Shown: one piece after another, positions 1 to 64,000 of the stretch
How the letters are laid out: each line of letters starts with the position of its first letter
How positions within the stretch are numbered: position 1 is the stretch's first letter
Source: Paludisphaera rhizosphaerae
GTDB taxonomy: Bacteria > Planctomycetota > Planctomycetia > Isosphaerales > Isosphaeraceae
DNA length: 64,000 bases
Assembly: GCF_011065895.1 (NCBI RefSeq)
Contig: NZ_JAALCR010000004.1
Location: forward strand, 62,001-126,000
Reading direction: 5' to 3'
The notes under the pieces: generated by a model
What the model saw: the letters and a program-made list of their open reading frames with translations, nothing else
Databases searched by the model: none
Told to the model about the DNA's origin: nothing
Translations under genes and position numbers: made by a program

Positions 1-2241
1 GAAGGCGACGCAGCGCACCCCGCCTTCGTGGCCTTGAAGCGCGTGGACCAGCGTCGGAGCCTCGCCGAGGTTCCAGATCCTGACCAATCCGTCGGAGCTT
101 GCCGTGGCGGCGAGCGAGCCGTCCGGGCTGACGGCGACGGAGGTCACGGGCCCGCCATGGCGGCCTGGTATCGGCTTGAGCGGCGCTCCGCTCGCTGTAT
201 CCCAAATTCGGACGATGTGACCGGCGAACCCCGCCGCCAGTCTGGAGCCGTCCGGAGTCCATGCCAACGAGAGGACGGCCGCCTGTTCCCCGTCCAGTTC
301 GCGTTCCAGCGATCCGTCGTGAACCCGATAGATCCCGATCGAGCCGTCAGGGCCAGCGCCCGCGAGACGGGCGCCGTCAGGGCTGTAGGCCAGGGCATGT
401 ATTCCGAAGGCGAGATCGATGACGCGTCGGCGACGCATGGGCGGGCGGATGACCAATCGTTCGCGGCCGTCGGACGTGGCGTGAAGCCGCATAGCCCCGT
501 CGGCCGTGAGCGTGGCGAACCCCGATCCGTCGGGAGAAACGGAGACCGAGAGGAGAGGTTCTTCAGGGCCGCCGACCGCCAACCGCTCGCGTGATCGAAG
601 TCCGATGAGATAGCGCCACTCCCATCCCCGGTGGTCGACCGCGCCGGGTTCGGGGGTAAGCAGCTTCAGGAGGGTCCGATACTGCCCGTAGTCGCTCCCC
701 TCCCAGGCCGCCGCGGCCAGGTTGGCGCGAGTGTCATAGAGGGTGCGGTCGAGTTCCTCTCGCGTGGCGTTCAGGCTGTCCAGAGCGATGACGGCCAGTT
801 GGTGGGCCTCGGACTCCTCGTCGCGGGCGTGCTGGGCCTCGCGGCGGCCGGCTTCTCGCTCCTCGGCCAGAATCCGCTGGCTCTCGGCCTGCGCGCGAAA
901 TCGGCGGGCCGCTTCCAGAGAGGCTGCCGTCGCCAGGACGAGGACGGCGGTTAGCACCGCGCCCAGGATCGCGATCGCCGGGTTCCGTCGCGCCCATCGC
1001 CAGTATCGTTCAACGGCCGAAGCTCGTCGCGCCCAGACCGGTCGATCCTCCACGAAGCGTTGGAGGTCGGCTTCCATCGCGGCGGCCGAAGCGTAACGTT
1101 CCGATGGATGCTTCTTGATGGCCTTATGAACGATCGCCGCGAGGTCCGGCGGAATTCGACGGTCGAGCTGCCGAAGCGGTGTGGGGGAAGCGTCGGAGAC
1201 CTGACGAAACAGGCGGCCGCGATCACGCTCGTTGAACGCCGGCCGGCCCGCGAGCAACTCGTAGAGCGTCAGGCCGAGACCGTACAGGTCTCCCGTCGGG
1301 CCGTAATCGCCTTCAAGAGCTTCCGGCGGCATGTAGCGGAGCGTCCCGACCACGTCGCCGCCCTGAGCCGACTCCGCGTCCCCTCCCCACTTCGCCAGAC
1401 CGAAATCGGTCAACCAAAGCGTTCCGCGCTCGTCGAGAAGAAGGTTTGAAGGTTTGACGTCTCGATGCTGGATGTCCTTCGAATGAGCATAGCCGAGCCC
1501 ATCGGCGGCCTGAACGCCCAGACGGGCAATCCACTTCCAACGCTGAGGGCCTTCTCCCTCGCCCCAGAAGTCGTCGGGGACCGTCCGAAGCGGAGACGCT
1601 TTTCTCGGCGCTTCGACTTCACTCTCGGCCTTCGAGGAAGACCCATCCTCGACCGGCGCGGTCGGCTCCTCCCCCCAGGGCCGGGTCTCGATGCCTCGGG
1701 CGTCGGCCCAGGGCGTCGAGGACCCCACCAGATTCTCCGTCGACGCTTGTCTGGGTCCATGTCCACGTGGAGCGTCCAGGACTGCGTCCAGACCGACTCC
1801 CGGGATGAACTGCATCACGTAATACAACGTCCCGTCATGCTCGCCGCAGCCGAACACCGGGACGATATTCGTATGGTGCAGACCCCCGGCCGCCTTCGCC
1901 TCAAGGTCGAACCGGCGGCGGCGGCGAGGGTCGGTGAGGCCGTGCGAGAGGACCTTCAAGGCCACTCGTCGCGACAACGAGATCTGCCATGCCTCGTAGA
2001 CGACCCCCATGCCGCCCCGGCCGATCTCCCGGATGATCCGGAAATCGCCGAACGCCCGGACCGGTGGAGGGGCTGGTCGGCCGCCGTCGGAGGTCGTCTC
2101 GGCGTCCGTGGGAGGATGGCCGCCGTCGGTCTTGTCGGAATCGCCGCCGGGGGCGGTGAGCATGGTCGCGTAGCCCCCGGTCGCCAGGGGCTCGTCCGTG
2201 TGGTTCGTCGGGGTCGAAGTTTGATTGCGTCGACGGAACAT
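1..2241 (-). CDS. Ser/Thr protein kinase with C-terminal WD40 repeats (3' end off window)
   Basis: Translating the reverse strand from ATG 2241 stays open to the window edge (747 codons), so the C terminus is missing. The kinase domain has the glycine loop GRGGMG (about residues 74-79), the ATP-binding Lys in VALKVL (about K96), HRDVKPSN with catalytic Asp near 261, and DFG near 279. A polar insertion of about 75 residues separates the N-lobe from the catalytic loop. A membrane segment (AILGAVLTAVLVLATAAS) follows, then a coiled-coil-like stretch and WD40 blades with SPDG and VRIWN motifs. It is a membrane-anchored Hanks-type kinase sensing through a beta-propeller, typical of planctomycetes. 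An in-frame TGA lies about 35 codons upstream and no other ATG lies between, which fixes the start apart from a TTG one codon earlier. Confidence 0.9.
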   Translation of the reverse strand, partial: MFRRRNQTSTPTNHTDEPLATGGYATMLTAPGGDSDKTDGGHPPTDAETTSDGGRPAPPPVRAFGDFRIIREIGRGGMGVVYEAWQISLSRRVALKVLSHGLTDPRRRRRFDLEAKAAGGLHHTNIVPVFGCGEHDGTLYYVMQFIPGVGLDAVLDAPRGHGPRQASTENLVGSSTPWADARGIETRPWGEEPTAPVEDGSSSKAESEVEAPRKASPLRTVPDDFWGEGEGPQRWKWIARLGVQAADGLGYAHSKDIQHRDVKPSNLLLDERGTLWLTDFGLAKWGGDAESAQGGDVVGTLRYMPPEALEGDYGPTGDLYGLGLTLYELLAGRPAFNERDRGRLFRQVSDASPTPLRQLDRRIPPDLAAIVHKAIKKHPSERYASAAAMEADLQRFVEDRPVWARRASAVERYWRWARRNPAIAILGAVLTAVLVLATAASLEAARRFRAQAESQRILAEEREAGRREAQHARDEESEAHQLAVIALDSLNATREELDRTLYDTRANLAAAAWEGSDYGQYRTLLKLLTPEPGAVDHRGWEWRYLIGLRSRERLAVGGPEEPLLSVSVSPDGSGFATLTADGAMRLHATSDGRERLVIRPPMRRRRVIDLAFGIHALAYSPDGARLAGAGPDGSIGIYRVHDGSLERELDGEQAAVLSLAWTPDGSRLAAGFAGHIVRIWDTASGAPLKPIPGRHGGPVTSVAVSPDGSLAATASSDGLVRIWNLGEAPTLVHALQGHEGGVRCVAF

Positions 2242-2410
2242 CAACGCGGCGGAGAGTGCGTCGAGTCCGAGGGCTTCGGATCGCGCGGCCGCAAGGCCGG
2301 CTGATTGGGGAGTTAATCCATCCTGACGTCTTCATTCAGCCGGTGCAAGCCAGACTGAACGGCTTCGTTGCATGGAATAACCCTTGCGACGTTCCACACC
2401 GGCCGCGGAC

Positions 2411-3364
2411 TCACGACAGCGGACGTACTGGAACGGCTTCGACCTCATCCTGGGTGACGCGGTCGGGATGAGCCGGCGGCAGAGCGTCGCCGACTTCCAG
2501 CATGGAGAGCAAGTCGGTTTCGATCTTGAGGCAGAGCTGATCCAGAGGCAGATGGTTGAGGCTCGTCGGCGAGAACGGGTATTGCAGCTCGGTTCCGATT
2601 TTATCGAGAGCCAGGATCGGAGCGGCGACGAGCATCGTGGCCAGGGGGGTCAGCCAGCCGATCTCCTCCAACAACGCGAAGGGAAGGGTCAGCATGAACA
2701 GGAGGATGAACCGACGGATCTCGATGCGGTAGGCCAGCGGCAGCGGCGACGACCGAATTCGCTCGCAGGCGCCGAGGTGGTCGATCAGGATTCCTCGTTG
2801 GGCTTCCGCCTGATGGAAGGCGAAGGCGCTCATCCCCATCCGCTCGTGGGCTTCCCGCAGCAGCGCCGCCAGATGCATGGAAATCGCGTTGGGAATGTGG
2901 TGCGCCGCGAACGCTCGCTCGGCGGCCTCGCGTCCCAGCAGCGCGATCATCGAGGTGCTGTGCCGTTGATCGCGGAGATTCAGGCGGACGGCGTGAGGGA
3001 AGGACGCTGCCCACCGGATGAACTGCTCGCGCCAGGCGCGATCCTCGGGACCGTAGGCCATCGCGTCGATCGCCAGATTGCGCGACTGGTTGACGATGCC
3101 TCCCCAGAGTTTTCGGCCTTCCCACCACCGCTCGTACCCGGCGTTGGTCCGGAGAACCAACAAGAGGCCCAGCGCGGCGCCGGCGACCTCGTGCGGGCCG
3201 ACGCCCAGGTGCAGCGACAGTTCGTCGCTGCCTTCATGAATGGCCCAGACGATGGTTGCGAAGAGTCCGAACACCAGCACCCGGAGGGCGATGAGCGGCA
3301 TCGCCGAGCCCTGGATGCCGAACACTTCCGCCCAGAACAGCAATTCCTTATCGCGAAATCTCAC
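2411..3364 (-). CDS. Bestrophin-family anion channel (UPF0187/YneE-like)
   Basis: The 317-residue protein has the bestrophin layout: an N-terminal amphipathic start (RFRDKELLFW), a hydrophobic segment near residues 22-45, a second near 58-72, and the conserved R-T-N-A-G-Y-E-R-W-W-E-GR-W-G signature at about 71-90. Two more hydrophobic segments follow in the C-terminal half. Bacterial members form pentameric ion channels of the inner membrane, so chloride or other anion flux is the expected activity; some homologues prefer cations, so selectivity is open. Length is normal for bacterial members. It is transcribed alone, between the kinase and the glycoside hydrolase, with more than 70 bp on each side. 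Confidence 0.85.
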   Translation of the reverse strand: MRFRDKELLFWAEVFGIQGSAMPLIALRVLVFGLFATIVWAIHEGSDELSLHLGVGPHEVAGAALGLLLVLRTNAGYERWWEGRKLWGGIVNQSRNLAIDAMAYGPEDRAWREQFIRWAASFPHAVRLNLRDQRHSTSMIALLGREAAERAFAAHHIPNAISMHLAALLREAHERMGMSAFAFHQAEAQRGILIDHLGACERIRSSPLPLAYRIEIRRFILLFMLTLPFALLEEIGWLTPLATMLVAAPILALDKIGTELQYPFSPTSLNHLPLDQLCLKIETDLLSMLEVGDALPPAHPDRVTQDEVEAVPVRPLS

Positions 3365-3436
3365 TGAACCAGCTAGCTCCCCTCGCGTCGGCTCCGGTCC
3401 ACGCCGGGCCTTGGTGAAATCAGACCCGCAGACCGA

Positions 3437-5710
3437 TCAGTGATCGAGCCGATAGGATGGAGAAGCGATCACCACGGAGCCCGCCCCTCCCTTGTTGCGA
3501 TCGGGTGAATCGAGCAGCAGGAGAGAGTCCCACGCCAGCGGCCGGTGAATCGCCCCGTCGTCGGCTCCTCCCCAACGTCCCCCCTTCGCCGAGCCGTCGA
3601 GCGGGATGCTGACGAGTCGCCAGCCCTTGAAATCGAGCCTGCCGAGGTCGGGCTGGAACGTCTGCCCCGTCTTGTCGGTGAACCGGCAGCGGAGGTACGC
3701 GTTCGAGCCGTCCCCCTTGATCCAGAGGAGGGCCTCACGGGCGTTCTCAGGAATGGGCAAGGGTTTACGAGGATGGACCGTCAGGTAACGCCATCCGGGA
3801 TCGAACTGAAAATCGACCTTGAGAACCCGCTCGTCTCTCCCGTCGGACTTCTCGATCGTCGTCTTCACGGGTTGGCCCGCCTGCCCTTTGTTTTCCACGT
3901 GCAGGATGGTTTCGACGCCGTCCAGCACCTCACTACGATCGAGACCGCGAATCGGTTCGAAGCGACCGAGGATTGGCTCCAAAACCGGGGTTTCGTAAGA
4001 ATCTCTCATGGAAAGATTTACATCTTGCGATTCGATCGGCAGCGTGAGCTTCCTTTCCGATTCCCCCTCTGGGATCGACACGGGGACGGTGGCAAGTTCG
4101 CGACGATCAGGCCCGAGGGAGACGAGACGCCCCTCGAAGGGAAGCTTGGACGGGTTCTTGATGGTCGCCTGATACACCTGGCCTCGAGGCGCGACGGCGA
4201 GTTCCAGCGGATCGATTCGCCAAATCTTGAAAGGTGCGAGCGCAGGCAGGGGACGATCCTTGTAGCGGATCTCCACCTCGAATTCACGCGAAGGGCTGCG
4301 CACCCATGAAGGAGGAGGCGTCAGGGGGGCCCCTCCCGGGTCGGCTAACCTCAGGGGAAACTGATGCACGCCCAGCACCCGAGCCGTCAAATGGGGAGCA
4401 TAGATCGGAGGGCGGTAAATCCGAGGCGAGGGATCGGGTGCCGTGATCGCGCCACGCCCCTGCTCGACGAGAGGCCCGGTCCAGAGAGCGGCCGTCGCCA
4501 ACGCCTCCAGTGATTCCGCGTCGGGGTCCTCGGGTTTGACGAGGCGGATGCTTGGAGTCCGCGACGCTTCCGAGGCCTTCGGATCGGTTGTCCACGAGAC
4601 GATCGCGATTGATTCGCGGGGTTGCACGACCGGCCCAGGGCCTGTGCCCAGGAGCATGGGCGGCCTGGCGAAGAGTAATCGCCATTCCGATGGACTTTCG
4701 CCCTTGAGACGATGGCGGAACTCATACCCCCGCAAGGTCTGGATCAGGTTCTTGGCCGCCAGGAACGAAGGCTTCGGCGATAGATCCTGGCGGACGGTGC
4801 CGAAGCGGTGTTCGTTCTCTTTGGGATCGGGGCCGTCGTCCTTCCAGTCGTAGAAGATCGAGAGATTGACGCCGTTGGCGAGGTTCGACAAATACTCCCG
4901 GACGATGTATCTCGCCTGCTCGGCCTCGCTGAACCGTTTCTCGGCCGTGGAGTAGCCCCACTCCCCTGAGATGATCGGCAGCATCTTCCGGCCCGGCGAA
5001 GCGTAGCGGGCGATCATGGCGCGAAGCCGGCCATAGTCGTCGGCGGCCGTCTCGGGGTTGCTCTCGCGATAGGGATGGACCGAGACGGCGTCCAGCTTCT
5101 CAAGGATTCCCGAGGCGAAGAGCGTCTCGAAAAACTCCCAGGGGAACTGAGACGAAGCCGGGGCCATGACGAATGCATCGGGGTCGCCTCCGCGAAGGGC
5201 GTCGACGGTCGCGTTGGCGAGCTTTGTGTAGTCGTCCGCGTTGGGCTTCGGCTTCCAGAACGAGATGTTGGGCTCGTTCCAGATCTCCCAGATCACCCCT
5301 CGTCCCTTGAAGTGGGCGGCGGCCGCCCTGGCATACGCGGCGAACGCGGCGCGGCCTTCGGGAGTATGAGGCGACAAGCCGCCGTCGTATCTCGGATGGC
5401 CGTAGTCGAGGATGAAGTAAGCCCGGGCCCCGACCTTGTCCAGGTGTCCGACCAGGCGGTCGAAGGCCGAGAAATCGTACTTGCCCGGCTGCTTCTCAAC
5501 CCCCGCCCAGCCCAGGTCCATGCGGACCCACTTGAAGCCGGCCTCCGCGAACCGTTCCATCTCGCCGGGCTTCGGGTCGGTGAAATGGATGTTGACGCCG
5601 AACCCGTCTGGGATCCTCGGTCTGGGAAGTAGGTTGATCCGATCCGGCGCAGCGGCGATCAGGAGAACGGCCGCCGCTGCGAGGAAGATCCGGGGGAGGA
5701 CGGATTTCAT
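3437..5710 (-). CDS. Secreted glycoside hydrolase, GH39/GH5-like (clan A fold)
   Basis: The ATG at 5710 is preceded by GGAG at about -10 and begins a signal peptide (MKSVLPRIFLAAAAVLLIAAA); upstream in-frame codons overlap the neighbouring gene and were not used. The N-terminal 330 residues look like a TIM barrel of clan GH-A: the probable acid/base Glu is in WNEP (about E146) and the probable nucleophile is in ISGEWGY (about E250). The remaining roughly 400 residues look like beta-sandwich modules, the last resembling a carbohydrate-binding domain (DGSNAYLRCRF region). The sugar substrate cannot be read from sequence. It starts 37 bp after the TPR/peptidase gene on the same strand, so the two are probably co-transcribed. 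Confidence 0.8.
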   Translation of the reverse strand: MKSVLPRIFLAAAAVLLIAAAPDRINLLPRPRIPDGFGVNIHFTDPKPGEMERFAEAGFKWVRMDLGWAGVEKQPGKYDFSAFDRLVGHLDKVGARAYFILDYGHPRYDGGLSPHTPEGRAAFAAYARAAAAHFKGRGVIWEIWNEPNISFWKPKPNADDYTKLANATVDALRGGDPDAFVMAPASSQFPWEFFETLFASGILEKLDAVSVHPYRESNPETAADDYGRLRAMIARYASPGRKMLPIISGEWGYSTAEKRFSEAEQARYIVREYLSNLANGVNLSIFYDWKDDGPDPKENEHRFGTVRQDLSPKPSFLAAKNLIQTLRGYEFRHRLKGESPSEWRLLFARPPMLLGTGPGPVVQPRESIAIVSWTTDPKASEASRTPSIRLVKPEDPDAESLEALATAALWTGPLVEQGRGAITAPDPSPRIYRPPIYAPHLTARVLGVHQFPLRLADPGGAPLTPPPSWVRSPSREFEVEIRYKDRPLPALAPFKIWRIDPLELAVAPRGQVYQATIKNPSKLPFEGRLVSLGPDRRELATVPVSIPEGESERKLTLPIESQDVNLSMRDSYETPVLEPILGRFEPIRGLDRSEVLDGVETILHVENKGQAGQPVKTTIEKSDGRDERVLKVDFQFDPGWRYLTVHPRKPLPIPENAREALLWIKGDGSNAYLRCRFTDKTGQTFQPDLGRLDFKGWRLVSIPLDGSAKGGRWGGADDGAIHRPLAWDSLLLLDSPDRNKGGAGSVVIASPSYRLDH

Positions 5711-5747
5711 CGAGGACTCCAGTAGGAAGATCGGCCTCGTCGGCGAA

Positions 5748-8594
5748 TCAGCCGGCGGGAGCGTCCGCTTTTTCGCGGAGGGCCTTGGCTTCAGGATGCT
5801 CGGGGTCGGCCTTGAGGATCTCGTCAAGGGTCGCCTTGGCGTCGTCCTTGCGGCCGGCGTCGAGCAGCGCCTGCGCCATCTTGAGCTTGATATCGACGGG
5901 CTTCTTGGGCTTGAGCGTCAGGGCGACGCGGTACTCCTCGATCGCCTCGGTGGGCTTCTTGCCCAGCGCCAGAGCGTCGCCCAGCAGGACGTGGGATGTC
6001 GGGCTGTAGACGTCGACGTAGAGGCATTCCCGCGCCCACTTCTCGGCCTCGGCCGCGTCGTCGCGGCCGAGCCATCGCTCGGCCAGGGTGTTGCGGACGG
6101 CGAGGTTGTCGGCGTCGTTGTCGGCGAGTTGGGCCAAATCGGCGAGGAAGGCCTCCACCTTCTTCTGACGGAGATGAACGCGACCCAGGTTGGCGATCCA
6201 CTTGGAGTGCTGGGGGTCGCCCTGGTGGGCCTTCTCGTAGAGCTTCTCGGCCTCGTCGAGTCGGTCCGCCTTGAGGTACAGCTCGGCCAGTTGATCCACG
6301 ACTCGCTCGTCGGGATGCTCGGGGTCGAGGGCCGGCTCCAGGATCTCCAGCGCGGCCTCGTCGTCGCCGATCGAGCCCAGCAGTCGGGCTTTCACGTAGC
6401 TGGCCAGCGGGTGGTTGGGCTTGAGCTTCAGCGCCTTCTCCGCGAGCGGCCGGGCGGCCTTGAGGTCGCGGCGGGTGAAGTGCTCGTAGGCCATCTTGGC
6501 GTTCAGGTCCGGATCGTCGGGCTTGGCCTTCAACTCGCGTTCGAGCTGCGAGAACTTCATGGGCTCGTCCGAGTCCACCCGGGCGCGGATCGTCTTGACC
6601 ACGTCGTCGAGGTGGGCGAGATAGCCCTTCTCGAAGTCGGCCTTGTCGACCTGGAAGCAATCGCGGATCGCCCCTTCCGTGGTCAGACCGCGACGGTAGG
6701 CCGTCAGCATTTTGATCTGCGCGTCCGGGCCGAACCGCTTGGCCATGTACTGGGCGTAAAGTTGGGCCTGGCAGTAGGCCATCTGGCGGTCGTCGGGCTC
6801 GTCGGGACGGATGAAGCCCAGGTTGATCGTGTCGAGGTTCAGGAGCTTTTTCCGCGAGGGGACGCGTTCCAGCAGCAGCTTGTTCCATTCCTGAGGCCGG
6901 GGGCTGGCCTCGCTCTCAACGGCGAGGGCCTCGGTGTACCAGTGGGGGATGTTGAACTCGGTTTCCTGCAGGGTCACGACGTGCGTGAACTCGTGCTTGA
7001 TAACCCGGGCCCAGTTGTAGGGCTTGTTGGTCGCCCGAGGGCTGGCCATGGCGACGATCTTCCCCGTACAGGCGCCGACGGTCGGGATGAAGGGGAGCGC
7101 CACCGTCCGGCCGCTGAACCACTGGTGGTCCTTCATGATCTCGATCTTGGTCCGGCTCGGCGGTTTGTAGCCGAACATGGCGGTCAGCTCGGGCATGACC
7201 GATTCCAGATATTCGGACATGTACTTCGCCAGCAAATCGTCCTGCCCCGGCAGGTAGGTTGTGACGAAGTGCTCGGAGTCGATCGCCTTGTAGGTGCTCA
7301 TATGCTTGAGCACGCGCATCATGTTGTCGGCCCGGACGTTGAACGGGTCGGCGGCGAAGGCCGCGTTGAAGAGCGAATTGGCCTCGTCCTCCCGGCCGAT
7401 CTGCATGTAGAGCATCCCCAGGCCGATGGGAACGTCGGCGCGGCCGGGGTCGGCCTGCGCGGCCAGAAGGAAGGCGCGTTCGGCCGTGAAATACTTGCGG
7501 CGGTCGGCCAGGCGCTCGGCCAGCCCGGCGTAGAAGTTCGCCGGGCGAGGATTGTTCGACAACGCGGTCAGCTCGGCCGCCGCCGCGCCGGCGGGGTCGA
7601 CCAGGAGTCGGCATGAGGCCGCGAGCCTCGCCAGGGCGTCCTCGTCGCGAGGGTTTGCGGCGACGGCCTTCTTGGAGGCCTCGAGCGCGTCCTGGAATCG
7701 CTCGTCGGAGATGTTCAGGTCGGCGATCAGGATGTGCGCGGGGCCGTAGTTCGGATTGACGGACAGGGCCCGCTCGGCCTTCTTCCGGCCGGCGGAGAGG
7801 CGATAGCCCTGGAGGTCGGCCTGGCCGAGCGTGACCAGGACCTCGGGGGCCAGCGGGTTGATCTGCGAGGCCCGCGTCAGCTCCTTCATGGCCTTCCCCT
7901 CGGCATAGCCCGAGAGGAACATCCGCCCTTCCAACCAGGGAGCCTTCCAGCAAGTCGGGTCGGCCTTGAGCGCGCCTTCGTAGATCTCGTTCAGGACGTC
8001 GTTGAGCGACTCCGCCAGCTCCTCGCCGCGAGCCGAGGCGCGGTAGTAGCGCTCGGCGGCCTGGCCGATGATGATAAGCGCCTCGGCGTCCTCGGCGACC
8101 TGTCGTCGATTCTCGTTGTAACGGTCGACGAACCACTTGCAGGCCTCGACGGCCTTCTCCAACTCGCCGCGGGCTTCCAGAAGTCGGGCGGCCGTCCAGC
8201 GGGCCGGCAGATCGTTGGGATCGATCGCCAGGGCTCGCTTCACGGCCTCGTCGGCGGCCTCCCAGCGACCGCGCTGGAAATGGAGTTCAGAGAGCCTGGC
8301 GGCGACCTTCGACGCTTTCGGGTCCTTGGCCTCGACGGCTTCCAGGATGGCCACGGCCGCGTCGACCTCTCCCTGCGCCGCCTTGGCGTTCGCCTGGCCG
8401 AGCGCCAGGGTGCGTTCCAAATCCGGCGTCAGGCCGTCGGGCTTCTTGCGGGCGGCCTCGACGAGTGCGTCGTAAGCCTCCTCGGCCTCCGCGTAGCGGC
8501 CGCTCGCCATGAGCCGCCGGGCCCCGTCCGAATCGACCGCGCCGCCGGCCTGAGCAACCAGCGCTGCGAGCATCATGATCGTTCCACAACCCAT
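5748..8594 (-). CDS. TPR protein with gluzincin (peptidase MA-like) metalloprotease domain
   Basis: This protein of about 948 residues begins with a short hydrophobic leader (MGCGTIMMLAALVAQAGG). ATG 8594 is chosen because AGGAGG sits about 8 nt upstream, which the ATG 27 nt earlier lacks. TPR-type helical repeats fill residues about 25-430 and again about 650-940. Between them lies a zinc-protease core: HEFTHVV at about 534-538 followed by a downstream Glu in WYTEALAV (about 555), the arrangement of gluzincins. The likely role is an exported or envelope scaffold protease; the substrate is unknown. It heads a two-gene unit with the glycoside hydrolase. A promoter on the other strand (for the cobalamin riboswitch transcript) lies about 90 bp from its start codon. 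Confidence 0.82.
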   Translation of the reverse strand: MGCGTIMMLAALVAQAGGAVDSDGARRLMASGRYAEAEEAYDALVEAARKKPDGLTPDLERTLALGQANAKAAQGEVDAAVAILEAVEAKDPKASKVAARLSELHFQRGRWEAADEAVKRALAIDPNDLPARWTAARLLEARGELEKAVEACKWFVDRYNENRRQVAEDAEALIIIGQAAERYYRASARGEELAESLNDVLNEIYEGALKADPTCWKAPWLEGRMFLSGYAEGKAMKELTRASQINPLAPEVLVTLGQADLQGYRLSAGRKKAERALSVNPNYGPAHILIADLNISDERFQDALEASKKAVAANPRDEDALARLAASCRLLVDPAGAAAAELTALSNNPRPANFYAGLAERLADRRKYFTAERAFLLAAQADPGRADVPIGLGMLYMQIGREDEANSLFNAAFAADPFNVRADNMMRVLKHMSTYKAIDSEHFVTTYLPGQDDLLAKYMSEYLESVMPELTAMFGYKPPSRTKIEIMKDHQWFSGRTVALPFIPTVGACTGKIVAMASPRATNKPYNWARVIKHEFTHVVTLQETEFNIPHWYTEALAVESEASPRPQEWNKLLLERVPSRKKLLNLDTINLGFIRPDEPDDRQMAYCQAQLYAQYMAKRFGPDAQIKMLTAYRRGLTTEGAIRDCFQVDKADFEKGYLAHLDDVVKTIRARVDSDEPMKFSQLERELKAKPDDPDLNAKMAYEHFTRRDLKAARPLAEKALKLKPNHPLASYVKARLLGSIGDDEAALEILEPALDPEHPDERVVDQLAELYLKADRLDEAEKLYEKAHQGDPQHSKWIANLGRVHLRQKKVEAFLADLAQLADNDADNLAVRNTLAERWLGRDDAAEAEKWARECLYVDVYSPTSHVLLGDALALGKKPTEAIEEYRVALTLKPKKPVDIKLKMAQALLDAGRKDDAKATLDEILKADPEHPEAKALREKADAPAG

Positions 8595-8680
8595 GGCAGC
8601 TCCCTCCTCTGAGTCGATCATTCCACGTTACCAGAAGGCTGCCGAGGATGGCAGTCGGTCGTCGATCGCGCGGCTTTCCC

Positions 8681-8710
8681 TTGCAAGGTTGGGGCGTCTC
8701 GTTGTACATT
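8681..8710 (+). promoter_or_regulatory. Candidate sigma-70-type promoter for cobalamin riboswitch transcript
   Basis: TTGCAA (8681-8686) and TACATT (8705-8710) are 18 bp apart and would start transcription near 8717, almost exactly where the riboswitch P1 stem opens (8719). The -10 match is modest, so the support is mainly positional. Confidence 0.4.
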
Positions 8711-8718
8711 CCGGCCAA

Positions 8719-8943
8719 TCCGATGGGCGTCCAGCACCAACCGCTGGACAGGAAGCCGGTGAGAATCCGGCGCGGGACCGCCGCTGTAAGCGAGAAGGTC
8801 CCCGGACGACACGGAACCCTGACGAGACGACTTCCCCATTTCGGGAATCGGCTTCGTCGGCGTTCCCAGCCACTGCGAGCCAAGGCTCGTGGGAAGGCGT
8901 TCGGGGGCCGATCGACTCGCGAGCCAGAATACGGCCCTTCGGA
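8719..8943 (+). promoter_or_regulatory. Cobalamin (B12) riboswitch, upstream of PEP-CTERM protein gene
   Basis: The core reads GGAAGCCGGTGAGAATCCGG, then a G-C rich strand and CCGCTGTAAGCG (about 8749-8792), matching the conserved GGAA..GGUG.AA.CC..GC.G..CCGC.CUGU core of the cobalamin aptamer. GCCACTG (about 8869-8875) with GGGAAGGC (8891-8898) follows, then a B12-box-like GAGCCAGAATACGGCC (about 8921-8936). A closing P1 stem pairs 8719-8728 with 8934-8943 (one mismatch in ten). All elements are in the expected order and spacing on the plus strand. The only plausible controlled gene is the surface protein at 9342. In this family adenosylcobalamin or methylcobalamin binding normally represses the downstream gene. 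Confidence 0.9.
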
Positions 8944-8952
8944 CACCCAGTT

Positions 8953-8973
8953 GATGCTTCGGCCTCAAGCATC
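8953..8973 (+). other. Perfect 7-bp hairpin just after the riboswitch (possible expression platform)
   Basis: GATGCTT (8953-8959) pairs perfectly with AAGCATC (8967-8973) around a 7-nt loop, 9 nt after the end of P1. It lacks a following U-tract, so it is not a canonical terminator. It could be part of the expression platform or a stability element. Confidence 0.45.
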
Positions 8974-9062
8974 CGGGGGAAGGCGTCCCGCCGCGCACCC
9001 TGCGCAGACCGGCCCCACGCCCTCTTCGTTCCGCGAGGCCGTCCCCGAAGGCCCCGGAATGG

Positions 9063-9210
9063 CTCGCTCAAACGTCTCCTCCTCATCGACCCGGCCGGCG
9101 CACGTCGTCCACCCGTCGATCCTCCGTGATGCCTCGGCAGGGCGTTGCGGAAGGTTGCGGCGGCGCCGTGCGCCGACCGGGTCGATGAGGTTCCGGAGCC
9201 GCTGAGCGAG
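9063..9210 (+). other. Large imperfect hairpin in the 5' leader of the PEP-CTERM gene
   Basis: CTCGCTCA (9063-9070) pairs with TGAGCGAG (9203-9210). Inside it, a 24-nt arm at 9081-9104 pairs with 9167-9190 with only one mismatch. The enclosed loop of about 62 nt is G-rich (TTGCGGAAGGTTGCGGCGG). A further hairpin pairs CCCGCC and GGCGGG ends around 9251-9282. No convincing coding frame lies here. The structure is between the cobalamin riboswitch and the regulated gene, so it is transcribed leader RNA unless a second promoter exists. Its function is unknown. Confidence 0.6.
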
Positions 9211-9341
9211 CATCACCGAACGCCTCCAGGGACGAGCGCCGAGACCTAGACCCGCCCCTCACGAATCCGTGGGGAAGGCGGGACCGGGGATCGTGCGCGC
9301 CGGCATCGTCTCAGAGCTTGATTCAACGAAAGGAACTGCTG

Positions 9342-10166
9342 ATGCGTCTCGCGACTCACCGCCTCGCCCCGGGCTTGCTCCTCACCGCCCTCCTCTCCTT
9401 CGTTCCCAACGTCCTCGCCGACTTCGACCCTCAGATCGGCCAGGCCGGCTCGCTGGGGATCGCCCAGTCCAGCAACCTGTTCAAGGCCTGGGCGACGAAC
9501 GTGGTCTCGATCGATCGGGGGCCGATGAACGCCGCGAATCCCGGGCTCGGCGACGCCAGTTCTGGCTCATTCCCGGGTCTGATTTCGCTGGGCGACGGCG
9601 GTTCGATCACCCTGAAGTTCGACAATCCGCTCTACGACGGTGCAGGGGCCGACTTCGCCGTGTTTGAGAACGGCTTCCTCTCCGGCGGGCCCGGCCTCGC
9701 CTTCCTCGAACTGGCGTTCGTGGAGGTCTCGACCGACGGCGTGAACTTCTTCAGGTTCGACGCCACGTCGCTGACCCAGACCGACACGCAGGTCGGGGGC
9801 TTCGGGCTTCTCGACGCCAGCAAGATCAACAACCTCGCCGGGAAGTACATCTCGGGTTACGGGACAGGCTTCGACCTCGCGGAGTTGGCGGGACGCTCGC
9901 CGCTGCTGGACGTCAACAACATCAACTACGTCCGGATCATCGACGTCGTCGGCTCAATCGACCCCGCCTACGGCAGCTATGACGCCTTCGGCCACCTGAT
10001 CAACGACCCGTTCACCACGCCGTTCGCGTCCTCGGGGTTCGACCTCTCCGCGGTCGGCGCAATTAACGTCGCCTCCGTCCCCGAGCCGGCGAGCCTCGCC
10101 ACGGCCGGGATCGGGGCAACGATCATGGCCGTGGCGTTGCGGTCGCGACGGCGTCGCGACGCGTGA
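9342..10166 (+). CDS. Secreted PEP-CTERM surface protein, B12-riboswitch controlled
   Basis: The ATG at 9342 follows AAGGA by about 8 nt. The 274-residue product has a signal peptide (to about residue 26), a beta-rich body and a C-terminal sorting tail: Pro-Glu-Pro near residue 247, a hydrophobic segment and an RSRRRR basic end. That tail is the PEP-CTERM signal for exosortase-dependent anchoring. The body contains GDGGSITLKFDNP and GADFAVFENGF, a pattern I recall from secreted proteins encoded near B12 transport genes in other phyla; this recollection needs a search. Because the only regulatory element upstream is a cobalamin riboswitch, a role in capturing B12 or corrinoids at the cell surface is the leading inference. 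No TonB-type receptor gene is adjacent. Confidence 0.85.
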   Translation: MRLATHRLAPGLLLTALLSFVPNVLADFDPQIGQAGSLGIAQSSNLFKAWATNVVSIDRGPMNAANPGLGDASSGSFPGLISLGDGGSITLKFDNPLYDGAGADFAVFENGFLSGGPGLAFLELAFVEVSTDGVNFFRFDATSLTQTDTQVGGFGLLDASKINNLAGKYISGYGTGFDLAELAGRSPLLDVNNINYVRIIDVVGSIDPAYGSYDAFGHLINDPFTTPFASSGFDLSAVGAINVASVPEPASLATAGIGATIMAVALRSRRRRDA

Positions 10167-10199
10167 ATGAGAACGGCCCGGCGGCGGTGGATAGGTCCA

Positions 10200-10391
10200 C
10201 AACGGCCTTCCCCCCATGCGGGGGAAGGTGGCCCAAAGGGCACGAATGGTTCTCAGTTCTCAGTTGAGAGAGAGGAGAGTAAGTACGTTCCCTCGGTCGA
10301 GAACTGAGAACTGCCAACTGAGAACTCTACGGCGGTCATCCCCCCCATCTGACCGCTTCGCGGTCTGTCTTCCCCCGCGAGGCGGGAAGAC
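10200..10391. repeat. Dispersed two-module intergenic hairpin repeat, copy A
   Basis: The left module (about 10200-10240) contains GGCCTTCCCCC and GGGGGAAGGTGGCCC hairpin arms. The right module (about 10332-10391) contains TGACCGCTTCGCGGTCTGTC followed by TTCCCCCGCGAGGCGGGAAG. Between the modules lie AGTTCTC-type heptads in inverted orientation (10249-10327). Related copies sit at about 16.5, 21.6 and 29.7 kb. The repeat fills the gap between two convergent genes. Confidence 0.7.
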
Positions 10392-10418
10392 TGTCGGATC
10401 GCGCCCCTCAGCTTTCTC

Positions 10419-10856
10419 TCAAACCTCGGAGGTCGCCGGTTCCTCGGCTTCTTCCAGGTCGTCGCCGTAAAACTCGAAGAAGCCCTGGCCGGCGAGCGAG
10501 TCGGCCATGGCTTTTCGGACGGTCTTGAGCTGGCCGGCGAACCGGATGTACTCGTCGACCAGGCGATTGCGGCGATCTTCGGACATCTGGAGGATGTCCG
10601 TGTAGTAGCGACGGTTCCGCCGCTTGTCGCGGAAGCTCCACAACTGCTTGATCCGCCGGCCGACGCGTTCGTCGTCGTATTCCAGGAGCCGAGCGTACTG
10701 GCGGGCCTTCATCTTCTTGGCGAAGGCGATCAGCTCAGCCTCGGATTCATACCCGCCGATCGTCTCGATCCAGTCGACGATCTGCTCGGTGACCAGGCGC
10801 GGCCCTTTTTCCTCGCAGAGTTCCTTGAGGCTGGCGACGATCTCGGCAGGTCCCAT
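10419..10856 (-). CDS. Conserved hypothetical protein, charged and helical
   Basis: The ATG at 10856 follows GGGAG by about 8 nt; an in-frame TTG five codons upstream is the alternative. The 145-residue product has no signal peptide or membrane segment. It is rich in Arg, Lys and Glu with helix-like periodicity (for example ARQYARLLEYDDERVGRRIK) and ends in an acidic tail (DDLEEAEEPATSEV). I do not recognise a family. The acidic C-terminal tail after a basic helical body would suit a nucleic-acid or ribosome-associated protein, but that is speculation. It is transcribed alone, convergent with the PEP-CTERM gene. Confidence 0.65.
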   Translation of the reverse strand: MGPAEIVASLKELCEEKGPRLVTEQIVDWIETIGGYESEAELIAFAKKMKARQYARLLEYDDERVGRRIKQLWSFRDKRRNRRYYTDILQMSEDRRNRLVDEYIRFAGQLKTVRKAMADSLAGQGFFEFYGDDLEEAEEPATSEV

Positions 10857-10898
10857 GCGCGGGTCTCCCAATCGACCGAACCGATGCGCGCGATATTC

Positions 10899-11036
10899 GA
10901 CACTCCTCGCTCAACGCCACCAGCATCCGCCGGAAGCCATTTCTGGATTGAGGGTTTGGAATCGGTTCATAACCACGCAAGCATGGCCATGGCACCCCAA
11001 TCCGTCCTTCTTCGATGGTGTTGAGCGAGGAGTGTC
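10899..11036. repeat. Intergenic element bounded by 17-bp perfect inverted repeats
   Basis: GACACTCCTCGCTCAAC (10899-10915) recurs inverted at 11020-11036 (GTTGAGCGAGGAGTGTC). The flanks are partly similar too (GATATTC outside the left arm, GATATTC outside the right). The element is about 140 bp, without coding capacity, and lies in the 305-bp gap between two minus-strand genes. It could be a small MITE-like element or a large hairpin; no target-site duplication is evident. Confidence 0.5.
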
Positions 11037-11161
11037 CGATATTCCGTGATTGAAGTCGATTGTAGGCGCGCGCATGTCCCCTGTCGATGGACTTCCGTGC
11101 AGATTCTTGCATAAACTGCTGTATCAGCGGTCATTCAGGCGACAGACTCCGCCGGACCCGA

Positions 11162-14100
11162 TCATTTTCCGTTTCCGGTCGGCCGATCCACCTCGACGAC
11201 CACGTCGCCGACGTCCACCGGCTGGGCCTGGTCCCCATCGGGAACGTCCACAGCCTTACTCGTCCTCGTAAGAAACGTCGGTAGTGGTGTCGCACCAGGC
11301 GGGATGGACCCGCTGGTATCGGCGATTAATTCGTAGGCGCCGGGCGGGACGTCATCAATGCGGAACCGGCCGTCCGCATCCAGGCCCGATCCGTACTGGA
11401 CGAGCACCGGAAACCCCGCGCTCCCTAGCCGCAGCACCAGCAGCATCTCGCGCGAAGGTGGTTGAGTGAGGACCACGGGTTTGAGCCGTGTCCAATCAAC
11501 GGCCTTGCCGTCTCGCGCGACCAGCCGACCCACGACGGGCCGACCTGAGCCCCCGATCGTGGCCTGAGACACCTTCCCTGCCTCAACGACGACCGGAACC
11601 ACCCAACAAAGCCTCGACGAGGAACTGTCGGAGTTCGTCGAGCCGATCAGTCGACAGACCTGACCCGGCCCGGGAGGGACCCAGGAGAACGAGAAGCGAC
11701 CCTCCGCATCGGTCTGAGCCACAGCGTCAAAGTCCACCCGTCGCGATGGCCCCGGAGGCCGTTCCCGCATATAGCGGACGGTTACGCCTTGCGCCGGACG
11801 TCGCCCGACGAGCACCTTCCCCTCGATCCGCCCCCACGCAGACATCTTGAGGGTATGCGTCGCGGCGAACTCCTCGGCCGACGCCTGAGCCACTCCAGCA
11901 TCCGCGACCGCTGCGAGTTCATAATCGCCCGAGGGAATCGGGAGTGCGAAACGCCCCTCAGGGTTGGTTCTCACAATCTCCGTCTCGCCTCTCCGACTGA
12001 AAGCCGGCCCCTCGACCGCGACCGAACTCGAACCACGCGACGCGACCTCGACTCCGGCCGCCGGCTTGCCGTCGGGCCGTAGCACCACCCCTTCAAGCTG
12101 GCCGCCGGTCTCCAGCGCGAAGTCCTCCGTGACCACCCCCTCATCAGGTTGGAAGACTCGGGAAACCACGGGTTTGTACCCGGGCGCCTCAACCCGAAGC
12201 GCCCGGCCCTTGTACGGTATATCCGTCTTCACCTCATATCGACCGTCCGAGAACGTACGCAGATCATTCCGCAGCCATGAGGGTTCAGGCTGGCCCGAGG
12301 AGATGTACCCGGGGAGGACGGTGAATTGGGGGATCGACCGTCGGGTGACTGCATCGACGACGGACCCGGAGATCGCAAGGGTAGGATTCATCACCACGAC
12401 CTGCTCGGCGTCGCCGGCCTTCATGGGTGTATCCTCGCGATACATGTACCCCTCGCGATAGAAGGTGAACTGGACCGTATCGTCCGGGGCGTTCTTCCAG
12501 ACGAACCGGCCGTCCGCGTCGGACTTCATCACGCCGATCCTGACCCAAAGCTGTTTTCGACCGCGCCAGGTGTTCGGCTGGCAGCTCACTCCCTCGATGG
12601 GCTTCCCCTGCTTGTCGACGACGCGCCCGCGAATCGTCGCGGCGGGACCAAGCCGGATCTCCACAGGAGGAGTCGCATCCTTCTCCATGACGTCGACGTC
12701 CTGGACCTGGACGCTGAAGCCTTCAGCCAGGACGACGAGAAACGACGGCTCCGGACTGAGTTTCCGAAGAGAAAACATGCCGGCGGCGTCGGTTTCTGCT
12801 CTCGGCGCAACGACGGAGGTTGGGAAGTGCTGCAAACCCAACGCCACCTTTGCCGCTGCCACGGGCTTGCCGTCTGGCCCGACAACGCGCCCCGACACCG
12901 TCGCTCCCTTCGTCAACGTCGTTTTGAAACCGGGATCGGCACGGCCTGCTCGATAGTCGGGGTGCTTGACGCCGACGTTGACGCGGTCGATGACCTCAGG
13001 AGCCTCATCAGTCCGCCAATGCCCCTGGGCGTCTGTCTTGACGCTGGCGAAATCGAACGAGAACGAGCCAGGGCCCCCTACGGCCGACATACTCAAATCG
13101 ACCGAAGCCCCCTCGATCGGCGCTCCGGTTTCGTCGACGACCTCGCCGACGAGCGTTCGGCCTCTTGCAAGCCGGAACTCCTGGGACTCGGGAATGACGA
13201 TCGTCTGAAAGGAGTCGACCCACCGCCAGAAGGGGACCGCCACGAAACCGGGCTTCCGAAGGAGCAAGTAGAAGCTCCTCAGGTCGACTCCCGTTGGGTA
13301 CTCAACGGCCAGGGCGCCGTCGGGTCCGGTGATCAAGTTGGCGACGGCCGGCCGTTTCGCCCCATTCACTTGTTGCCTGTACTCGACGGCCACCCCAGGC
13401 AAGGGCTCGCCGGTCGCAGCGTCGACGACGCGGATGGTCATGGTTTTCTTCCCGGGCTCGTCAGCCTTCTTCGAGGCGGCCGGAGGAGGTTCCTCCTGAG
13501 CGCGGATTACGGCCGCGCCGCCGATGAGCGCGGCGAAGACGGCGGAGACGAGAAACGCGGGCATGACGAGCCTCCTGGGTAGTGGTGCACGGTAGACGAA
13601 TCGCTGGAGCGAGGCGATCCGGCGGCGGACGTCGCAGGCGCGGGCCATCGCCAGGCCATGGGCGGGGGGCGAGGCGTTCGCTCGCAAGGCCAGGCGGGCG
13701 AGCGCCCGGCCGTAGGTCGCCACGTCGCCAAGGCGGTCGACGGCCACGGCGTCGCAGACGGCGTCGCAAGCCGCCGCGTGCGACTGCCGCATTCGCCAGG
13801 CGAGCGGATGGAACCACAGGCCGATCGACGCCAAGTGCAGCGCGTCGTTCCAGACGAGGTCGCCGTTGCGCACGTGCGTTAGTTCGTGAACCAGCACGGC
13901 ATCCAGGTCGGGCCCCAGCGCATCGAGCCCCATCCCCGCCGGGAGCAGAACCACCGGGCGCAACAAGCCCGTGAGACAGGGCGAGGCGACCTCGGACGTC
14001 GCGACGACCCGCACACGCCTCCTCACGCCCAATCGCGAGGCCGCATCGCGGCAGGCGTCTCGCACCGCTTCCGGCGCGTCCTCCGCACGCCTCACGACTC

Positions 14101-14554
14101 GCGACAACCGCCACGCCCCGATCGCGAACCGAAGCCCGAAGACGACGACCCCGCCGAGCCAGACGGCCGGCAGCCAGGCCGACGAATGGAAGGTGGGGGA
14201 CGGCGGAGCGGGAGAAAGCACGAGCCGATCCGCGAACGCATCAACGGAATCGGGCGTGATGAAGACGGGCGTCGGTGCGGCCGACGACGTCGAAGCGACA
14301 CTCATCGGCTGGGGCGTTGTTCGAAGCGGCGAGGCGACGCGCCAGGTCACCAGGGGCGGCGCGGTGGCGAGCACGACGACGGCAGCCAGGCCCACGACAG
14401 CCGCTCGCCAAACCAGGACCCGCCAGCGAGGGTTCGCCCGCGACAGCCCCCACGTAGTCAGCCAGGCCGCGAGGAGAACGGCCGTCGCCTTCAGGACGAG
14501 GATCGCGCCAACGGGAGCGTCGGCCAGCCGGGTGAAATCGGGCATGGCGTTCAT
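11162..14554 (-). CDS. BlaR1-like M56 peptidase with carboxypeptidase-regulatory-like repeats
   Basis: This 1130-residue membrane protein has hydrophobic segments near residues 14-36, 48-64, 128-146 and about 336-352. The zinc-protease motif HELTH is at 223-227 in an M56 (BlaR1/MecR1) peptidase domain. After about residue 365 come many beta-sandwich carboxypeptidase-regulatory-like units with phrases such as GRVVGPDGKPVAAAKV. BlaR1-type proteins are signal-activated proteases that relieve repression by a partner BlaI. Here ATG 14554 overlaps the stop of the blaI-like gene (ATGA), so the two are translationally coupled. The usual penicillin-binding sensor is replaced by these beta-sandwich repeats, so the signal is probably not a beta-lactam. 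Confidence 0.88.
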   Translation of the reverse strand: MNAMPDFTRLADAPVGAILVLKATAVLLAAWLTTWGLSRANPRWRVLVWRAAVVGLAAVVVLATAPPLVTWRVASPLRTTPQPMSVASTSSAAPTPVFITPDSVDAFADRLVLSPAPPSPTFHSSAWLPAVWLGGVVVFGLRFAIGAWRLSRVVRRAEDAPEAVRDACRDAASRLGVRRRVRVVATSEVASPCLTGLLRPVVLLPAGMGLDALGPDLDAVLVHELTHVRNGDLVWNDALHLASIGLWFHPLAWRMRQSHAAACDAVCDAVAVDRLGDVATYGRALARLALRANASPPAHGLAMARACDVRRRIASLQRFVYRAPLPRRLVMPAFLVSAVFAALIGGAAVIRAQEEPPPAASKKADEPGKKTMTIRVVDAATGEPLPGVAVEYRQQVNGAKRPAVANLITGPDGALAVEYPTGVDLRSFYLLLRKPGFVAVPFWRWVDSFQTIVIPESQEFRLARGRTLVGEVVDETGAPIEGASVDLSMSAVGGPGSFSFDFASVKTDAQGHWRTDEAPEVIDRVNVGVKHPDYRAGRADPGFKTTLTKGATVSGRVVGPDGKPVAAAKVALGLQHFPTSVVAPRAETDAAGMFSLRKLSPEPSFLVVLAEGFSVQVQDVDVMEKDATPPVEIRLGPAATIRGRVVDKQGKPIEGVSCQPNTWRGRKQLWVRIGVMKSDADGRFVWKNAPDDTVQFTFYREGYMYREDTPMKAGDAEQVVVMNPTLAISGSVVDAVTRRSIPQFTVLPGYISSGQPEPSWLRNDLRTFSDGRYEVKTDIPYKGRALRVEAPGYKPVVSRVFQPDEGVVTEDFALETGGQLEGVVLRPDGKPAAGVEVASRGSSSVAVEGPAFSRRGETEIVRTNPEGRFALPIPSGDYELAAVADAGVAQASAEEFAATHTLKMSAWGRIEGKVLVGRRPAQGVTVRYMRERPPGPSRRVDFDAVAQTDAEGRFSFSWVPPGPGQVCRLIGSTNSDSSSSRLCWVVPVVVEAGKVSQATIGGSGRPVVGRLVARDGKAVDWTRLKPVVLTQPPSREMLLVLRLGSAGFPVLVQYGSGLDADGRFRIDDVPPGAYELIADTSGSIPPGATPLPTFLTRTSKAVDVPDGDQAQPVDVGDVVVEVDRPTGNGK

Positions 14555-14943
14555 CGCCGCTTTCCTCCCTCGTTCGACGTCGGCCGATCGTCCTGCTCGT
14601 CGGCCAGTTTCCGGAGCGCGATCAGGTCGTCCTCGCTGAGCTTCTCCGACCGGATGATGTTCAGCACGAGGTTCTCAACCGAGCCGCCGCAGTACGCGTC
14701 CACCAGCTCGCCGAGCATCGTCCGAAAGGCCGACTTCCGCCGCGTCGACGGCTTGTAATAGAACGCCTTGCCGACCAGCCGACGCGTGACGTGCCCCTTC
14801 TCCAGCAACGTCGAGAGATGGGATCGCAGGGCCGGATTCTTGATCGGCTCCGGGAACCGCGTCTGCAACTCGGCCGGCTTCATCTCGCCGTGCTCCCAGA
14901 GGAGCCGCATCACCTTCAACTCGCCCTGAGTCAATCGCGCCAT
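14551..14943 (-). CDS. BlaI/MecI/CopY-family transcriptional repressor (copy 1)
   Basis: The 130-residue winged-helix protein (MARLTQGELKVMRLLWEHGE start) matches the BlaI family in length and in its N-terminal DNA-binding pattern. A C-terminal dimerisation and cleavage region follows. ATG 14943 has GGAGGTG immediately upstream at good spacing; earlier in-frame codons would run through the operators. The gene precedes and overlaps the M56 peptidase by 4 bp. Two 9-4-9 palindromes just upstream are the expected autoregulatory sites. By family analogy, proteolysis initiated by the M56 partner inactivates it and induces the operon. Confidence 0.92.
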   Translation of the reverse strand: MARLTQGELKVMRLLWEHGEMKPAELQTRFPEPIKNPALRSHLSTLLEKGHVTRRLVGKAFYYKPSTRRKSAFRTMLGELVDAYCGGSVENLVLNIIRSEKLSEDDLIALRKLADEQDDRPTSNEGGKRR

Positions 14944-14955
14944 CGTCCACCTCCG

Positions 14956-14977
14956 ATCTGCAGACCGTACTGCACAT
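14956..14977. promoter_or_regulatory. Operator O2 of blaI/M56 operon (imperfect 9-4-9 palindrome)
   Basis: ATCTGCAGA, four bases, ACTGCACAT: seven of nine positions are symmetric. Its centre is 42 bp (about four helical turns) from that of the perfect site at 14998-15019, and it lies next to the ribosome-binding site of the blaI-like gene, where bound repressor would block transcription. Confidence 0.75.
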
Positions 14978-14997
14978 TGACGCGCCGATCCAGAGAA

Positions 14998-15019
14998 ATG
15001 TGCAGAAGAATCTGCACAT
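14998..15019. promoter_or_regulatory. Operator O1 of blaI/M56 operon (perfect 9-4-9 palindrome)
   Basis: ATGTGCAGA, AGAA, TCTGCACAT forms a perfect 22-bp inverted repeat in the divergent promoter region between the blaI-like gene and the diheme cytochrome-like gene. Size and position fit a BlaI-family dimer site. It may also affect the divergent gene, whose start codon is about 100 bp away. Confidence 0.8.
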
Positions 15020-15116
15020 CGAATCCCCGTGCGCAGCGGCTTGCCCGCGAGGCGGCGGCGTGTAGAATCAACCGGTGAACGGAAACCCATCGAATCGACC
15101 CCATCGATCGAAAATC

Positions 15117-16478
15117 ATGAGTACCGACTTCGCGAAACGCCGCTCGCTCATGGTCCTGCTCGTCGCGGCAGCCTTTTCCACGTCGACTACGGCGGGGGAA
15201 CCGCCCGATCCGGCGGCCGTCGAGCGTGGGCGGAAGGCGATGGAGGGGCGGCAGTTCCTCAACGCGGAGTGGTCGGACGCCGCCTTCAAGGGGGTGGCGA
15301 AGTTCTGGGGCGAGCCCGCGCCCGATCCGGACGTCGATCCGGACGGCTATGCCCGGGCCTTCGCCAAGCGATACGGGTTCCACCCCGCGCCCTTCCCCAA
15401 CGACGGCCTGCCGATGGGGCTGAAGCGATCGACTAAGGCCGACGGCAAGACGCGGGGGATGCAGGTCGACTGCCTGGTCTGCCACGGGGGATCAATCGGC
15501 GGGAAGAGCTACGTCGGGTTGCCGAACACGCAGATCGATTACGCGGGTTTCTTCCCCGACCTCTTCCGGGCCGACGGCCGCCGCCTGCCGATCCTGCCGT
15601 TCGTCCTGAACACCTCGCGCGGAACGACCAACGCGGGGATGATGTCGGTCGCCTTGATGGCCTTCCGCAATTCCGACCTCTCCCTGCGCAGGTTCCCGAT
15701 GGCGATGGGCACGAACCTGCCCGAGCTGGACGCCCCGCCGTGGTGGGTCCTCAAGTATAAGACGACGATGTACTACGACGGCCGGACGCCGGCGGGGTCG
15801 GTCCGCTCGATCATGCAGTTTCTGCTCGCTGAGAAGACGGCCGACCAGTTCCGCGAGTTGGAGCCAGCCTTCGCGGACATCCACGCCTATCTGCTCAGCA
15901 TCGAGCCGCCGAAGTATCCCTTCGCCGTCGACGCCGACGCGGCCGCGCGCGGTCGGGCCGTCTTCGAGGAATCGTGCGCGAAATGCCACGGCGCCTACGG
16001 CGAACGGGTCGACTACCCGAACGTCGTCGTTCCGCTGGACGTGATCAAGACCGACCCGGCGCGGATCGAGGGGCTCTCCGAGCTGTCCGTCAACCACTAC
16101 AACTCGACGTGGTTCGCCGAGCGGCATCCGGTCGACGTCGACGCCGAGCGTGGATATCAGGCGCCGCCGCTCGTGGGGATCTGGGCGAGCGCGCCGTACC
16201 TTCACAACGGCTCAGTCCCCACCTTGCGGGCCCTGCTCGACTCGCGTCTCCGTCCCCGGCGCTATCTCCGGCCGCCGTCGACGGATTTCGAGCATTACGA
16301 CCAGCGCGACGTGGGCTGGAAGTTCGTCGAGGCCCCCGACGGCCCGCCCGATCCGAAAGACCCGCGCAGGGTCTTCGACGCCTCACGGTATGGCCTGGGC
16401 GTGGGCGGTCACACCTTCGGCGACAAGCTCAGCGAGGCCCAGAGGTCTGATCTGATTGAGTATCTCAAGACGCTCTGA
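15117..16478 (+). CDS. Secreted diheme c-type cytochrome-like protein
   Basis: The 453-residue protein has a signal peptide (to about residue 27). Two heme-attachment motifs are visible: CLVCH (residues 119-123) and CAKCH (287-291). The C-terminal half carries the PPLVGIWASAPYLHNGSVPTL pattern seen in the di-heme cytochrome peroxidase/RoxA-like superfamily. It is expected in the periplasm, passing electrons or acting on a small oxidant; the substrate is not evident. ATG 15117 was chosen because it directly precedes the signal peptide; a GTG 42 nt upstream is possible. It diverges from the blaI operon and shares its operator region. Confidence 0.82.
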   Translation: MSTDFAKRRSLMVLLVAAAFSTSTTAGEPPDPAAVERGRKAMEGRQFLNAEWSDAAFKGVAKFWGEPAPDPDVDPDGYARAFAKRYGFHPAPFPNDGLPMGLKRSTKADGKTRGMQVDCLVCHGGSIGGKSYVGLPNTQIDYAGFFPDLFRADGRRLPILPFVLNTSRGTTNAGMMSVALMAFRNSDLSLRRFPMAMGTNLPELDAPPWWVLKYKTTMYYDGRTPAGSVRSIMQFLLAEKTADQFRELEPAFADIHAYLLSIEPPKYPFAVDADAAARGRAVFEESCAKCHGAYGERVDYPNVVVPLDVIKTDPARIEGLSELSVNHYNSTWFAERHPVDVDAERGYQAPPLVGIWASAPYLHNGSVPTLRALLDSRLRPRRYLRPPSTDFEHYDQRDVGWKFVEAPDGPPDPKDPRRVFDASRYGLGVGGHTFGDKLSEAQRSDLIEYLKTL

Positions 16479-16511
16479 TCCGACCATTTCAAAAGTACTT
16501 AGCGAGCGTCC

Positions 16512-16674
16512 CAACGTCTTCCCCCCTGGAGGGGAGAAGATAGACCGCGAAGCGGTCAGATGAGGGGGATGACCGGCGTCGGAGCTCTGAATACGGTTCG
16601 CATTCAGAGCCTTCTGGACCTCCACCCCTCATCCGGCCCTTCGGGCCACCTTCCCCCTCAAGGGGGAAGGTCGA
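16512..16674. repeat. Dispersed two-module intergenic hairpin repeat, copy B
   Basis: Module one (about 16512-16580) has TTCCCCCC/GGGGAGAA arms followed by AGACCGCGAAGCGGTCAGAT. Module two (about 16624-16674) has CCGGCCCTTCGGGCC followed by CCTTCCCCCTCAAGGGGGAA. Between them GCTCTGAAT and ATTCAGAGC form another hairpin. The repeat occupies the convergent gap between the cytochrome gene and the next CDS. Confidence 0.7.
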
Positions 16675-16700
16675 TAAGTGCGCACCTATGGGACGGCGAT

Positions 16701-18173
16701 TTACTCAGCGCCGTTCTTCTGCTGGAGAGCCTTCTGGAGGAGGGCTGGGTCCAGCTTCATGGGCTTGGACGACTTGCCGACGGCGGGCCTTCCCTTCTCG
16801 TCGACGGGGAGGGGAGGCGCTCCGCCGGAGAGTCGGGCCTCGGCCTCGGCCTGGGCCTTGGCGATGGCGTCGGGCAGCCGGGGGTTGGAAGGGGAGGCCG
16901 GAGCCGCATTCGGGGCGACCGGCGGGGTCGACGTTTGAGGCATGACGCCGGAGACGGCGAACGGCACGGGAGCGTCTGCGCCGCCGCTCTTGTCTTCGAC
17001 CATTCCCTGACCGGGCTGGTACCTCATCGGCGGGGTCTCATAGTGCTGACGGTTCGGCGGCGGAGCGCTGACTCCCGGCCCGGTGATCGGGTCGACCTGC
17101 ACCGTCGATCGCGTGATTCGACCGCGATCGGCGGCGAAGACTTCTCCCCCCTCGGCGGCAGGAGCGGCCTGAGGATCCCCGGCGACCGGCGCTCCCACTG
17201 TGGGACGGAGACGCAGGCTGTTCACCCAGGCGGCCAGGATCTGGTAGCCCCGGTCGGTCGAGCTCTGGAAGATCGGCCGCGACATCCCCTTGCTGTGGGG
17301 ACGCAGGGAACTGGCCAGCAACTCGCTGCGGCCGGGAGTCTCGCGGTCCACCAGGCTGAGGGCGGCGTCCAGGTTGACCCGCAGAGCGTCGAGCGTCTGG
17401 TCGGCCTTCCTCCGGGTGTCGACGAGTTGGAAGCCGCCGTCGTAACGCTCGTTGTGGCATCGGGCGCAGGCGGTCTGGAGGACGGGGTGGACCTGGTCGC
17501 GGAATTCGCGGAATCGCTGGTTGGCCGCGTTGGGAGGCAGGTCGAAGATCATGGAAAGGTCACCGACGCCCATCCGCCGCTGAGCGCCGCGGACGACGTC
17601 CTTGCTGAGCGGGGCGGGACTGCCCGTGTCGACTTCCTCGCCGGCCGTCCGCTGGAGATCGGCGTCCATCTGCTGCCGGCGAGCCAGGCGGGCCTCATCC
17701 ATTACCAGGGCCGCGTGCATCGCCTTCGCCTGAGTGTGCTTGGGGACCATGCTAAGCACCTGCTCCAGATGCTTGCGGGCCTCAGCCGGCAGATTCTTGG
17801 CCAGGCACCACTGGGCGAGCTTGATCTGCTCGTCGATGTCTTCTTCAGGCACCTGGTCGCATTTGTAAGCGTGGACTTCCTGAATCGAGGCGAAGACGCG
17901 CTCGACTCTCTTCACCGGGAATTTCATCTGCCCAATGGGCATGGTCACGACGACCTTGTTCTCTTCCTCATCCTCGGTGACGACCCCCTCAAAGAGTCGG
18001 CCGTCGGTGATGAGGACGAATTGCTGCGGGGGAGCCGCCGTCTTGGCGGCCTGTCCGGCCGTCGAAGGGGCGGCGTCGACCGGGTCGGCGGGGTCCTGGC
18101 CCTTCCACCCCGCGAGACCCAGCGCGGAGAGGGCGACGACGGCGAGCGCTTTCTTCGACTGGATCATGACCAT
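16701..18173 (-). CDS. Exported CxxCH (monoheme-like) planctomycete surface protein
   Basis: The 490-residue product starts at ATG 18173, with AGGA 7 nt upstream; ATG 18167 is also possible. A hydrophobic N-terminal segment is followed by a small beta-rich region (FVLITDGRLFEGVVTEDEE) and a helical region. One heme-type motif, CARCH (236-240), lies in a segment resembling the cytochrome modules of planctomycete secreted proteins. The C-terminal 170 residues are low-complexity, Pro/Ala-rich and probably disordered. The likely role is envelope electron transfer or a structural surface protein; specific function is unknown. Confidence 0.75.
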   Translation of the reverse strand: MVMIQSKKALAVVALSALGLAGWKGQDPADPVDAAPSTAGQAAKTAAPPQQFVLITDGRLFEGVVTEDEEENKVVVTMPIGQMKFPVKRVERVFASIQEVHAYKCDQVPEEDIDEQIKLAQWCLAKNLPAEARKHLEQVLSMVPKHTQAKAMHAALVMDEARLARRQQMDADLQRTAGEEVDTGSPAPLSKDVVRGAQRRMGVGDLSMIFDLPPNAANQRFREFRDQVHPVLQTACARCHNERYDGGFQLVDTRRKADQTLDALRVNLDAALSLVDRETPGRSELLASSLRPHSKGMSRPIFQSSTDRGYQILAAWVNSLRLRPTVGAPVAGDPQAAPAAEGGEVFAADRGRITRSTVQVDPITGPGVSAPPPNRQHYETPPMRYQPGQGMVEDKSGGADAPVPFAVSGVMPQTSTPPVAPNAAPASPSNPRLPDAIAKAQAEAEARLSGGAPPLPVDEKGRPAVGKSSKPMKLDPALLQKALQQKNGAE

Positions 18174-18354
18174 CAAGGTCCTATTATCAGGAGGCCCTGG
18201 GCCGACCGGCCATGAGCCTCGCATCGAGAAATCGAGGGGGAGATGGTGGCGGGACCGTATCTCGGGTCCTACAATTCGTCAAGCTGAACCACGGGCTCGA
18301 AAATTCTTTATAAATAGTGAATTTCCAAGACGTTTCATCCGAGGACGCGCGGCC

Positions 18355-18636
18355 GTGACCGACGAATCTCCGATGCTCCGCGACCTGATCGGCCAGGTCG
18401 TGGTTGTGGACCTGATCTCGACGTACGTCTGTCTGGGGACGCTCACCGGCGTCGATCCGCTCTTCCTGGAGATTCGCGACGCTGACCTGCACGACTTCCG
18501 TCATGGAGCCGCCTCTCGCGAGGTTTACGTCTACGAATCGGCCACGCTCGGCGTGCGCCGGAACCGTTCTCGCGTACTGCTTCGGTTGGCGGACGTGGTC
18601 GCCGTGTCCCGACTCGACGAGGTTTCAACGACTTGA
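18355..18636 (+). CDS. Small Sm-like conserved protein
   Basis: The gene uses GTG 18355 with GAGGA about 10 nt upstream; ATG 18373 is the alternative. The 93-residue product (LIGQVVVVDLISTYVCLGTL region) has the alternating hydrophobic pattern of a small beta-barrel and ends in a conserved-looking RRNRSRVLLRLADVVAVSRL stretch. I recall similar proteins of about 90 residues across planctomycetes and read the fold as Sm/LSm-like, but RNA binding is inference. It reads away from the CxxCH gene; an AT-rich patch (18300-18330) upstream is a plausible promoter area. Confidence 0.65.
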   Translation: MTDESPMLRDLIGQVVVVDLISTYVCLGTLTGVDPLFLEIRDADLHDFRHGAASREVYVYESATLGVRRNRSRVLLRLADVVAVSRLDEVSTT

Positions 18637-18827
18637 CGGCCGGAAGGACGACCCGATCCGTGGATTCCGTCGAACGGTTCGGGGTCGCGGTCGTATAGTG
18701 TTCGTGCAAGAAATCGTCGCAGGAGGCGAAGGACTTCCCGCGGGCCGTGGCCCGTCGGAGGCTGACAACCGCCGCGACGTTCGATATGGCGCCGGCCCTT
18801 CGGCCGCGCCGGGAAGGAAGAGACGCC

Positions 18828-19892
18828 ATGCTTCGATCGCTCCGCTGGACCGCCCTGCCGCTGATTGCCGCGGCTCTGGCCTGGTCCCCCGCCGCTACCG
18901 CCGCCGACGTCCGCGACCGCGCCGGGATGTTCTCCGCCGAGGCCGTCAAGAAGGCCGACGCTGAGCTGAACCGGATCGAGCGGCAGACCGGCGTACCGAT
19001 AATCATCGAAACGATCGACGCGATCCCCGACCTTCCCGCCGACGCCGACGTCGAGGCCAAGCGGCACTCGATCAACGTTCTGGCGGAGAAGCGCGATCGC
19101 GAGCTTCGCGACGAGGGGATCTACATCCTGCTCTCGAAGAAGGACAAGGTGATCTCCAACGTCCTGACCCGTGAGCGGTTGGGTTCGGTCCTCCCCTCGG
19201 CGACCCGGCGCGAGATCCGCGATTCGTTCGTCCCCGCGTTCAAAGCGGGCGACTTCGACGGCGGCCTCGTCGCCGCGACGGCGGCCATCGACAAGGCCCT
19301 GCCGGACCACCCGGTCGCCGAGGCCCGTCCTCAGCAGCGCCGCGGCCTCATGCCGAACGCGCCAGGACGCCTGGACGTCAACCGACGACCTCAGGCCGCC
19401 CCGGCCCAGTTCGGCCTCGGCTCGCTGTTCACGATCGCGCTGGGGATCCTCGCGGTCCTGTTCGTGATCCGGCTGTTCAGCGGGGCCTTCGGCGGCGGCC
19501 AGGCGGGCTACCCCGGCGGCTACCCCAAGGGAGGGATGGCCGGCGGCCCCGGCATGGGCGGCCCCGGCTACGGACCTGGTTATGGTGGCGGCTACGGTCG
19601 AGGCGGCGGATTCTTCTCCAGCCTGCTCGGCGGCATCGGCGGTGCGATGGCGGGCAACTGGATCTACGACCAGTTCTCCGGTCGACACTCCGGCGGCTAC
19701 CACACCGACGCGACCGGCTACACCCCCACGGGCCAGGACGACTTCGGCCCCTCGTATGACAACGGCGACGCCATCATCGGCGGCTCCGACGACGGCGGCC
19801 AGGGCGCTTCCTGGGGCGACTCGGGCGGCGGCGGCGACTGGGGCGGCGGTGGAGACTGGGGCGGCGGCGGTGACGACGGCGGAAGCTGGTAA
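18828..19892 (+). CDS. Exported TPM-domain protein with Gly/Trp-rich tail
   Basis: ATG 18828 follows a GGGAAGGAAG Shine-Dalgarno stretch and a signal peptide (to about residue 27). Residues about 28-165 match the TPM fold seen in proteins of photosystem repair and general membrane-protein phosphatase-like families, starting with VRDRAGMFSAEAVKKAD. A transmembrane helix near residues 205-220 follows (FTIALGILAVLFVIRLF). The C-terminal 130 residues are a Gly/Tyr/Trp/Asp low-complexity tail ending in GGGGDWGGGGDWGGGGDDGG. It is probably anchored in the inner membrane with the TPM domain outside. Enzymatic activity cannot be asserted. Confidence 0.8.
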   Translation: MLRSLRWTALPLIAAALAWSPAATAADVRDRAGMFSAEAVKKADAELNRIERQTGVPIIIETIDAIPDLPADADVEAKRHSINVLAEKRDRELRDEGIYILLSKKDKVISNVLTRERLGSVLPSATRREIRDSFVPAFKAGDFDGGLVAATAAIDKALPDHPVAEARPQQRRGLMPNAPGRLDVNRRPQAAPAQFGLGSLFTIALGILAVLFVIRLFSGAFGGGQAGYPGGYPKGGMAGGPGMGGPGYGPGYGGGYGRGGGFFSSLLGGIGGAMAGNWIYDQFSGRHSGGYHTDATGYTPTGQDDFGPSYDNGDAIIGGSDDGGQGASWGDSGGGGDWGGGGDWGGGGDDGGSW

Positions 19893-19922
19893 CCACCGCG
19901 ATCTGTCTGAAACCTAAACAAC

Positions 19923-19958
19923 AACGGCCGCGCCGGGAGGTCTCCCGACGCGGCCGTT
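19923..19958 (+). terminator. Strong intrinsic terminator-like hairpin after the TPM gene
   Basis: AACGGCCGCG and CGCGGCCGTT close a nested stem with CGGGAG/CTCCCG inside, about 30 bp after the stop codon. The following TATCGTTTACG is only weakly U-rich. Confidence 0.75.
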
Positions 19959-20074
19959 ATCGTTTACGAAGCCTTATAGGGCGAGATCGGACAGTCTGGT
20001 AGTCTGGCAAGGTGAAGGAAACTCGGAGCCGGTGACGTCCACCCCATCGGGCTTTGCACAGGACTCCTGATCTG

Positions 20075-20647
20075 ATGGCGGAGCATGCCTGGCGACGAGC
20101 GGAAGAACTGTTATTCGAGCGGAGTCGAACCGCGATCCAGAACTTCGGCCGCCAGCATCCTGGCGAGTCGTTCTCGCTGTTCGCCTATGTCGTCGATTCC
20201 CTATTCACGGGTGTCAGCCTCAATTTCGATACCGCATCGAATTCCCTGAGTGAAGCGATGCGTCATCAGCAGCGTAAGGAGCGGATTCGAAATCAGGTCT
20301 TCGAACAGGACCGCGGTTGGGAGCAAGCCCGTTATCTCGTCGCCGAGCCGAGTCAGCAGATCCGCGACTTTAACCACCATGGATCATGGCGACATGAACT
20401 TATCGAGTTCGTCCCGTTGCCCGAATGGGGAACCTTTTTCGCTGAATGCGATGATGATCAACAGGGCGAGGAGCTTGAAGGCCGGGTTATCGTATCCCTC
20501 TGGCGGGTCGTTGAGCGACTGGTTCAGGCCAACGCCTTCGACGGATTAACACGCGTCGCACCATTCCGTCTGGGGTTCCAGTTTCACGACGATGAATTCG
20601 TGGTACTGCGGATTCTCGATTGGCCGGGTGACGAAGGAGGGGGTTGA
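20075..20647 (+). CDS. Hypothetical protein, possibly DUF4303-like
   Basis: The 190-residue cytosolic protein starts at ATG 20075 (a TTG seven codons upstream is possible). It opens with a helix (AEHAWRRAEELLFERSRTAI) followed by a hydrophobic beta-strand-like segment (ESFSLFAYVVDSLF), the layout I associate with DUF4303, but the match is tentative. It is acidic, has no membrane segments and its codon use is less GC-biased than its neighbours, suggesting possible acquisition. It is flanked by terminator-like hairpins on both sides, so it is a single-gene unit. Confidence 0.6.
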   Translation: MAEHAWRRAEELLFERSRTAIQNFGRQHPGESFSLFAYVVDSLFTGVSLNFDTASNSLSEAMRHQQRKERIRNQVFEQDRGWEQARYLVAEPSQQIRDFNHHGSWRHELIEFVPLPEWGTFFAECDDDQQGEELEGRVIVSLWRVVERLVQANAFDGLTRVAPFRLGFQFHDDEFVVLRILDWPGDEGGG

Positions 20648-20752
20648 ATAGACCTCGTCTATCGGTCCGCTGCACGTACTCGTGCCTCCGATTTGTTAGC
20701 CAGCATCCTCGTCGAAGACATCCGAATGAGCGGGGCTGAATTGAGAACACAC

Positions 20753-20781
20753 GCCGCACCGGGATGGGATTCCGGTGCGGC
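20753..20781. terminator. Bidirectional terminator-like hairpin between convergent genes
   Basis: GCCGCACCGG (20753-20762) pairs perfectly with CCGGTGCGGC (20772-20781) with a 9-nt loop. It lies in the 150-bp convergent gap between the hypothetical gene and the DUF1080 gene. There is no clear U-tract. Confidence 0.6.
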
Positions 20782-20798
20782 CACTTCGCTCTCGTCTA

Positions 20799-21464
20799 TC
20801 AAGGCTGCTTGATCGTGATGTTCTTGTACCAGCAGTCCTGGCCGTGGTCCTGGAAGCCGAACCAGCCGGTGCGGTCGAGCTTGCCGATGGCGACCTTCTT
20901 GAACTTGTGGTCGGAGCCGTCGGCCCGCTTGCCGACCTCGTTGAATTCGTCGAGGTTGATGGTGGTGACCTCGGTCCCGTTGATTTGCACCTTGATGCTC
21001 GGGCCCTTGGCGGTGATCGTCATGTGGTTCCACTCGCCGACCGGCTTCTGGGCGTTCGACTTGGGGGCGACCAGGTCGTAGACGGCGCCCGAGTCGTGCA
21101 GGCCCTTGCCGGTGGTGTCGTCGATGGCGATCTCCAGGCCCGTGTTCACCGGGTCCTTGAGGTTGTTGACCCGGACGAAGACGCCCGAGTTGCACTTCGC
21201 GCTGAGCTTGTAGTCGAAGTCGGCCACGAAGTCGCCCAGCTTCTCCTCGTAGACGACGATGTAGCTGCCGGTGCCGTGGGGGTTGATGGCGCCGTCCTGG
21301 ATGAACTTCTCCGGCAGCGGCTTGCCGTTGGTGAGCTGCCAGCCCTTGGGGGTGGAGCCGTCGAAGATCGACTTGGCGTCATCCCCGGCGAAGGTCAGGG
21401 CCGGGACCAGCAGCGCGGCGGCCAGGGTCGCCGAGATCGACAGGGAGGGCTTGCGGAACGTCAT
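20799..21464 (-). CDS. Exported DUF1080 protein (3-keto-disaccharide hydrolase family)
   Basis: The 221-residue protein has a signal peptide (ATLAAALLVPALTFA) and a single jelly-roll DUF1080 domain: IFDGSTPKGWQ near the start, ADFDYKLSAKCNSGVFVR, WNHMTITAKGPSIKVQING, and TGWFGFQDHG near the end. This family is strongly expanded in planctomycetes. Some members hydrolyse 3-keto-glycosides, so periplasmic sugar degradation is the likely role, with substrate open. ATG 21464 was chosen for the signal peptide. It is transcribed alone and diverges from the Xaa-Pro peptidase. Confidence 0.88.
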   Translation of the reverse strand: MTFRKPSLSISATLAAALLVPALTFAGDDAKSIFDGSTPKGWQLTNGKPLPEKFIQDGAINPHGTGSYIVVYEEKLGDFVADFDYKLSAKCNSGVFVRVNNLKDPVNTGLEIAIDDTTGKGLHDSGAVYDLVAPKSNAQKPVGEWNHMTITAKGPSIKVQINGTEVTTINLDEFNEVGKRADGSDHKFKKVAIGKLDRTGWFGFQDHGQDCWYKNITIKQP

Positions 21465-21607
21465 GGTGAGGGCTCGCGAGTAGGCAGGTAAGTCGGCAGG
21501 ACGACCGCCGCCCCTTTGCGACGGCGTCGGCAACGGCTAACGTATCATGCCGGGGCGAGGGATCCATCCCACAGCCCCGCGAGTGTGTCTTTGATTCTTG
21601 GCTGACC

Positions 21608-21783
21608 CTTCGAGGGGACGGTCTTCCCCCCTCGCGGGGGAAGACAGACCGCGGAGCGGTCAGTTGAGGGGGACGACCGCCGTCGGATTTGCGTCCGAAG
21701 CACCGCTTTCGAGGCGACGCCGATCCCCCCTCATCCGGCCCTTCGGGCCACCTTCCCCCGCGAGGGGGGAAGGCCGTTATGGC
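21608..21783. repeat. Dispersed two-module intergenic hairpin repeat, copy C
   Basis: This is the clearest copy. Module one (about 21612-21677) is GGTCTTCCCCCCTCGCGGGG with its complementary arm, then AGACCGCGGAGCGGTCAG and GAGGGGGACGACCG. Module two (about 21726-21783) is CCTCATCCGGCCCTTCGGGCC, then CCTTCCCCCGCGAGGGGGGA and GGCCGTTATGG. It fills most of the 379-bp divergent gap upstream of the Xaa-Pro peptidase, with no gene inside. Confidence 0.75.
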
Positions 21784-21843
21784 GGCCTCCAACTCAGAGA
21801 CACATCCGCTCCGCTGCCCCGACCGACTTTCCCGGAGTCCTTC

Positions 21844-22938
21844 ATGGATCGGATCTTGCGTCGTCGCGACGCCCTTCGGGCCGAGCTGGCTTCCCAGGAC
21901 GTCGCCGCCCTGCTGGTCGTCGACCCTTCCAACGTCGCCTACCTGACCGGCTTCACCGGCGATTCCTCCTACCTCCTCGTCGGCCGCGACGGCCGCGACA
22001 TGGTCCTCTCGGACGGCCGATTCACGACCCAACTGGAACAGGAATGCCCCGGCCTGGAAGCCTACATCCGGCCCAACGTCCAACCGATGACCAAGGCGGT
22101 CGCCGAGATCGCCGAGAAGCTCCGGCTCCCCTCGCTCGGATTCGAGGCCTCCCACCTCAGCGTCGCGGATTTCGAGGCCGTCAAAGGCGAACTCAAGTCG
22201 ACGAGCCTTGCCCCGACGACCGGCCTGGTCGAAAAGCTCCGGCAGATCAAGGACAATGAGGAAGTCGGCCTGATCCGCGAGGCCGTCGCCATCGCCCAGG
22301 ACGCCTTTTTAAGACTCAAAAGGGAATTGAAAGCCGGAGAGACGGAGAAGGAGGCGGCCGACCGCCTGGAAGCCCACATGCGAGCCCTGGGGGCGACGGG
22401 GACGAGTTTTCCGTCGATCGTCGCGGTGGGGGTGCGGGCCGCCCTTCCTCATGCGCGGCCGACTTCGGAGACCCGAATCGGCGACGACGATTTCGTCCTG
22501 ATCGACTGGGGGGCCTGCGGCCGATCCTATAAGAGCGACTTGACGCGGGTGGTTGTAACCGGTAACGTCACACCGAAATTCGAAGAGGTCTATGGGGTCG
22601 TTCTTGAGGCTCAGAAACGGGCCGTCCAGGCGATCCGCCCCGGTGTCAAGGCCCAGGACGTGGACGCCGAAGCCCGCTCGTACATCGAGCAAGCGGGGTT
22701 CGGCCGTTTTTTTGACCATGGCCTGGGCCACGGGATCGGCATGGACGTCCACGAGGGGCCCCGCCTCCGCCGGGAGTCGCCGACGATCCTGGAGCCCGGG
22801 ATGGTCGTGACCGTCGAGCCCGGCATCTATCTGCCCGAGTGGGGCGGCGTCCGGATCGAGGACGACGTCCTGGTGACGCCGGACGGCCGCGAGGTTCTGT
22901 CGAGTCTCCCCAAGGAACTCGACTCCGTGCGGGCTTGA
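21844..22938 (+). CDS. Xaa-Pro aminopeptidase-type M24 metallopeptidase
   Basis: The 364-residue protein has the two-domain creatinase/prolidase layout: an N-terminal domain (to about residue 125, with SNVAYLTGFTGDSSYLL) and a pita-bread M24 domain. Metal ligands are visible in DWGACGRSYKSDLTR (two Asp), GHGIGMDVHEGP (His), VTVEPGIYLPEWGG (Glu) and RIEDDVLV (Glu). It should remove N-terminal residues preceding proline from peptides in the cytoplasm. ATG 21844 has GGAG 8 nt upstream. It sits 127 bp before accB, the frequent bacterial arrangement pepP/efp-accB-accC, although no efp is seen here. Confidence 0.92.
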   Translation: MDRILRRRDALRAELASQDVAALLVVDPSNVAYLTGFTGDSSYLLVGRDGRDMVLSDGRFTTQLEQECPGLEAYIRPNVQPMTKAVAEIAEKLRLPSLGFEASHLSVADFEAVKGELKSTSLAPTTGLVEKLRQIKDNEEVGLIREAVAIAQDAFLRLKRELKAGETEKEAADRLEAHMRALGATGTSFPSIVAVGVRAALPHARPTSETRIGDDDFVLIDWGACGRSYKSDLTRVVVTGNVTPKFEEVYGVVLEAQKRAVQAIRPGVKAQDVDAEARSYIEQAGFGRFFDHGLGHGIGMDVHEGPRLRRESPTILEPGMVVTVEPGIYLPEWGGVRIEDDVLVTPDGREVLSSLPKELDSVRA

Positions 22939-23065
22939 CGCCGTCCGCCGCGACGAATCGGGCGAGACCGGAAGTTCGGGCCGTCCCGTAGTCGGGAATG
23001 AGCGACCCGCGCCGCCAAGAAGGTGGACGGCGGCGATCCGAGACCAAGAGGAGTGGAGCGAAGGT

Positions 23066-23578
23066 ATGGCCGAGCAGGGTCCCGAGGTGAGAAGCGGCGA
23101 GCCGCTGGATGTTAAGAAAGTCCACCATCTCGTCAAGCTGATGAAGAAGTACGACCTGAGCGAGGTGGAAATCACCGACGGCCCGTACAGCGTCCACCTG
23201 CGGCGTCGGGGCGCCGAGACGGTCGCGCCCGCCGGCCTCCCCGCCTATCCGGCCGCCTACGCCCCGGCTCCGGCTCCCGTCGCCCCGCCGGCCGCTCCGA
23301 CGACCGCCGCCCCTTCCGAACCGGCCGCTGGGCCGAAGACCATCGTCATCGAGAGCCCGATGGTGGGCACGTATTACTCGTCGGCCTCGCCCGACGCCCC
23401 GCCGTTCGTCTCGGTCGGCTCGGTCATCCAGTCCGCGACGACCCTCTGCATCATCGAGGCCATGAAGGTCTTCACCGACATCCCCGCCGGCGTCTCGGGG
23501 ACGATCGCCGAGATCCTCGTGAAGAACGGGCAGCCGGTCGAGTTCGGCCAGCCCATGTTCCGCGTCGTCCCCGCCTGA
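23066..23578 (+). CDS. accB: Biotin carboxyl carrier protein of acetyl-CoA carboxylase
   Basis: The 170-residue product has an N-terminal region (VKKVHHLVKLMKKYDLSEVEI), a Pro/Ala-rich linker (residues about 55-90) and a biotinyl domain. The biotin acceptor is in IIEAMKV (Lys about 134). Biotin on this lysine carries carboxyl groups between AccC and the carboxyltransferase in fatty acid synthesis. It lies 35 bp upstream of accC in a clear two-gene operon. Confidence 0.96.
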   Translation: MAEQGPEVRSGEPLDVKKVHHLVKLMKKYDLSEVEITDGPYSVHLRRRGAETVAPAGLPAYPAAYAPAPAPVAPPAAPTTAAPSEPAAGPKTIVIESPMVGTYYSSASPDAPPFVSVGSVIQSATTLCIIEAMKVFTDIPAGVSGTIAEILVKNGQPVEFGQPMFRVVPA

Positions 23579-23613
23579 TCAGCCCGTCCCGTCGACCGAG
23601 GTGGTGAAGTCCG

Positions 23614-24981
23614 ATGTTCCAGAGGATACTGGTCGCCAATCGGGGCGAGATCGCGCTGCGGGTCATCCGGGCGTGCAAGGAGCTGGGGGTCGAGGTCGTC
23701 GCGGTTTATTCCCAGGCCGACCGCGACGCCCCCTACCTGGAGCTGGCCGACCGCGCCATCTGCATCGGCAAGGCGGCATCGGTGGACAGCTACCTGAACA
23801 TCCCCCGGCTGATCGCCGCGGCCGAAGTCGCCGACGTCCAGGCGATCCACCCCGGCTACGGGTTCCTCAGCGAGAACCCCCAGTTCGCCGAGATCTGCCG
23901 AAGCTGCAACTTCGAGTTCATCGGCCCGCCGCATGAGGCGATCCGCAAGATGGGCCTGAAGACCGAGGCCAAGGTGATCGCCTCCCAGGCGAAGGTCGCC
24001 AGCGTGCCTGGCTCCGACGGCGCCATCGACTCCGAGGCCGAGGCGATCCGCGTCGCCAAGTCGATCGGCTTCCCGGTGCTGATCAAGGCCGCGGCCGGCG
24101 GCGGCGGCAAGGGGATGCGCGTCTGCCGCGACGAGGCGTCGCTGCCGAGCTCGATCCAGGCCGCCCGCAACGAGGCCCAGGCCGCGTTCAAGAACCCGTC
24201 GATCTACCTGGAGAAGTACATCGACCGCCCCCGGCACGTCGAGGTCCAGATCCTCGCCGACCTGCACGGCAACGTCGTCCACTGCTGGGACCGCGACTGC
24301 TCCCTCCAGCGCCGGCATCAGAAGCTCGTCGAGGAGGCCTCCGCCGCCCTGCCGATGGAGGTCCGCGAGAAGCTCGGCGAGGCCGCCGTCCGGCTGGCGA
24401 AGGCCGTCGGCTACACCAACGCCGGCACCTGCGAGTTCCTCGTCGACTCCGAGAACAACTTCTACTTCATCGAGGTCAACGCCCGGATCCAGGTCGAGCA
24501 CCCGGTCTCCGAGGAGATCACCGGCATCGACCTGGTCCAGCAGCAGATCCGGATCGCCGCCGGCGAGCCTCTCCCCTTCCGCCAGGAAGACGTGAAGTCG
24601 GAAGGCCACGCGATCGAGGTCCGGATCAACTCCGAGGACCCTGACCACGACTTCCGCCCCTCCGCCGGCCGGATCACCGCGCTGACGGTCCCCGGAGGCC
24701 CCGGCGTCCGCTGGGATTCCCACGTCCGCGCCGGCTATTCGGTCCCGCCGAATTACGACTCGCTCGTCGGCAAGCTGATCGTCCACGCCCCTTCCCGCGC
24801 CGAGGCCATCGGCCGGATGCGCCGGGCGCTCGACGAGCTGGTCATCGAGGGGGTCAAGACGACCATCCCGCTGCACCAGCGGATCTTCCGTCACAAAGAC
24901 TTCATCGACGGCAACGTCGACACCACCTGGGTCGAGCGCGTTCTGATGCCGCCGAAGGCCAAGGCGCCGGCCGGCTCCTGA
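23614..24981 (+). CDS. accC: Biotin carboxylase subunit of acetyl-CoA carboxylase
   Basis: The 455-residue length is normal. The N-terminal domain begins [20 protein letters not shown], and the ATP-grasp glycine-rich loop is [12 protein letters not shown]. The biotin carboxylase signatures [31 protein letters not shown](S)E and RPSAGRI are present. It carboxylates biotin on AccB using ATP and bicarbonate, the first step of malonyl-CoA synthesis. A Shine-Dalgarno GAGGTGG lies just upstream of ATG 23614. Confidence 0.97.
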
Positions 24982-25082
24982 GTTTCGAGCTTGACGGAAC
25001 GGCGTCGGCGGCCGAAAAAGGGGCCGCCGTCTCCGGACGGTCGTGATCGGAACCGCCCTCGTCGTGCGCCGAGGTGACATGG

Positions 25083-26609
25083 ATGTCGAGTCTCGCGAAC
25101 ATCGCCGGCCGGCTGATGCAGATCCATCGCAGCCTGGCCGAGCCGCCGACCCCTGTTCCCCTGAACGTCGATCGGGTCCCGAGGATCGAGACCCGGTTCG
25201 ACTACGGCCATCCGGGAGCCCGGCCCCGGCTGGCCCGTCGTGCTTCGAGAACCTTGTGGGCCCCTCCCCCGGCCGCCGCCGCCCGCTGGCCGTCCCTGGA
25301 AGCTTCGATGCTTCTCGAGGACGCCGTGACGCGGTTCAAAACCCGGAACGCCTCGCCGTTCCCCGAAGTCGCCAGAGTTGACGGACGGATCCCGGCCGCG
25401 GATCAAGGACCGCTTCCGGAAGTCGCCGAGGTCGTCGAAGAGGCGTCGCTTCCCGAGCCCGTCGAGGAACTGACGCTCCCGCCCAGCCTCGTCGCGCCGC
25501 CCGACCTCGCGGACGCCGAGGCGATCGAGCCGGCGTCCCTGGAGGAAGTCTCGGACCTGCCGACGATCGAGCCGGAGCCGAGGCTCGTCGATCCCGAGGC
25601 CGTCGCGGCCTGGATCCTCATCCACCTCGGCGAGCTTCTCAGCCGAATCCCCCCCTCGCCGACAGGCTCCGAACCAACCTCGCGCCGCGAGCCTGAGGAA
25701 ACGGTCCGCGAGGAGCCACCGGCCCCAATCAGGCTCTTCCTCCCCCCGACGCCTCCCGAGCCGGTGCGCTTCCATCGTCCCGAGCCCTTGGCGCCGCTCG
25801 CCGAATCGTCGTTGGACCGATTCCTCCTCTTCCCAGGCATTCCCGAGGAGCTCCGGAATCGAGACCTCCCCGGCGTGCCGGCGGAGTTGCTCTTCCGGGC
25901 CGCGCCCCAGCCTGCCCCGGTCGCGCCGGTGCAACCGCCGGTCAACGAGGTTCTGGAGACGCCGAAAGCCGTCTCGCCCTTCCTCAACCCTCTGGATTGG
26001 CTGCTCATCCCCGACGTCGATCGGCCGAAGGCCAATCTGCCGGGTCGCCACCCTCTGGATTGCTTCTTCACCCTCCCGCTGCCTCCCGACGAACCGTCGG
26101 CCCTGCTGCTCGATGCGTTCGTTGAACCCGAGTTCGAAGAGCTCCTTGCGGCGCCCCAACTCCTGCTCCCGATCGTTCCGACCGAGATCGAGCCCGAGGT
26201 AGAGGCGATGCTCGGCGCGCCTCTGCATCGGCTGTTCTCGATTTCGCACGACACCGAGGAGGAGGAAGAAGAAATCGTCGATGAGGCCCCGCGCGAAATC
26301 CTTTCGCTGCCGGCGCCCCCCGATGCCGAGGAATTCGTCGACGAGGTTCCCCACTGGCTCATCGACGTCCCTGCCGAGCCGGAAGACGAGCCGAACGTCG
26401 ACGAGCCCATGGACTGGCTCTTCTCCACTCACGCTGAGCCTTTCGTGATGCTCTATCGCGGCGAGCATTGGAGCAAAACGCCCTCTCGGCCGACGGACGA
26501 CCAGATCCGCCGTCGCGCATACGAGCTATGGCAGGCGGCCGGCTCCCCGCCGAGCGACGGCCGCGAGTTCTGGATCGCGGCGCTCCGGGATCTGGGACTC
26601 GCTTCCTGA
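25083..26609 (+). CDS. Acidic Pro/Glu-rich repeat protein with DUF2934-like C terminus
   Basis: ATG 25083 has GAGG 8 nt upstream; GTG 25074 is the alternative. The 508-residue product has no signal peptide. Most of it is low-complexity, rich in Pro, Glu, Asp and Leu. Between residues about 300 and 465 a short motif recurs: NPLDWLLIP, HPLDCFFTLP, APLHRLFSIS, VPHWLIDVP and EPMDWLFSTH, separated by acidic linkers. The last 35 residues (DDQIRRRAYELWQAAGSP) resemble DUF2934, a short domain seen at protein ends in several phyla. The repeats look like docking motifs on a disordered chain; the partner is unknown. Confidence 0.7.
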   Translation: MSSLANIAGRLMQIHRSLAEPPTPVPLNVDRVPRIETRFDYGHPGARPRLARRASRTLWAPPPAAAARWPSLEASMLLEDAVTRFKTRNASPFPEVARVDGRIPAADQGPLPEVAEVVEEASLPEPVEELTLPPSLVAPPDLADAEAIEPASLEEVSDLPTIEPEPRLVDPEAVAAWILIHLGELLSRIPPSPTGSEPTSRREPEETVREEPPAPIRLFLPPTPPEPVRFHRPEPLAPLAESSLDRFLLFPGIPEELRNRDLPGVPAELLFRAAPQPAPVAPVQPPVNEVLETPKAVSPFLNPLDWLLIPDVDRPKANLPGRHPLDCFFTLPLPPDEPSALLLDAFVEPEFEELLAAPQLLLPIVPTEIEPEVEAMLGAPLHRLFSISHDTEEEEEEIVDEAPREILSLPAPPDAEEFVDEVPHWLIDVPAEPEDEPNVDEPMDWLFSTHAEPFVMLYRGEHWSKTPSRPTDDQIRRRAYELWQAAGSPPSDGREFWIAALRDLGLAS

Positions 26610-26716
26610 GCGTCGGACACTCTCGGTCGGCGAACTCGCTGCTGGCGATGGTCCGCAGCGCGCGTTAGGCTCCGCTGTCGGCGTCCTGGACGTTCGATCG
26701 CAGCGGAGCCCTCCCC

Positions 26717-28039
26717 ATGACACCCCGCTTTCCGCGTTGGTCCCCGGCGTTCCTCCTCTTCCTGGTCGCGGCGAGCCTGGCGAACGCCCAGACGCCCGGC
26801 GATGAGCCCTGGCTGAAACCCTACGAAGGACCGACCCGCACCGACGTCGACGCCACGACGCTCGACGGGAAGGTCCTTTGCGGCTACCAGGGATGGCACA
26901 ACACTCCCTGCGACGGTGCGGGGTTCGGATTCACGCACTGGGGCGAACGCCTGGGACAACCCAACGCCCGGCTGGTCGTCGACCTCTGGCCCGACGTCTC
27001 CGAGTACGCCCCCGAAGACCTCTGCGACGTCCCCGGCCTGACGATGCCCGACGGCTCCCCCGCCAAGGTCTACAGCGCCTTCCGCAAGGGCCCCGTGCTC
27101 GTCCACACGCGCTGGATGCGAGAGTACGGGATCGACGGCGTCTTCCTCAGCCGGTTCATCGGCGAGGCCAGCAGCCCCAAGCGGTCGAAGCACGTCAATC
27201 AGGTCCTCGCCAACGTCCGCGAAGGCTGCCACCGCGAAGGTCGGGTCTGGGCGATGATGCTGGACCTCTCCGGCGGCCGCAACACCCAGCGCGTCAAGGA
27301 CGATTGGACATTCCTCTGCGACAAGGTCAAGGTTCGGGAAGACTCCCGATACCTCCACCACCAGGGCAAGCCCGTCGTCCTCCTCTGGGGCCTGGGGTTC
27401 AAGGACCGGAACTGGACCGTCGAGCAGGCCAGGGAACTCATCGACTTCTTCAAGAACGACCCGAAGTACGGCGGCGTCTACCTGATCGGCGGCGTCGACG
27501 CCAACTGGCGGACCCTGAAGGGAGACTCGCGCACCGAGCCCGAGTGGGCCGACGTCTACCGTTCCTTCGATGCGGTCAGCCCCTGGGACGCCGGCCGCTA
27601 TCGCGACGACGCCTCGATGGACCGCGCCCGCCAACGCATCTGGGAGGGGGACGTCGCCGAGTTGAAGGCCGCCGGCAAAGGGTACATGCCCACGGCTTTC
27701 CCCGGCTTCTCCTGGGACAACCTCCAGCGCCTGCAACCCGGCCGCTCGCTGATCCCCCGGCGCAAGGGAGAATTCTACTGGCGGCAGTTCGCCACCTTCC
27801 GCGACTTGGGGATTAGGACGGTCTTCGTCGGCATGTTCGACGAGGTCGACGAGGGGACGGCGATCTACAAGCTGGCCGACCGAACCCCGGCGGGCCAACG
27901 ATTCGCCTCCACCGAGGGCGTCCCGAACGACTGGTACCTGACGCTGACGGGCGCGGCGACGCGGATGATCCGGGGTGACGCCCCGTTGTCATGGACGATT
28001 CCCTCGCCTCCCGCCGCCCCAGCAGGCTCGGGCCGGTGA
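26717..28039 (+). CDS. Exported glycoside hydrolase family 71/99-like protein
   Basis: The 440-residue product has a signal peptide cleaved near ANA-QTPGDEP. The remainder follows the GH71/GH99-like barrel annotated in bacteria as xylosidase/arabinosidase: GKVLCGYQGWHNTP at the start, GIDGVFLSRFIGE, VWAMMLDLSG, GKPVVLLWGLGF, YMPTAFPGFSWDN and GIRTVFVGMFDEVDEGTAIY near the end. The acidic residues in FDEVDEG are candidates for catalysis. Substrate is unknown; the family acts on mannans, alpha-glucans or sulfated polysaccharides. It stands alone. Confidence 0.8.
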   Translation: MTPRFPRWSPAFLLFLVAASLANAQTPGDEPWLKPYEGPTRTDVDATTLDGKVLCGYQGWHNTPCDGAGFGFTHWGERLGQPNARLVVDLWPDVSEYAPEDLCDVPGLTMPDGSPAKVYSAFRKGPVLVHTRWMREYGIDGVFLSRFIGEASSPKRSKHVNQVLANVREGCHREGRVWAMMLDLSGGRNTQRVKDDWTFLCDKVKVREDSRYLHHQGKPVVLLWGLGFKDRNWTVEQARELIDFFKNDPKYGGVYLIGGVDANWRTLKGDSRTEPEWADVYRSFDAVSPWDAGRYRDDASMDRARQRIWEGDVAELKAAGKGYMPTAFPGFSWDNLQRLQPGRSLIPRRKGEFYWRQFATFRDLGIRTVFVGMFDEVDEGTAIYKLADRTPAGQRFASTEGVPNDWYLTLTGAATRMIRGDAPLSWTIPSPPAAPAGSGR

Positions 28040-28160
28040 CCCCGACGGTTTTCGCCTCGGTCTCGCTGGCCGCGGTCGCCCAGCCGTGTTAGCTTCAACA
28101 GTGTGAGGAGTCGACTCGGTGAGCGAGTCTGGGGTGACGACCCGTAGAGAGGGTGGACCC

Positions 28161-29186
28161 ATGAAAGTCGGCCTGTTGACGGGTGGAGGCGACTGTCCCG
28201 GCTTGAACGCCGTGATCCGGGCCGTCACGCGCCGGGTGGCCGACGCGGGGGGCTCCTGCCTGGGGATCCAGGAAGGTTGGCGGGGACTGATCCGGGGGAT
28301 GTTTCGGCCTCTGACCCCCGAGGACGTGGACCCGACCATCGGCATGGGAGGAACGATCCTCGGCTCCTCCCGCACGAACCCCTACAAGAGCCCGGACGCC
28401 GACGTCCCCAACCTTCGCCGCAACTTCGCGGAGGCCGGCCTCGACGCCCTCATCGTCGTCGGCGGCGATGACACGCTGGGCGTGGCGGCGCGCCTGATCA
28501 ACGACTTCGAGCTGCCGATCGTCGGCGTCCCCAAGACGATCGACAACGACCTGGAACTGGCCGACTTCTCGTTCGGCTTCGACACGGCGGTCAACGTCGT
28601 CGTCGAATCCGTCGAACGGCTTCGCACCACGGCGGAAAGCCACCGTCGCGTGATGGTCGTCGAGACCATGGGTCGCTCGACTGGATGGCTCGCCTGCTTC
28701 GCCGGGATGGCGGTCGGGGCCGACTACATCCTCGTCCCCGAGGTCCCCATCGAAGTCCCCCACCTGATCGCCTCGCTCCGTCGCAAACGCGAGGCGGGGA
28801 AGAACCACGCGATCGTCCTCGTCGCCGAGGGCGCCCGCTACCCCGACGCCAGCCCCGCCGTCCTGGAATCCGACGCCTTCGGCCACCCCCGGCTGGGAGG
28901 CGTCGGCTCGCTGGTCGCCCACGCGATCGACCGCCAGCTTCGCGCCGAGACTCGCACGGTCGTTCTCGGCCACCTCCAACGCGGCGGCGCGCCGACGGTC
29001 CACGACCGCGTCCTCGCCACCCGCATGGGCCTCGCCGCCGCCGAACTCATCCTCCGACGCCGCTTCGGGACCGTCTTGACCCTCCGCGGCTCGCAGATCG
29101 CCGACGTCCCCCTCGAGTCCTCGGTCCTCGCCACCCGCTCCCTCGATCTGGCCTACTACCAGGACGCCGCCGCGTTCTTCTACTGA
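28161..29186 (+). CDS. pfp: 6-phosphofructokinase, PPi-dependent type by signature
   Basis: The 341-residue protein has the PFK fold with GLLTGGGDCPGLNAVIRA at the N terminus. Two discriminating positions favour pyrophosphate as phosphoryl donor: Asp in GGDDTLG (about D104, where ATP enzymes have Gly) and Lys in PKTIDND (about K125, where ATP enzymes have Gly). The fructose-6-phosphate site has MGRSTGWLA. Start ATG 28161 follows GGTGG; an upstream frame exists but lacks a ribosome-binding site. It would interconvert fructose 6-phosphate and the 1,6-bisphosphate reversibly in glycolysis and gluconeogenesis. Confidence 0.88.
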   Translation: MKVGLLTGGGDCPGLNAVIRAVTRRVADAGGSCLGIQEGWRGLIRGMFRPLTPEDVDPTIGMGGTILGSSRTNPYKSPDADVPNLRRNFAEAGLDALIVVGGDDTLGVAARLINDFELPIVGVPKTIDNDLELADFSFGFDTAVNVVVESVERLRTTAESHRRVMVVETMGRSTGWLACFAGMAVGADYILVPEVPIEVPHLIASLRRKREAGKNHAIVLVAEGARYPDASPAVLESDAFGHPRLGGVGSLVAHAIDRQLRAETRTVVLGHLQRGGAPTVHDRVLATRMGLAAAELILRRRFGTVLTLRGSQIADVPLESSVLATRSLDLAYYQDAAAFFY

Positions 29187-29243
29187 GACCGATCGAAGAT
29201 TCTCGCAGGTCGCCGCTTGACGAGCCGCCGCCCAATCGATATC

Positions 29244-29262
29244 TAGACAGACAGTCTGTCTA
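29244..29262. promoter_or_regulatory. Operator palindrome upstream of second blaI-like gene
   Basis: TAGACAGA, CAG, TCTGTCTA forms a perfect 19-bp inverted repeat (8-3-8), ending 24 bp before ATG 29286. Location and size fit autoregulation by a BlaI-family dimer. Its half-site differs from that of the first blaI operon (ATGTGCAGA). Confidence 0.78.
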
Positions 29263-29285
29263 TGATTCTTCGGAGGTGTTCCGAC

Positions 29286-29669
29286 ATGGGCATCGATCAG
29301 GTGACGGACGGCGAGCTGGCCGTCCTGGAGGTGATCTGGAAGCGGGGCGACCCGACCAGTCGGGACATCGCCAGCGCGATCTACGACGACGTGAGCGACT
29401 CCAAGACAGCCACCGTGCAGAAGCTCCTGGAGCGGCTTGAGTCCAAGGGCTGCGTCCAACGCGACCGGAGCGAACGAGCGCATCGGTTCCGGGCGAAGAT
29501 CAGCCGCGAGGACTTCCTGGAGAACCGCCTCCAGGCGCTGGCGGATCAGGTCTGCGAGGGCTCCCTCGCCCCCCTGGTGACGACCCTCCTGCGCTCGAAG
29601 GAGTTGACCCGACAAGACCTCGACGCGTTGCGCAAACTCGTCGACGACCTCTGGCCGTCGGGCGAGTGA
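29286..29669 (+). CDS. BlaI/MecI/CopY-family transcriptional repressor (copy 2)
   Basis: The 127-residue winged-helix protein shows typical BlaI-family motifs: TDGELAVLEVIWKRGDPTSR, TATVQKLLERLESKGCVQRD and a C-terminal dimerisation segment. ATG 29286 is chosen because GGAGG lies about 10 nt upstream; an ATG 24 nt earlier would overlap the operator palindrome. It is followed, after a 385-bp repeat-containing gap, by a second M56 peptidase gene in the same direction. It probably represses itself through the palindrome at 29244-29262. Confidence 0.92.
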   Translation: MGIDQVTDGELAVLEVIWKRGDPTSRDIASAIYDDVSDSKTATVQKLLERLESKGCVQRDRSERAHRFRAKISREDFLENRLQALADQVCEGSLAPLVTTLLRSKELTRQDLDALRKLVDDLWPSGE

Positions 29670-29678
29670 GCCGCGATC

Positions 29679-29955
29679 GAACATCGCCTCTCCCCCCGGA
29701 GAGGGCAGCCGCGCAGCGGCGGGTGAGGGTCGTCGGATTTCAGATCGAGCGTCGCGGAGGGGCAATTGGTCTGACCCCTCGCGGGGGAAGACAGACCGCG
29801 CAGCGGTCAGATGAGGGGGACGACCGCCAAGGAGTTCTCAGTTGTTAGTTCCCAGTTCTCAGACGTGAGGGCTCACACTCCTCTCTGACGACTGATAACT
29901 GACAACTCCCAAGCGGCCACCTTCTTCCGCGAGGGGAGAAGGCCGTTATGGCTGA
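29679..29955. repeat. Dispersed two-module intergenic hairpin repeat, copy D (expanded)
   Basis: An extra GC-rich partial module (29683-29735) precedes the standard one: CCTCGCGGGGGAAGACAGAC, CGCGCAGCGGTCAG and TGAGGGGGACGACCG (about 29775-29828). The second module (about 29913-29955) ends in GGAGAAGGCCGTTATGG. As in copy A, AGTTCTC-like heptads in inverted arrangement (about 29833-29911) sit between the modules. The repeat separates blaI copy 2 from its M56 gene. Confidence 0.7.
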
Positions 29956-30054
29956 AGGGATGAGGAGTCCTCAGCCCTGCGGGAAATGGCGCCTGGACAA
30001 CCCCTGCGGCCCAGAAGTAGGTCAGATCATCCGCTCCCCATCGCGAGGACATTT

Positions 30055-32451
30055 ATGAACATGTTCTGGGCGATCATCCTGAGCAACGCGGTCGTCGCCG
30101 GCCTGATGGCGATCACCGCGGCGCTGATCGGCCGGCTCTGGAAAAACCCCGCGGCCGTCCATGTCCTGTGGCTGGCGGTCCTCGTCAAGCTCTTCACGCC
30201 CCCGCTGGCGACCCTCTCCTGGCCAGTCCAACCAGCGACCCCGCCGGCCGCGAGGATCGCGGATCAACAGCCCCTCGAGCAGGGATCGCCTCACCCTACG
30301 GCCGTGGGAGATGGAGACGAGTCGACCGTCGCTGGGCCCCCAGTCCCCAAGGTCACGATCCAGCCGGCCGACCTGAACCGACATCCGGCCGCGGCGACAT
30401 CTTTCGTGAGAAAATGGCGCCCGACGACGGTCCTCAGCGCTCTCTGGCTCGCCGGCTCGGCCTGCCTGGCCCTGGCGTACAGCCTGCGGATCCGTCGCTT
30501 CGTAAGGCTCATGAGCGGCTTCGAGCCCGCCTCCGACGAGACGCAATTGCTGGTCTCGAAGTTGTCGACGCGGCTCGGCTTGCGACGTGTTCCCGAAGCA
30601 CTGACGACCGAGCACACCTTGCCGCCGCTGGTCTGGTCGATGGGTGGTCGCCCGTGCCTCGTGCTGCCGAGCCGCCTGTTCGACGGGCTGGCGGAGGAGG
30701 CCCGCGCCTCGATCCTGCTCCATGAACTGGCACACGTCCGGCGTCGCGACTACCTGGTGCGGCTGCTGGAACTCGCCGCGACCGTTGGTTTCTGGTGGCA
30801 TCCGGTCGTCTGGTGGTCGCGGCGAAGGCTCCGCGACCTGGAAGAAGAATGCTGCGACGCGATCGTCCTGGAAGCCTCCCCGAGCCAGGCGAAGACTTAC
30901 GCGCTCGCCCTGCTGGAAACGCTCGACTTCCTCTCCCGGACGCCCCGCCTCGGCGTCCCGCTCCCGACCGCCGTCCATTCCACGGATTCGTTGACAAGGA
31001 GGATCCGCATGCTGGCCCAGCCCCGCCCCGCGAAGTTGCGTCCCCTTCCCGCAGCCCTCGTCTTCGGCCTCGTCACGTTGCCGCTGGCCGTCGCCTTCTC
31101 GGCCGAGCCTCCTCAGGCCCCTTCCCCGCAAACCTCACCCCAGGCTCAGAACGCTCCCCCCGCCGCGAAGCCGGCCGTGATCGTCGGTGAGGTCAAGAAT
31201 CAGTCCGGCGAGCCGCTCGCCGATGCCCGAGTGCTGGCCGTCTACCCCTTCGTCGAACTTCGTACTCGGCCGCCTGCTCCGTCATCAAAACGGTACGAGG
31301 TTCGGACCGACGCCGATGGGAAATACCGGCTGGTGGTACCCGACCTCGACGTCGCAACGACGATCGCCGTCGACGTGCTGAAGCCAGGTTATCGCCGTTC
31401 CACCGGCATGCCGATGGGGCCAAGGATCGATGATCGCAGACTCAAGGTCGGGCCCGGGGAGGAGGTGAACGCCTCCTTCACCCTGGAACCATCGCTCTAT
31501 TTCAAGGGTGTCGCCGTCGACGAGGCAGGCAAGCCTGTCGGGAACGCCACGGTCCACGCACAACTCCACTGGGACCGATCCGGCGGATGGGTGGAACGAA
31601 CCATCACAGGCAATGACGGGTCCTTCGAGCTGTTCAATTATCCCGAGGATGCCTCGATTTTCGACGAGAAGCGCCGTCCAGCCGCGGCCGAGGTCCTGTT
31701 TACGCATCCCGACCACGTCGACGTCCGGACATCAAATCTCTACAACCTCTCTGAGAACGAACGAAAGTCGTTGCGCGTTGTGATGGCGAGAGGTTCGAGG
31801 CTCTCAGGGACGATCCTCGACTCGTCCGGAGCGCCTGTGCCCGGTGTCGTCGTCGGAGCCGAAGCCAATGGAGGAGGCCCGGGGGCCGCCTCCGGCTCGA
31901 CACGTAAGTCAACCACCACCGACGCGACGGGAAAGTTCGTCCTGCGAGGGGTGGCGAGGAAAAGGAACACGATCCGGGTCCTCTCCACGGCGATCGGGCA
32001 GAAGACGATGGTTCGGAAAGACGTCGACGGAGACGAGGAGGGCATCGCGATCGACCTGAAGCCGATGGAGCTTCCCTCCACCTTCAAGTCCCACGAAGTC
32101 CTCGGCATGAAGCTCACCGAGATGACGCCCGAACTGAGGAAAGCCTACGAGATTTACACCGATAAGGGCGTCGTCGTCATGGATCCCGGGGCGGATTCCT
32201 ACCGGTTCGGGATCGGCCGGCTGGCCAAGGGCTACACCTTCTGGATGGTGGGACGTACCCAGGTCGGCACTGTTCAGGAGTTCGTCAAGCAGTTGATCGC
32301 CGAGGCCGAGAGGGGGGGAAATACTCCGGCCCATGTTCGGGTCGTCTACTGCTTCGTGGGAGCCGAACAGGAAGGGACCAACACGCAGTATCTCAATCTG
32401 ACCCCAGCCGACGTCGATCAACTGAAGGCCGCTCTGAAGGTCATCGAATGA
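30055..32451 (+). CDS. M56 peptidase with regulatory-like repeats and C-terminal PDZ-like domain
   Basis: The 798-residue product starts at ATG 30055 (AGGA 8 nt upstream; ATG 30061 possible). Hydrophobic segments lie near residues 5-27, 35-50, 127-145 and about 340-360. HELAH at 223-227 is the M56 zinc motif. After about residue 375 come carboxypeptidase-regulatory-like beta units. The last 120 residues, from LGMKLTEMTPELRKAY, look like a PDZ domain (GKGYTFWMVG-type ligand loop, then VQEFVKQLI). It is the probable protease partner of blaI copy 2. The PDZ end, absent from the first M56 protein, suggests recognition of exposed protein C termini. Confidence 0.85.
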   Translation: MNMFWAIILSNAVVAGLMAITAALIGRLWKNPAAVHVLWLAVLVKLFTPPLATLSWPVQPATPPAARIADQQPLEQGSPHPTAVGDGDESTVAGPPVPKVTIQPADLNRHPAAATSFVRKWRPTTVLSALWLAGSACLALAYSLRIRRFVRLMSGFEPASDETQLLVSKLSTRLGLRRVPEALTTEHTLPPLVWSMGGRPCLVLPSRLFDGLAEEARASILLHELAHVRRRDYLVRLLELAATVGFWWHPVVWWSRRRLRDLEEECCDAIVLEASPSQAKTYALALLETLDFLSRTPRLGVPLPTAVHSTDSLTRRIRMLAQPRPAKLRPLPAALVFGLVTLPLAVAFSAEPPQAPSPQTSPQAQNAPPAAKPAVIVGEVKNQSGEPLADARVLAVYPFVELRTRPPAPSSKRYEVRTDADGKYRLVVPDLDVATTIAVDVLKPGYRRSTGMPMGPRIDDRRLKVGPGEEVNASFTLEPSLYFKGVAVDEAGKPVGNATVHAQLHWDRSGGWVERTITGNDGSFELFNYPEDASIFDEKRRPAAAEVLFTHPDHVDVRTSNLYNLSENERKSLRVVMARGSRLSGTILDSSGAPVPGVVVGAEANGGGPGAASGSTRKSTTTDATGKFVLRGVARKRNTIRVLSTAIGQKTMVRKDVDGDEEGIAIDLKPMELPSTFKSHEVLGMKLTEMTPELRKAYEIYTDKGVVVMDPGADSYRFGIGRLAKGYTFWMVGRTQVGTVQEFVKQLIAEAERGGNTPAHVRVVYCFVGAEQEGTNTQYLNLTPADVDQLKAALKVIE

Positions 32452-33225
32452 ATCGATGGGCGCCGGGGCCACTCCGGACGTTACATCGGGCAAGGATTCC
32501 CAGATTGCGGCGGTCGAGGCTGTTGTGGCCGCCTCGATCCTCAGCCCAGAGCGGTAACTATCGACGAACAGCAATTCAGGTTAGGGGGTAGATTCTCAGT
32601 GGAGACAGTCGAAACGCGGGTTCTTTGACATCTTGCCTGGATTGCCGCGTTGGGGCGTTCGGAGGCGGAAAACCGCGCGAACGAAGCCGACGCAGGGCTG
32701 CTGTGAGGCCGTCGCGGATCGCATGCCCACGCTTGCGTGGGCATGGCGCCCGACGGGCTTTTCCGGGTCGGAATCAATGCGACGGCCTCGCTTTTTCACC
32801 GAACGAAGCCGCCATCGGCGCTCAACGCAAACTTCGATTCCATCGACTGTTGCGTCCAACGCCGGGGCTCCTGTCCAGAGCGATCGAACCCAACGTCGAA
32901 GCCGATGGCGAGAGCGATCGAAGGCGGACGGATCGAGCGAGGAAGGCTCGATCGATTCGCTTGAGACCACCGCGGCGTGAGGCGGGAACGCGCGAAAAGC
33001 GCGCGAACGAACCCGAGTGGGAGACGCTCGACTCGGCCGACTTCGGGTTCGTCAGGTTGTCGCGGTCGATCCGTCGGTGGCGAGCTTTCGGGCGGGTTGA
33101 ATGGGATGGGGGACGGGGCGATAATGAGGAGATCGAGATTCGTCCCAACGCGCTGAGGCGTCGTCGGACGGGTCCACCCTCCTCCGGCATCCCCCCTGCA
33201 CCGCAAGCGAATAGGTGAAGCGATC
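32452..33225. other. Intergenic region, 774 bp, with repeat fragments
   Basis: No credible coding frame. It contains a perfect 9-bp-stem hairpin ATGCCCACG/CGTGGGCAT (32723-32744) and several degenerate copies of GCGCGAACGAA(G/C)CC (about 32665-32688, 32798-32810 and 32992-33014). The 23-bp copy at 32992-33014 is identical to 44314-44336. The last 60 bp should hold the promoter and ribosome-binding site (AGGTGA) of the inositol-phosphate synthase gene. Confidence 0.5.
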
Positions 33226-34440
33226 ATGGCGCGTCGGCGAGTTGGACTCTGGCTCGTGGGAGCCTTCGGTGGGGTTGGGACGACGATGACCGTTGGCCTG
33301 GCGGCGATGGCGAGGGGCCTTTCGGACCAGACCGGGCTCACGACCGACCTGCCGGCCTTCCGCGACCTCCCGCTCCCGGCCCCGGGCGACTTCGTCGTCG
33401 GCGGCCACGAGATCCGCGAGACGACGTTCGACGCCTCGGCCGAGGAGTTCCGCGCCGCGTCGGGAGTCTTCGACGCTGAATGGCTCCGCGCCTGCCGCGA
33501 GGAACTGGCGGCGGCCTCGGCCCGCGTCCGTCCCGCCCCCCGCTACGGCCTGAGCCCGACGGTCGCGAAGCTCGGCGACTGGAACGCCTCGGCCCCCGTC
33601 GGCACGGCCCGCCAGGCGATCGACCAGATCGCCGCCGATCTGGAAGCGTTCGTGAAGGCCGAGAAGGTCGACCACCTGATCGTCCTGAACGTCTCTAGCA
33701 CCGAACCCCCGTTCCGCACGGCGACGGCTCACGAGACGATCGACGGTCTGGAAGCCGTTCTGGATCGCCCCGGCGATCCGGTCCTCCCCTCCAGCAGCCT
33801 GTACGCCCTGGCCGCGTTCCGAGGCGGCCACACCTACATCAACTTCACCCCCAGCCTGGGGGCCTCGTTCCCGGCCGCTCACGCGCTCGCGGAGAAGACG
33901 GGGGCCCTCTATGCGGGCAAGGACGGCAAGACCGGCGAAACGCTGATGAAGACCGTGCTGGCGCCGATGTTCGCCGCTCGGAATTTCAAGGTCATGAGTT
34001 GGGTCGGCCACAACATCTTCGGCAACCGTGACGGTGTGGTTTTGGACGACCCGACGAACAAGTCGTCCAAGGTCGAGACCAAGGACAAGGTCATCACGGA
34101 GATCCTGGGCTACAAGCCGGCCTCGGTCGTCTCGATCGAGTACGTCCCCGACATGGGCGACTGGAAGACGGCCTGGGACCACATCCACTTCAAGGGGTTC
34201 CTGGGCACGAAGATGGCCCTGCAGTTCACCTGGCAAGGCTGCGACAGCCTGCTCGCCGCCCCCCTCGGCGTCGACCTCGCCCGCCTTGCCGACCTGGAGA
34301 AGCGCCGGGGCGGCAAGGGCCTGATGAAGCACCTCTCCTGCTTCTTCAAGGGCCCTGAGGGAGACCCCGAGAACGACTTCTTCAAGCAGTTCGCCCACCT
34401 CGAAGCGTACGCCGCCAAGGCGAATGCCGAGTCCCGTTGA
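33226..34440 (+). CDS. ino1: Inositol-3-phosphate synthase-like protein
   Basis: The 404-residue protein begins with a Rossmann NAD-binding motif (GLWLVGAFGGVGTTM) and carries family landmarks: VLNVSSTEPP, GKDGKTGETLMKTVLAP, VMSWVGHNIFGNRDG and KDKVITEILGY. It should convert glucose 6-phosphate to myo-inositol 3-phosphate using NAD as an internal redox cofactor, for inositol lipids or soluble inositol compounds. Length is intermediate between archaeal/bacterial and eukaryotic enzymes. The dioxygenase-like gene follows 54 bp downstream in the same direction, with a GC-rich hairpin between. Confidence 0.88.
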   Translation: MARRRVGLWLVGAFGGVGTTMTVGLAAMARGLSDQTGLTTDLPAFRDLPLPAPGDFVVGGHEIRETTFDASAEEFRAASGVFDAEWLRACREELAAASARVRPAPRYGLSPTVAKLGDWNASAPVGTARQAIDQIAADLEAFVKAEKVDHLIVLNVSSTEPPFRTATAHETIDGLEAVLDRPGDPVLPSSSLYALAAFRGGHTYINFTPSLGASFPAAHALAEKTGALYAGKDGKTGETLMKTVLAPMFAARNFKVMSWVGHNIFGNRDGVVLDDPTNKSSKVETKDKVITEILGYKPASVVSIEYVPDMGDWKTAWDHIHFKGFLGTKMALQFTWQGCDSLLAAPLGVDLARLADLEKRRGGKGLMKHLSCFFKGPEGDPENDFFKQFAHLEAYAAKANAESR

Positions 34441-34494
34441 AGCTTAGCCCGCCGGCCCTCTTCGCCGGCCCGTGAACGGCCGGGAGGAGGGCCC

Positions 34495-35217
34495 ATGAAG
34501 GGACTCGAGAAGTTCGAGCAGGATGGTTTCGCGATCGTCGACGAAGTCCTCACCGGCGAAGAGGTCGACCGCCTGATCACGGCGCTGGGGGCGGTCCGAT
34601 CGGGATCTCGCCTGGAACGAGCGGGCGAGGTTTACGCGAGCCGGAACCTGCTGGCCGATCTGCCTGAGGTCCGGCGGATCGCTGAGGGCGAGGCGCTCCT
34701 GGGCCTCGCCCGCGCCGTCCTGGGCTCTGGGGCGTTCCCGGTTCGAGGCCTTCTCTTCGACAAGACGCCCACGGCCAACTGGGGCGTGCCCTGGCATCAG
34801 GATCTCACCATCGCCATCAAGCGACGCGTGAGCGCCCCTGGCTTCGGCCCCTGGACCGTCAAGGCAGGCGTACCGCACGTCCGGCCTCCGGCCGAGGTCC
34901 TGGAACGCATGGTCACGATCCGCCTCCACCTCGACGAGGCAGGGCCAGAGAACGGTCCTCTGCTCGTCGTTCCAGGCTCACACCAGCAAGGCCGACTCGA
35001 CGTCCCCTCGAGTCAGGAATGGCTCGACAAGGCCGGGGTCCAGACGTGCCTGGTCCCTCGCGGCGGCGTGCTCATGATGCGGCCGCTGCTCCTCCACGCG
35101 TCGTCGCCCTCAAACGGTCCCGCCCACCGCCGCGTCATCCACCTCGAATACGCGACCGGAACCCTGCCGTTCGGCGTCGAATGGCACGAACAACCGCCCA
35201 CCGTCAACCTCGACTAA
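34495..35217 (+). CDS. Phytanoyl-CoA dioxygenase family protein (Fe(II)/2-oxoglutarate)
   Basis: The 240-residue protein has the double-stranded beta-helix signature: iron ligands in WHQD (H101, D103) and distal His in LLLHASSPS (H201), with a 2-oxoglutarate-binding Arg nearby (about R212 in AHRRVIHLEY). The phrase PLLVVPGSHQQGRL is typical of the family. It hydroxylates a small molecule of unknown identity. GGAGGAGG precedes ATG 34495. Co-direction and 54-bp spacing with the inositol synthase suggest a shared transcript, so an inositol-related substrate is possible but unproven. Confidence 0.85.
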   Translation: MKGLEKFEQDGFAIVDEVLTGEEVDRLITALGAVRSGSRLERAGEVYASRNLLADLPEVRRIAEGEALLGLARAVLGSGAFPVRGLLFDKTPTANWGVPWHQDLTIAIKRRVSAPGFGPWTVKAGVPHVRPPAEVLERMVTIRLHLDEAGPENGPLLVVPGSHQQGRLDVPSSQEWLDKAGVQTCLVPRGGVLMMRPLLLHASSPSNGPAHRRVIHLEYATGTLPFGVEWHEQPPTVNLD

Positions 35218-35332
35218 ACGCCCGACTGTTGATGAGACCATCGGCCGTCTCTCCAGGCGGCGGCCGAAGCGACTTGTCATCCGACTGCTCGAGCATGGGT
35301 GAGACGTTTCTTGAAACTCCATCTCACCAATG

Positions 35333-35369
35333 AAAAAAGGGCTTGCGACATCGATGTCGCAAGCCCTTT
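35333..35369 (-). terminator. Intrinsic terminator of tRNA-Leu
   Basis: A 15-bp perfect stem (AAAGGGCTTGCGACA with TGTCGCAAGCCCTTT, TCGA loop) is followed, in the minus direction, by a U-run from the A6 tract at 35333-35338. It begins 5 bp after the tRNA end. Confidence 0.9.
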
Positions 35370-35374
35370 GCAAG

Positions 35375-35461
35375 TGCCGAAGAGAGGACTTGAACCTCCA
35401 CGGGCATGGTTAGCCCACTAGGACCTGAACCTAGCGCGTCTGCCAATTCCGCCACTTCGGC
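35375..35461 (-). tRNA. tRNA-Leu (anticodon CAG)
   Basis: The reverse strand reads GCCGAAGTGGCGGAATTGGC at the 5' end, giving a 7-bp acceptor stem with CTTCGGC at the 3' end. The anticodon arm is CTAGG, TTCAGGT, CCTAG, so the anticodon is CAG (codon CUG). A long variable arm (class II) and the T-arm GGTTCAAGTCC are present, consistent with leucine. CCA is not encoded after discriminator A. Confidence 0.96.
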
Positions 35462-35569
35462 TTTCAAGTTCATCGAGCGTGCGGTGTTAGTCGCACGTCG
35501 TCAGGTCGAGGGGTATTGTAGCACCCCCAGGGGGGCGCGTCGAGGGGGTCGCGGGGAACTCGGGTGAAA

Positions 35570-36265
35570 TCATGAAGAATGGGGGGTGTGTACAGCGGCG
35601 AGCAGTGCCTTGACCTTCGCTGGGTCTTTGCGACCGGGAGATGATTCGACGCCGCTGGCGACGTCGACCATCCAGGGATTCACCACGGCGACCCGCTCGG
35701 CGACGTTCTCGGGTGTCAGGCCTCCGGCCAGCATCAGCCGACGAATCGGCGGCAGGTCGGCCAGGATCGACGCACCGATCGAGGCCCCGGTGCCGCCGAA
35801 AGCGGTCGGCGACCAGGCGTCGATCAGGATCGCGTCGGGCGAGCGGCCCAGGCGTTCGGTACGCTCGAGGTAGGTCGCCATCCCTCGGACCGACGACTCG
35901 TCGCGGAGGCGGAAGGCGCGGATCAGGAAGAAGTCGCCCAATGCGACGAGGTCCTCGGGAGGTTCGTCGCCGTGAAGTTGGATCCGCGTTAGCCCAAGCG
36001 TCCGGCAGATGGTCGCGACCTCCACGGGCGGACGGCCGACGAACAGGCCGACGGCGCAATCGGCGGGATCGCGATCGAAGGCGTGCAGCACCTCGCGGGC
36101 GCGATCGACCGAAACCGATCGCGGCGACTGCGGGTGGAAATTCAGGCCCAGCCAGTCGACCCCGGCCGCCAGGCAGGCGGACGCCTCGGCGGGGTCGATC
36201 AGGCCGCAGACCTTGATCCCGGGGCTCCCTCGGAAGACGGGTTCGGCGACGAGGGAGGCGGGCAT
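35570..36265 (-). CDS. trpF: Phosphoribosylanthranilate isomerase
   Basis: The 231-residue TIM-barrel protein has the TrpF landmarks in order: IKVCGL (catalytic Cys about C20), LGLNFHPQSPR, IQLHGDE, a catalytic Asp in ILIDAWS, MLAGGLTPENV and DVASGVESSPG for phosphate binding. It isomerises N-(5'-phosphoribosyl)anthranilate in tryptophan synthesis. No other trp gene is nearby. The start lies 22 bp downstream of trxA on the same strand, suggesting a trxA-trpF unit, although the ribosome-binding site before ATG 36265 is weak. Confidence 0.95.
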   Translation of the reverse strand: MPASLVAEPVFRGSPGIKVCGLIDPAEASACLAAGVDWLGLNFHPQSPRSVSVDRAREVLHAFDRDPADCAVGLFVGRPPVEVATICRTLGLTRIQLHGDEPPEDLVALGDFFLIRAFRLRDESSVRGMATYLERTERLGRSPDAILIDAWSPTAFGGTGASIGASILADLPPIRRLMLAGGLTPENVAERVAVVNPWMVDVASGVESSPGRKDPAKVKALLAAVHTPHSS

Positions 36266-36287
36266 GAACGGATGAACTCGGCGAAGA

Positions 36288-36623
36288 TCAGACGGGGACG
36301 CCCAGCTTCTCGAGAGCGTCCTTGAACTTGTTCAGCGGGTTGACGCCAACCAGACGGTCGACTTCCTTACCCCCCTGGAAGACCAGGACGGTCGGGATCG
36401 CGGAGATCCGCAGGCTGCCCGGCGTGTCCGTGTTCTCGTCGGTGTTCATCTTACCGACCTTCACCTTGTCGCCGAACTCGTTAGCCAGCTTCTCGATCGT
36501 GGGGGCCAGCATCCGGCAAGGGCCGCACCAGGGCGCCCAAAAATCGACGATGACGGGAGTAGCGGAGTCCAGTACTTCCGACTTCCAGTTGGCGTCGGTA
36601 AACTCCTTCACGCTGTCGGCCAT
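36288..36623 (-). CDS. trxA: Thioredoxin
   Basis: The 111-residue protein is a single thioredoxin domain with the active site WCGPC (C33, C36), a conserved cis-Pro in ISAIPTVLVF, and no signal peptide. It is the cytoplasmic dithiol reductant for ribonucleotide reductase, peroxiredoxins and related enzymes. GAGG precedes ATG 36623 at good spacing. It is divergent from the Ca2+/H+ exchanger. Confidence 0.95.
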   Translation of the reverse strand: MADSVKEFTDANWKSEVLDSATPVIVDFWAPWCGPCRMLAPTIEKLANEFGDKVKVGKMNTDENTDTPGSLRISAIPTVLVFQGGKEVDRLVGVNPLNKFKDALEKLGVPV

Positions 36624-36721
36624 GATCTGATCCCTCGCTGCGATGCAACCGATTCGGAGAGCCTGGATTAAATTCTCTTAGCCGTTCAGGCAACGGCACT
36701 GAAACTTGGAGGCATTATAAG

Positions 36722-37975
36722 TTGCACCAGGCGCGAGTCAACCAACCGGAAGGGCCCGTTCCGGCCTCCAGCCCGTGGGACTTCCTGGACCCGAGAGCCT
36801 CCGGATGGCTGACGGTCCTCCTGTTGGCGGTTCCTCTGGCGATCGCTCTGAGGTTCGCCGGCGCGGGGCCGATCCTCCTCTTCGCGGCCTCGTGCGCAGC
36901 GATCATCCCGCTGGCCGGCTTGATGGGGAGGGCTACCGAGCAACTGGCTGAACGGCTGGGGCCGGGGATCGGCGGGTTGCTCAACGCGACCTTCGGCAAC
37001 GCGGCCGAGTTGATCATCGCGCTGTTCGCCCTGTTCAACGGCCTGGACGAGGTGGTCAAGGCGTCGCTGACGGGGAGCATCATCGGCAACATCCTGCTGG
37101 TGTTGGGGGCGAGCCTGCTGGCCGGCGGCCTCAAGTACGACATCCAGCGCTTCAATCGGACGGCCGCCGGCGTGGGGGCCACGATGATGGTCCTGGCCGC
37201 GATCGGCATGCTCGTTCCCGCGATCTTTCACTCGCTCCCCGAGATCACCGCGGCCGACGCCACTCTGGAGCATGAGTTGAGCATCGGCGTATCGCTGGTC
37301 CTGCTTATGACTTACGCCGCGCACCTGGTCTTCAGCCTGCGGACCCACAAAGGACTGTTCAACCCAGAGCCGACCGACGAGGACGCCTGCCAGACCGAGC
37401 ACGGACACGGCCCGGCCTGGAGCCCGAGGAAGGCGGTCGCCGTCCTGGTTGGAGCGACGCTCCTCGTAGCCTGGATGAGTGAGATCCTGGTCGGGGCGGT
37501 CGAAGGGGCGAGCCACGCTTTGGGGATGAACGGGGTGTTCGTCGGGGTGATCGTCGTGGCGATCATCGGGAACGCCGCCGAGCATTCGACGGCCGTTCTC
37601 ATGGCGATGAAGAATCAGATGGATCTCGCCGTCGGGATCGCCATCGGGTCGTCGTTGCAGATCGCGCTCTTCGTGGCTCCAGTCCTGGTGCTTGCGAGCT
37701 ACCTCCGCGCCGAGCCGATGGACCTCCTCTTCAGCAGTCTGGAGGTGCTGGCCGTCCTTCTGTCGGTCGCCGTAGCGCGAATGGTTGCCGAGGACGGCGA
37801 GTCGAACTGGCTTGAAGGTCTAATGCTGCTGGCGGTGTACGCGATTCTCGCCCTGACCTTCTTCTTCCTGCCGTCCCACCCGCATGTCCAGGAAGGACGC
37901 CATGCCACGCCGTCCTCCGCCGCTCCCAGCACCGACGACGGCCAGTTGATGGGTGGTGCGATCATCGGCCGTTGA
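36722..37975 (+). CDS. Calcium/proton exchanger (CaCA superfamily, CAX/ChaA-type)
   Basis: The gene starts with TTG 36722, supported by GGAGG 9 nt upstream and no alternative in-frame ATG before the first membrane segment. The 417-residue product has about eleven hydrophobic segments and the two inverted-repeat signatures [16 protein letters not shown] (E96) and [13 protein letters not shown] (E287), which bind the cation. A charged, His-containing loop near residues 208-232 separates the halves, as in CAX proteins. It should export Ca2+ from the cytoplasm in exchange for protons. Confidence 0.9.
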
Positions 37976-38526
37976 TCGGCCGGTCGACCTCCGTCGCGTC
38001 GTCTTCCTTATCCCCCGACGGAAGGCCAGCCCCCTCCGAAGAATCCGCTTCGCACCTGACGGTGTCGACCGCGTCGCGACATCCCATGCGGGATCTTTGA
38101 TCGACTGGCGAGCGAGGAAGCCTCCATGCGAGGGAGGCGGTCATCTCCCGAAGCACCTCGCCGCCGCGAATTCCACGGGGCTGAGAATCCGGATCCGTCC
38201 CTCGTCGTGACGCGTATAATTTTTTCGAGAGTCCTTTGTGAGATTCGCGTTTGAGGCGACGAATCTTCTCACGAAGCAGTCGGTCGATCCACCGTGATCG
38301 ATCCTTTGACTCGTTCCTGGGTCCGGTGCGAAAGGCGGCCCCAGGCTGTTTTGAGAGTGCGGTCTCATATCGTCACTTCGTGGTCGACCTGATTGTAGGT
38401 CGACGACGCGCGTTTACGTCGACACTCTGCGGTGCTGCGGGGCCACGATCATCGTGCTGGGCCCTGTCACGTCCGCATCCAAGCGTACATCTTGAGTTTT
38501 GTCGCGTCCCCTAAAGGGAGTCCATC
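37976..38526. other. Intergenic region, 551 bp, without recognisable gene
   Basis: No coding frame is convincing. A TATAAT box at 38215-38220 followed by a T-run is the clearest promoter-like feature for the DUF1559 gene, but no good -35 hexamer lies 16-18 bp upstream. The Shine-Dalgarno AAGGGAG sits at its 3' end. Confidence 0.4.
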
Positions 38527-39561
38527 ATGCGCCGCCGGGGATTCACGCTGATCGAGTTGCTCGTGGTCATTGCCATCATCGCGGTTCTCATCGCCCTGTT
38601 GCTTCCCGCCGTTCAGGCGGCTCGCGAAGCCGCGCGCCGGGCTCAGTGCGTCAACAACATGAAGCAGCTCGGCCTGGGCCTGCACAATTACGAGAGCGCC
38701 CAGGGCTCGTTCCCGCCGGCCGAGTTCGTCCGGGTGAACTCGAACTGCTCGCCCTCGGCCCTGCTCATGATCCTGCCCAACATGGAACAATCGGCGTTGT
38801 ACAACGCCTGCAATTTCTCGGCGACGTTCGCGACCGACGCGCCGTTCTGGAACAGCACCAGCTCCATGAATTCCACGGTGCAATTCACCGCCATCAACGT
38901 CTTCACCTGCCCGTCTGATTCATCGCGGATCACCTACGCCTACGGGACCAACAATTACCAGGCGGCGGCGGGGTCTGAGGCGGCCAGTTTCAAGAGCGCC
39001 AACGACCTCTTCTCGATCACAGTGGTTCCCAACTCGACCAACCTGGGCGTCTTCAATGGGATCGGCCAGGCCAACAAGATCAGCGCGATCACCGACGGCA
39101 CGTCGAACACCGTCGGCTTCAGCGAGGTCATCCGAGGCATCGGCACCAGCGCCACGCTCGCCCTCGACCCGACCAACCCTAAAGGCTCGGTGATCGTGGG
39201 AACAACGGCCGCCTCGACGATTCCGCTCACCGACTACACGAACTGCAAGGCCCTGACGCCGACGACCTCGAACGTGGCCGGCGGCTTCCCGCTGGGCTCG
39301 ACGTGGTGGTGGGGCCGCTCCGGCCAAACGCGGTTCTCGATGGTCATGCCCCCGAACTCCTACTCCTGCACGACGACCACTGGAACGAACACCGACAGCG
39401 ACTACGGCTCGATCACGGCCACCAGCCGACACGCCGGCGGGGTGAACACCCTGATGATGGACGGCTCGGTCCGCTTCGTTAAGTCGAGCATCAGCAACGT
39501 CACCTGGTGGGCGCTGGGGACTCGGTCCGGCGGCGAGGTCGTCTCGGCCGACTCGTTCTGA
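38527..39561 (+). CDS. DUF1559 prepilin-like protein (copy 1)
   Basis: The 344-residue protein starts with a class III/type IV prepilin leader, [16 protein letters not shown], where a prepilin peptidase would cut after Gly and methylate Phe, followed by a hydrophobic helix to about residue 30. The body shows DUF1559 hallmarks: [53 protein letters not shown] and the C-terminal [16 protein letters not shown] with its His and DG. Dozens of paralogues are usual in planctomycete genomes; a pseudopilin/surface role is assumed. A small lipoprotein follows, the same pairing as at 54.6-56 kb. Confidence 0.94.
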
Positions 39562-39579
39562 GCCGCGGAAACGTGAGAC

Positions 39580-39626
39580 GGCCGGCCGGCGTCGTCCCTG
39601 CCGCAAGGGAGGAACGCCGGCCGGCC
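39580..39626 (+). terminator. Strong GC hairpin between DUF1559 gene and lipoprotein gene
   Basis: GGCCGGCCGGCG (39580-39591) pairs with CGCCGGCCGGCC (39615-39626), a 12-bp perfect stem. There is no U-tract, so it may attenuate or stabilise the upstream message instead of ending it. Confidence 0.6.
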
Positions 39627-39692
39627 TACGTCGCATATTCAAGATCGGTCGACTGCCGCTGCGAGCGGGGTCGGATCAGGAGTCGAAGAGCG

Positions 39693-40064
39693 ATGAAGAC
39701 GATGCGGGGATGGGCGGCGATCGCGTTGACGGCGAGCTTCGTCGGGGTCTGGGGGTGCGACAACGGCGCGCCTCCCGTCTCCACCTCGACCGAGGAGGCC
39801 CCGGTTCACGGGACGGTCAAGCTCCACGGCAAGCCGCTGGCGAGCGGGGAGGTCCAGTTCGACGGCAACAACGTCAGCCGCAAGGGCGTCGGCCTGCGAT
39901 CGCTGAAGATCGTCGACGGCAAATACGAAGGCAAATCGCTCGTGGGCGGCAACCTCGTCTCGTTCCGCTCCGAGGCCTTCGCAAAGGACCGGGGCGCGGC
40001 CGGCGTCAGCAAAGAGGTTGACGTGAAGACTGGAGACAACACCTTCGACTTCGAGTTGCCCTGA
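39693..40064 (+). CDS. Small lipoprotein with regulatory-like beta-sandwich
   Basis: The 123-residue product has a lipoprotein signal peptide with lipobox VWGC (Cys about 22). The mature part has the carboxypeptidase-regulatory-like pattern VHGTVKLHGKPLASGEVQF, and ends in VDVKTGDNTFDFELP, typical of small planctomycete lipoproteins encoded after DUF1559 genes. ATG 39693 follows AGGAG. It is probably anchored in a membrane and acts with the upstream pseudopilin-like protein; mechanism is unknown. Confidence 0.82.
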   Translation: MKTMRGWAAIALTASFVGVWGCDNGAPPVSTSTEEAPVHGTVKLHGKPLASGEVQFDGNNVSRKGVGLRSLKIVDGKYEGKSLVGGNLVSFRSEAFAKDRGAAGVSKEVDVKTGDNTFDFELP

Positions 40065-40181
40065 GCCGCCGCCGATCCAGCGATCTCGCCTCCCGGCCGA
40101 TTTTTCGCGTGAAGATCGCCTTGATTCGTCGTCATGATGTCTTGGGCTGGTTTACGACCGCCTTCGACGGAGGACGACGTC

Positions 40182-40760
40182 ATGCTCGAAGAGGCGAGAC
40201 GGGGCGATCCGGAAGCTCTGGGACGACTGCTGGAAAACTACCGAGGCCGACTTCGGGCCGCGGCGGACAGGCGGCTCGGGGCGGGCCAGAGAACGCGCAT
40301 CGCCCCCTCGGACGTCGTCCAGGAGACCTTCCTCAAGGCTAGCCGCGACTTCGACCGGTTCGTCGGCGACGACCGTGCGTTTCTCGGCTGGCTCTTGCGC
40401 ATTCTGGAGAACCGCCTCGCCGATGAGGTGCAGGACGACCGTCGGATCTCCCGACGTCGCGACCTCCAGGGTCCGCTCGACTCCCTCCTGGGAAACGCCG
40501 GCTTCCCTCTCGATGGGGCCCTCACCTCACAGGCGCTCTCCCCGAGCGAGGGGACGGCCCGGCGAGAGCGCCGGTTGCTGCTGGCTGAGGCCGTCGATCG
40601 GCTCCCCGCCGACTATCGGGAGGTCTACCAGCTTCGCACGGTTCAGCACCTCCCCTTCGAGGACGTCGCGGGGCGGATGGGGAGATCGCCCGGGGCCGTT
40701 CGCATACTCTGGACCCGCGCTCTGGAGCGCCTCTCAACCGAACTGCGGGGGCGGCCGTGA
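40182..40760 (+). CDS. ECF-type RNA polymerase sigma factor
   Basis: The 192-residue protein has sigma region 2 (EEARRGDPEALGRLLENYR, then PSDVVQETFLKASRDFDRF) and region 4 with a helix-turn-helix (LPADYREVYQLR, FEDVAGRMGRSPGAVRIL). ATG 40182 has GGAGG 8 nt upstream and fits the usual domain start; ATG 40134 would add an atypical N-terminal extension. No anti-sigma gene is seen; instead the next gene, overlapping by 4 bp, is a Ser/Thr kinase. In planctomycetes such ECF factors are thought to be controlled by the paired kinase. Confidence 0.92.
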   Translation: MLEEARRGDPEALGRLLENYRGRLRAAADRRLGAGQRTRIAPSDVVQETFLKASRDFDRFVGDDRAFLGWLLRILENRLADEVQDDRRISRRRDLQGPLDSLLGNAGFPLDGALTSQALSPSEGTARRERRLLLAEAVDRLPADYREVYQLRTVQHLPFEDVAGRMGRSPGAVRILWTRALERLSTELRGRP

Positions 40761-43700
40761 CTCACGCGGCCGACGATGGAAGCCGAACCAACCTCGACAA
40801 CGCAGCGGCCCAGGCCGACTCGGAACTGGCCCATGCGCTTGAGGCCTACTTCACGGCGCTGGAGGGGGGGCACCCCGTCGACGCCGAGTCGCTGGCGGCG
40901 GATCACCCCGACGTCGCCGACCGTCTCCGCGCCTGCATCCAGATCCTGGACGCCGTTGATGCCACTCGGAGGCACGTCGATGACGCGCCTGCGGGAACTC
41001 GGCTGGGAGATTTCGTGCTCCTCAAGCTGATCGGCCGAGGCGGCATGGGGATCGTTTTCGAAGCCGACCAGGTCAGTCTGCGAAGGCGGGTGGCCGTCAA
41101 GATCCTGCCGAGCGCCGCCGCGCTGGACCGGTTGCGGCTCCGCCGATTCCAGGTCGAGGCCCAGGCCGCCGCCCGACTCCACCACACCAACATCGTTCCG
41201 GTCTTCTCTGTCGGTTGCGAGCAGGGCGTTCACTATTACGCCATGCAGTTCATCAACGGCCGGACCCTCGCCGACTGGCTCCGCGAAGCGCGGGGGAGGC
41301 CTCGTGACCCGCAGGCCATGACGCGCGACCCAATCGCGTCAGACCTTCCGATCACCGATCCGGCCACGACGGAGTCCTCCGCCCCGTCGCCAGGTTCGAT
41401 CGCTCCTCCGGAGACGCCGACCGCTTCAGCCGTCCCACGAGGACCGAGCCACCTTAGGCGGGTCGCCGAATGGGGCGTCCAGGCGGCCGACGCCCTGGAG
41501 CACGCCCATCGCCACGGCGTCATCCACCGGGACGTGAAGCCCTCCAACATGATGGTCGACGCCGAGGGCGTCCTCTGGATCACCGACTTCGGCCTGGCCC
41601 GCCTGACCGGCGACCCCAGCCTGACGCTTGCCGGCGACCTGTTGGGAACGCTTCGGTACATGAGCCCGGAGCAGTCCGTGGGAGACAGTTCGCACCTCGA
41701 CGGACGAACCGACGTCTACAGCCTGGGGGCGACCCTCTACGAGTTGCTGACGCTCCATCCCGTTCATGAAGGCGCCGACCGCGACGCTCTGCTCGCCGCC
41801 ATCGCCAAAGGCGAACCACGACGACTTCGATCGTGGAACCGCACGATCCCTCGCGACCTCGAAACGATCGTCCTCAACGCCCTGGGCCGCGAACGCGACT
41901 CCCGCTACGCAAACGCCGGCGAAATGGCCGCCGACCTCCGCCGCTTCCTCGACGGCCGTCCGATCCTCGCTCGCCGCCCCAGCCTGCTGACGCGAGCCGA
42001 ACGCTGGGCCCGCCGCCACAAGCCGCTGGCCGCCTCCCTGGTCTTTTCACTGGCGCTGGCCGTCGTCGGCGGTTCCGCCCTTTTGCTTCTCGCCTCGCAC
42101 AACCACCATCTTGCTCGCTCCAACCGCCGGGCCACGTACGTCCGCGACGTCTACCAGGCCGGCGAGTACGTCCGCCGCAACGACCTCGCCGAAGCGACGG
42201 CCGTGCTCTCGCGGCATATTCCGCGCCATGGCGACGAGGACGACCGGGGCTTCGCCTGGTACTACCTCTGGCGGCTGTGCAACACCCGTCCCAAGCGACT
42301 GGAAGGTCACAAGGGGGACGTCTATCACGTTGAGTATTCCCCCAACGGTCGAACCTTCGCCACCGCCGGCCAGGACGGCACGATCCGTCTTTGGGACGCC
42401 GAAACCCACGTCCTCCTTCGCACCTTTCGCGGCCACGACGGCGACGTCGACTGGGTCGCGTTCTCGCCCAACGGCGAGCAACTCGCCTCATGCGGCAACG
42501 ACGGCGTGGTCCGGTTGTGGAACGCCGCCGACGCCTCGATTGCTCCCAGGCTCCTCAGTGAGCCCGGCCGCGAGATCGTCGCCGTCGTCTTCACGCCGGA
42601 CGGCCGTTCCGTGATCTGGGGGGGAGTCGCGGGCGTCGTCGTTTCCTACGACCTAAACGCCGGAGTCTCCAGGGAACTGTCCAGCACCTCGGGTCAACGA
42701 ATCAACGCCATGGCCGTCTCACCAGACGGCCGATGGCTGGGGGTCTGCTTCGACGGCAAGCCGGGGTTCTTGAAGATCGACCTGGCCGACGGCGCCGCCC
42801 GCCCTGACCCAGGCGCCCAGTTCGTCAACTGCGTCGCATTCAGCGCCGACGGCCGTTCGATCGCAACCGGCAACAAGGGGGGCAAGTTGCGAATCGAGCG
42901 AGGCGACAAGGTCGTTTCACTCAGCCCTGAATTCGACCAGGCGATCGAAGCCGTGGCCTTCTCGTCGGACGGCCGCCTGCTTGCGACGAGCGGGGGTCCA
43001 GGGATCATCGTATTGCGCGATCTCGAAACACATCTGGTTCTCAGGACCTATCGATCGTGGGTCGGCCGTCACTGGAGCCTGGCCTTCGAGCCGGGAGGGA
43101 ACCGACTCATCGCCTGCGGCGACCACGATTCCGTGGAAATCTGGGATCTGGACTGCGTGCAGGACAGACAGACCTGGAGGGCCGCCCTTGGACCCACTCC
43201 GGACAGCATCCCCTCCTGGTCGCCTCAATCGATGACCGCGGCGAGATCCGAATCCGGCGAGACCCGGTTCTTCACCTGGAGTTTCGACGAAAGCAAGTTT
43301 GTATCGAACCACGCCGTCAAGGCGACCGACGTAGGGGGAGTCGTCGTATCACCGGACCGGACCATGGCGGCCCTCAAGGTCCCAAACGACCAGCCTCCGA
43401 TCCGCCTCGTCAAGCTCGACGGCTCGCCCCCCCCTCCCCCGCTTCAATTCAAGCCCGAACCGGACCGGGGCGGGAAGTTCGAGCTTCACGGGATGACGTT
43501 CTCCCCAGACAGCACTCGGGTCGCGATCTCCTATAACCTCAACGGTAAGGAATGGGCCGGCGTCTGGACCATCGCCGACGGTTTGCCGATTGCCTCGTCT
43601 CCGAGGGTCTCGATCCTCGGCGCCACACCGGAATTCTCACCCAACGGCGAGAGTCTGGCGATGGCGAGCCCCCTGGCTCTCTGGATCTGGGACCTGAAGA

Positions 43701-44134
43701 CGAGCAACCTGGACAAGTATTCCTCGCCCGATCTTGGCTGGCCCGCCGCTCTGGCATGGACTCGGGACGGGCGAACGATCGCCGTCGGTTACAGGCCGGG
43801 CTCGATCGTCGTCTGTGATCGAGACGCTCCACACGCCGCGCCGGTGATCCTCAACGCGACCCCCCAGATCCGTTCCCTGGATTTTTCCCCCGACGGCCGG
43901 CTGCTGGCCTGCGCTCTGCAAAACGGCTCCACGATGCTCATGGACGTCGCCACGGGCCGTCCCATCCTGACCCTGCCCGGATCGGCTCGGCACCCCTCGG
44001 AATCAACCAGGGTTCGATTCTCCCCCGACGGTTCCTCCCTGTTACGCCTGAATTACGACCCCCAGACTCCCGTTCTCGTCGCCTGGCCGAGCGGGTCGAC
44101 GGCGGAAAGCGCGATTCGACGGTTGCCGAAATGA
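40757..44134 (+). CDS. Ser/Thr protein kinase with transmembrane helix and WD40 repeats
   Basis: GTG 40757 overlaps the sigma factor stop (GTGA). The 1125-residue protein has an N-terminal helical segment (1-80), then a kinase domain: GRGGMGIV glycine loop (93-100), Lys in VAVKIL (K115), HRDVKPSN (Asp 259) and DFG (277-279). A Pro/Ser/Thr-rich insert of about 50 residues (about 180-230) lies between lobe landmarks. One transmembrane helix is near 423-446. The remaining 650 residues are WD40 blades with repeated FSPDGR and IRLWD motifs. It is expected to sense a signal outside and phosphorylate cytoplasmic targets, probably including the coupled sigma factor. Confidence 0.94.
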   Translation: MTHAADDGSRTNLDNAAAQADSELAHALEAYFTALEGGHPVDAESLAADHPDVADRLRACIQILDAVDATRRHVDDAPAGTRLGDFVLLKLIGRGGMGIVFEADQVSLRRRVAVKILPSAAALDRLRLRRFQVEAQAAARLHHTNIVPVFSVGCEQGVHYYAMQFINGRTLADWLREARGRPRDPQAMTRDPIASDLPITDPATTESSAPSPGSIAPPETPTASAVPRGPSHLRRVAEWGVQAADALEHAHRHGVIHRDVKPSNMMVDAEGVLWITDFGLARLTGDPSLTLAGDLLGTLRYMSPEQSVGDSSHLDGRTDVYSLGATLYELLTLHPVHEGADRDALLAAIAKGEPRRLRSWNRTIPRDLETIVLNALGRERDSRYANAGEMAADLRRFLDGRPILARRPSLLTRAERWARRHKPLAASLVFSLALAVVGGSALLLLASHNHHLARSNRRATYVRDVYQAGEYVRRNDLAEATAVLSRHIPRHGDEDDRGFAWYYLWRLCNTRPKRLEGHKGDVYHVEYSPNGRTFATAGQDGTIRLWDAETHVLLRTFRGHDGDVDWVAFSPNGEQLASCGNDGVVRLWNAADASIAPRLLSEPGREIVAVVFTPDGRSVIWGGVAGVVVSYDLNAGVSRELSSTSGQRINAMAVSPDGRWLGVCFDGKPGFLKIDLADGAARPDPGAQFVNCVAFSADGRSIATGNKGGKLRIERGDKVVSLSPEFDQAIEAVAFSSDGRLLATSGGPGIIVLRDLETHLVLRTYRSWVGRHWSLAFEPGGNRLIACGDHDSVEIWDLDCVQDRQTWRAALGPTPDSIPSWSPQSMTAARSESGETRFFTWSFDESKFVSNHAVKATDVGGVVVSPDRTMAALKVPNDQPPIRLVKLDGSPPPPPLQFKPEPDRGGKFELHGMTFSPDSTRVAISYNLNGKEWAGVWTIADGLPIASSPRVSILGATPEFSPNGESLAMASPLALWIWDLKTSNLDKYSSPDLGWPAALAWTRDGRTIAVGYRPGSIVVCDRDAPHAAPVILNATPQIRSLDFSPDGRLLACALQNGSTMLMDVATGRPILTLPGSARHPSESTRVRFSPDGSSLLRLNYDPQTPVLVAWPSGSTAESAIRRLPK

Positions 44135-44711
44135 GCCAGGCGGCGGACCGTCGCGTCGGAGGTCGGGTCGCGGAAGCCGATCCTTCCAGCGGAATGAAAA
44201 CCTCAATCGCTTTCTCAAAACCGCCTCCCAAGGAACATATTTGAGTTAGAGACCGTGACGCCTTCAACGCTCTTTGGCAATGCAAACATGTCGAATGCTC
44301 CTTGTGGAGCGAAGCGAAAAGCGCGCGAACGAACCCACGGGATTCGCCCGCAAGCTAATCTCGTTCAACGACTTAAGCCCAACACTCGGACTGGCTCCGT
44401 TTGTCGTCGAACCCAATCGACGACGCGTCAGCCCCGGGGTCGTGTTCGGAGTGTCGACTGCGTCGTGGGAACGAACGGCCGTCGCGGACTGATCGCGACG
44501 ATCCGCCGGATCCTCAAGAACGTTCCATGAAGCCTGTCCGCAGGAGGCTTTTGGTCGTCCAGGCTTCGGAACGAGTCGATGGATTCGCCGAGGAGTTCGG
44601 AGAGGTCGGTACGCCGTCCTGACGGCGAGCAACGGCCTTGACGCGACTCGCGATCGTTCCGGTGGCATCAATCGCGAGGATCGCCCGGCCCTCACTTTCG
44701 AGGGGTGCCTG
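44135..44711. other. Intergenic region, 577 bp, with a shared repeat fragment
   Basis: No coding frame is supported. GCGAAAAGCGCGCGAACGAA at 44314-44333 belongs to a 23-bp stretch (to 44336) identical to 32992-33014. GAGGGG at the 3' end is the ribosome-binding site of the next gene. Confidence 0.45.
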
Positions 44712-46304
44712 ATGGGTGAGGGTTTGGACCAGACGGGCCGAGGTCGAATCGAACGTTCGTCGCGGCGGGCTTTGACGGCCGCCGTGGTGTTCCTGCTCGT
44801 CTGGAACGTCTTCCAGGGGTGGCGGGCGACGCTCCCCATGAAGGCTGGGCACGACGCCTTCATCAGCCGGCAGATCGGCAGGACGGCCCTCAACCACTAC
44901 CTGCTGGGACCAGGGACGACGCGACTCGCCAACGTCACAGCGATTCGGCGGGACGGCGGGCTGATCTTGCATCGGTCTTACGGACCGGCCGCGTCGTGGG
45001 TCGTCGCCCTGGGGATGGCCGCGGGACTGCCCTACGATGGAGCCGTCAGGCTCCCCGTTCTGGTCTCGATGAACTTCTTCCTCATCGGGGTCGGCCTGCT
45101 CGCGAGGAGGCTGGCGGGCGACCGGGCGGGGCTCGCCGCGATGGTGGTCGCCGGGCTGACGCCGGTTGTCCTGTTCCGCTATTCGCTTCTCTGCGTGTTC
45201 GAGAACCTGGGCCTGGGGCCGTTCATGCTGGCTCTGGGGATTGGGCTCGATACCAGGTCGCGATGGCGGACGGTGACGGTGGGGGCGGCGGGCACGCTCG
45301 CGGTGATGTTCTCGTGGATCTTCCTCGGCGTGCTGGCTCCCTGGCTAGGCTGGCGGACGATCCGCGGCCGGCGGTTCGACCTCCTGGCTGCGACGCTGGC
45401 GGTGACGACCATCCCCTTCATCGTCTACCTGGGGACGCTCCAGGCGGCCACGGGAGACGCGCTCGGGGATGTGCGACAGTTCGTGCACCACATCGGCGAA
45501 CGCTCCTCCTGGTCGACCCTGAAACAGAACGACACAACCGTCCTCACGCCATGGTCCATGGCCTGCCTGAACGGCGTGCGGCTGGTCCGCAATGTCGGAC
45601 GGATTCCTCTGGCGGCAGCTTTGCTCTCAGCGGCGGTCCTGGTCCGCAGGCGGCGATTCAAGGCTCTCGCCTGGTGTCTAGGCCTGCTGGTGCTCGCCCT
45701 GCCGCTGAACTTCGCCCCCAACCTCGCCTTCCTGCACGACTTCTTCGTCCTGCTTTACGTCCCCTCATTCGCCCTGGCGGCGGGAATGGCCGTCGAGCCG
45801 ATCGCGGCGCGGCTTTCGGCTCGGGCTGCCGTTGGAATCCTCGCGGCCGTCCTGGCGGCGTTCGTGATCGTGGATCTGACGCCCGCGGCGCGGATCCTCC
45901 GATCGTCGAGCGAGGACCGGCGTCAGGACGCGATCGCTCGGGAGTTGGGTCGAACCATCGGACCGGACGACCTCATCGTCGCCGATCCCTCGGTCTGCTC
46001 GTTCGCCCCCGACCGTTTCTCACCGGTGAACGACTCCCGCGAGCAGCCCCCCCTCCCCTTCTACGCAGGTCGGATCTGCCAGACCGTCCTCGTAGCGCAG
46101 ACTCCGGACGACGCCGTCCGCCTGGCTGAAAGCCCGGAGCTTGGAGCCGGCCGCGAGGTCTTCATCCTCAACTGCGGCAAGACCGCCTGGGACCTCCCGA
46201 GCGACTTCCGCGACTGCCGTCCCGAGTCTCCCATCGCCCGTTATCAGCTTTGGCGAGTCTCTGAACTCCAAACGGCCACGAACCGAGTTGGGACGGTCCG
46301 CTGA
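44712..46304 (+). CDS. Polytopic membrane protein, GT-C glycosyltransferase-like topology
   Basis: The 530-residue protein has one hydrophobic segment near 21-38 and about nine more between 95 and 400, followed by a soluble C-terminal domain of about 120 residues. The first extracytoplasmic loop contains GHDAFISRQIGRTALNHYL with acidic and His residues, as in GT-C enzymes that use lipid-linked sugars. I do not see a decisive family motif, so glycosyltransferase is an inference from topology. It is a single-gene unit, 12 bp from the convergent serine hydrolase stop. Confidence 0.65.
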   Translation: MGEGLDQTGRGRIERSSRRALTAAVVFLLVWNVFQGWRATLPMKAGHDAFISRQIGRTALNHYLLGPGTTRLANVTAIRRDGGLILHRSYGPAASWVVALGMAAGLPYDGAVRLPVLVSMNFFLIGVGLLARRLAGDRAGLAAMVVAGLTPVVLFRYSLLCVFENLGLGPFMLALGIGLDTRSRWRTVTVGAAGTLAVMFSWIFLGVLAPWLGWRTIRGRRFDLLAATLAVTTIPFIVYLGTLQAATGDALGDVRQFVHHIGERSSWSTLKQNDTTVLTPWSMACLNGVRLVRNVGRIPLAAALLSAAVLVRRRRFKALAWCLGLLVLALPLNFAPNLAFLHDFFVLLYVPSFALAAGMAVEPIAARLSARAAVGILAAVLAAFVIVDLTPAARILRSSSEDRRQDAIARELGRTIGPDDLIVADPSVCSFAPDRFSPVNDSREQPPLPFYAGRICQTVLVAQTPDDAVRLAESPELGAGREVFILNCGKTAWDLPSDFRDCRPESPIARYQLWRVSELQTATNRVGTVR

Positions 46305-46316
46305 GGCTCGGCGGAC

Positions 46317-47468
46317 TCACTTCGGGAAAACCTGGGCGGCCGTCTTGAGGAACAGGTCGCGAGCCGCCCATTGATCGCCACTGGTGCACTGGACCATGAA
46401 AACGGCCACCATGCCGGTCTTGGGATCGACCGACAGGTCCGTTCCATAAGCCCCGTCGTGGCCGAACATGCCGTTGCGAAGGTGATAACCCAGGCTGTAG
46501 TTCACCTTGGTCGTCCCCGTCTGTTCCTTCCGCAGTTCGTTCATCGCCTCGTGCGAGAGGTATCGCCGGCCGTCGAGTTCGCCGTCGTTGGCGAGCATCA
46601 GGCCGTATCGGAGGATGTCGTGCGTCGTGGAGAAGAGGCCGCCGCCGGCCTCGGGATAGCGATGCTCCCGATCGCTCAACGGTTTCGTCAGAAAGCCGAT
46701 GCCGCCGCGAGCGTAGCCCGTTTTATCCTTGCTCGGGCCGTAGGCGCCCACGAGCCTGGCGACCTGCTGCTCGCTCGGCCAGAAGGTCGTCTCCGACATG
46801 CCCAGCGGATCGAAGAAGCGAGCTTGCAGGAATTGCTCATAGGGCATGCCGCCGACGATCTCGACAATGCGTGCGGCGATATTCATGCCTTGATTGCCGT
46901 AGGCGTACTTGTCGCCGGGCTGCCACTGGAGCGGCCCTGTGACGGAACTCAGAGCCCTCGCCTGCAAGGGAGTCCGGTCCGACCCGATCGCCTGTTGAAG
47001 CTCTGACATCCCCGTGAGGCCGCTCGTGTGGCTGAGGATGTGCCGGATGGTTACCGGGCGCACCGGCGGTTTCAGGAGGACGTGGGAGGGGTCTTTCTCC
47101 TCGACGACCATCCACCTGCCGAGTTGCGGGATGAACTTGCTGACCGGGTCGTCCAGGCTGACCTTGCCTTCGTCCACGAGCATCATGATGGACGCCCCGG
47201 CGAACATCTTCGTCATTGAGGCGACCCAGAAGACGTCGTCCTCACGGATCGGCCGCTTCGCCTCCACATCGGAGTAACCCATCAGATTCCGATAATGGAT
47301 TCTTCCCGTCCTGTCCGCGACGACCCCGATGGCTCCCGCCAGCTTGTACTGGTCGAAGTACGGCTGCAGGGCCGCCGCAATCTCAGGACTGGCGGGAGGC
47401 TCGCCGTCGGCGGCGGCTGCTGCGAACATCGTCACGCCCAGAGCGAAGGCGACGAGGCTGGCATTCAT
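46317..47468 (-). CDS. Exported serine hydrolase, class C beta-lactamase/esterase family
   Basis: ATG 47468 starts a 383-residue protein with a signal peptide (to about residue 20). Catalytic motifs are SMTK (Ser84, Lys87) and YGN (Tyr190), with a C-terminal HDGAYGTD in place of the KTG-type motif. The family includes D-aminopeptidases, esterases and penicillin-binding-protein-like enzymes; the change from KTG to HDG argues against true beta-lactamase activity. The start codon lies 32 bp after the redoxin gene's stop, suggesting co-transcription. Confidence 0.87.
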   Translation of the reverse strand: MNASLVAFALGVTMFAAAAADGEPPASPEIAAALQPYFDQYKLAGAIGVVADRTGRIHYRNLMGYSDVEAKRPIREDDVFWVASMTKMFAGASIMMLVDEGKVSLDDPVSKFIPQLGRWMVVEEKDPSHVLLKPPVRPVTIRHILSHTSGLTGMSELQQAIGSDRTPLQARALSSVTGPLQWQPGDKYAYGNQGMNIAARIVEIVGGMPYEQFLQARFFDPLGMSETTFWPSEQQVARLVGAYGPSKDKTGYARGGIGFLTKPLSDREHRYPEAGGGLFSTTHDILRYGLMLANDGELDGRRYLSHEAMNELRKEQTGTTKVNYSLGYHLRNGMFGHDGAYGTDLSVDPKTGMVAVFMVQCTSGDQWAARDLFLKTAAQVFPK

Positions 47469-47500
47469 ATCGAGGGCACCTTTGATGCGATCCCAGCGGC

Positions 47501-48622
47501 TCAGTACGTCCGACCGATCTTCTCGACGATGGCGCGCTTCAGCTCCAGGGGGTCGACGCCGCCGCTCTTGCGATAGACGACCTCGCCGCCGGGGGCGATG
47601 ACCAGAGTGTAGGGGACGGGGCCGGGCCACTTGGGGTCGAGCGCCTCGGCGAAGGCGTCGCGATCGGCCGAATCGAGGATGTAGTTGAGCGAGGAGACAT
47701 GCTTCTCCTTCAGCGTCGCCAGGGCTTCGGCCTTCTTCGCGGGGTCGTCCAGGCTGATGGTGATCAACTGGAACGGCCGCTTGCGGTACATCCGGTTCAT
47801 CGTCACGAACTCGGGAAGCTCCTGAACGCAGGGGCCGCACCAAGTCGCCCAGACGTTGACCACGGTGTACTTGTCGGTCTCGTTCTTGGCCAGTTTGGCG
47901 ACGCCCTGGAGCGAGATCGGCTCGATCGCGACGGGCTCGGCGTCCCACTTCTCCAGCGACTTCACGGCGTCGGCCTGCTTCTCCGCCCACTTGGTCGAGC
48001 AACCGAAGACGCGGGTCGTGGAACGCTCAACCGTCTTGCCTGCCAGGACGGCCTGCAGGGCGTCGAGCGCGTCGTGCGACTTGATCGCCTTCACCTCGCC
48101 GTCGTCGAACCGGCCCTGATAGCGGAGCTTCCGATCAGCGTCGAAGATGAAGACGTGAGGCGTGGCGAGCGCCCCGTAGGCCTTCGAGGTCGCCTGCGTG
48201 TCGCCGTCGTATAGGTAGGGGTAGGCATACTTATGATCGCGAGCCCGGATCTTCATGTCCTCGAGCGAATCGCCGAGGTCCGTGTAGCCCAGCTCGTCGA
48301 GCCGAACCGCCTTGGCGTCGTTGGGTGAAATAGCCACCAGCGCGACGCCCTTATCCTTGTAGTCGTCGTGAAGCTTGGCGAGGCGGGCCTCGTAGGCCTG
48401 GGCCGTCGGGCAGTGGTTGCACGTGAAGACGACCACGAGCGCCCTGGCCGAGCCGTAATCCTGCAGCGTGTGGTTCCGACCGTCGACGCCCGGCAGGTTG
48501 AAGTCCGGGGCGGGCGCGCCGATGTCGAGAGGTTTCAGGCCAGGCGGATCGGCGACAACGGCTCTCCCGGCGAATGACAGGGCGAGGAGCGCGAGGGCGA
48601 TCGAAGCAGGCGTCGTTCTCAT
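47501..48622 (-). CDS. Exported tandem redoxin: peroxiredoxin-like plus thioredoxin-like domains
   Basis: The 373-residue protein starts at ATG 48622 (GGGAG upstream), has a signal peptide and then two thioredoxin-fold domains. Domain one (about 33-200) is AhpC/TSA-like with a CNHC motif (C68, C71). Domain two (about 235-373) is TlpA/ResA-like with WCGPC (C262, C265). A conserved-looking Cys in RVFGCSTKW (about C208) lies in the linker. It is expected to carry out thiol-disulfide chemistry outside the cytoplasm, with the two centres possibly relaying electrons. Confidence 0.86.
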   Translation of the reverse strand: MRTTPASIALALLALSFAGRAVVADPPGLKPLDIGAPAPDFNLPGVDGRNHTLQDYGSARALVVVFTCNHCPTAQAYEARLAKLHDDYKDKGVALVAISPNDAKAVRLDELGYTDLGDSLEDMKIRARDHKYAYPYLYDGDTQATSKAYGALATPHVFIFDADRKLRYQGRFDDGEVKAIKSHDALDALQAVLAGKTVERSTTRVFGCSTKWAEKQADAVKSLEKWDAEPVAIEPISLQGVAKLAKNETDKYTVVNVWATWCGPCVQELPEFVTMNRMYRKRPFQLITISLDDPAKKAEALATLKEKHVSSLNYILDSADRDAFAEALDPKWPGPVPYTLVIAPGGEVVYRKSGGVDPLELKRAIVEKIGRTY

Positions 48623-48733
48623 GGCGGGTCGCTCCCAAGGCGTCGGTCGATTTCGCATCCGATGATTCTCGGTAGTCTGACCGAGCCGACTCGCGCTGGC
48701 AAGCCTCCGCGTCCCAGGGTCGACGCCCTCGAA

Positions 48734-49234
48734 TCAGGGGAACGGCCGAGGATACGGCACCGGAAACGGGTAGTTCCAGGGAATCGCGTACCATGTCGGG
48801 GGCGCGAACCGCACGGTCGACGGCTGTTCGATCGGCGCAAGGCGGCGTGTGAACGGCTCGCGGGCGACGACGTCCCGGACGGAAGGGGCGGCGTTCAGGA
48901 ACAGGCCCTCGGCCGCGGCGGCGGCGAGAAGCTCACGATGGATCACCGCCCCGACCTTGCGAGTATCCGTCGGCCCCTCCTCGTGCGAGAGATCGACGTC
49001 GCGGACCACAACCTCGTAGTGCGGAAAAGTCGAGCGCATCATGGCAATCCACTGGTCGACCGCCGGCGTGTAATCGCCCTTCCGAAGGTCGTACGACTGG
49101 TAGCGGAAGGTGGCGACAGGAGAGGCGCGATCGTACCAGGCGACGACCTTGAAGTCGACGTGGGGTTCCTCAGGCGCAGCGGCCGTGAAGGCCGCCGCCA
49201 GTAGGGTGAGGACCAGGTCGCGGGATCGGCTCAT
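48734..49234 (-). CDS. Exported hypothetical protein with aromatic/Pro-rich tail
   Basis: The 166-residue product starts at ATG 49234 with GGAG upstream and has a signal peptide (MSRSRDLVLTLLAAAFTAAA). The mature part includes VDFKVVAWYDRASPVATF and FPHYEVVVRDVDLSHEEG, an alternating pattern. It ends with PTWYAIPWNYPFPVPYPRP, an unusual Pro/aromatic tail. I do not recognise the family. It lies between the radical SAM gene and the redoxin gene, all on the minus strand. Confidence 0.6.
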   Translation of the reverse strand: MSRSRDLVLTLLAAAFTAAAPEEPHVDFKVVAWYDRASPVATFRYQSYDLRKGDYTPAVDQWIAMMRSTFPHYEVVVRDVDLSHEEGPTDTRKVGAVIHRELLAAAAAEGLFLNAAPSVRDVVAREPFTRRLAPIEQPSTVRFAPPTWYAIPWNYPFPVPYPRPFP

Positions 49235-49298
49235 GAACGGGGATCTCCATCGGGCCGGCGTCGACCCTCTACCCCATCGTAGCCGATCCCGAGATCGA

Positions 49299-50426
49299 TC
49301 AGGTACCGGGAGCGGTCTCAACCCGAGGAGTCGGATCGACGACGGGGCGGGCGAAGACCTTGAGGCCCCGCTTGATGGTGTGCAGCACCGGCTTGGTCGC
49401 GTAGCAGCCGTATGAGCATCCCCGAGTACAGGCGATCGTCTGGCTCCGGACCGCGCGGGCATGCTCGCCCGTCCAAATCTCACGAGCGGTTTGCCGTGTC
49501 AGATCGCCGATCGGCTCGAAGTAGTGGCAGTGCGACACAATGCCTTGCGGGTTGATCGAGAAGGCTCGCAACCCAATCCGGCAGACCTCCACCTCTGGAC
49601 TGGGCGGGCGTCGACGGAAGTGATCGGGCATGCTCAGCAGCTTATGATTCGAGGTCTCGATCGGCGCTCCAGCCTTCTGCATCTCGAGGAGTTCGCTCAC
49701 GATGCCCTCCAACTCGTCGCTGTCGTCCATCGTCGGCCAGAGTTCCCCCCGAGTCTCCTCAGTCCACTCGCGAACAGGCTCGAAGTCGATCGAGGTCGCC
49801 CCTTGAGCTGCGGCCCAATCGACCATTGCAGGAGCGGTTCGATAGTTGCGGGCGTTGAGGGTCGCCTTGATCCGGATCGGGAACGAACGGCGGCGCTCCT
49901 CGCGAAACTCCCGGAGGTTGTGGATACCGACTTCAATCGCCTCCAGCGATCCCGGGTGCCCTCGGAGCCGATCGTGCAGCTCAGCCGTCGGTCCGTCCAC
50001 GGAAATCGTGACGAGGATCGGCCCCGCCTTCACAAACCGATCAACCACACGACGATTGACGAACGCCGACCCGTTGGTCATGACCCCGAAATCGACCCCC
50101 AGGCGATCGCAATGCTCCAGGAGGTCCAGGAACCCACGCTTCACAAAGGGTTCCCCGCCCACGAACTGGACACGGTAACGACCGAGATACTCTCGAAGGC
50201 CGTCGAGTCCGGCCTTCCACTGTTCCACGGTCATCTCCGCCTCGGGCTGCATCCTCCAACACGCGCACTGCAGGCACTTGTAATTGCAGCGATTCGTGAC
50301 CGAAGCTCCGATCAGCGCCGGACGGGTGAGGTCGATCCCGGTCGACAGATAAAGGGCCTCCGGGAGGATCGTCGCCAGGTGCCTTCTCCCCATCCGCGCA
50401 AGCAGCGGAAGATCCTTGAGATTCAT
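49299..50426 (-). CDS. Radical SAM protein with C-terminal Cys-rich (SPASM/twitch-like) region
   Basis: The 375-residue protein has the radical SAM cluster motif CNYKCLQC (C47, C51, C54) in a partial barrel with FVGGEPFVKRGFLDL and ISVDGPTAELHDRLRG. C-terminal cysteines (EVCRIG, HCHYFE, CTRGCSYGC near 333-341) suggest an auxiliary Fe-S cluster. This architecture is used in peptide modification, heme/PQQ-like maturation and nucleotide-tailoring enzymes. No obvious substrate peptide gene is adjacent, so function is open. It is transcribed alone; the 290 bp upstream hold no gene. Confidence 0.83.
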   Translation of the reverse strand: MNLKDLPLLARMGRRHLATILPEALYLSTGIDLTRPALIGASVTNRCNYKCLQCACWRMQPEAEMTVEQWKAGLDGLREYLGRYRVQFVGGEPFVKRGFLDLLEHCDRLGVDFGVMTNGSAFVNRRVVDRFVKAGPILVTISVDGPTAELHDRLRGHPGSLEAIEVGIHNLREFREERRRSFPIRIKATLNARNYRTAPAMVDWAAAQGATSIDFEPVREWTEETRGELWPTMDDSDELEGIVSELLEMQKAGAPIETSNHKLLSMPDHFRRRPPSPEVEVCRIGLRAFSINPQGIVSHCHYFEPIGDLTRQTAREIWTGEHARAVRSQTIACTRGCSYGCYATKPVLHTIKRGLKVFARPVVDPTPRVETAPGT

Positions 50427-50719
50427 GGCCTGCCTGAGTGATCGAAGGTGGTTGAGTCAAGGATCGATGGACTGCCGCCGATCCTCAAACCCATGTTTCC
50501 ACGCACCATCGAAACTCGGCAAGCTGCATTCGTAGATGGCCATACTAAAGATCGTTGATTGATCAGGCGACCCCGCCTACGATGACCCGAAACGCCGACG
50601 CCAGGGCCGGCGGCACGCCAGTCGCAGCCTTGAAATGCCGCAGCGCGATCCGACGAGCGTTGCCGAAAAACAACGCCGTGTGAGAACCGTCCGTTTCGGA
50701 ATTCAGCGAGAGGAGACGA

Positions 50720-51103
50720 TCAGTAGTGACGTGGATTCTCGCCGAGGTCGATGATGCTGCACGCCTGGATCACGTCGAGTCCAAGGGCTTCGGCGTGCGC
50801 GACGAGTTCGGGCGACTCCGATCCGGGGTTGAGCCAGACCTCGCCAACGTCCGCCAGCTTGATCTGGTCGAGAACGCGGATGCCGACCTGGGGCGGAACA
50901 TAGAGCGAGACCCGGTCGAGCCGGCCGCCAGGGATCGAGGCCAGATCGGGATAGGCGCGAAGGCCCTCGACCTCGTCGAGCGTCGGGTTGACCGGAAAAA
51001 CCTCCCAGCCCTGGGCGACGAACGCGCGCACGGCCTTGTTGCCGAACTTTGAACGATCGCGACTGGCGCCGACGACGGCGATCCTGGGGCGGGGTTCGGA
51101 CAT
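50720..51103 (-). CDS. CoA-binding domain protein (YccU-like)
   Basis: The 127-residue protein is a single Rossmann-type CoA-binding domain: VVGASRDRSKFGNKAVRAF at the nucleotide-binding turn, then VFPVNPTLDEVEGLRAY and DEVWLNPG-like VGEVWLNPGSES. It matches the YccU family in length. The domain is homologous to the CoA-binding part of succinyl-CoA synthetase, but the standalone proteins have no assigned reaction. AGGAG precedes ATG 51103. It follows sppA after a terminator-like hairpin. Confidence 0.9.
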   Translation of the reverse strand: MSEPRPRIAVVGASRDRSKFGNKAVRAFVAQGWEVFPVNPTLDEVEGLRAYPDLASIPGGRLDRVSLYVPPQVGIRVLDQIKLADVGEVWLNPGSESPELVAHAEALGLDVIQACSIIDLGENPRHY

Positions 51104-51124
51104 CGAGAGGGCTCCTGAAAAGAG

Positions 51125-51165
51125 CGAGGCGGGCGAAGTCGGTGCGACCGTCTCCGCCCGCCTCG
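51125..51165 (-). terminator. Intrinsic terminator-like hairpin after sppA
   Basis: CGAGGCGGGCG (51125-51135) pairs with CGCCCGCCTCG (51155-51165), an 11-bp perfect stem. In the minus direction it is followed by CTCTTTTCAGG, a short U-run. Confidence 0.75.
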
Positions 51166-51193
51166 TGGGATTATACGCGGGTCGATCCCCAGT

Positions 51194-53083
51194 TCAGCGA
51201 TCGAGCCCCAGTTCTGGCATCATCGCGACGACGCCCTCGCGGCGGATCAGTTCCAACCTCCCCAACGCCAGACGAATGGTTCCGGCGCGGGCAGGGTCGA
51301 TCGCCTTCAACAGCGGCGCCGCGGCCTCCAGGAGGATCGAACCTGAGGCGGGCGTACGAACCAGCCCTTTGCGGTCGTCGTCCGAGGATTGCTCCAGAAT
51401 CTCCTCGATGACCGACTTCGCCTTGGGGACGGCGCGGACGTCGTATTCAGTGATCTTGGCCAGGCCGGCGGCATGCGTGACAGCGTCGTGGAAGCCGCCG
51501 AGGCGGTCGATCAGTCCCAGTTCCAGGGCCTGCTTGCCCGTGTAGACGCGGCCGCCGGCGAGATCGTCGATCGGCTTCTTGAGCTTGCCGCCTCGGATGG
51601 CGACGACGTGTCCCTTGAACTCGCCGTAGATTTCGTTCATATAATCTTGCATCTTCTGCCGCTCCGCGGGCGTGAAGAGATCGCCGGTGGAGAGCATGCC
51701 GGCGTTCTGGCCGCGGCGGTAAGGCTTGAACGTCACCCCGAGCCGATCGAAGAGGCCGTTGACCGCAACCTTACCGCTGACAACGCCGATGGAGCCCGTG
51801 ATCGTGGTCTCGTCGGCGAAAACGGCGTCAGTGCCGCAGGCCACATAGTAGCCGCCGCTGCCGGCGACGTTCCCCATCGAAACGACCAGGGTTTTTTTCG
51901 CCTTCACGCGACGGGTGGCGTCGAGGATGATCTCGCTGGCCAGGGCCGAGCCACCCGGCGAATCCACCCGCAGGACGACCGCCTTGATGGCGTCGTCGTT
52001 GGCCGCATCATCGAGGGCGCGGCGAATCGAGACGCCGGCGGCCTCGCCGTCCTGGAAGACGGACATGCCCCCCGACTTCTCCAGCACGATCGGCCCGTCG
52101 ACGTAGACCACGCCCACAGCAGGCTTCTGCTTGTCGACCTTCGAAGCCGCCATCACCTCGCCGAGGAACCTGAAGATCCCAAACGGGTTCGTCGCGTCGA
52201 GCTTGGGCTCCTCCTTCTTGCCGTACTTGCGGTCGATCACGACGTCGCCGCCGTACGTCTTCTTGAGGTACGCCTCCAGGTCCTGGCGATGCTCGACGGC
52301 GTCGATCACGCCGAGCGCCCTGGCCTTCTCCGCCGTGTGCGGGCCGCTGTCGATCCAGGCCTTGACCAACTCAGGATCGACCTTCCGGCTGGCGGCGACC
52401 CGGGCGACCATCGTGTCGAAGAGGCTGTCGAGCAGCCAGTTCTGCATCGCGTCGGCCTCCTTGCTAGGGCCGTCGCGCATGAACATCTCGGCGGCGCTCT
52501 TGTAATCCCCGCAGGTGAGGAAGTCGGGCCGGACGCCGACCTTTTCGAGCAGGTTGCGGATGTAGGGCGATTCGCCGTAGAGTCCGGTGATCCAGAGGTC
52601 GCCCGTCGGGACGACGCTCACCCGCGAAGCCGCACTCATGAGGACGTAATGGCTCAGGCTCCCGACCTGATCCGCATGGGCGATCACCGGCTTGCCCGCG
52701 GCCTTCACACGCTCAAACGCCGCGCGGATCTCAGCCACCTGGGAGGAACCAACGGTAGGACTCTCAACCAGAACGACGACCGCCTTGACCGCCGGATCCT
52801 TGGCCGCCTTGTCGAGCCGCTCGATGAGGGGCCAAAGCGGCGTCGAGGTCTCGCCGCCGAGGTTCAGGACCTCGTCGCGGGGCGTCTCCTGAATCGTGCC
52901 GGAGAGCCGAAAGACAGCGACTCGGGCCTTGGGCGGTTCCGGTTTCTTCTCAGGCTCGGCGGGTTTCGACTCGCCCGCCGGCTTCTCCTGAGCGGCGGCC
53001 TTGCCGATCCATGGTCCGGCGGCGACCGCAGCGGCGAGCCCGAAGGCCAAGGCCAGGCGGACTCGATATCCGATGTTCGTCAT
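51194..53083 (-). CDS. sppA: Signal peptide peptidase SppA, 67K type
   Basis: ATG 53083 (GAGGA upstream) begins a 629-residue protein with an N-terminal hydrophobic leader, then a Lys/Pro/Glu-rich linker. Two tandem S49 peptidase domains follow: the first (about 50-300) contains GSLSHYVLMSAASRV, the second (about 340-590) contains VDSPGGSALASEI and MGNVAGSGGYYVACG with the probable nucleophile Ser. The length equals that of the E. coli enzyme. It degrades cleaved signal peptides in the inner membrane; the Pro-rich linker after the membrane anchor is longer than usual. Confidence 0.93.
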   Translation of the reverse strand: MTNIGYRVRLALAFGLAAAVAAGPWIGKAAAQEKPAGESKPAEPEKKPEPPKARVAVFRLSGTIQETPRDEVLNLGGETSTPLWPLIERLDKAAKDPAVKAVVVLVESPTVGSSQVAEIRAAFERVKAAGKPVIAHADQVGSLSHYVLMSAASRVSVVPTGDLWITGLYGESPYIRNLLEKVGVRPDFLTCGDYKSAAEMFMRDGPSKEADAMQNWLLDSLFDTMVARVAASRKVDPELVKAWIDSGPHTAEKARALGVIDAVEHRQDLEAYLKKTYGGDVVIDRKYGKKEEPKLDATNPFGIFRFLGEVMAASKVDKQKPAVGVVYVDGPIVLEKSGGMSVFQDGEAAGVSIRRALDDAANDDAIKAVVLRVDSPGGSALASEIILDATRRVKAKKTLVVSMGNVAGSGGYYVACGTDAVFADETTITGSIGVVSGKVAVNGLFDRLGVTFKPYRRGQNAGMLSTGDLFTPAERQKMQDYMNEIYGEFKGHVVAIRGGKLKKPIDDLAGGRVYTGKQALELGLIDRLGGFHDAVTHAAGLAKITEYDVRAVPKAKSVIEEILEQSSDDDRKGLVRTPASGSILLEAAAPLLKAIDPARAGTIRLALGRLELIRREGVVAMMPELGLDR

Positions 53084-53268
53084 GGGTGATCGTCCTCGAT
53101 GAATTCGCGCGTCATGCTCAGCTTCCATGCACCCGAACGTCGACCGGCCCGCGGACGCGCCGCGACGCGGGAGGTCGATCGGGTATTCGACGCAGGCCGC
53201 CGGTTCTTGAGCCGACCGCCGAGCCACATGGTAGGGGCTGCTCGCGAGCGAGGCAATCCAGCGGCGCG

Positions 53269-54354
53269 TCAGTCGAAGAGCCGGAGTTGCTCATCGGGTT
53301 TCGTCGGCCGGCGAAATGCACCGGCCGAGACCGGCCACGGCGTCACGTTGAGGTCGAGCCGGCGGCAGGTCGTCTTGAAGAGTCGGGCGATGACGTCGGC
53401 GATCGGGCCTTCGCCCCGCATACGCTCGCCGAAACGGGAGTCGTAGAGCTTGCCGCCGTGCATCGAGCGGATTCGATCGAGCACCTTGTCCTTCGCATCG
53501 GGGTGGTGCCGTTCGAGCCAGTCGGTGAACAGCGGAGCCACGGCCATTGGCAGGCGAACGGCGACGTACCCGGCGAAGCGAGCCCCGGCCTTCGCGGCGG
53601 CCTCGAGGATCGCCGGCATCTCATGATCGGTCAGCCCGGGGATCACAGGCGCGACGAGGACCCCCGTCGGAACGCCGGCCTCCGAGAGCGCCCGGATCGC
53701 CGCCAGCCTTCCGGCGGGACGACTGGTGCGCGGCTCCAAATCAGCGGCCATCGCCGGATTCAACGTCGTGATCGAGAGGAACACTCCCGCCGCCCGGTCC
53801 CGGGCCAAATCGGCGAGCACCTCCATGTCGCGAACCACGAGTCGGTTCTTGGTCACGATCGTCACCGCCTGGCGATACTCGGCCATGACTTCCAGGCAGC
53901 CTCGGGTGAGGCGGAGCTTTCGCTCGATGGGCTGATAGGGGTCGGTGACGCCGCTCATCGCCAGAACGCGGGGTCGCCATTTCGGAGATTCGAGCGCCGC
54001 CCTCAGCAATGCCGGGGCGTCGCGTTTGACCATGATCTTGGTCTCAAAATCCAGACCGGCGGACATGCCGAGATACTCATGCGTCGGCCGGGCGTAGCAG
54101 TAGATGCAGCCGTGTTCGCAGCCGCGATACGGGTTGACGCTGGCGTCGAAACCGACGTCTGGACTCTGGTTCTCGGCGATGATCGAGCGGGAACGGTCGT
54201 CGAGAAACTCAGTCTCGGGACGGCGCAGCCCCTCCAGGTACTCGGCGTCATCCTGAACGGTCTCCAGCTCGATCTCGCTGTGAAGGGGATCGAAGCGGTT
54301 CGGGGGGTTGTAGCCGGCCCCGCGGCCCTTCGGTGGGATGCGTTCGCCGCTCAT
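53269..54354 (-). CDS. Radical SAM protein, PA0069/Rv2578c family
   Basis: The 361-residue protein contains the radical SAM motif CEHGCIYC (C79, C83, C86) preceded by DVGFDASVNPYRG and followed by YARPTHEYLG, the signature of the PA0069 family related to spore photoproduct lyase. Further landmarks are SGVTDPYQPIERKL and VTKNRLVVRD. The C terminus ends in a PCNA-clamp-like QLRLFD motif. The family's reaction is not established; DNA repair has been suggested because of the lyase relationship. It stands alone. Confidence 0.9.
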   Translation of the reverse strand: MSGERIPPKGRGAGYNPPNRFDPLHSEIELETVQDDAEYLEGLRRPETEFLDDRSRSIIAENQSPDVGFDASVNPYRGCEHGCIYCYARPTHEYLGMSAGLDFETKIMVKRDAPALLRAALESPKWRPRVLAMSGVTDPYQPIERKLRLTRGCLEVMAEYRQAVTIVTKNRLVVRDMEVLADLARDRAAGVFLSITTLNPAMAADLEPRTSRPAGRLAAIRALSEAGVPTGVLVAPVIPGLTDHEMPAILEAAAKAGARFAGYVAVRLPMAVAPLFTDWLERHHPDAKDKVLDRIRSMHGGKLYDSRFGERMRGEGPIADVIARLFKTTCRRLDLNVTPWPVSAGAFRRPTKPDEQLRLFD

Positions 54355-54508
54355 AGCTGCACCTCGCGATCAATCCGACGCTCCGGGAATCCTTTCGACG
54401 ACGCGCCTTCCTCCCCCGGCGAGGCGAGTCTACCACGCCCTGAATCAGTGTACAACTGAATAGACAAAGAAAGCTGACAAGCCGTTGAAAGCGAGGTCGC
54501 GAAACGAG

Positions 54509-54547
54509 AACGACCCTGGCGCGTCGGGGAGACGAGCCAGGGTCGTT
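54509..54547 (-). terminator. Terminator-like hairpin after the DUF1559/lipoprotein pair (copy 2)
   Basis: AACGACCCTGGC (54509-54520) pairs perfectly with GCCAGGGTCGTT (54536-54547). In the minus direction CTCGTTTCG follows, a weak U-run. It ends the two-gene unit. Confidence 0.75.
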
Positions 54548-54577
54548 GGTCGGATCCTTGGGTTCGGTTTTACAAGC

Positions 54578-54808
54578 TCAACGCTTGGCCTTGCCTCGGG
54601 CGGGAGCGGATCGAGCGGCTTCCGATCGCTCGGCGTCGGCGATGGCGTTTTGCTCGGACTGGGATTCAGAGAGAGCGTCGGCGCTGATGGGAGGAGCCGA
54701 GTTCGGGTCCTTCAGATAGCTCGGGGCCTCTTCGCCGCCGCAGCCGGCGAAGAGAACCACGATGGAGGCCAGCAGCACGACGACAGTCAGGGCGTTCGTA
54801 CGGTTCAT
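54578..54808 (-). CDS. Small lipoprotein downstream of DUF1559
   Basis: The 76-residue product has a lipoprotein signal with lipobox FAGC (Cys about 23) followed by a short, disordered, Ser/Ala/Glu-rich mature part ending in a basic ARGKAKR. It starts 43 bp after the DUF1559 stop. The sequence after the lipobox (GGEEAPSYLKDPNS) is like the short lipoproteins commonly paired with DUF1559 genes. Function is unknown. Confidence 0.75.
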   Translation of the reverse strand: MNRTNALTVVVLLASIVVLFAGCGGEEAPSYLKDPNSAPPISADALSESQSEQNAIADAERSEAARSAPARGKAKR

Positions 54809-54851
54809 TGGGCGTTCTTCGGTTCTAGATCCAGAGGGTATCTCGACGGGT

Positions 54852-55952
54852 TCAGAACTCGTCGGAGCTGAGGACTTCCTGGTCGTCGATGACGGCCAGC
54901 TTCCGGAAGGCCGTGGGATTGACCGAGAACTTGATGAAGTGGACCGAGCCGTCGCCCATGAGAGCGTTCAGGCCGCCGGGGTGCGGGCCGCCGAACTGGT
55001 GCCGCCAGAGGGTGGAGCCGGTGTTGGGCGAGGTCGGAGTGTTGCAAACGCCGTTGAGGTACGGAGCCTGGTTGTCCGGCAGCGGGAAGAAGTGCCAGCG
55101 GATGCAGTCCTCGTCCCAGCCGCTGTTCTGCCAGGCTTCGTTGTCGCCGCCGTCGGTCCCCTGCGCCTTCTCGGGGAGACTCTTCTCGGCGAAGACGATC
55201 GAATTCGAGGTACCGTCCTTGAAGTCGCCCCAGTAGCGCTTTGCGCCGAGGCCGGACCAGACGATGGCGCCGCGGTAGCCGGGCTTGTTGCCCCGGTTGA
55301 TTTCCCCGTTGTCGTACAGGCGGATGCCCAGCTCAGGAGACATGCCGTTCGGGGCGGCCGGGATGAACGCGGTGCCCGAGCAGCCGAAGTAGGGCCCCTG
55401 ACGGAAGCCGGCGCAGCCGGCGTAGTCGTTCATGGCGCGGGCTGTCGTCGGGTTGGTCCCATAGCGGGCGTTGGTCCGGCGCGAGGGGCAGTAGAACCCC
55501 GGGACGGCCGTCGCGGCGACCTGGGTCGCGAGGGCCGCGTTGGGAGCCGCCGCCTGCTCGGTCGGCGTGGCCGTCAGGTTGGCCAGGTTGTAGAGGCTCT
55601 GCTGCTCCATGTAGGGCAGGATCTTAAAGAACTGATTCCAGCCTCTCGCCGTCGTCGCGTTGCAGCAGACGTCGGTGCCGGTCTTGGTGTAGTTGGCGAG
55701 GTCCGCGGGCGTCGAGGGGTCGCCGTCGTACGGGCCCTGGGGAAGGTGGCCGTTGGCGCTCTCGAAATTAGCGACGCCCAGGCCCATCTGTTTCAGGTTG
55801 TTCGTGCATTGCGCACGGCGGGCGGCTTCGCGGGCGGACTGGACGGCGGGCAGGAGCAAGGCGATCAAGACGGCGATGATCGCGATGACGACGAGCAGTT
55901 CGATGAGGGTGAACCCGTTGCGGTTCGACCCGGAGGGGCGAGGCGAAGACAC
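54852..55952 (-). CDS. DUF1559 prepilin-like protein (copy 2)
   Basis: The start is GTG 55952, with GGAG 9 nt upstream, immediately before the prepilin leader ([19 protein letters not shown]); the frame continues further upstream but without a credible start. The 366-residue product has the same DUF1559 landmarks as copy 1: [53 protein letters not shown] and the C-terminal [19 protein letters not shown]. More cysteines than in copy 1 suggest disulfides. The gene is followed by a small lipoprotein. Confidence 0.93.
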
Positions 55953-56110
55953 TATCTCGTACTCCCATGTCTCGGCCTGGACGCAAGGTCCAACAAAGGA
56001 CCAAGCGCCCAGGTGGCAGGCGTCGGTAAGACGGAGATAGAGATAGCACAAGCCTGTTAAGGCCAGATGGACGATCGATGAAGAGAGGCGACGTGTTCGA
56101 TGAAACGTCG

Positions 56111-57370
56111 TCACGACCCGGCCGCGACAGCCCACTCGGTCTCTTCGGCCTGCCCCCGGCGACGTTCGACCACCGTGGAGACCGCCAGGGAAATTGTTGC
56201 GAAGCAGGCCATCGTCAGGGCCATCGCCCGGGGCGTGCCGTCGCTGGCCAATCCGACCGCCGCACCGGCCGCCGCGCCGACCGCGAACTGCAAGGCCCCC
56301 AGCAAGGCCGAGGCCACCCCGGCGTGGTCGGGAAACGGGGCCATCACCGCCGCCGTGGCGTTCGGCAGGATCAGGCCGATCATCGACAGCGACAAGAAGA
56401 TCGTCGCCAGGAAGATCGAGAACCCGCCGACGCCGGTCCAGGCGAGGCTCGCCATCAAGACGGCCGCAACCGCATTGACTCTCGAAGCACCTCGCAGGAT
56501 GCCGTGGGTGTCAAAATACCGCGAGAGGCGACGATTGACCTGCGCCGCGCCGATCAGACCGATCGCGTTGCCCGCGAACACGACGTTGAACGCCGTCTGC
56601 GAGAGCTGGAAGTGCTTCAGGAACATCGACGGCGCCGCGGTGACGTACGCAAAGATCATCCCCAGCGCCAGGCTGGAGGGAATCGCGTAGCCAAGGAAGC
56701 GTCGATCGGTGAAGACCTCGACATAGCGAGGGGCGATCGAGACCGCTGGCTCACGATCACGGCGGTCGTCCGCCAGGGTCTCGGGCATATCGAGAAGGAC
56801 CCCCGCCCCGCAGACGCAGGCGAAGAGCGCCAGCGACCAGAAGATCGCCGGCCAACCGCCGAACACCATGACCCACGCACCGAGCGAGGGAGAAATGATC
56901 GGCGCGACGCCGATCACCAGCATGAGCATGGAGTAGACCCGAGCCGAATCGCCCTCCTCATAGACGTCGCGAACCACCGCGCGGGCGACGACCATCCCCG
57001 TCGCGCCGGCCAGTCCCATGATGAACCGAGCGGCGATCAGAGCCTCGATCGACCGCGTGAAGGCGCAGACGACCGACGCCGCCGCGAACGCCGCAGCGCC
57101 GAACAGGAGTGGCTTGCGTCGCCCGATACGGTCGGAGATCGGCCCGCAAATAAGCTGGCCGATCGCCAGGCCGGCGAGGAACAAAGAGAGAGTCAACTCG
57201 ACCCGCCCGCCGCCGGCGTGCAGGTCGCGGCCGATCTCCGGGAAGGCCGGCAGGTACATGTCGATCCCGAGCGGCCCGAAGGCGTCCAGCAGACCGAGCA
57301 AGATCAGAAAGCGAAGGCCGAGGCCGGCCCCCTTGGAGTCGAGGCGGTTCGGCGTCTCGTCGTGAGTCAT
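56111..57370 (-). CDS. MFS multidrug exporter, Bcr/CflA family
   Basis: The 419-residue protein has twelve hydrophobic segments and the MFS motif A between segments two and three ([17 protein letters not shown]). [14 protein letters not shown] in helix one is the Bcr/CflA signature, and the [17 protein letters not shown] segment matches the drug:H+ antiporter motif C region. It exports hydrophobic drugs or metabolites across the inner membrane. ATG 57370 lacks a strong ribosome-binding site. It is transcribed with, or close behind, the pseudouridine synthase (108 bp). Confidence 0.9.
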
Positions 57371-57478
57371 CAGGAGAACAATTCCGGCGGGGTTCAGAGA
57401 GCCGAGGGAGGAGGATCGGCGTGGGATTTCATGGGGTTGATGAATGAATCGTAGAGCGTAAGGCAAGAGGCTGCGTGA

Positions 57479-58093
57479 TCATCGCCGGCGCGGAGGCCGT
57501 CGGGAACGTGTCCCGGGCGAGCCGAGGATCGATCGAAGGGCCGCACTCTCGTCCGCGGATAGTTCCGCCCATCCTCCCGGCTCCAGCCCTTCCAGCGTGA
57601 CGCCGCCGATCGCCCATCGGACGAGCCGCAAGGTCGGGAAGCCAACGGCGGCGGTCATCCGCCTGACCTGACGATTCCGGCCCTCGCGAAGCGTCAAGCG
57701 GATCCAGGCGGTCGGGACGTTCTTACGAAACCGGATCGGCACGGGACGTTCGGGAAGTTCAGGGGGCTCGGGGAGTAGTTCCACCTCGGCCGGTCTGGTC
57801 AGGCCGTCGGCGAGCGTGACGCCGCTGCGGAGAGCTTCGAGCGCCGGTTCGTCTGGGACTCGCTCGACCTGAACGAGATACGTCTTGGGATGCTCAAAAC
57901 GAGGATCGGTCAGCCTGTGGGCGAGCGAGCCGTCATCGGTCAGAAGCAGCAGCCCCTCGCTGTCGCGATCCAGGCGCCCCGCGGCGTAAACGTTGGGGAT
58001 GGAAACGAAGTCCGCGAGCGTGGCCCGTCCCAGGTCGTCGGTGAACTGGCAGAGGACGTCGTAAGGCTTGAACAGCTTCAAAGTTCGAGACAT
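57479..58093 (-). CDS. rRNA pseudouridine synthase, RsuA family (RluE-like)
   Basis: The 204-residue protein has the RsuA/RluB/E/F catalytic motif GRLDRDSEGLLLLT (Asp about 42) and the C-terminal EGRNRQVRRMTAAVGFPTLRL. It starts directly with TLKLFKPYDVLCQFTD and has no N-terminal S4 domain, as in RluE. That family isomerises a uridine of 23S rRNA (U2457 in E. coli). ATG 58093 was chosen; an upstream extension overlaps the divergent MscS gene. The C terminus is Arg-rich (RSRRPPRRR). Confidence 0.9.
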   Translation of the reverse strand: MSRTLKLFKPYDVLCQFTDDLGRATLADFVSIPNVYAAGRLDRDSEGLLLLTDDGSLAHRLTDPRFEHPKTYLVQVERVPDEPALEALRSGVTLADGLTRPAEVELLPEPPELPERPVPIRFRKNVPTAWIRLTLREGRNRQVRRMTAAVGFPTLRLVRWAIGGVTLEGLEPGGWAELSADESAALRSILGSPGTRSRRPPRRR

Positions 58094-58313
58094 TGATGTC
58101 GTTCCCGCTGCGAGGCTCCCTCCGGCGCGACATTTGCAGCCCTTGGCAACCTCGGGAATCCCAATGTATAGTCGGTCGCCGCCGACCACCCACCCTTTCT
58201 GCGACGGAATCACGGACGCCGTCGCGTGGCCAGTCATCTCATCGAGGACGCCGTTGACTCCCTCGTTCGACCGCGCCAATGCCCGACCCATCCGTCACCT
58301 CGCCTTCCGACTG

Positions 58314-60533
58314 ATGCTGGCAGTCTGCATCGCTGGTGCCGTTTTGCTCACATCGGGCTGCGAGTATTTCACGTCGGAGCGGCTGGCTAACCTCAAGCCC
58401 GGCAAGCCCGAAGATGCGGCCTCGAGAGTCGGTCCAGATCCACTTGCGACCGGCCCCCTCGGACAGAAGGCCGATCTAGTCGATCCTGTCACCGGCGAAG
58501 CGGCGCGACTCTCCCCGGCCGAGGTCGTGGCGATGCTGGAGCGGATCATCCGCGGCAACCAGCTTGAATTGGACGACCTGGCTCCGCGGCTCGAAGATCA
58601 AGCGGAGAGCGAGGCAGCCCGCGACGTTTTCCAGCACCTGGACGACCTGGCGAAGAGCCTCGAACGCGAAAAGAAGAAGGCGCAGGCCGAGGGTCAACAA
58701 GACCGCGTCGCCGAAATCGAACGCCAGGCCAAAGGTCTGGAGGAGCCCTGGAAGCTCGCGCGTGAACGGCTCGACCTGGACCTCCGTACGCGGATGCTGG
58801 CCCTGGAGCGGGTCAACATCCTCCGGAGCGTCCTAGACCATGACCGTCGGCGCCTAAAAGCCGTTCTGGCCACGGGCGATCTGAGCCGATTTCTCGACGA
58901 GCCCGCAACCGAGGCGTCCCCGACGCCCGCCGCGCCGGGAACGCCCTCGCCCGCTGACGGAGCAACCGCGATCCCACCAGACGCCGCGCCGGCCGCCGCT
59001 CCCGCATCGACCGAGCCATCGACCGACGCGCCCGCCCCGGCGCAGCCCGCCCCCGCGCCGGCTGCCGCGCCCCCCGTGGTTCAGATCCCGATCGTCCCCG
59101 GCCAGCCTCTTGTTCCCAAGGCGGTCGACGCCAAGCAGGCCGCGAAGGACGAGGCGAAGGCCAAGGACGCAACAGCCAAGTCCGACGCCGAAAAGAGAGC
59201 CGAGACGCCCGCCGCCGAAGCCGAGAAGAAGGCCGCCCTCCCTCCCAGCAAGGAGTTGATCTCGGCCAAACAGGATCTCCGGGCCAAGAGCACGACCGTC
59301 CAGAAGCTCCAGGAACGGACGATGACGCTGGACGCGCGGGTGCAGAGTCTCGCCCGATCGCTGGAACTCATTCGCGAACTGGTGCAGCTCTCACGCGAGA
59401 GCGTCGAGAACGCGACCAAAACGCGAGACTTCCTCCAGGCCGAGATGCAGTCGGGACGCCCATCGGCCGCTCTCCAGGCGTGGACCCATGACGGCACCGA
59501 CGCCATGGGCGAGATGAACCGCCGGATTCTCACGGCTTCCGAAGACGTCAAGCGACTGCAGGCCCGGCTCGACGAGATGGTCGAAGAACGGGCGATGGTC
59601 GCCGACGCCCTCCAGAAGACGAGTCTTCGCGCCCAATCGGCCAAGGAGGGGTTGGAAAAGACCCAGGAGAAGGTGGAAGCCCTGGAAAGCCCCTTCTCCT
59701 CGCACAACATCCGGTCCTGGCTTTGGATGCACGGGCCGTCGGTCGTGGGGACGCTCGTCATCATGTCCCTGCTCTACCTGCTTGTGAGCCGCTACTCTCA
59801 CAAGCTGGTCGAGATCTTCGCCGCGCGGGGGTTGCGCGGTTCGAAGGCCGAACGCGACAACCGGATGGAGACGCTCGTCAGCGTACTTCAAAACACCGGC
59901 AGCGCACTCGTGCTGATCGGCGGGACCTCAACCTTATTGAGTCAGGTCGGACTGCCGGTCGCTCCGCTGCTGGGCGGAGCCGCGGTAGCTGGCGTCGCGG
60001 TGGCGTTCGGCGCCCAGAATCTCATCAAGGATTTCTTCTATGGGTTTATGATCCTTCTCGAAAATCAATACAAGCTGAAGGATGTCGTCAAAATCGGCGA
60101 GCACAGCGGCCAGGTGGAGCAGATCACGCTCCGAATGACGGCCCTGCGCGACGGCGACGGCGGGCTGCACTTCCTCCCCAACGGCGCCACCACCTCAGTC
60201 ATCAACATGACTCACGGCTGGTCGAGCGCCTCGTTCGCGGTCCGAATCGCCTGGGAGGAGGACGTCGATCGAGTGATCGCCATCATTCAGGAGCTCGGCA
60301 AGGAGATCCGCCAGGACCCCAAGCTCCGTCTGATGATCGTCGACGACCTGAACATGATGGGCGTCGATGCACTCACCGACAACGCCGTCGTGATCCTGTT
60401 CTCGATCAAGACGCTGCCGCTCCAGCAATGGAACGTCAAGCGAGAGTTCCTCAAGCGGCTGAAGAAGAAGTTCCAGGAGAAGAAGGTGCTTCTGCCTCCG
60501 GTCACCCCGCCGTCAACGCCTCCCGGCGGTTGA
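58314..60533 (+). CDS. MscS-family mechanosensitive channel with lipobox and coiled-coil periplasmic domain
   Basis: ATG 58314 gives a 739-residue protein whose N terminus looks like a lipoprotein signal (MLAVCIAGAVLLTSGC); an in-frame ATG at 58164 exists, but the intervening residues look non-coding. Residues 60-180 and 360-520 are predicted coiled coil, with a Pro/Ala-rich stretch (about 205-300) between. MscS core: a membrane helix (VGTLVIMSLLYLLVS), then GGTSTLLSQVGLPVAPLLGG, the pore-lining AAVAGVAVAFGAQNLIKDFF and LENQYKLKDVVKI, then a cytoplasmic beta domain. It should release solutes under hypo-osmotic shock; the large domain resembles MscK/YbiO-type extensions. Confidence 0.85.
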   Translation: MLAVCIAGAVLLTSGCEYFTSERLANLKPGKPEDAASRVGPDPLATGPLGQKADLVDPVTGEAARLSPAEVVAMLERIIRGNQLELDDLAPRLEDQAESEAARDVFQHLDDLAKSLEREKKKAQAEGQQDRVAEIERQAKGLEEPWKLARERLDLDLRTRMLALERVNILRSVLDHDRRRLKAVLATGDLSRFLDEPATEASPTPAAPGTPSPADGATAIPPDAAPAAAPASTEPSTDAPAPAQPAPAPAAAPPVVQIPIVPGQPLVPKAVDAKQAAKDEAKAKDATAKSDAEKRAETPAAEAEKKAALPPSKELISAKQDLRAKSTTVQKLQERTMTLDARVQSLARSLELIRELVQLSRESVENATKTRDFLQAEMQSGRPSAALQAWTHDGTDAMGEMNRRILTASEDVKRLQARLDEMVEERAMVADALQKTSLRAQSAKEGLEKTQEKVEALESPFSSHNIRSWLWMHGPSVVGTLVIMSLLYLLVSRYSHKLVEIFAARGLRGSKAERDNRMETLVSVLQNTGSALVLIGGTSTLLSQVGLPVAPLLGGAAVAGVAVAFGAQNLIKDFFYGFMILLENQYKLKDVVKIGEHSGQVEQITLRMTALRDGDGGLHFLPNGATTSVINMTHGWSSASFAVRIAWEEDVDRVIAIIQELGKEIRQDPKLRLMIVDDLNMMGVDALTDNAVVILFSIKTLPLQQWNVKREFLKRLKKKFQEKKVLLPPVTPPSTPPGG

Positions 60534-60534
60534 T

Positions 60535-61536
60535 TCACTGGCTCGGCGGGGTCAGCGCCCTTTCGATCGCCTCCAGGCCTTCGACCAATCGGGGGCCGAT
60601 GCGGGTCGTCAGGTTCTCGTCGAGCGCGTGGATCCGACGGTTGCGAATGGCGGGGACGTCTTGCCAGCCGGGACGATTGGTCAGGCGCTTCTGATTCTCT
60701 TCCTCGGACCTGCCCCCGCCCCCCATGAGGCCGAACGTCGCCAGGATGACCTCCGGCGCACGGACAAGGACCTGCTCGTCGCTGGGGGTGGGGTAGTTCG
60801 AGGAAACATCGGCGAAGACGTTCACGCCCCCGGCCTCCTCGATCATCTTTCCGAGGAATGTCCCGGGGCCGACGGTCATCAGCGGATCGTCGTAGAGCAA
60901 GTAGAGCACCTTCGGACGCGCTTCTCGACGATCGGCCACGCGTTTACGGACGGCCTCCAGACGCGTTTCAAACTCGGAAGCCAAACGCTCTGCGTTCTCC
61001 CCACGATCGACGACCCGGCCGACGGCCCGAATGTTGTGCACAACGTCGGCGGGCTTCTCAGCGTCGAAGGCCACGACAGTCAGCCCAAGTTGCTGCAACG
61101 GCTCAATCACCGGCTGCTGGACGCCCGCCGTCGCCAGGACAAGGTCGGGCTTGAGCGCCGTGAGCGTCTCCAGGTTCATACTCCCCGGAGCCATACCGCC
61201 AATCGAGGTTCGCGACTTCACCTCAGGGGGGTAGTCGTCCATCATCGTCACGCCTACGACGAGGTCCCCTGCACCGACGGCGAACAGGATCTCCGTGTTC
61301 GACGGAGCCAGCGAGACCACGCGTTTCGGTGGCGCGGGAATCGTCACCTGTCGCCCTGTTGAGTCGGACACACGCTTCGGCCAGCCGTCGCCCTCGACAC
61401 GGACTGGGCTGAGTAGGCGCGGTTGCGTGGCGGCCTTGGGCTGGTTCGCAGTCGGCGCGGTCGGACCTCGGTTGCAGCCGGCGACGGCCAGTGCGACCGG
61501 CAACAGCGACCAGGCGATACGTCGATATCGATTCAT
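60535..61536 (-). CDS. btuF: Cobalamin ABC transporter substrate-binding lipoprotein (BtuF-like)
   Basis: The 333-residue protein has a lipobox VAGC (Cys about 21) and a periplasmic-binding fold of the BtuF/FhuD class: RVVSLAPSNTEILFAVGAGD, DYPPEVKSRTSIGGM, LETLTALKPDLVLA and the second-lobe KVLYLLYDDPLMTVGPGTF and EAGGVNVFAD. ATG 61536 (GTG 61539 possible) is immediately after the ATPase gene stop. Fourth gene of the B12-riboswitch operon, it delivers cobalamin or a corrinoid to the permease. The family also includes heme and siderophore binders; the riboswitch decides for B12. Confidence 0.9.
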   Translation of the reverse strand: MNRYRRIAWSLLPVALAVAGCNRGPTAPTANQPKAATQPRLLSPVRVEGDGWPKRVSDSTGRQVTIPAPPKRVVSLAPSNTEILFAVGAGDLVVGVTMMDDYPPEVKSRTSIGGMAPGSMNLETLTALKPDLVLATAGVQQPVIEPLQQLGLTVVAFDAEKPADVVHNIRAVGRVVDRGENAERLASEFETRLEAVRKRVADRREARPKVLYLLYDDPLMTVGPGTFLGKMIEEAGGVNVFADVSSNYPTPSDEQVLVRAPEVILATFGLMGGGGRSEEENQKRLTNRPGWQDVPAIRNRRIHALDENLTTRIGPRLVEGLEAIERALTPPSQ

Positions 61537-61539
61537 CAC

Positions 61540-62361
61540 TTACTTTCTCACTTCATCGCGGCGAGGTCTTGGCGCCGGGAGGATGATCGGCGAGCCGGAG
61601 ACGGGATGACGGTCGACGAGGACCGGGCAGCGGTAGGCGCGAGCGAGGATCTCGGGCGTCAGAACGACCTCGGGCTCGCCGACGGCCATTACGCCCCCTT
61701 CGGAGAGCAGGGCGATCCGGTCGGCCCAGGTCGACGCCTGGTTCAGATCGTGAAGGCTCACGACGACGGCCAACCCCTCCTCTCGCGCCAGGCGGTCGAC
61801 CATGTCGAGGATCTCGAACTGATAGTGCCAATCCAGATGCGCCGTGGGTTCGTCGAGCAACAGGACGCGCGGCTCCTGCGCCAGCGACTGGGCGAGCGCG
61901 ACCCGCTGCCATTCGCCGGCGGAGAGGGCGTCGACGGTTCGGTCGCGCATGCCTGAGAGCCGGGTGCGATCGAGGACTCGGTCGACGACGGCCTCATCCT
62001 CGGTGGTCATGGGAAGCCACCACCCTCGATGCGCAGCGCGGCCGAGCCGGACGACCTCATCGATGGTCAACCGCGATCCCTGGGGATCGTCCTGAAGGGC
62101 GATCGCAACGCGGCGATGCGCCCAGGCGCGACCGCGCTTCCAGGCGTCCTCGCCATCGACGAGAACCTTCCCACCTCGGGGCGGCAAGATCCTGGCGATC
62201 GTTCGCAGCAAGGTCGTCTTGCCCGATCCGTTCGGCCCCAGGAGCGCCAGGACCGTGCCCGATTCAACGGTCAGGTCGACCCCCGTCAGAACGTCGGGCA
62301 ACCCCCGTCCGTATCCGCAGGAAAGTCCTTCGACTCGGAGACGAGGTGCGGCGGCGGTCAT
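61540..62361 (-). CDS. btuD: Cobalamin ABC transporter ATP-binding protein (BtuD-like)
   Basis: The 273-residue protein has Walker A GPNGSGKTT (42-50), Q-loop ALQDDP (about 88-93), signature LSAGEWQRV (146-154), Walker B VLLLDEP (166-172) and the switch His in VVVSLHDLN. The sequence follows the FepC/BtuD/FhuC class. ATG 62361 overlaps the permease stop (ATGA), so translation is coupled. It powers import by the BtuC-type permease. Confidence 0.93.
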   Translation of the reverse strand: MTAAAPRLRVEGLSCGYGRGLPDVLTGVDLTVESGTVLALLGPNGSGKTTLLRTIARILPPRGGKVLVDGEDAWKRGRAWAHRRVAIALQDDPQGSRLTIDEVVRLGRAAHRGWWLPMTTEDEAVVDRVLDRTRLSGMRDRTVDALSAGEWQRVALAQSLAQEPRVLLLDEPTAHLDWHYQFEILDMVDRLAREEGLAVVVSLHDLNQASTWADRIALLSEGGVMAVGEPEVVLTPEILARAYRCPVLVDRHPVSGSPIILPAPRPRRDEVRK

Positions 62362-63353
62362 CGCAGCGACCTCCGCAGGACGACGAGGAAGAAGGGACCG
62401 CCGAGAATCGCCGTCAGAACGCCCACAGGAAGTTCGATGGGCGCGGCGACGGTCCGCGCCAGGTCGTCGGCCAGGATGAGAAGGATGGCGCCCGCGAGTC
62501 CGGAAGCTGGAATCAAGTAGCGGTGCCTGGCCCCAACAAGGGCTCTCGCCAGATGAGGAGCGATCAGACCGACGAAGCCGATTACCCCCGCGACGGCCAC
62601 AGCGGCGGCTGTCGCCAGGCTGGCCGCCGCCACGATCAGGCCACTGATCGACTTCAGCGGCAACCCGAGGGCCTGCGCCGGCTGCTCGCCCAGCGAGAGC
62701 GCGTCCAGAGGTCGGGCCAACGCGCAAAGTCCCAGGAAACCGACCGCGATGTAAGGGCCGCCGCCAAGCACCGCCGACCATCCTCGGCCTGCCAGACTCC
62801 CCATCATCCAGAGGACGATCCGCGCCAGATCCTCATCATGGAGCACCATCAACAACCAGACGACAGCCCCCAGGAAGCTGCTCACGGCAGAACCCGCCAG
62901 CAGCAGTGAGACGATCGGCGCAGGCCCCCACCAGGTCGTCGTCAGGTAGACGAGGCATGCCGCCGCCATCGCCCCCAGAAACCCGCCGAGGGGAATGGCT
63001 CCGAAGCCCAGGGCCCCCGCCCCTCCCGCCACCATCACGAGCGTCGCCCCTAGCGCCGAGCCGGCTGAAGCCCCGATGACGTAAGGATCCGCCAGCGGGT
63101 TTCGGAAGAGCCCCTGATAGGCCGCTCCCGCCGCTCCCAACGCCAGCCCGACGAGACTCCCCAACAGAATCCGCGGCAGCCGAAGCTCGCGAACGATCGT
63201 CGCCGTCTGCATCGAGTCTGAAGACGTTCGCCCCAGCAGAGCGTCGAAGATCTCCCCGGGCGAGAGCCAAACGGAACCCACTCCCAGGCTCAAGAGTCCC
63301 ACGGCGACGAGCAACGTCAGCAGGCCCATGAGTCGGCCGGTGCGCGACTTCAC
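62358..63353 (-). CDS. btuC: Cobalamin ABC transporter permease (BtuC-like, FecCD family)
   Basis: The product of 331 residues has about ten transmembrane helices and FecCD-family landmarks: RLPRILLGSLVGLALGAAGA, QGLFRNPLADPYVIGASAGS, RHRYLIPASGLAGAILLILAD and GVLTAILGGPFFLVVLRR. I chose GTG 63353, which overlaps the DUF1289 stop (GTGA) with GAGGG 9 nt upstream; ATG 63371 is possible but has a poorer ribosome-binding site. It forms the channel for B12 with BtuD. Confidence 0.92.
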   Translation of the reverse strand: MKSRTGRLMGLLTLLVAVGLLSLGVGSVWLSPGEIFDALLGRTSSDSMQTATIVRELRLPRILLGSLVGLALGAAGAAYQGLFRNPLADPYVIGASAGSALGATLVMVAGGAGALGFGAIPLGGFLGAMAAACLVYLTTTWWGPAPIVSLLLAGSAVSSFLGAVVWLLMVLHDEDLARIVLWMMGSLAGRGWSAVLGGGPYIAVGFLGLCALARPLDALSLGEQPAQALGLPLKSISGLIVAAASLATAAAVAVAGVIGFVGLIAPHLARALVGARHRYLIPASGLAGAILLILADDLARTVAAPIELPVGVLTAILGGPFFLVVLRRSLR

Positions 63354-63562
63354 GGCGCATCGCCCTCGCATGAAGCCACGTTCGCCCGAACCGGCGTCAG
63401 CCCAAGCCGAATCCTTCGTTCGGGGAGTTCAGCCATGACGCGATCCCGGTAATCAGCCGTGGACCGACCCCAGGCGGCGATCTCGGCCCTCGAACGGGCG
63501 CAACCAACGCAATAGATGGACGAGGGGTCCAATCGGCAAACGCCGATGCAGGGAGAGACCAA
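63350..63562 (-). CDS. DUF1289 Cys-rich small protein, first gene of B12 operon
   Basis: From TTG 63562 (AAAGG 6 nt upstream) a 70-residue protein begins VSPCIGVCRLDPSSIYCVGC, the DUF1289 motif, with four cysteines (C5, C9, C18, C21) that could hold an Fe-S or zinc site, followed by SRAEIAAW. The open frame continues upstream through the riboswitch aptamer, but a start there would overlap the RNA structure and give an atypical N terminus. It overlaps btuC by 4 bp. Its position directly behind the riboswitch implies a B12-related role not previously assigned, to my knowledge. Confidence 0.75.
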   Translation of the reverse strand: MVSPCIGVCRLDPSSIYCVGCARSRAEIAAWGRSTADYRDRVMAELPERRIRLGLTPVRANVASCEGDAP

Positions 63563-63640
63563 GGGAGACCTTTCCGCCGGGCCGGGCGACTGGTGGGATG
63601 GCGGCCGATCGCCACGCGATGAGGCCGTTTCAGATCGATC

Positions 63641-63830
63641 CCCCGACGGGCAGGTCTTCTGGCTCTCGGCTCCTGGCGGTCCCGGACGACCTTCCCGCCG
63701 CAACCTTCGCGGCAGTGGTCTTTCGTCCGTTCCCTGGCCGATCACAGCGGCGGCCCCGCGCCGGAATTTCACCGGCTTCCCTATTCTCCCCCGAAGCCTG
63801 ACGTATCAGACCTCACGGGCACCCGTCGGG
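63641..63830 (-). promoter_or_regulatory. Cobalamin (B12) riboswitch of the DUF1289-btuCDF operon
   Basis: On the minus strand the aptamer reads, from 63830 down: CCCGACGGGTGCCCGTGAGG, then AGGGAAGCCGGTGAAATTCC, GCCGCCGCTGTGATCGG, GACCACTGCCGCGAAGG with CGGGAAGG, and the B12 box AGCCAGAAGACCTGCC. P1 pairs CCCGACGGG at 63822-63830 with CCCGTCGGG ending at 63641. Every conserved block of the cobalamin class is present in order. Aptamer end to DUF1289 start is about 80 nt. Cobalamin binding is expected to shut off the operon. Confidence 0.95.
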
Positions 63831-63841
63831 AGCGCGATCCT

Positions 63842-63870
63842 ATTAGAATCCCCAGGGACAAGTTTATCAA
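63842..63870 (-). promoter_or_regulatory. Sigma-70 type promoter of the B12 riboswitch operon
   Basis: Read on the minus strand, TTGATA (63865-63870) and TCTAAT (63842-63847) are separated by exactly 17 bp. Predicted start is about 63835, a few nt before the riboswitch P1. The remaining 130 bp to the window edge hold nothing recognisable. Confidence 0.8.
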
Positions 63871-64000
63871 GCGCACGACACTGGGAAGGTCGTCGAGCGG
63901 CTGCCCAGCCGCCGCCCTACGACTGAAGCCACCCTCCCCCTTCCTTGCGAAATCTTCACATATCGCACATCCGGGTTTCGCTCATTCCTCGCCGCCCCCT

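Follow-up and report, generated by a model that had tools for sequence, protein, structure and literature searches.

A PEP-CTERM protein gene behind a cobalamin riboswitch in Paludisphaera rhizosphaerae, and its probable place as a remote relative of the B12-binding protein BtuH

Why should a cobalamin riboswitch stand before a single gene for a surface protein? The question arises from a 64,000-nucleotide stretch of the Paludisphaera rhizosphaerae genome (referred to here as the window), in which a gene for a secreted PEP-CTERM protein lies downstream of a putative aptamer, and for which the original prediction had proposed a corrinoid-capture protein. We examined the riboswitch and the gene, the relatives of the gene product and their surroundings in other genomes, the predicted fold, and the other B12-related genes of the same genome.

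The riboswitch, its leader and the downstream gene

The Rfam cobalamin riboswitch model RF00174 matches the window at 8708–8953 (+) over its full length (model positions 1–189) with 58.3 bits and an E value of 7.1e-12, above the gathering score of 31.5 bits, and the complete aptamer read from the letters at 8719–8943 thus passes the covariance search proposed for it. In the alignment the P5/P6 part contains a long insertion, and several pairs of the closing helix are non-standard. Of the five RF00174 copies in the genome this one scores lowest, the other four reaching 91.3 to 107.9 bits.

Aptamer and start codon are separated by a long leader of 388 nt (8954–9341, +), and the original view of an aptamer near the start codon is not borne out. 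The leader contains a strong 150-nt hairpin at 9059–9208 (+; dG −100.2, z −8.6), which we considered as a possible repeat element and rejected as such because a search for a second genomic copy found none, the sole match elsewhere being 36 bases at 87% identity. Inverted repeats of at least 14 nt are absent from the leaders of loci L035, L115 and L116, and the leader of locus L036 has one of 23 nt. Scans of 8560–9400 gave no intrinsic terminator, no recognisable expression platform and no sigma-70-type promoter (the promoter scan covers this type only), and the promoter candidate placed just upstream of the aptamer was not recovered. The low score, together with the long leader, its large hairpin and the lack of a recognisable platform, would also suit a riboswitch that is decayed or read through, with transcription of the gene starting in the leader regardless of B12; evidence that bears on this comes from other genomes, as described below.

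The open reading frame at 9342–10166 (+) encodes 274 amino acids, and an AAAGGA motif is visible by eye before its ATG. The long frames to either side in the ORF list, 5748–8621 and 10419–10871, are both on the minus strand, so the riboswitch points at 9342–10166 alone, in agreement with the earlier reading that it is directed at one secreted PEP-CTERM protein only. Judged by eye, residues 1–26 (9342–9419, +) are a probable signal peptide, with no cysteine near the N-terminus. Residues 245–270 (10074–10151, +) match the PEP-CTERM sorting model PF07589 at 23.3 bits, over the cut-off of 20.7, and the NCBIfam PEP-CTERM model TIGR02595 scores 12.1, under its cut-off of 16. With three exosortase (PF09721) matches elsewhere in the genome, the protein has both a sorting motif over cut-off and an exosortase encoded alongside it; where BtuH is a surface lipoprotein, the window protein has a PEP-CTERM tail instead. 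Searches of Pfam and NCBIfam, and of the PDB with the single sequence, returned the PEP-CTERM tail and otherwise weak matches only, one of which (DHQ_synthase, E 0.028) we rejected as chance. Neither PF14717 (DUF4465) nor PF16819 (DUF5074) was among the matches of the window protein at E ≤10, a setting at which the HMMER filters still drop most matches above about 0.1.

Relatives of the window protein and their gene neighbourhoods

One scan found at least 551 relatives, and the best 80 of these were kept as named loci; they are mostly from Bacteroidota, with others from Verrucomicrobiota and Planctomycetota and one from a Chthonomonas metagenome-assembled genome (MAG). Among the matches listed the closest is locus L035 from Paludisphaera soli (Isosphaeraceae), whose best segment is 71% identical. 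In the 21 family members searched, the shared domain is covered by no Pfam-A model.

To these loci we applied R1, a covariance model of our own built from 14 RF00174 matches, none of them from the 80 named loci. R1 finds a riboswitch in 69 of the 80, with 71 matches in total, all on the strand of the family gene and all upstream of it except the second match in L037, which lies behind the gene. A search with RF00174 itself covered 31 of the 80 loci and was positive in 18; ten of the 13 without a match to it also lack one to R1. This search adds L059, and the number of named loci with a riboswitch thus becomes 70 of 80, including three that score weakly (L038, L040 and L047, with R1 E values of 7e-5, 7e-7 and 4e-4 that RF00174 does not confirm). 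Three of the ten loci that gave no riboswitch match have 8.0 kb (L085), 5.9 kb (L103) and 4.2 kb (L104) of upstream DNA, and the remaining seven have 0.4 to 2.5 kb. In 11 control loci outside the family R1 has no match at E ≤1. In the window, L031 and L167, R1 gave matches below 10 bits, which we took as chance.

A sample of the phylum gave a similar association. Matches occur in 24 of 294 planctomycete genomes, and omission of the source genome and of G291, which matches in the tail only, leaves 22 loci. RF00174 scores above gathering, upstream and on the same strand, in 19 of these (ten and then nine more, eight of the nine seen once the stretches were lengthened), and in the three without it (L017, L024 and L029) the contig extends no more than 167 bases ahead of the match. 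In L022 two tandem cobalamin riboswitches, at 1189–1395 and 1570–1779 (−), precede one family gene. The association of homologues with B12 loci, put forward as a check on the original prediction, thus holds in both samples, and the recurrent pairing of riboswitch and gene, seen also in P. soli (L035), argues for retained control and against decay or read-through of the window riboswitch. We regard B12-independent expression from the leader as very improbable.

The neighbours of the family genes also include B12 uptake genes. A TonB receptor cluster is found in 43 of the 80 named loci and a DUF5074 (BtuG family) cluster in 44, each cluster being assigned from one scanned representative; TonB receptors, DUF5074 proteins and BtuF-like proteins are seen as neighbours in the Bacteroidota loci. 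There is a BtuF-like gene in L048 and a DUF4430 gene in L042. DUF4465 adjoins the family gene or shares its frame in L013, L037, L038, L040 and L159, the L013 assignment being that of one reported member identified by length and sequence. The description of the window gene as an orphan is therefore correct at its own locus, where it stands alone, but not elsewhere, where the family is often beside other B12 uptake genes.

Several further neighbours were noted. Genes for DUF1559 or N_methyl prepilin motif proteins occur in L012, L038, L040, L109 and L159, and in L012 the DUF1559 prepilin-like gene (200–1341) is between the riboswitch and the family gene. In L161 to L164 the same position is occupied by a gene whose product, about 450 residues long, is conserved and apparently secreted (alignment A7); Pfam gave no domain over cut-off for it, and a search of the PDB gave no convincing relative. 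Diphthamide-synthase-like (PF01902) genes are near the family gene in L045 (6094–7083) and L054 (1079–1771).

Likeness to BtuH in predicted fold and in sequence

An AlphaFold model computed from the window protein and 49 relatives drawn from the 80 named loci has a pLDDT of 95.5 and a pTM of 0.92. In a Foldseek search of the PDB with this model the top match is 8blw_B (E 3.7e-4), and the matched part is identified in the relevant passage of PMC10404256 as the H-domain of BtuG1 (BtuGH BT_1490). With VIA-align, model residues 23–217, corresponding to residues 48–242 of the protein (9483–10067, +), superpose on 8blw_B 393–660 with Z 11.9 (163 residues, rmsd 3.5) and on 7biz_A 318–592 with Z 11.8 (154 residues, rmsd 3.3); the next PDB entry has Z 7.4. 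The BtuH-like domain is thus predicted to have the same fold as 7BIZ and the H-domain of 8BLW. A BtuH profile finds only these two, BtuG1 H-domain (8blw) and BtuH2 (7biz), among PDB sequences at E ≤0.01, and direct profile searches of the PDB with the family gave 8blw_B again, weakly (E 0.069 and 0.035).

For sequence comparison we collected BtuH homologues, which are present in 61 of 295 genomes; we retrieved 30 of these loci and aligned 22, the eight left out mostly having extra C-terminal sequence. In hhalign the phylum-sample alignment (A2) matches BtuH with probability 91.9 and E 6.8e-7 over 91 columns, and the alignment of named relatives (A5) does so with probability 83.7 and E 8.1e-6 over 42 columns, the similarity being in the first half of the domain only. 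Searches in both directions agree with this: a BtuH HMM run against 3363 frames from the 80 family loci gave 12 matches, all of them family genes (best E 2.7e-4), and a family HMM from alignment A1 run against 332 frames from the 30 BtuH loci gave 25 matches, all of them BtuH (best E 5.5e-8). A search with a BtuH fragment in 42 genomes of named Bacteroidota loci gave no matches and, having no positive control, is uninformative. The original prediction had likened the protein to BtuG/BtuH in concept, its sequence being different. Its likeness to BtuH stands, and the relation is better described as remote homology of the family to the BtuH domain, supported by fold, hhalign and reciprocal HMM searches, than as one of concept alone.

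One residue of the vitamin-binding site can be followed across this distance. The Asn of a family E-N-x-F motif, Asn110 in the window protein (codon 9669–9671, +), aligns in hhalign with the Asn of a BtuH G-N-A-F motif, which by counting is Asn399 of BtuH2; Asn399 contacts the B12 phosphate (PMC8941943). The position is invariant in four alignments: every row has Asn in A5 (50 rows), in A1 (21) and among the BtuH sequences of A6 (22). The equivalent of Phe401, two residues further on, is Phe in 40 of the 50 A5 rows. The BtuH2 contact Gln333 is opposite a gap for the window protein, and the contacts His476, Tyr510, Trp511 and Trp577 (PMC8941943) are beyond the aligned part.

That most BtuH contact residues are untraceable in the family would fit a protein that assists B12 uptake without binding the vitamin, such as a scaffold, a channel-opening partner or, like BtuL, a vesicle factor. 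There is precedent in BtuL and in BtuK2, which occur in B12 loci yet showed no B12 binding, BtuK2 even though it is similar to the binder BtuK1 (PMC12751083). The BtuH fold speaks against such a role, as do the Asn and Phe at the nucleotide-loop site, the first invariant and the second mostly conserved, and a gene that stands alone behind its riboswitch; we consider a purely accessory function decidedly unlikely. PEP-CTERM proteins are often tied to the extracellular matrix, a point in favour of another alternative, an adhesin or matrix protein of the surface that is regulated by B12 but binds no cobamide, B12 starvation merely altering the cell surface. Of 21 family members, 20 match the NF033170 model of the LIC_13355 lipoproteins at E ≤0.1 (best 4.5e-18), and LIC_13355 is reported in a passage of PMC11891782 to bind laminin and plasminogen. 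Against this, it is BtuH for which the fold match stands out, and the family recurs among BtuG-like, BtuF-like, TonB-receptor and DUF4465 genes; an adhesin or matrix protein therefore seems unlikely.

Putative cobamide acquisition in the source genome and comparison with known systems

The assembly (8.05 Mb in 110 contigs) has five RF00174 matches, which precede the window gene, two DUF4465 genes, a DUF1559 prepilin-like gene and a set of btuCDF-like genes. The last of these sets is also in the window, behind a second cobalamin riboswitch at 63632–63841 (−; 98.6 bits) that the original prediction did not include. It comprises genes for a BtuC-like permease of the FecCD type (62358–63371, −; PF01032, E 1.6e-92), a BtuD-like ABC_tran ATPase whose start codon is uncertain (61540–62781, −; PF00005, E 4.5e-33, frame residues 165–314) and a BtuF-like binding protein (60535–61539, −; PF01497, E 1.1e-34). 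Between the riboswitch and these genes is a DUF1289 frame that, as listed, overlaps the riboswitch, and its true start is probably further downstream. The DUF4465 genes are on contigs C3 and C21 and are the only two PF14717 matches in the genome; the PEP-CTERM tail of the C21 protein is over cut-off (26.4 bits) and that of the C3 protein just under it (19.6 against 20.7). On contig C6 a cobalamin riboswitch directly precedes the DUF1559 prepilin-like gene (locus L117, 3918–5160). There is one match to cobalamin-dependent MetH, through its B12-activation domain. GATase_3 (CobB/CobQ), tried as a marker of B12 synthesis, matches the genome but also all 14 control genomes, and was set aside as non-discriminating.

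The TonB-dependent receptor barrel PF00593 has no match in the whole genome, although Escherichia coli, Caulobacter and Bacteroides controls were positive. It is likewise without a match in P. soli, an Isosphaeraceae MAG, Aquisphaera insulae and Botrimarina hoheduenensis, the genomes behind named loci L035, L036, L037 and L109. The absence is not general. Besides P. rhizosphaerae, 26 genomes with a family member were searched, these four included; the barrel is present in 14 and missing from 12, and seven of the ten of good quality have it. The locus raises the question of how the vitamin, once caught at the surface, would cross the outer membrane of cells in which no TonB-type receptor was detected. 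A tentative answer, possible but in our view somewhat doubtful, is that Isosphaeraceae scavenge cobamides without a TonB receptor by means of riboswitch-controlled binders (the BtuH-like PEP-CTERM protein and the two DUF4465 proteins) and a DUF1559 prepilin-like protein, using an undescribed route through the outer layer and then BtuCDF.

We consider it very likely that 9342–10166 (+) encodes an exported, PEP-CTERM-anchored, cobamide-binding protein, a remote BtuH branch under B12-riboswitch control that feeds the btuCDF-like importer; the reading frame, the PF07589 tail, the association of the family with riboswitches and the predicted fold all point this way. Judging by the usual behaviour of the class, the riboswitch at 8708–8953 would permit expression when cellular cobamide is low and shut the gene off when it is plentiful. 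The protein would then be exported, its tail processed by exosortase, and displayed on the cell surface, where its BtuH-like cleft may capture cobamides and hand them to the importer, whose genes lie about 50 kb away behind the second riboswitch. Against this we count the restriction of the BtuH similarity to the first half of the domain, the shorter domain, the BtuH2 contacts that fall in a gap or beyond the aligned part, the precedent of BtuK2, the laminin and plasminogen binding reported for LIC_13355, the weakest aptamer of the five, the ten of 80 loci without a detected riboswitch and the three with only weak R1 matches. The originally proposed corrinoid-capture role is supported by the ties of the family to B12 riboswitches and by its BtuH-like predicted fold, and the window protein is probably a B12 scavenger, the binding itself being a putative property. 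This would give a likely function to a family of at least 551 relatives.

A literature search, which lay mostly outside subscription papers, returned no description of the family in the parts of the sources covered. "Cobalamin riboswitch" and "PEP-CTERM" occurred together only in PMC12530212, where the passages concerned treat two separate loci; no paper was found with "DUF1559" and "riboswitch" together; and the passages retrieved from PMC2667541 and PMC1796856 are not about this family.

Among known systems, the DUF4465 (PF14717) proteins, including BtuJ, are exported B12 binders, and BtuJ genes are in riboswitch-regulated loci. DUF4465 proteins are described as binding B12 in passages of PMC13398666, which also report that such a protein from the planctomycete Mucisphaera calidilacus stayed pink with B12 on a nickel column. 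They form a family separate from that of the window protein, to which they are a neighbour in several loci. BtuG (DUF5074), a frequent neighbour in the Bacteroidota loci, is a beta-propeller according to a passage of PMC8941943. The LIC_13355 lipoproteins (NF033170) of Leptospira are sequence relatives, the window protein scoring 22.1 bits, far under the cut-off of 120; they have been studied as binders of host proteins, unlike the B12-linked family, and the words "B12", "cobalamin" and "riboswitch" are absent from the text of PMC11891782. On this sequence relationship, members of the LIC_13355 family may bind cobamides, a property that seems worth considering for these lipoproteins.

The closest comparison is with BtuH itself (BtuH2 BT_1956, 7BIZ, and the BtuG1 H-domain, 8BLW). 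In both cases the proteins are exported and their genes are in B12-riboswitch loci. The domain of the present family is about 70 residues shorter, with 17% identity in the structural alignment, and the residues that contact the corrin ring in BtuH cannot be traced in it; moreover, the window protein has a PEP-CTERM tail where BtuH has a lipid anchor, and its gene is a lone one in a genome with no TonB receptor barrel match. We do not count the window protein as BtuH proper, since the lipid anchor is absent and most contact residues could not be traced; it is best described as a remote, PEP-CTERM-anchored, apparently new branch of the BtuH type. As such it would carry BtuH-type B12 capture beyond the gut Bacteroidetes, where it has mainly been described, into environmental Bacteroidota, verrucomicrobia and planctomycetes.
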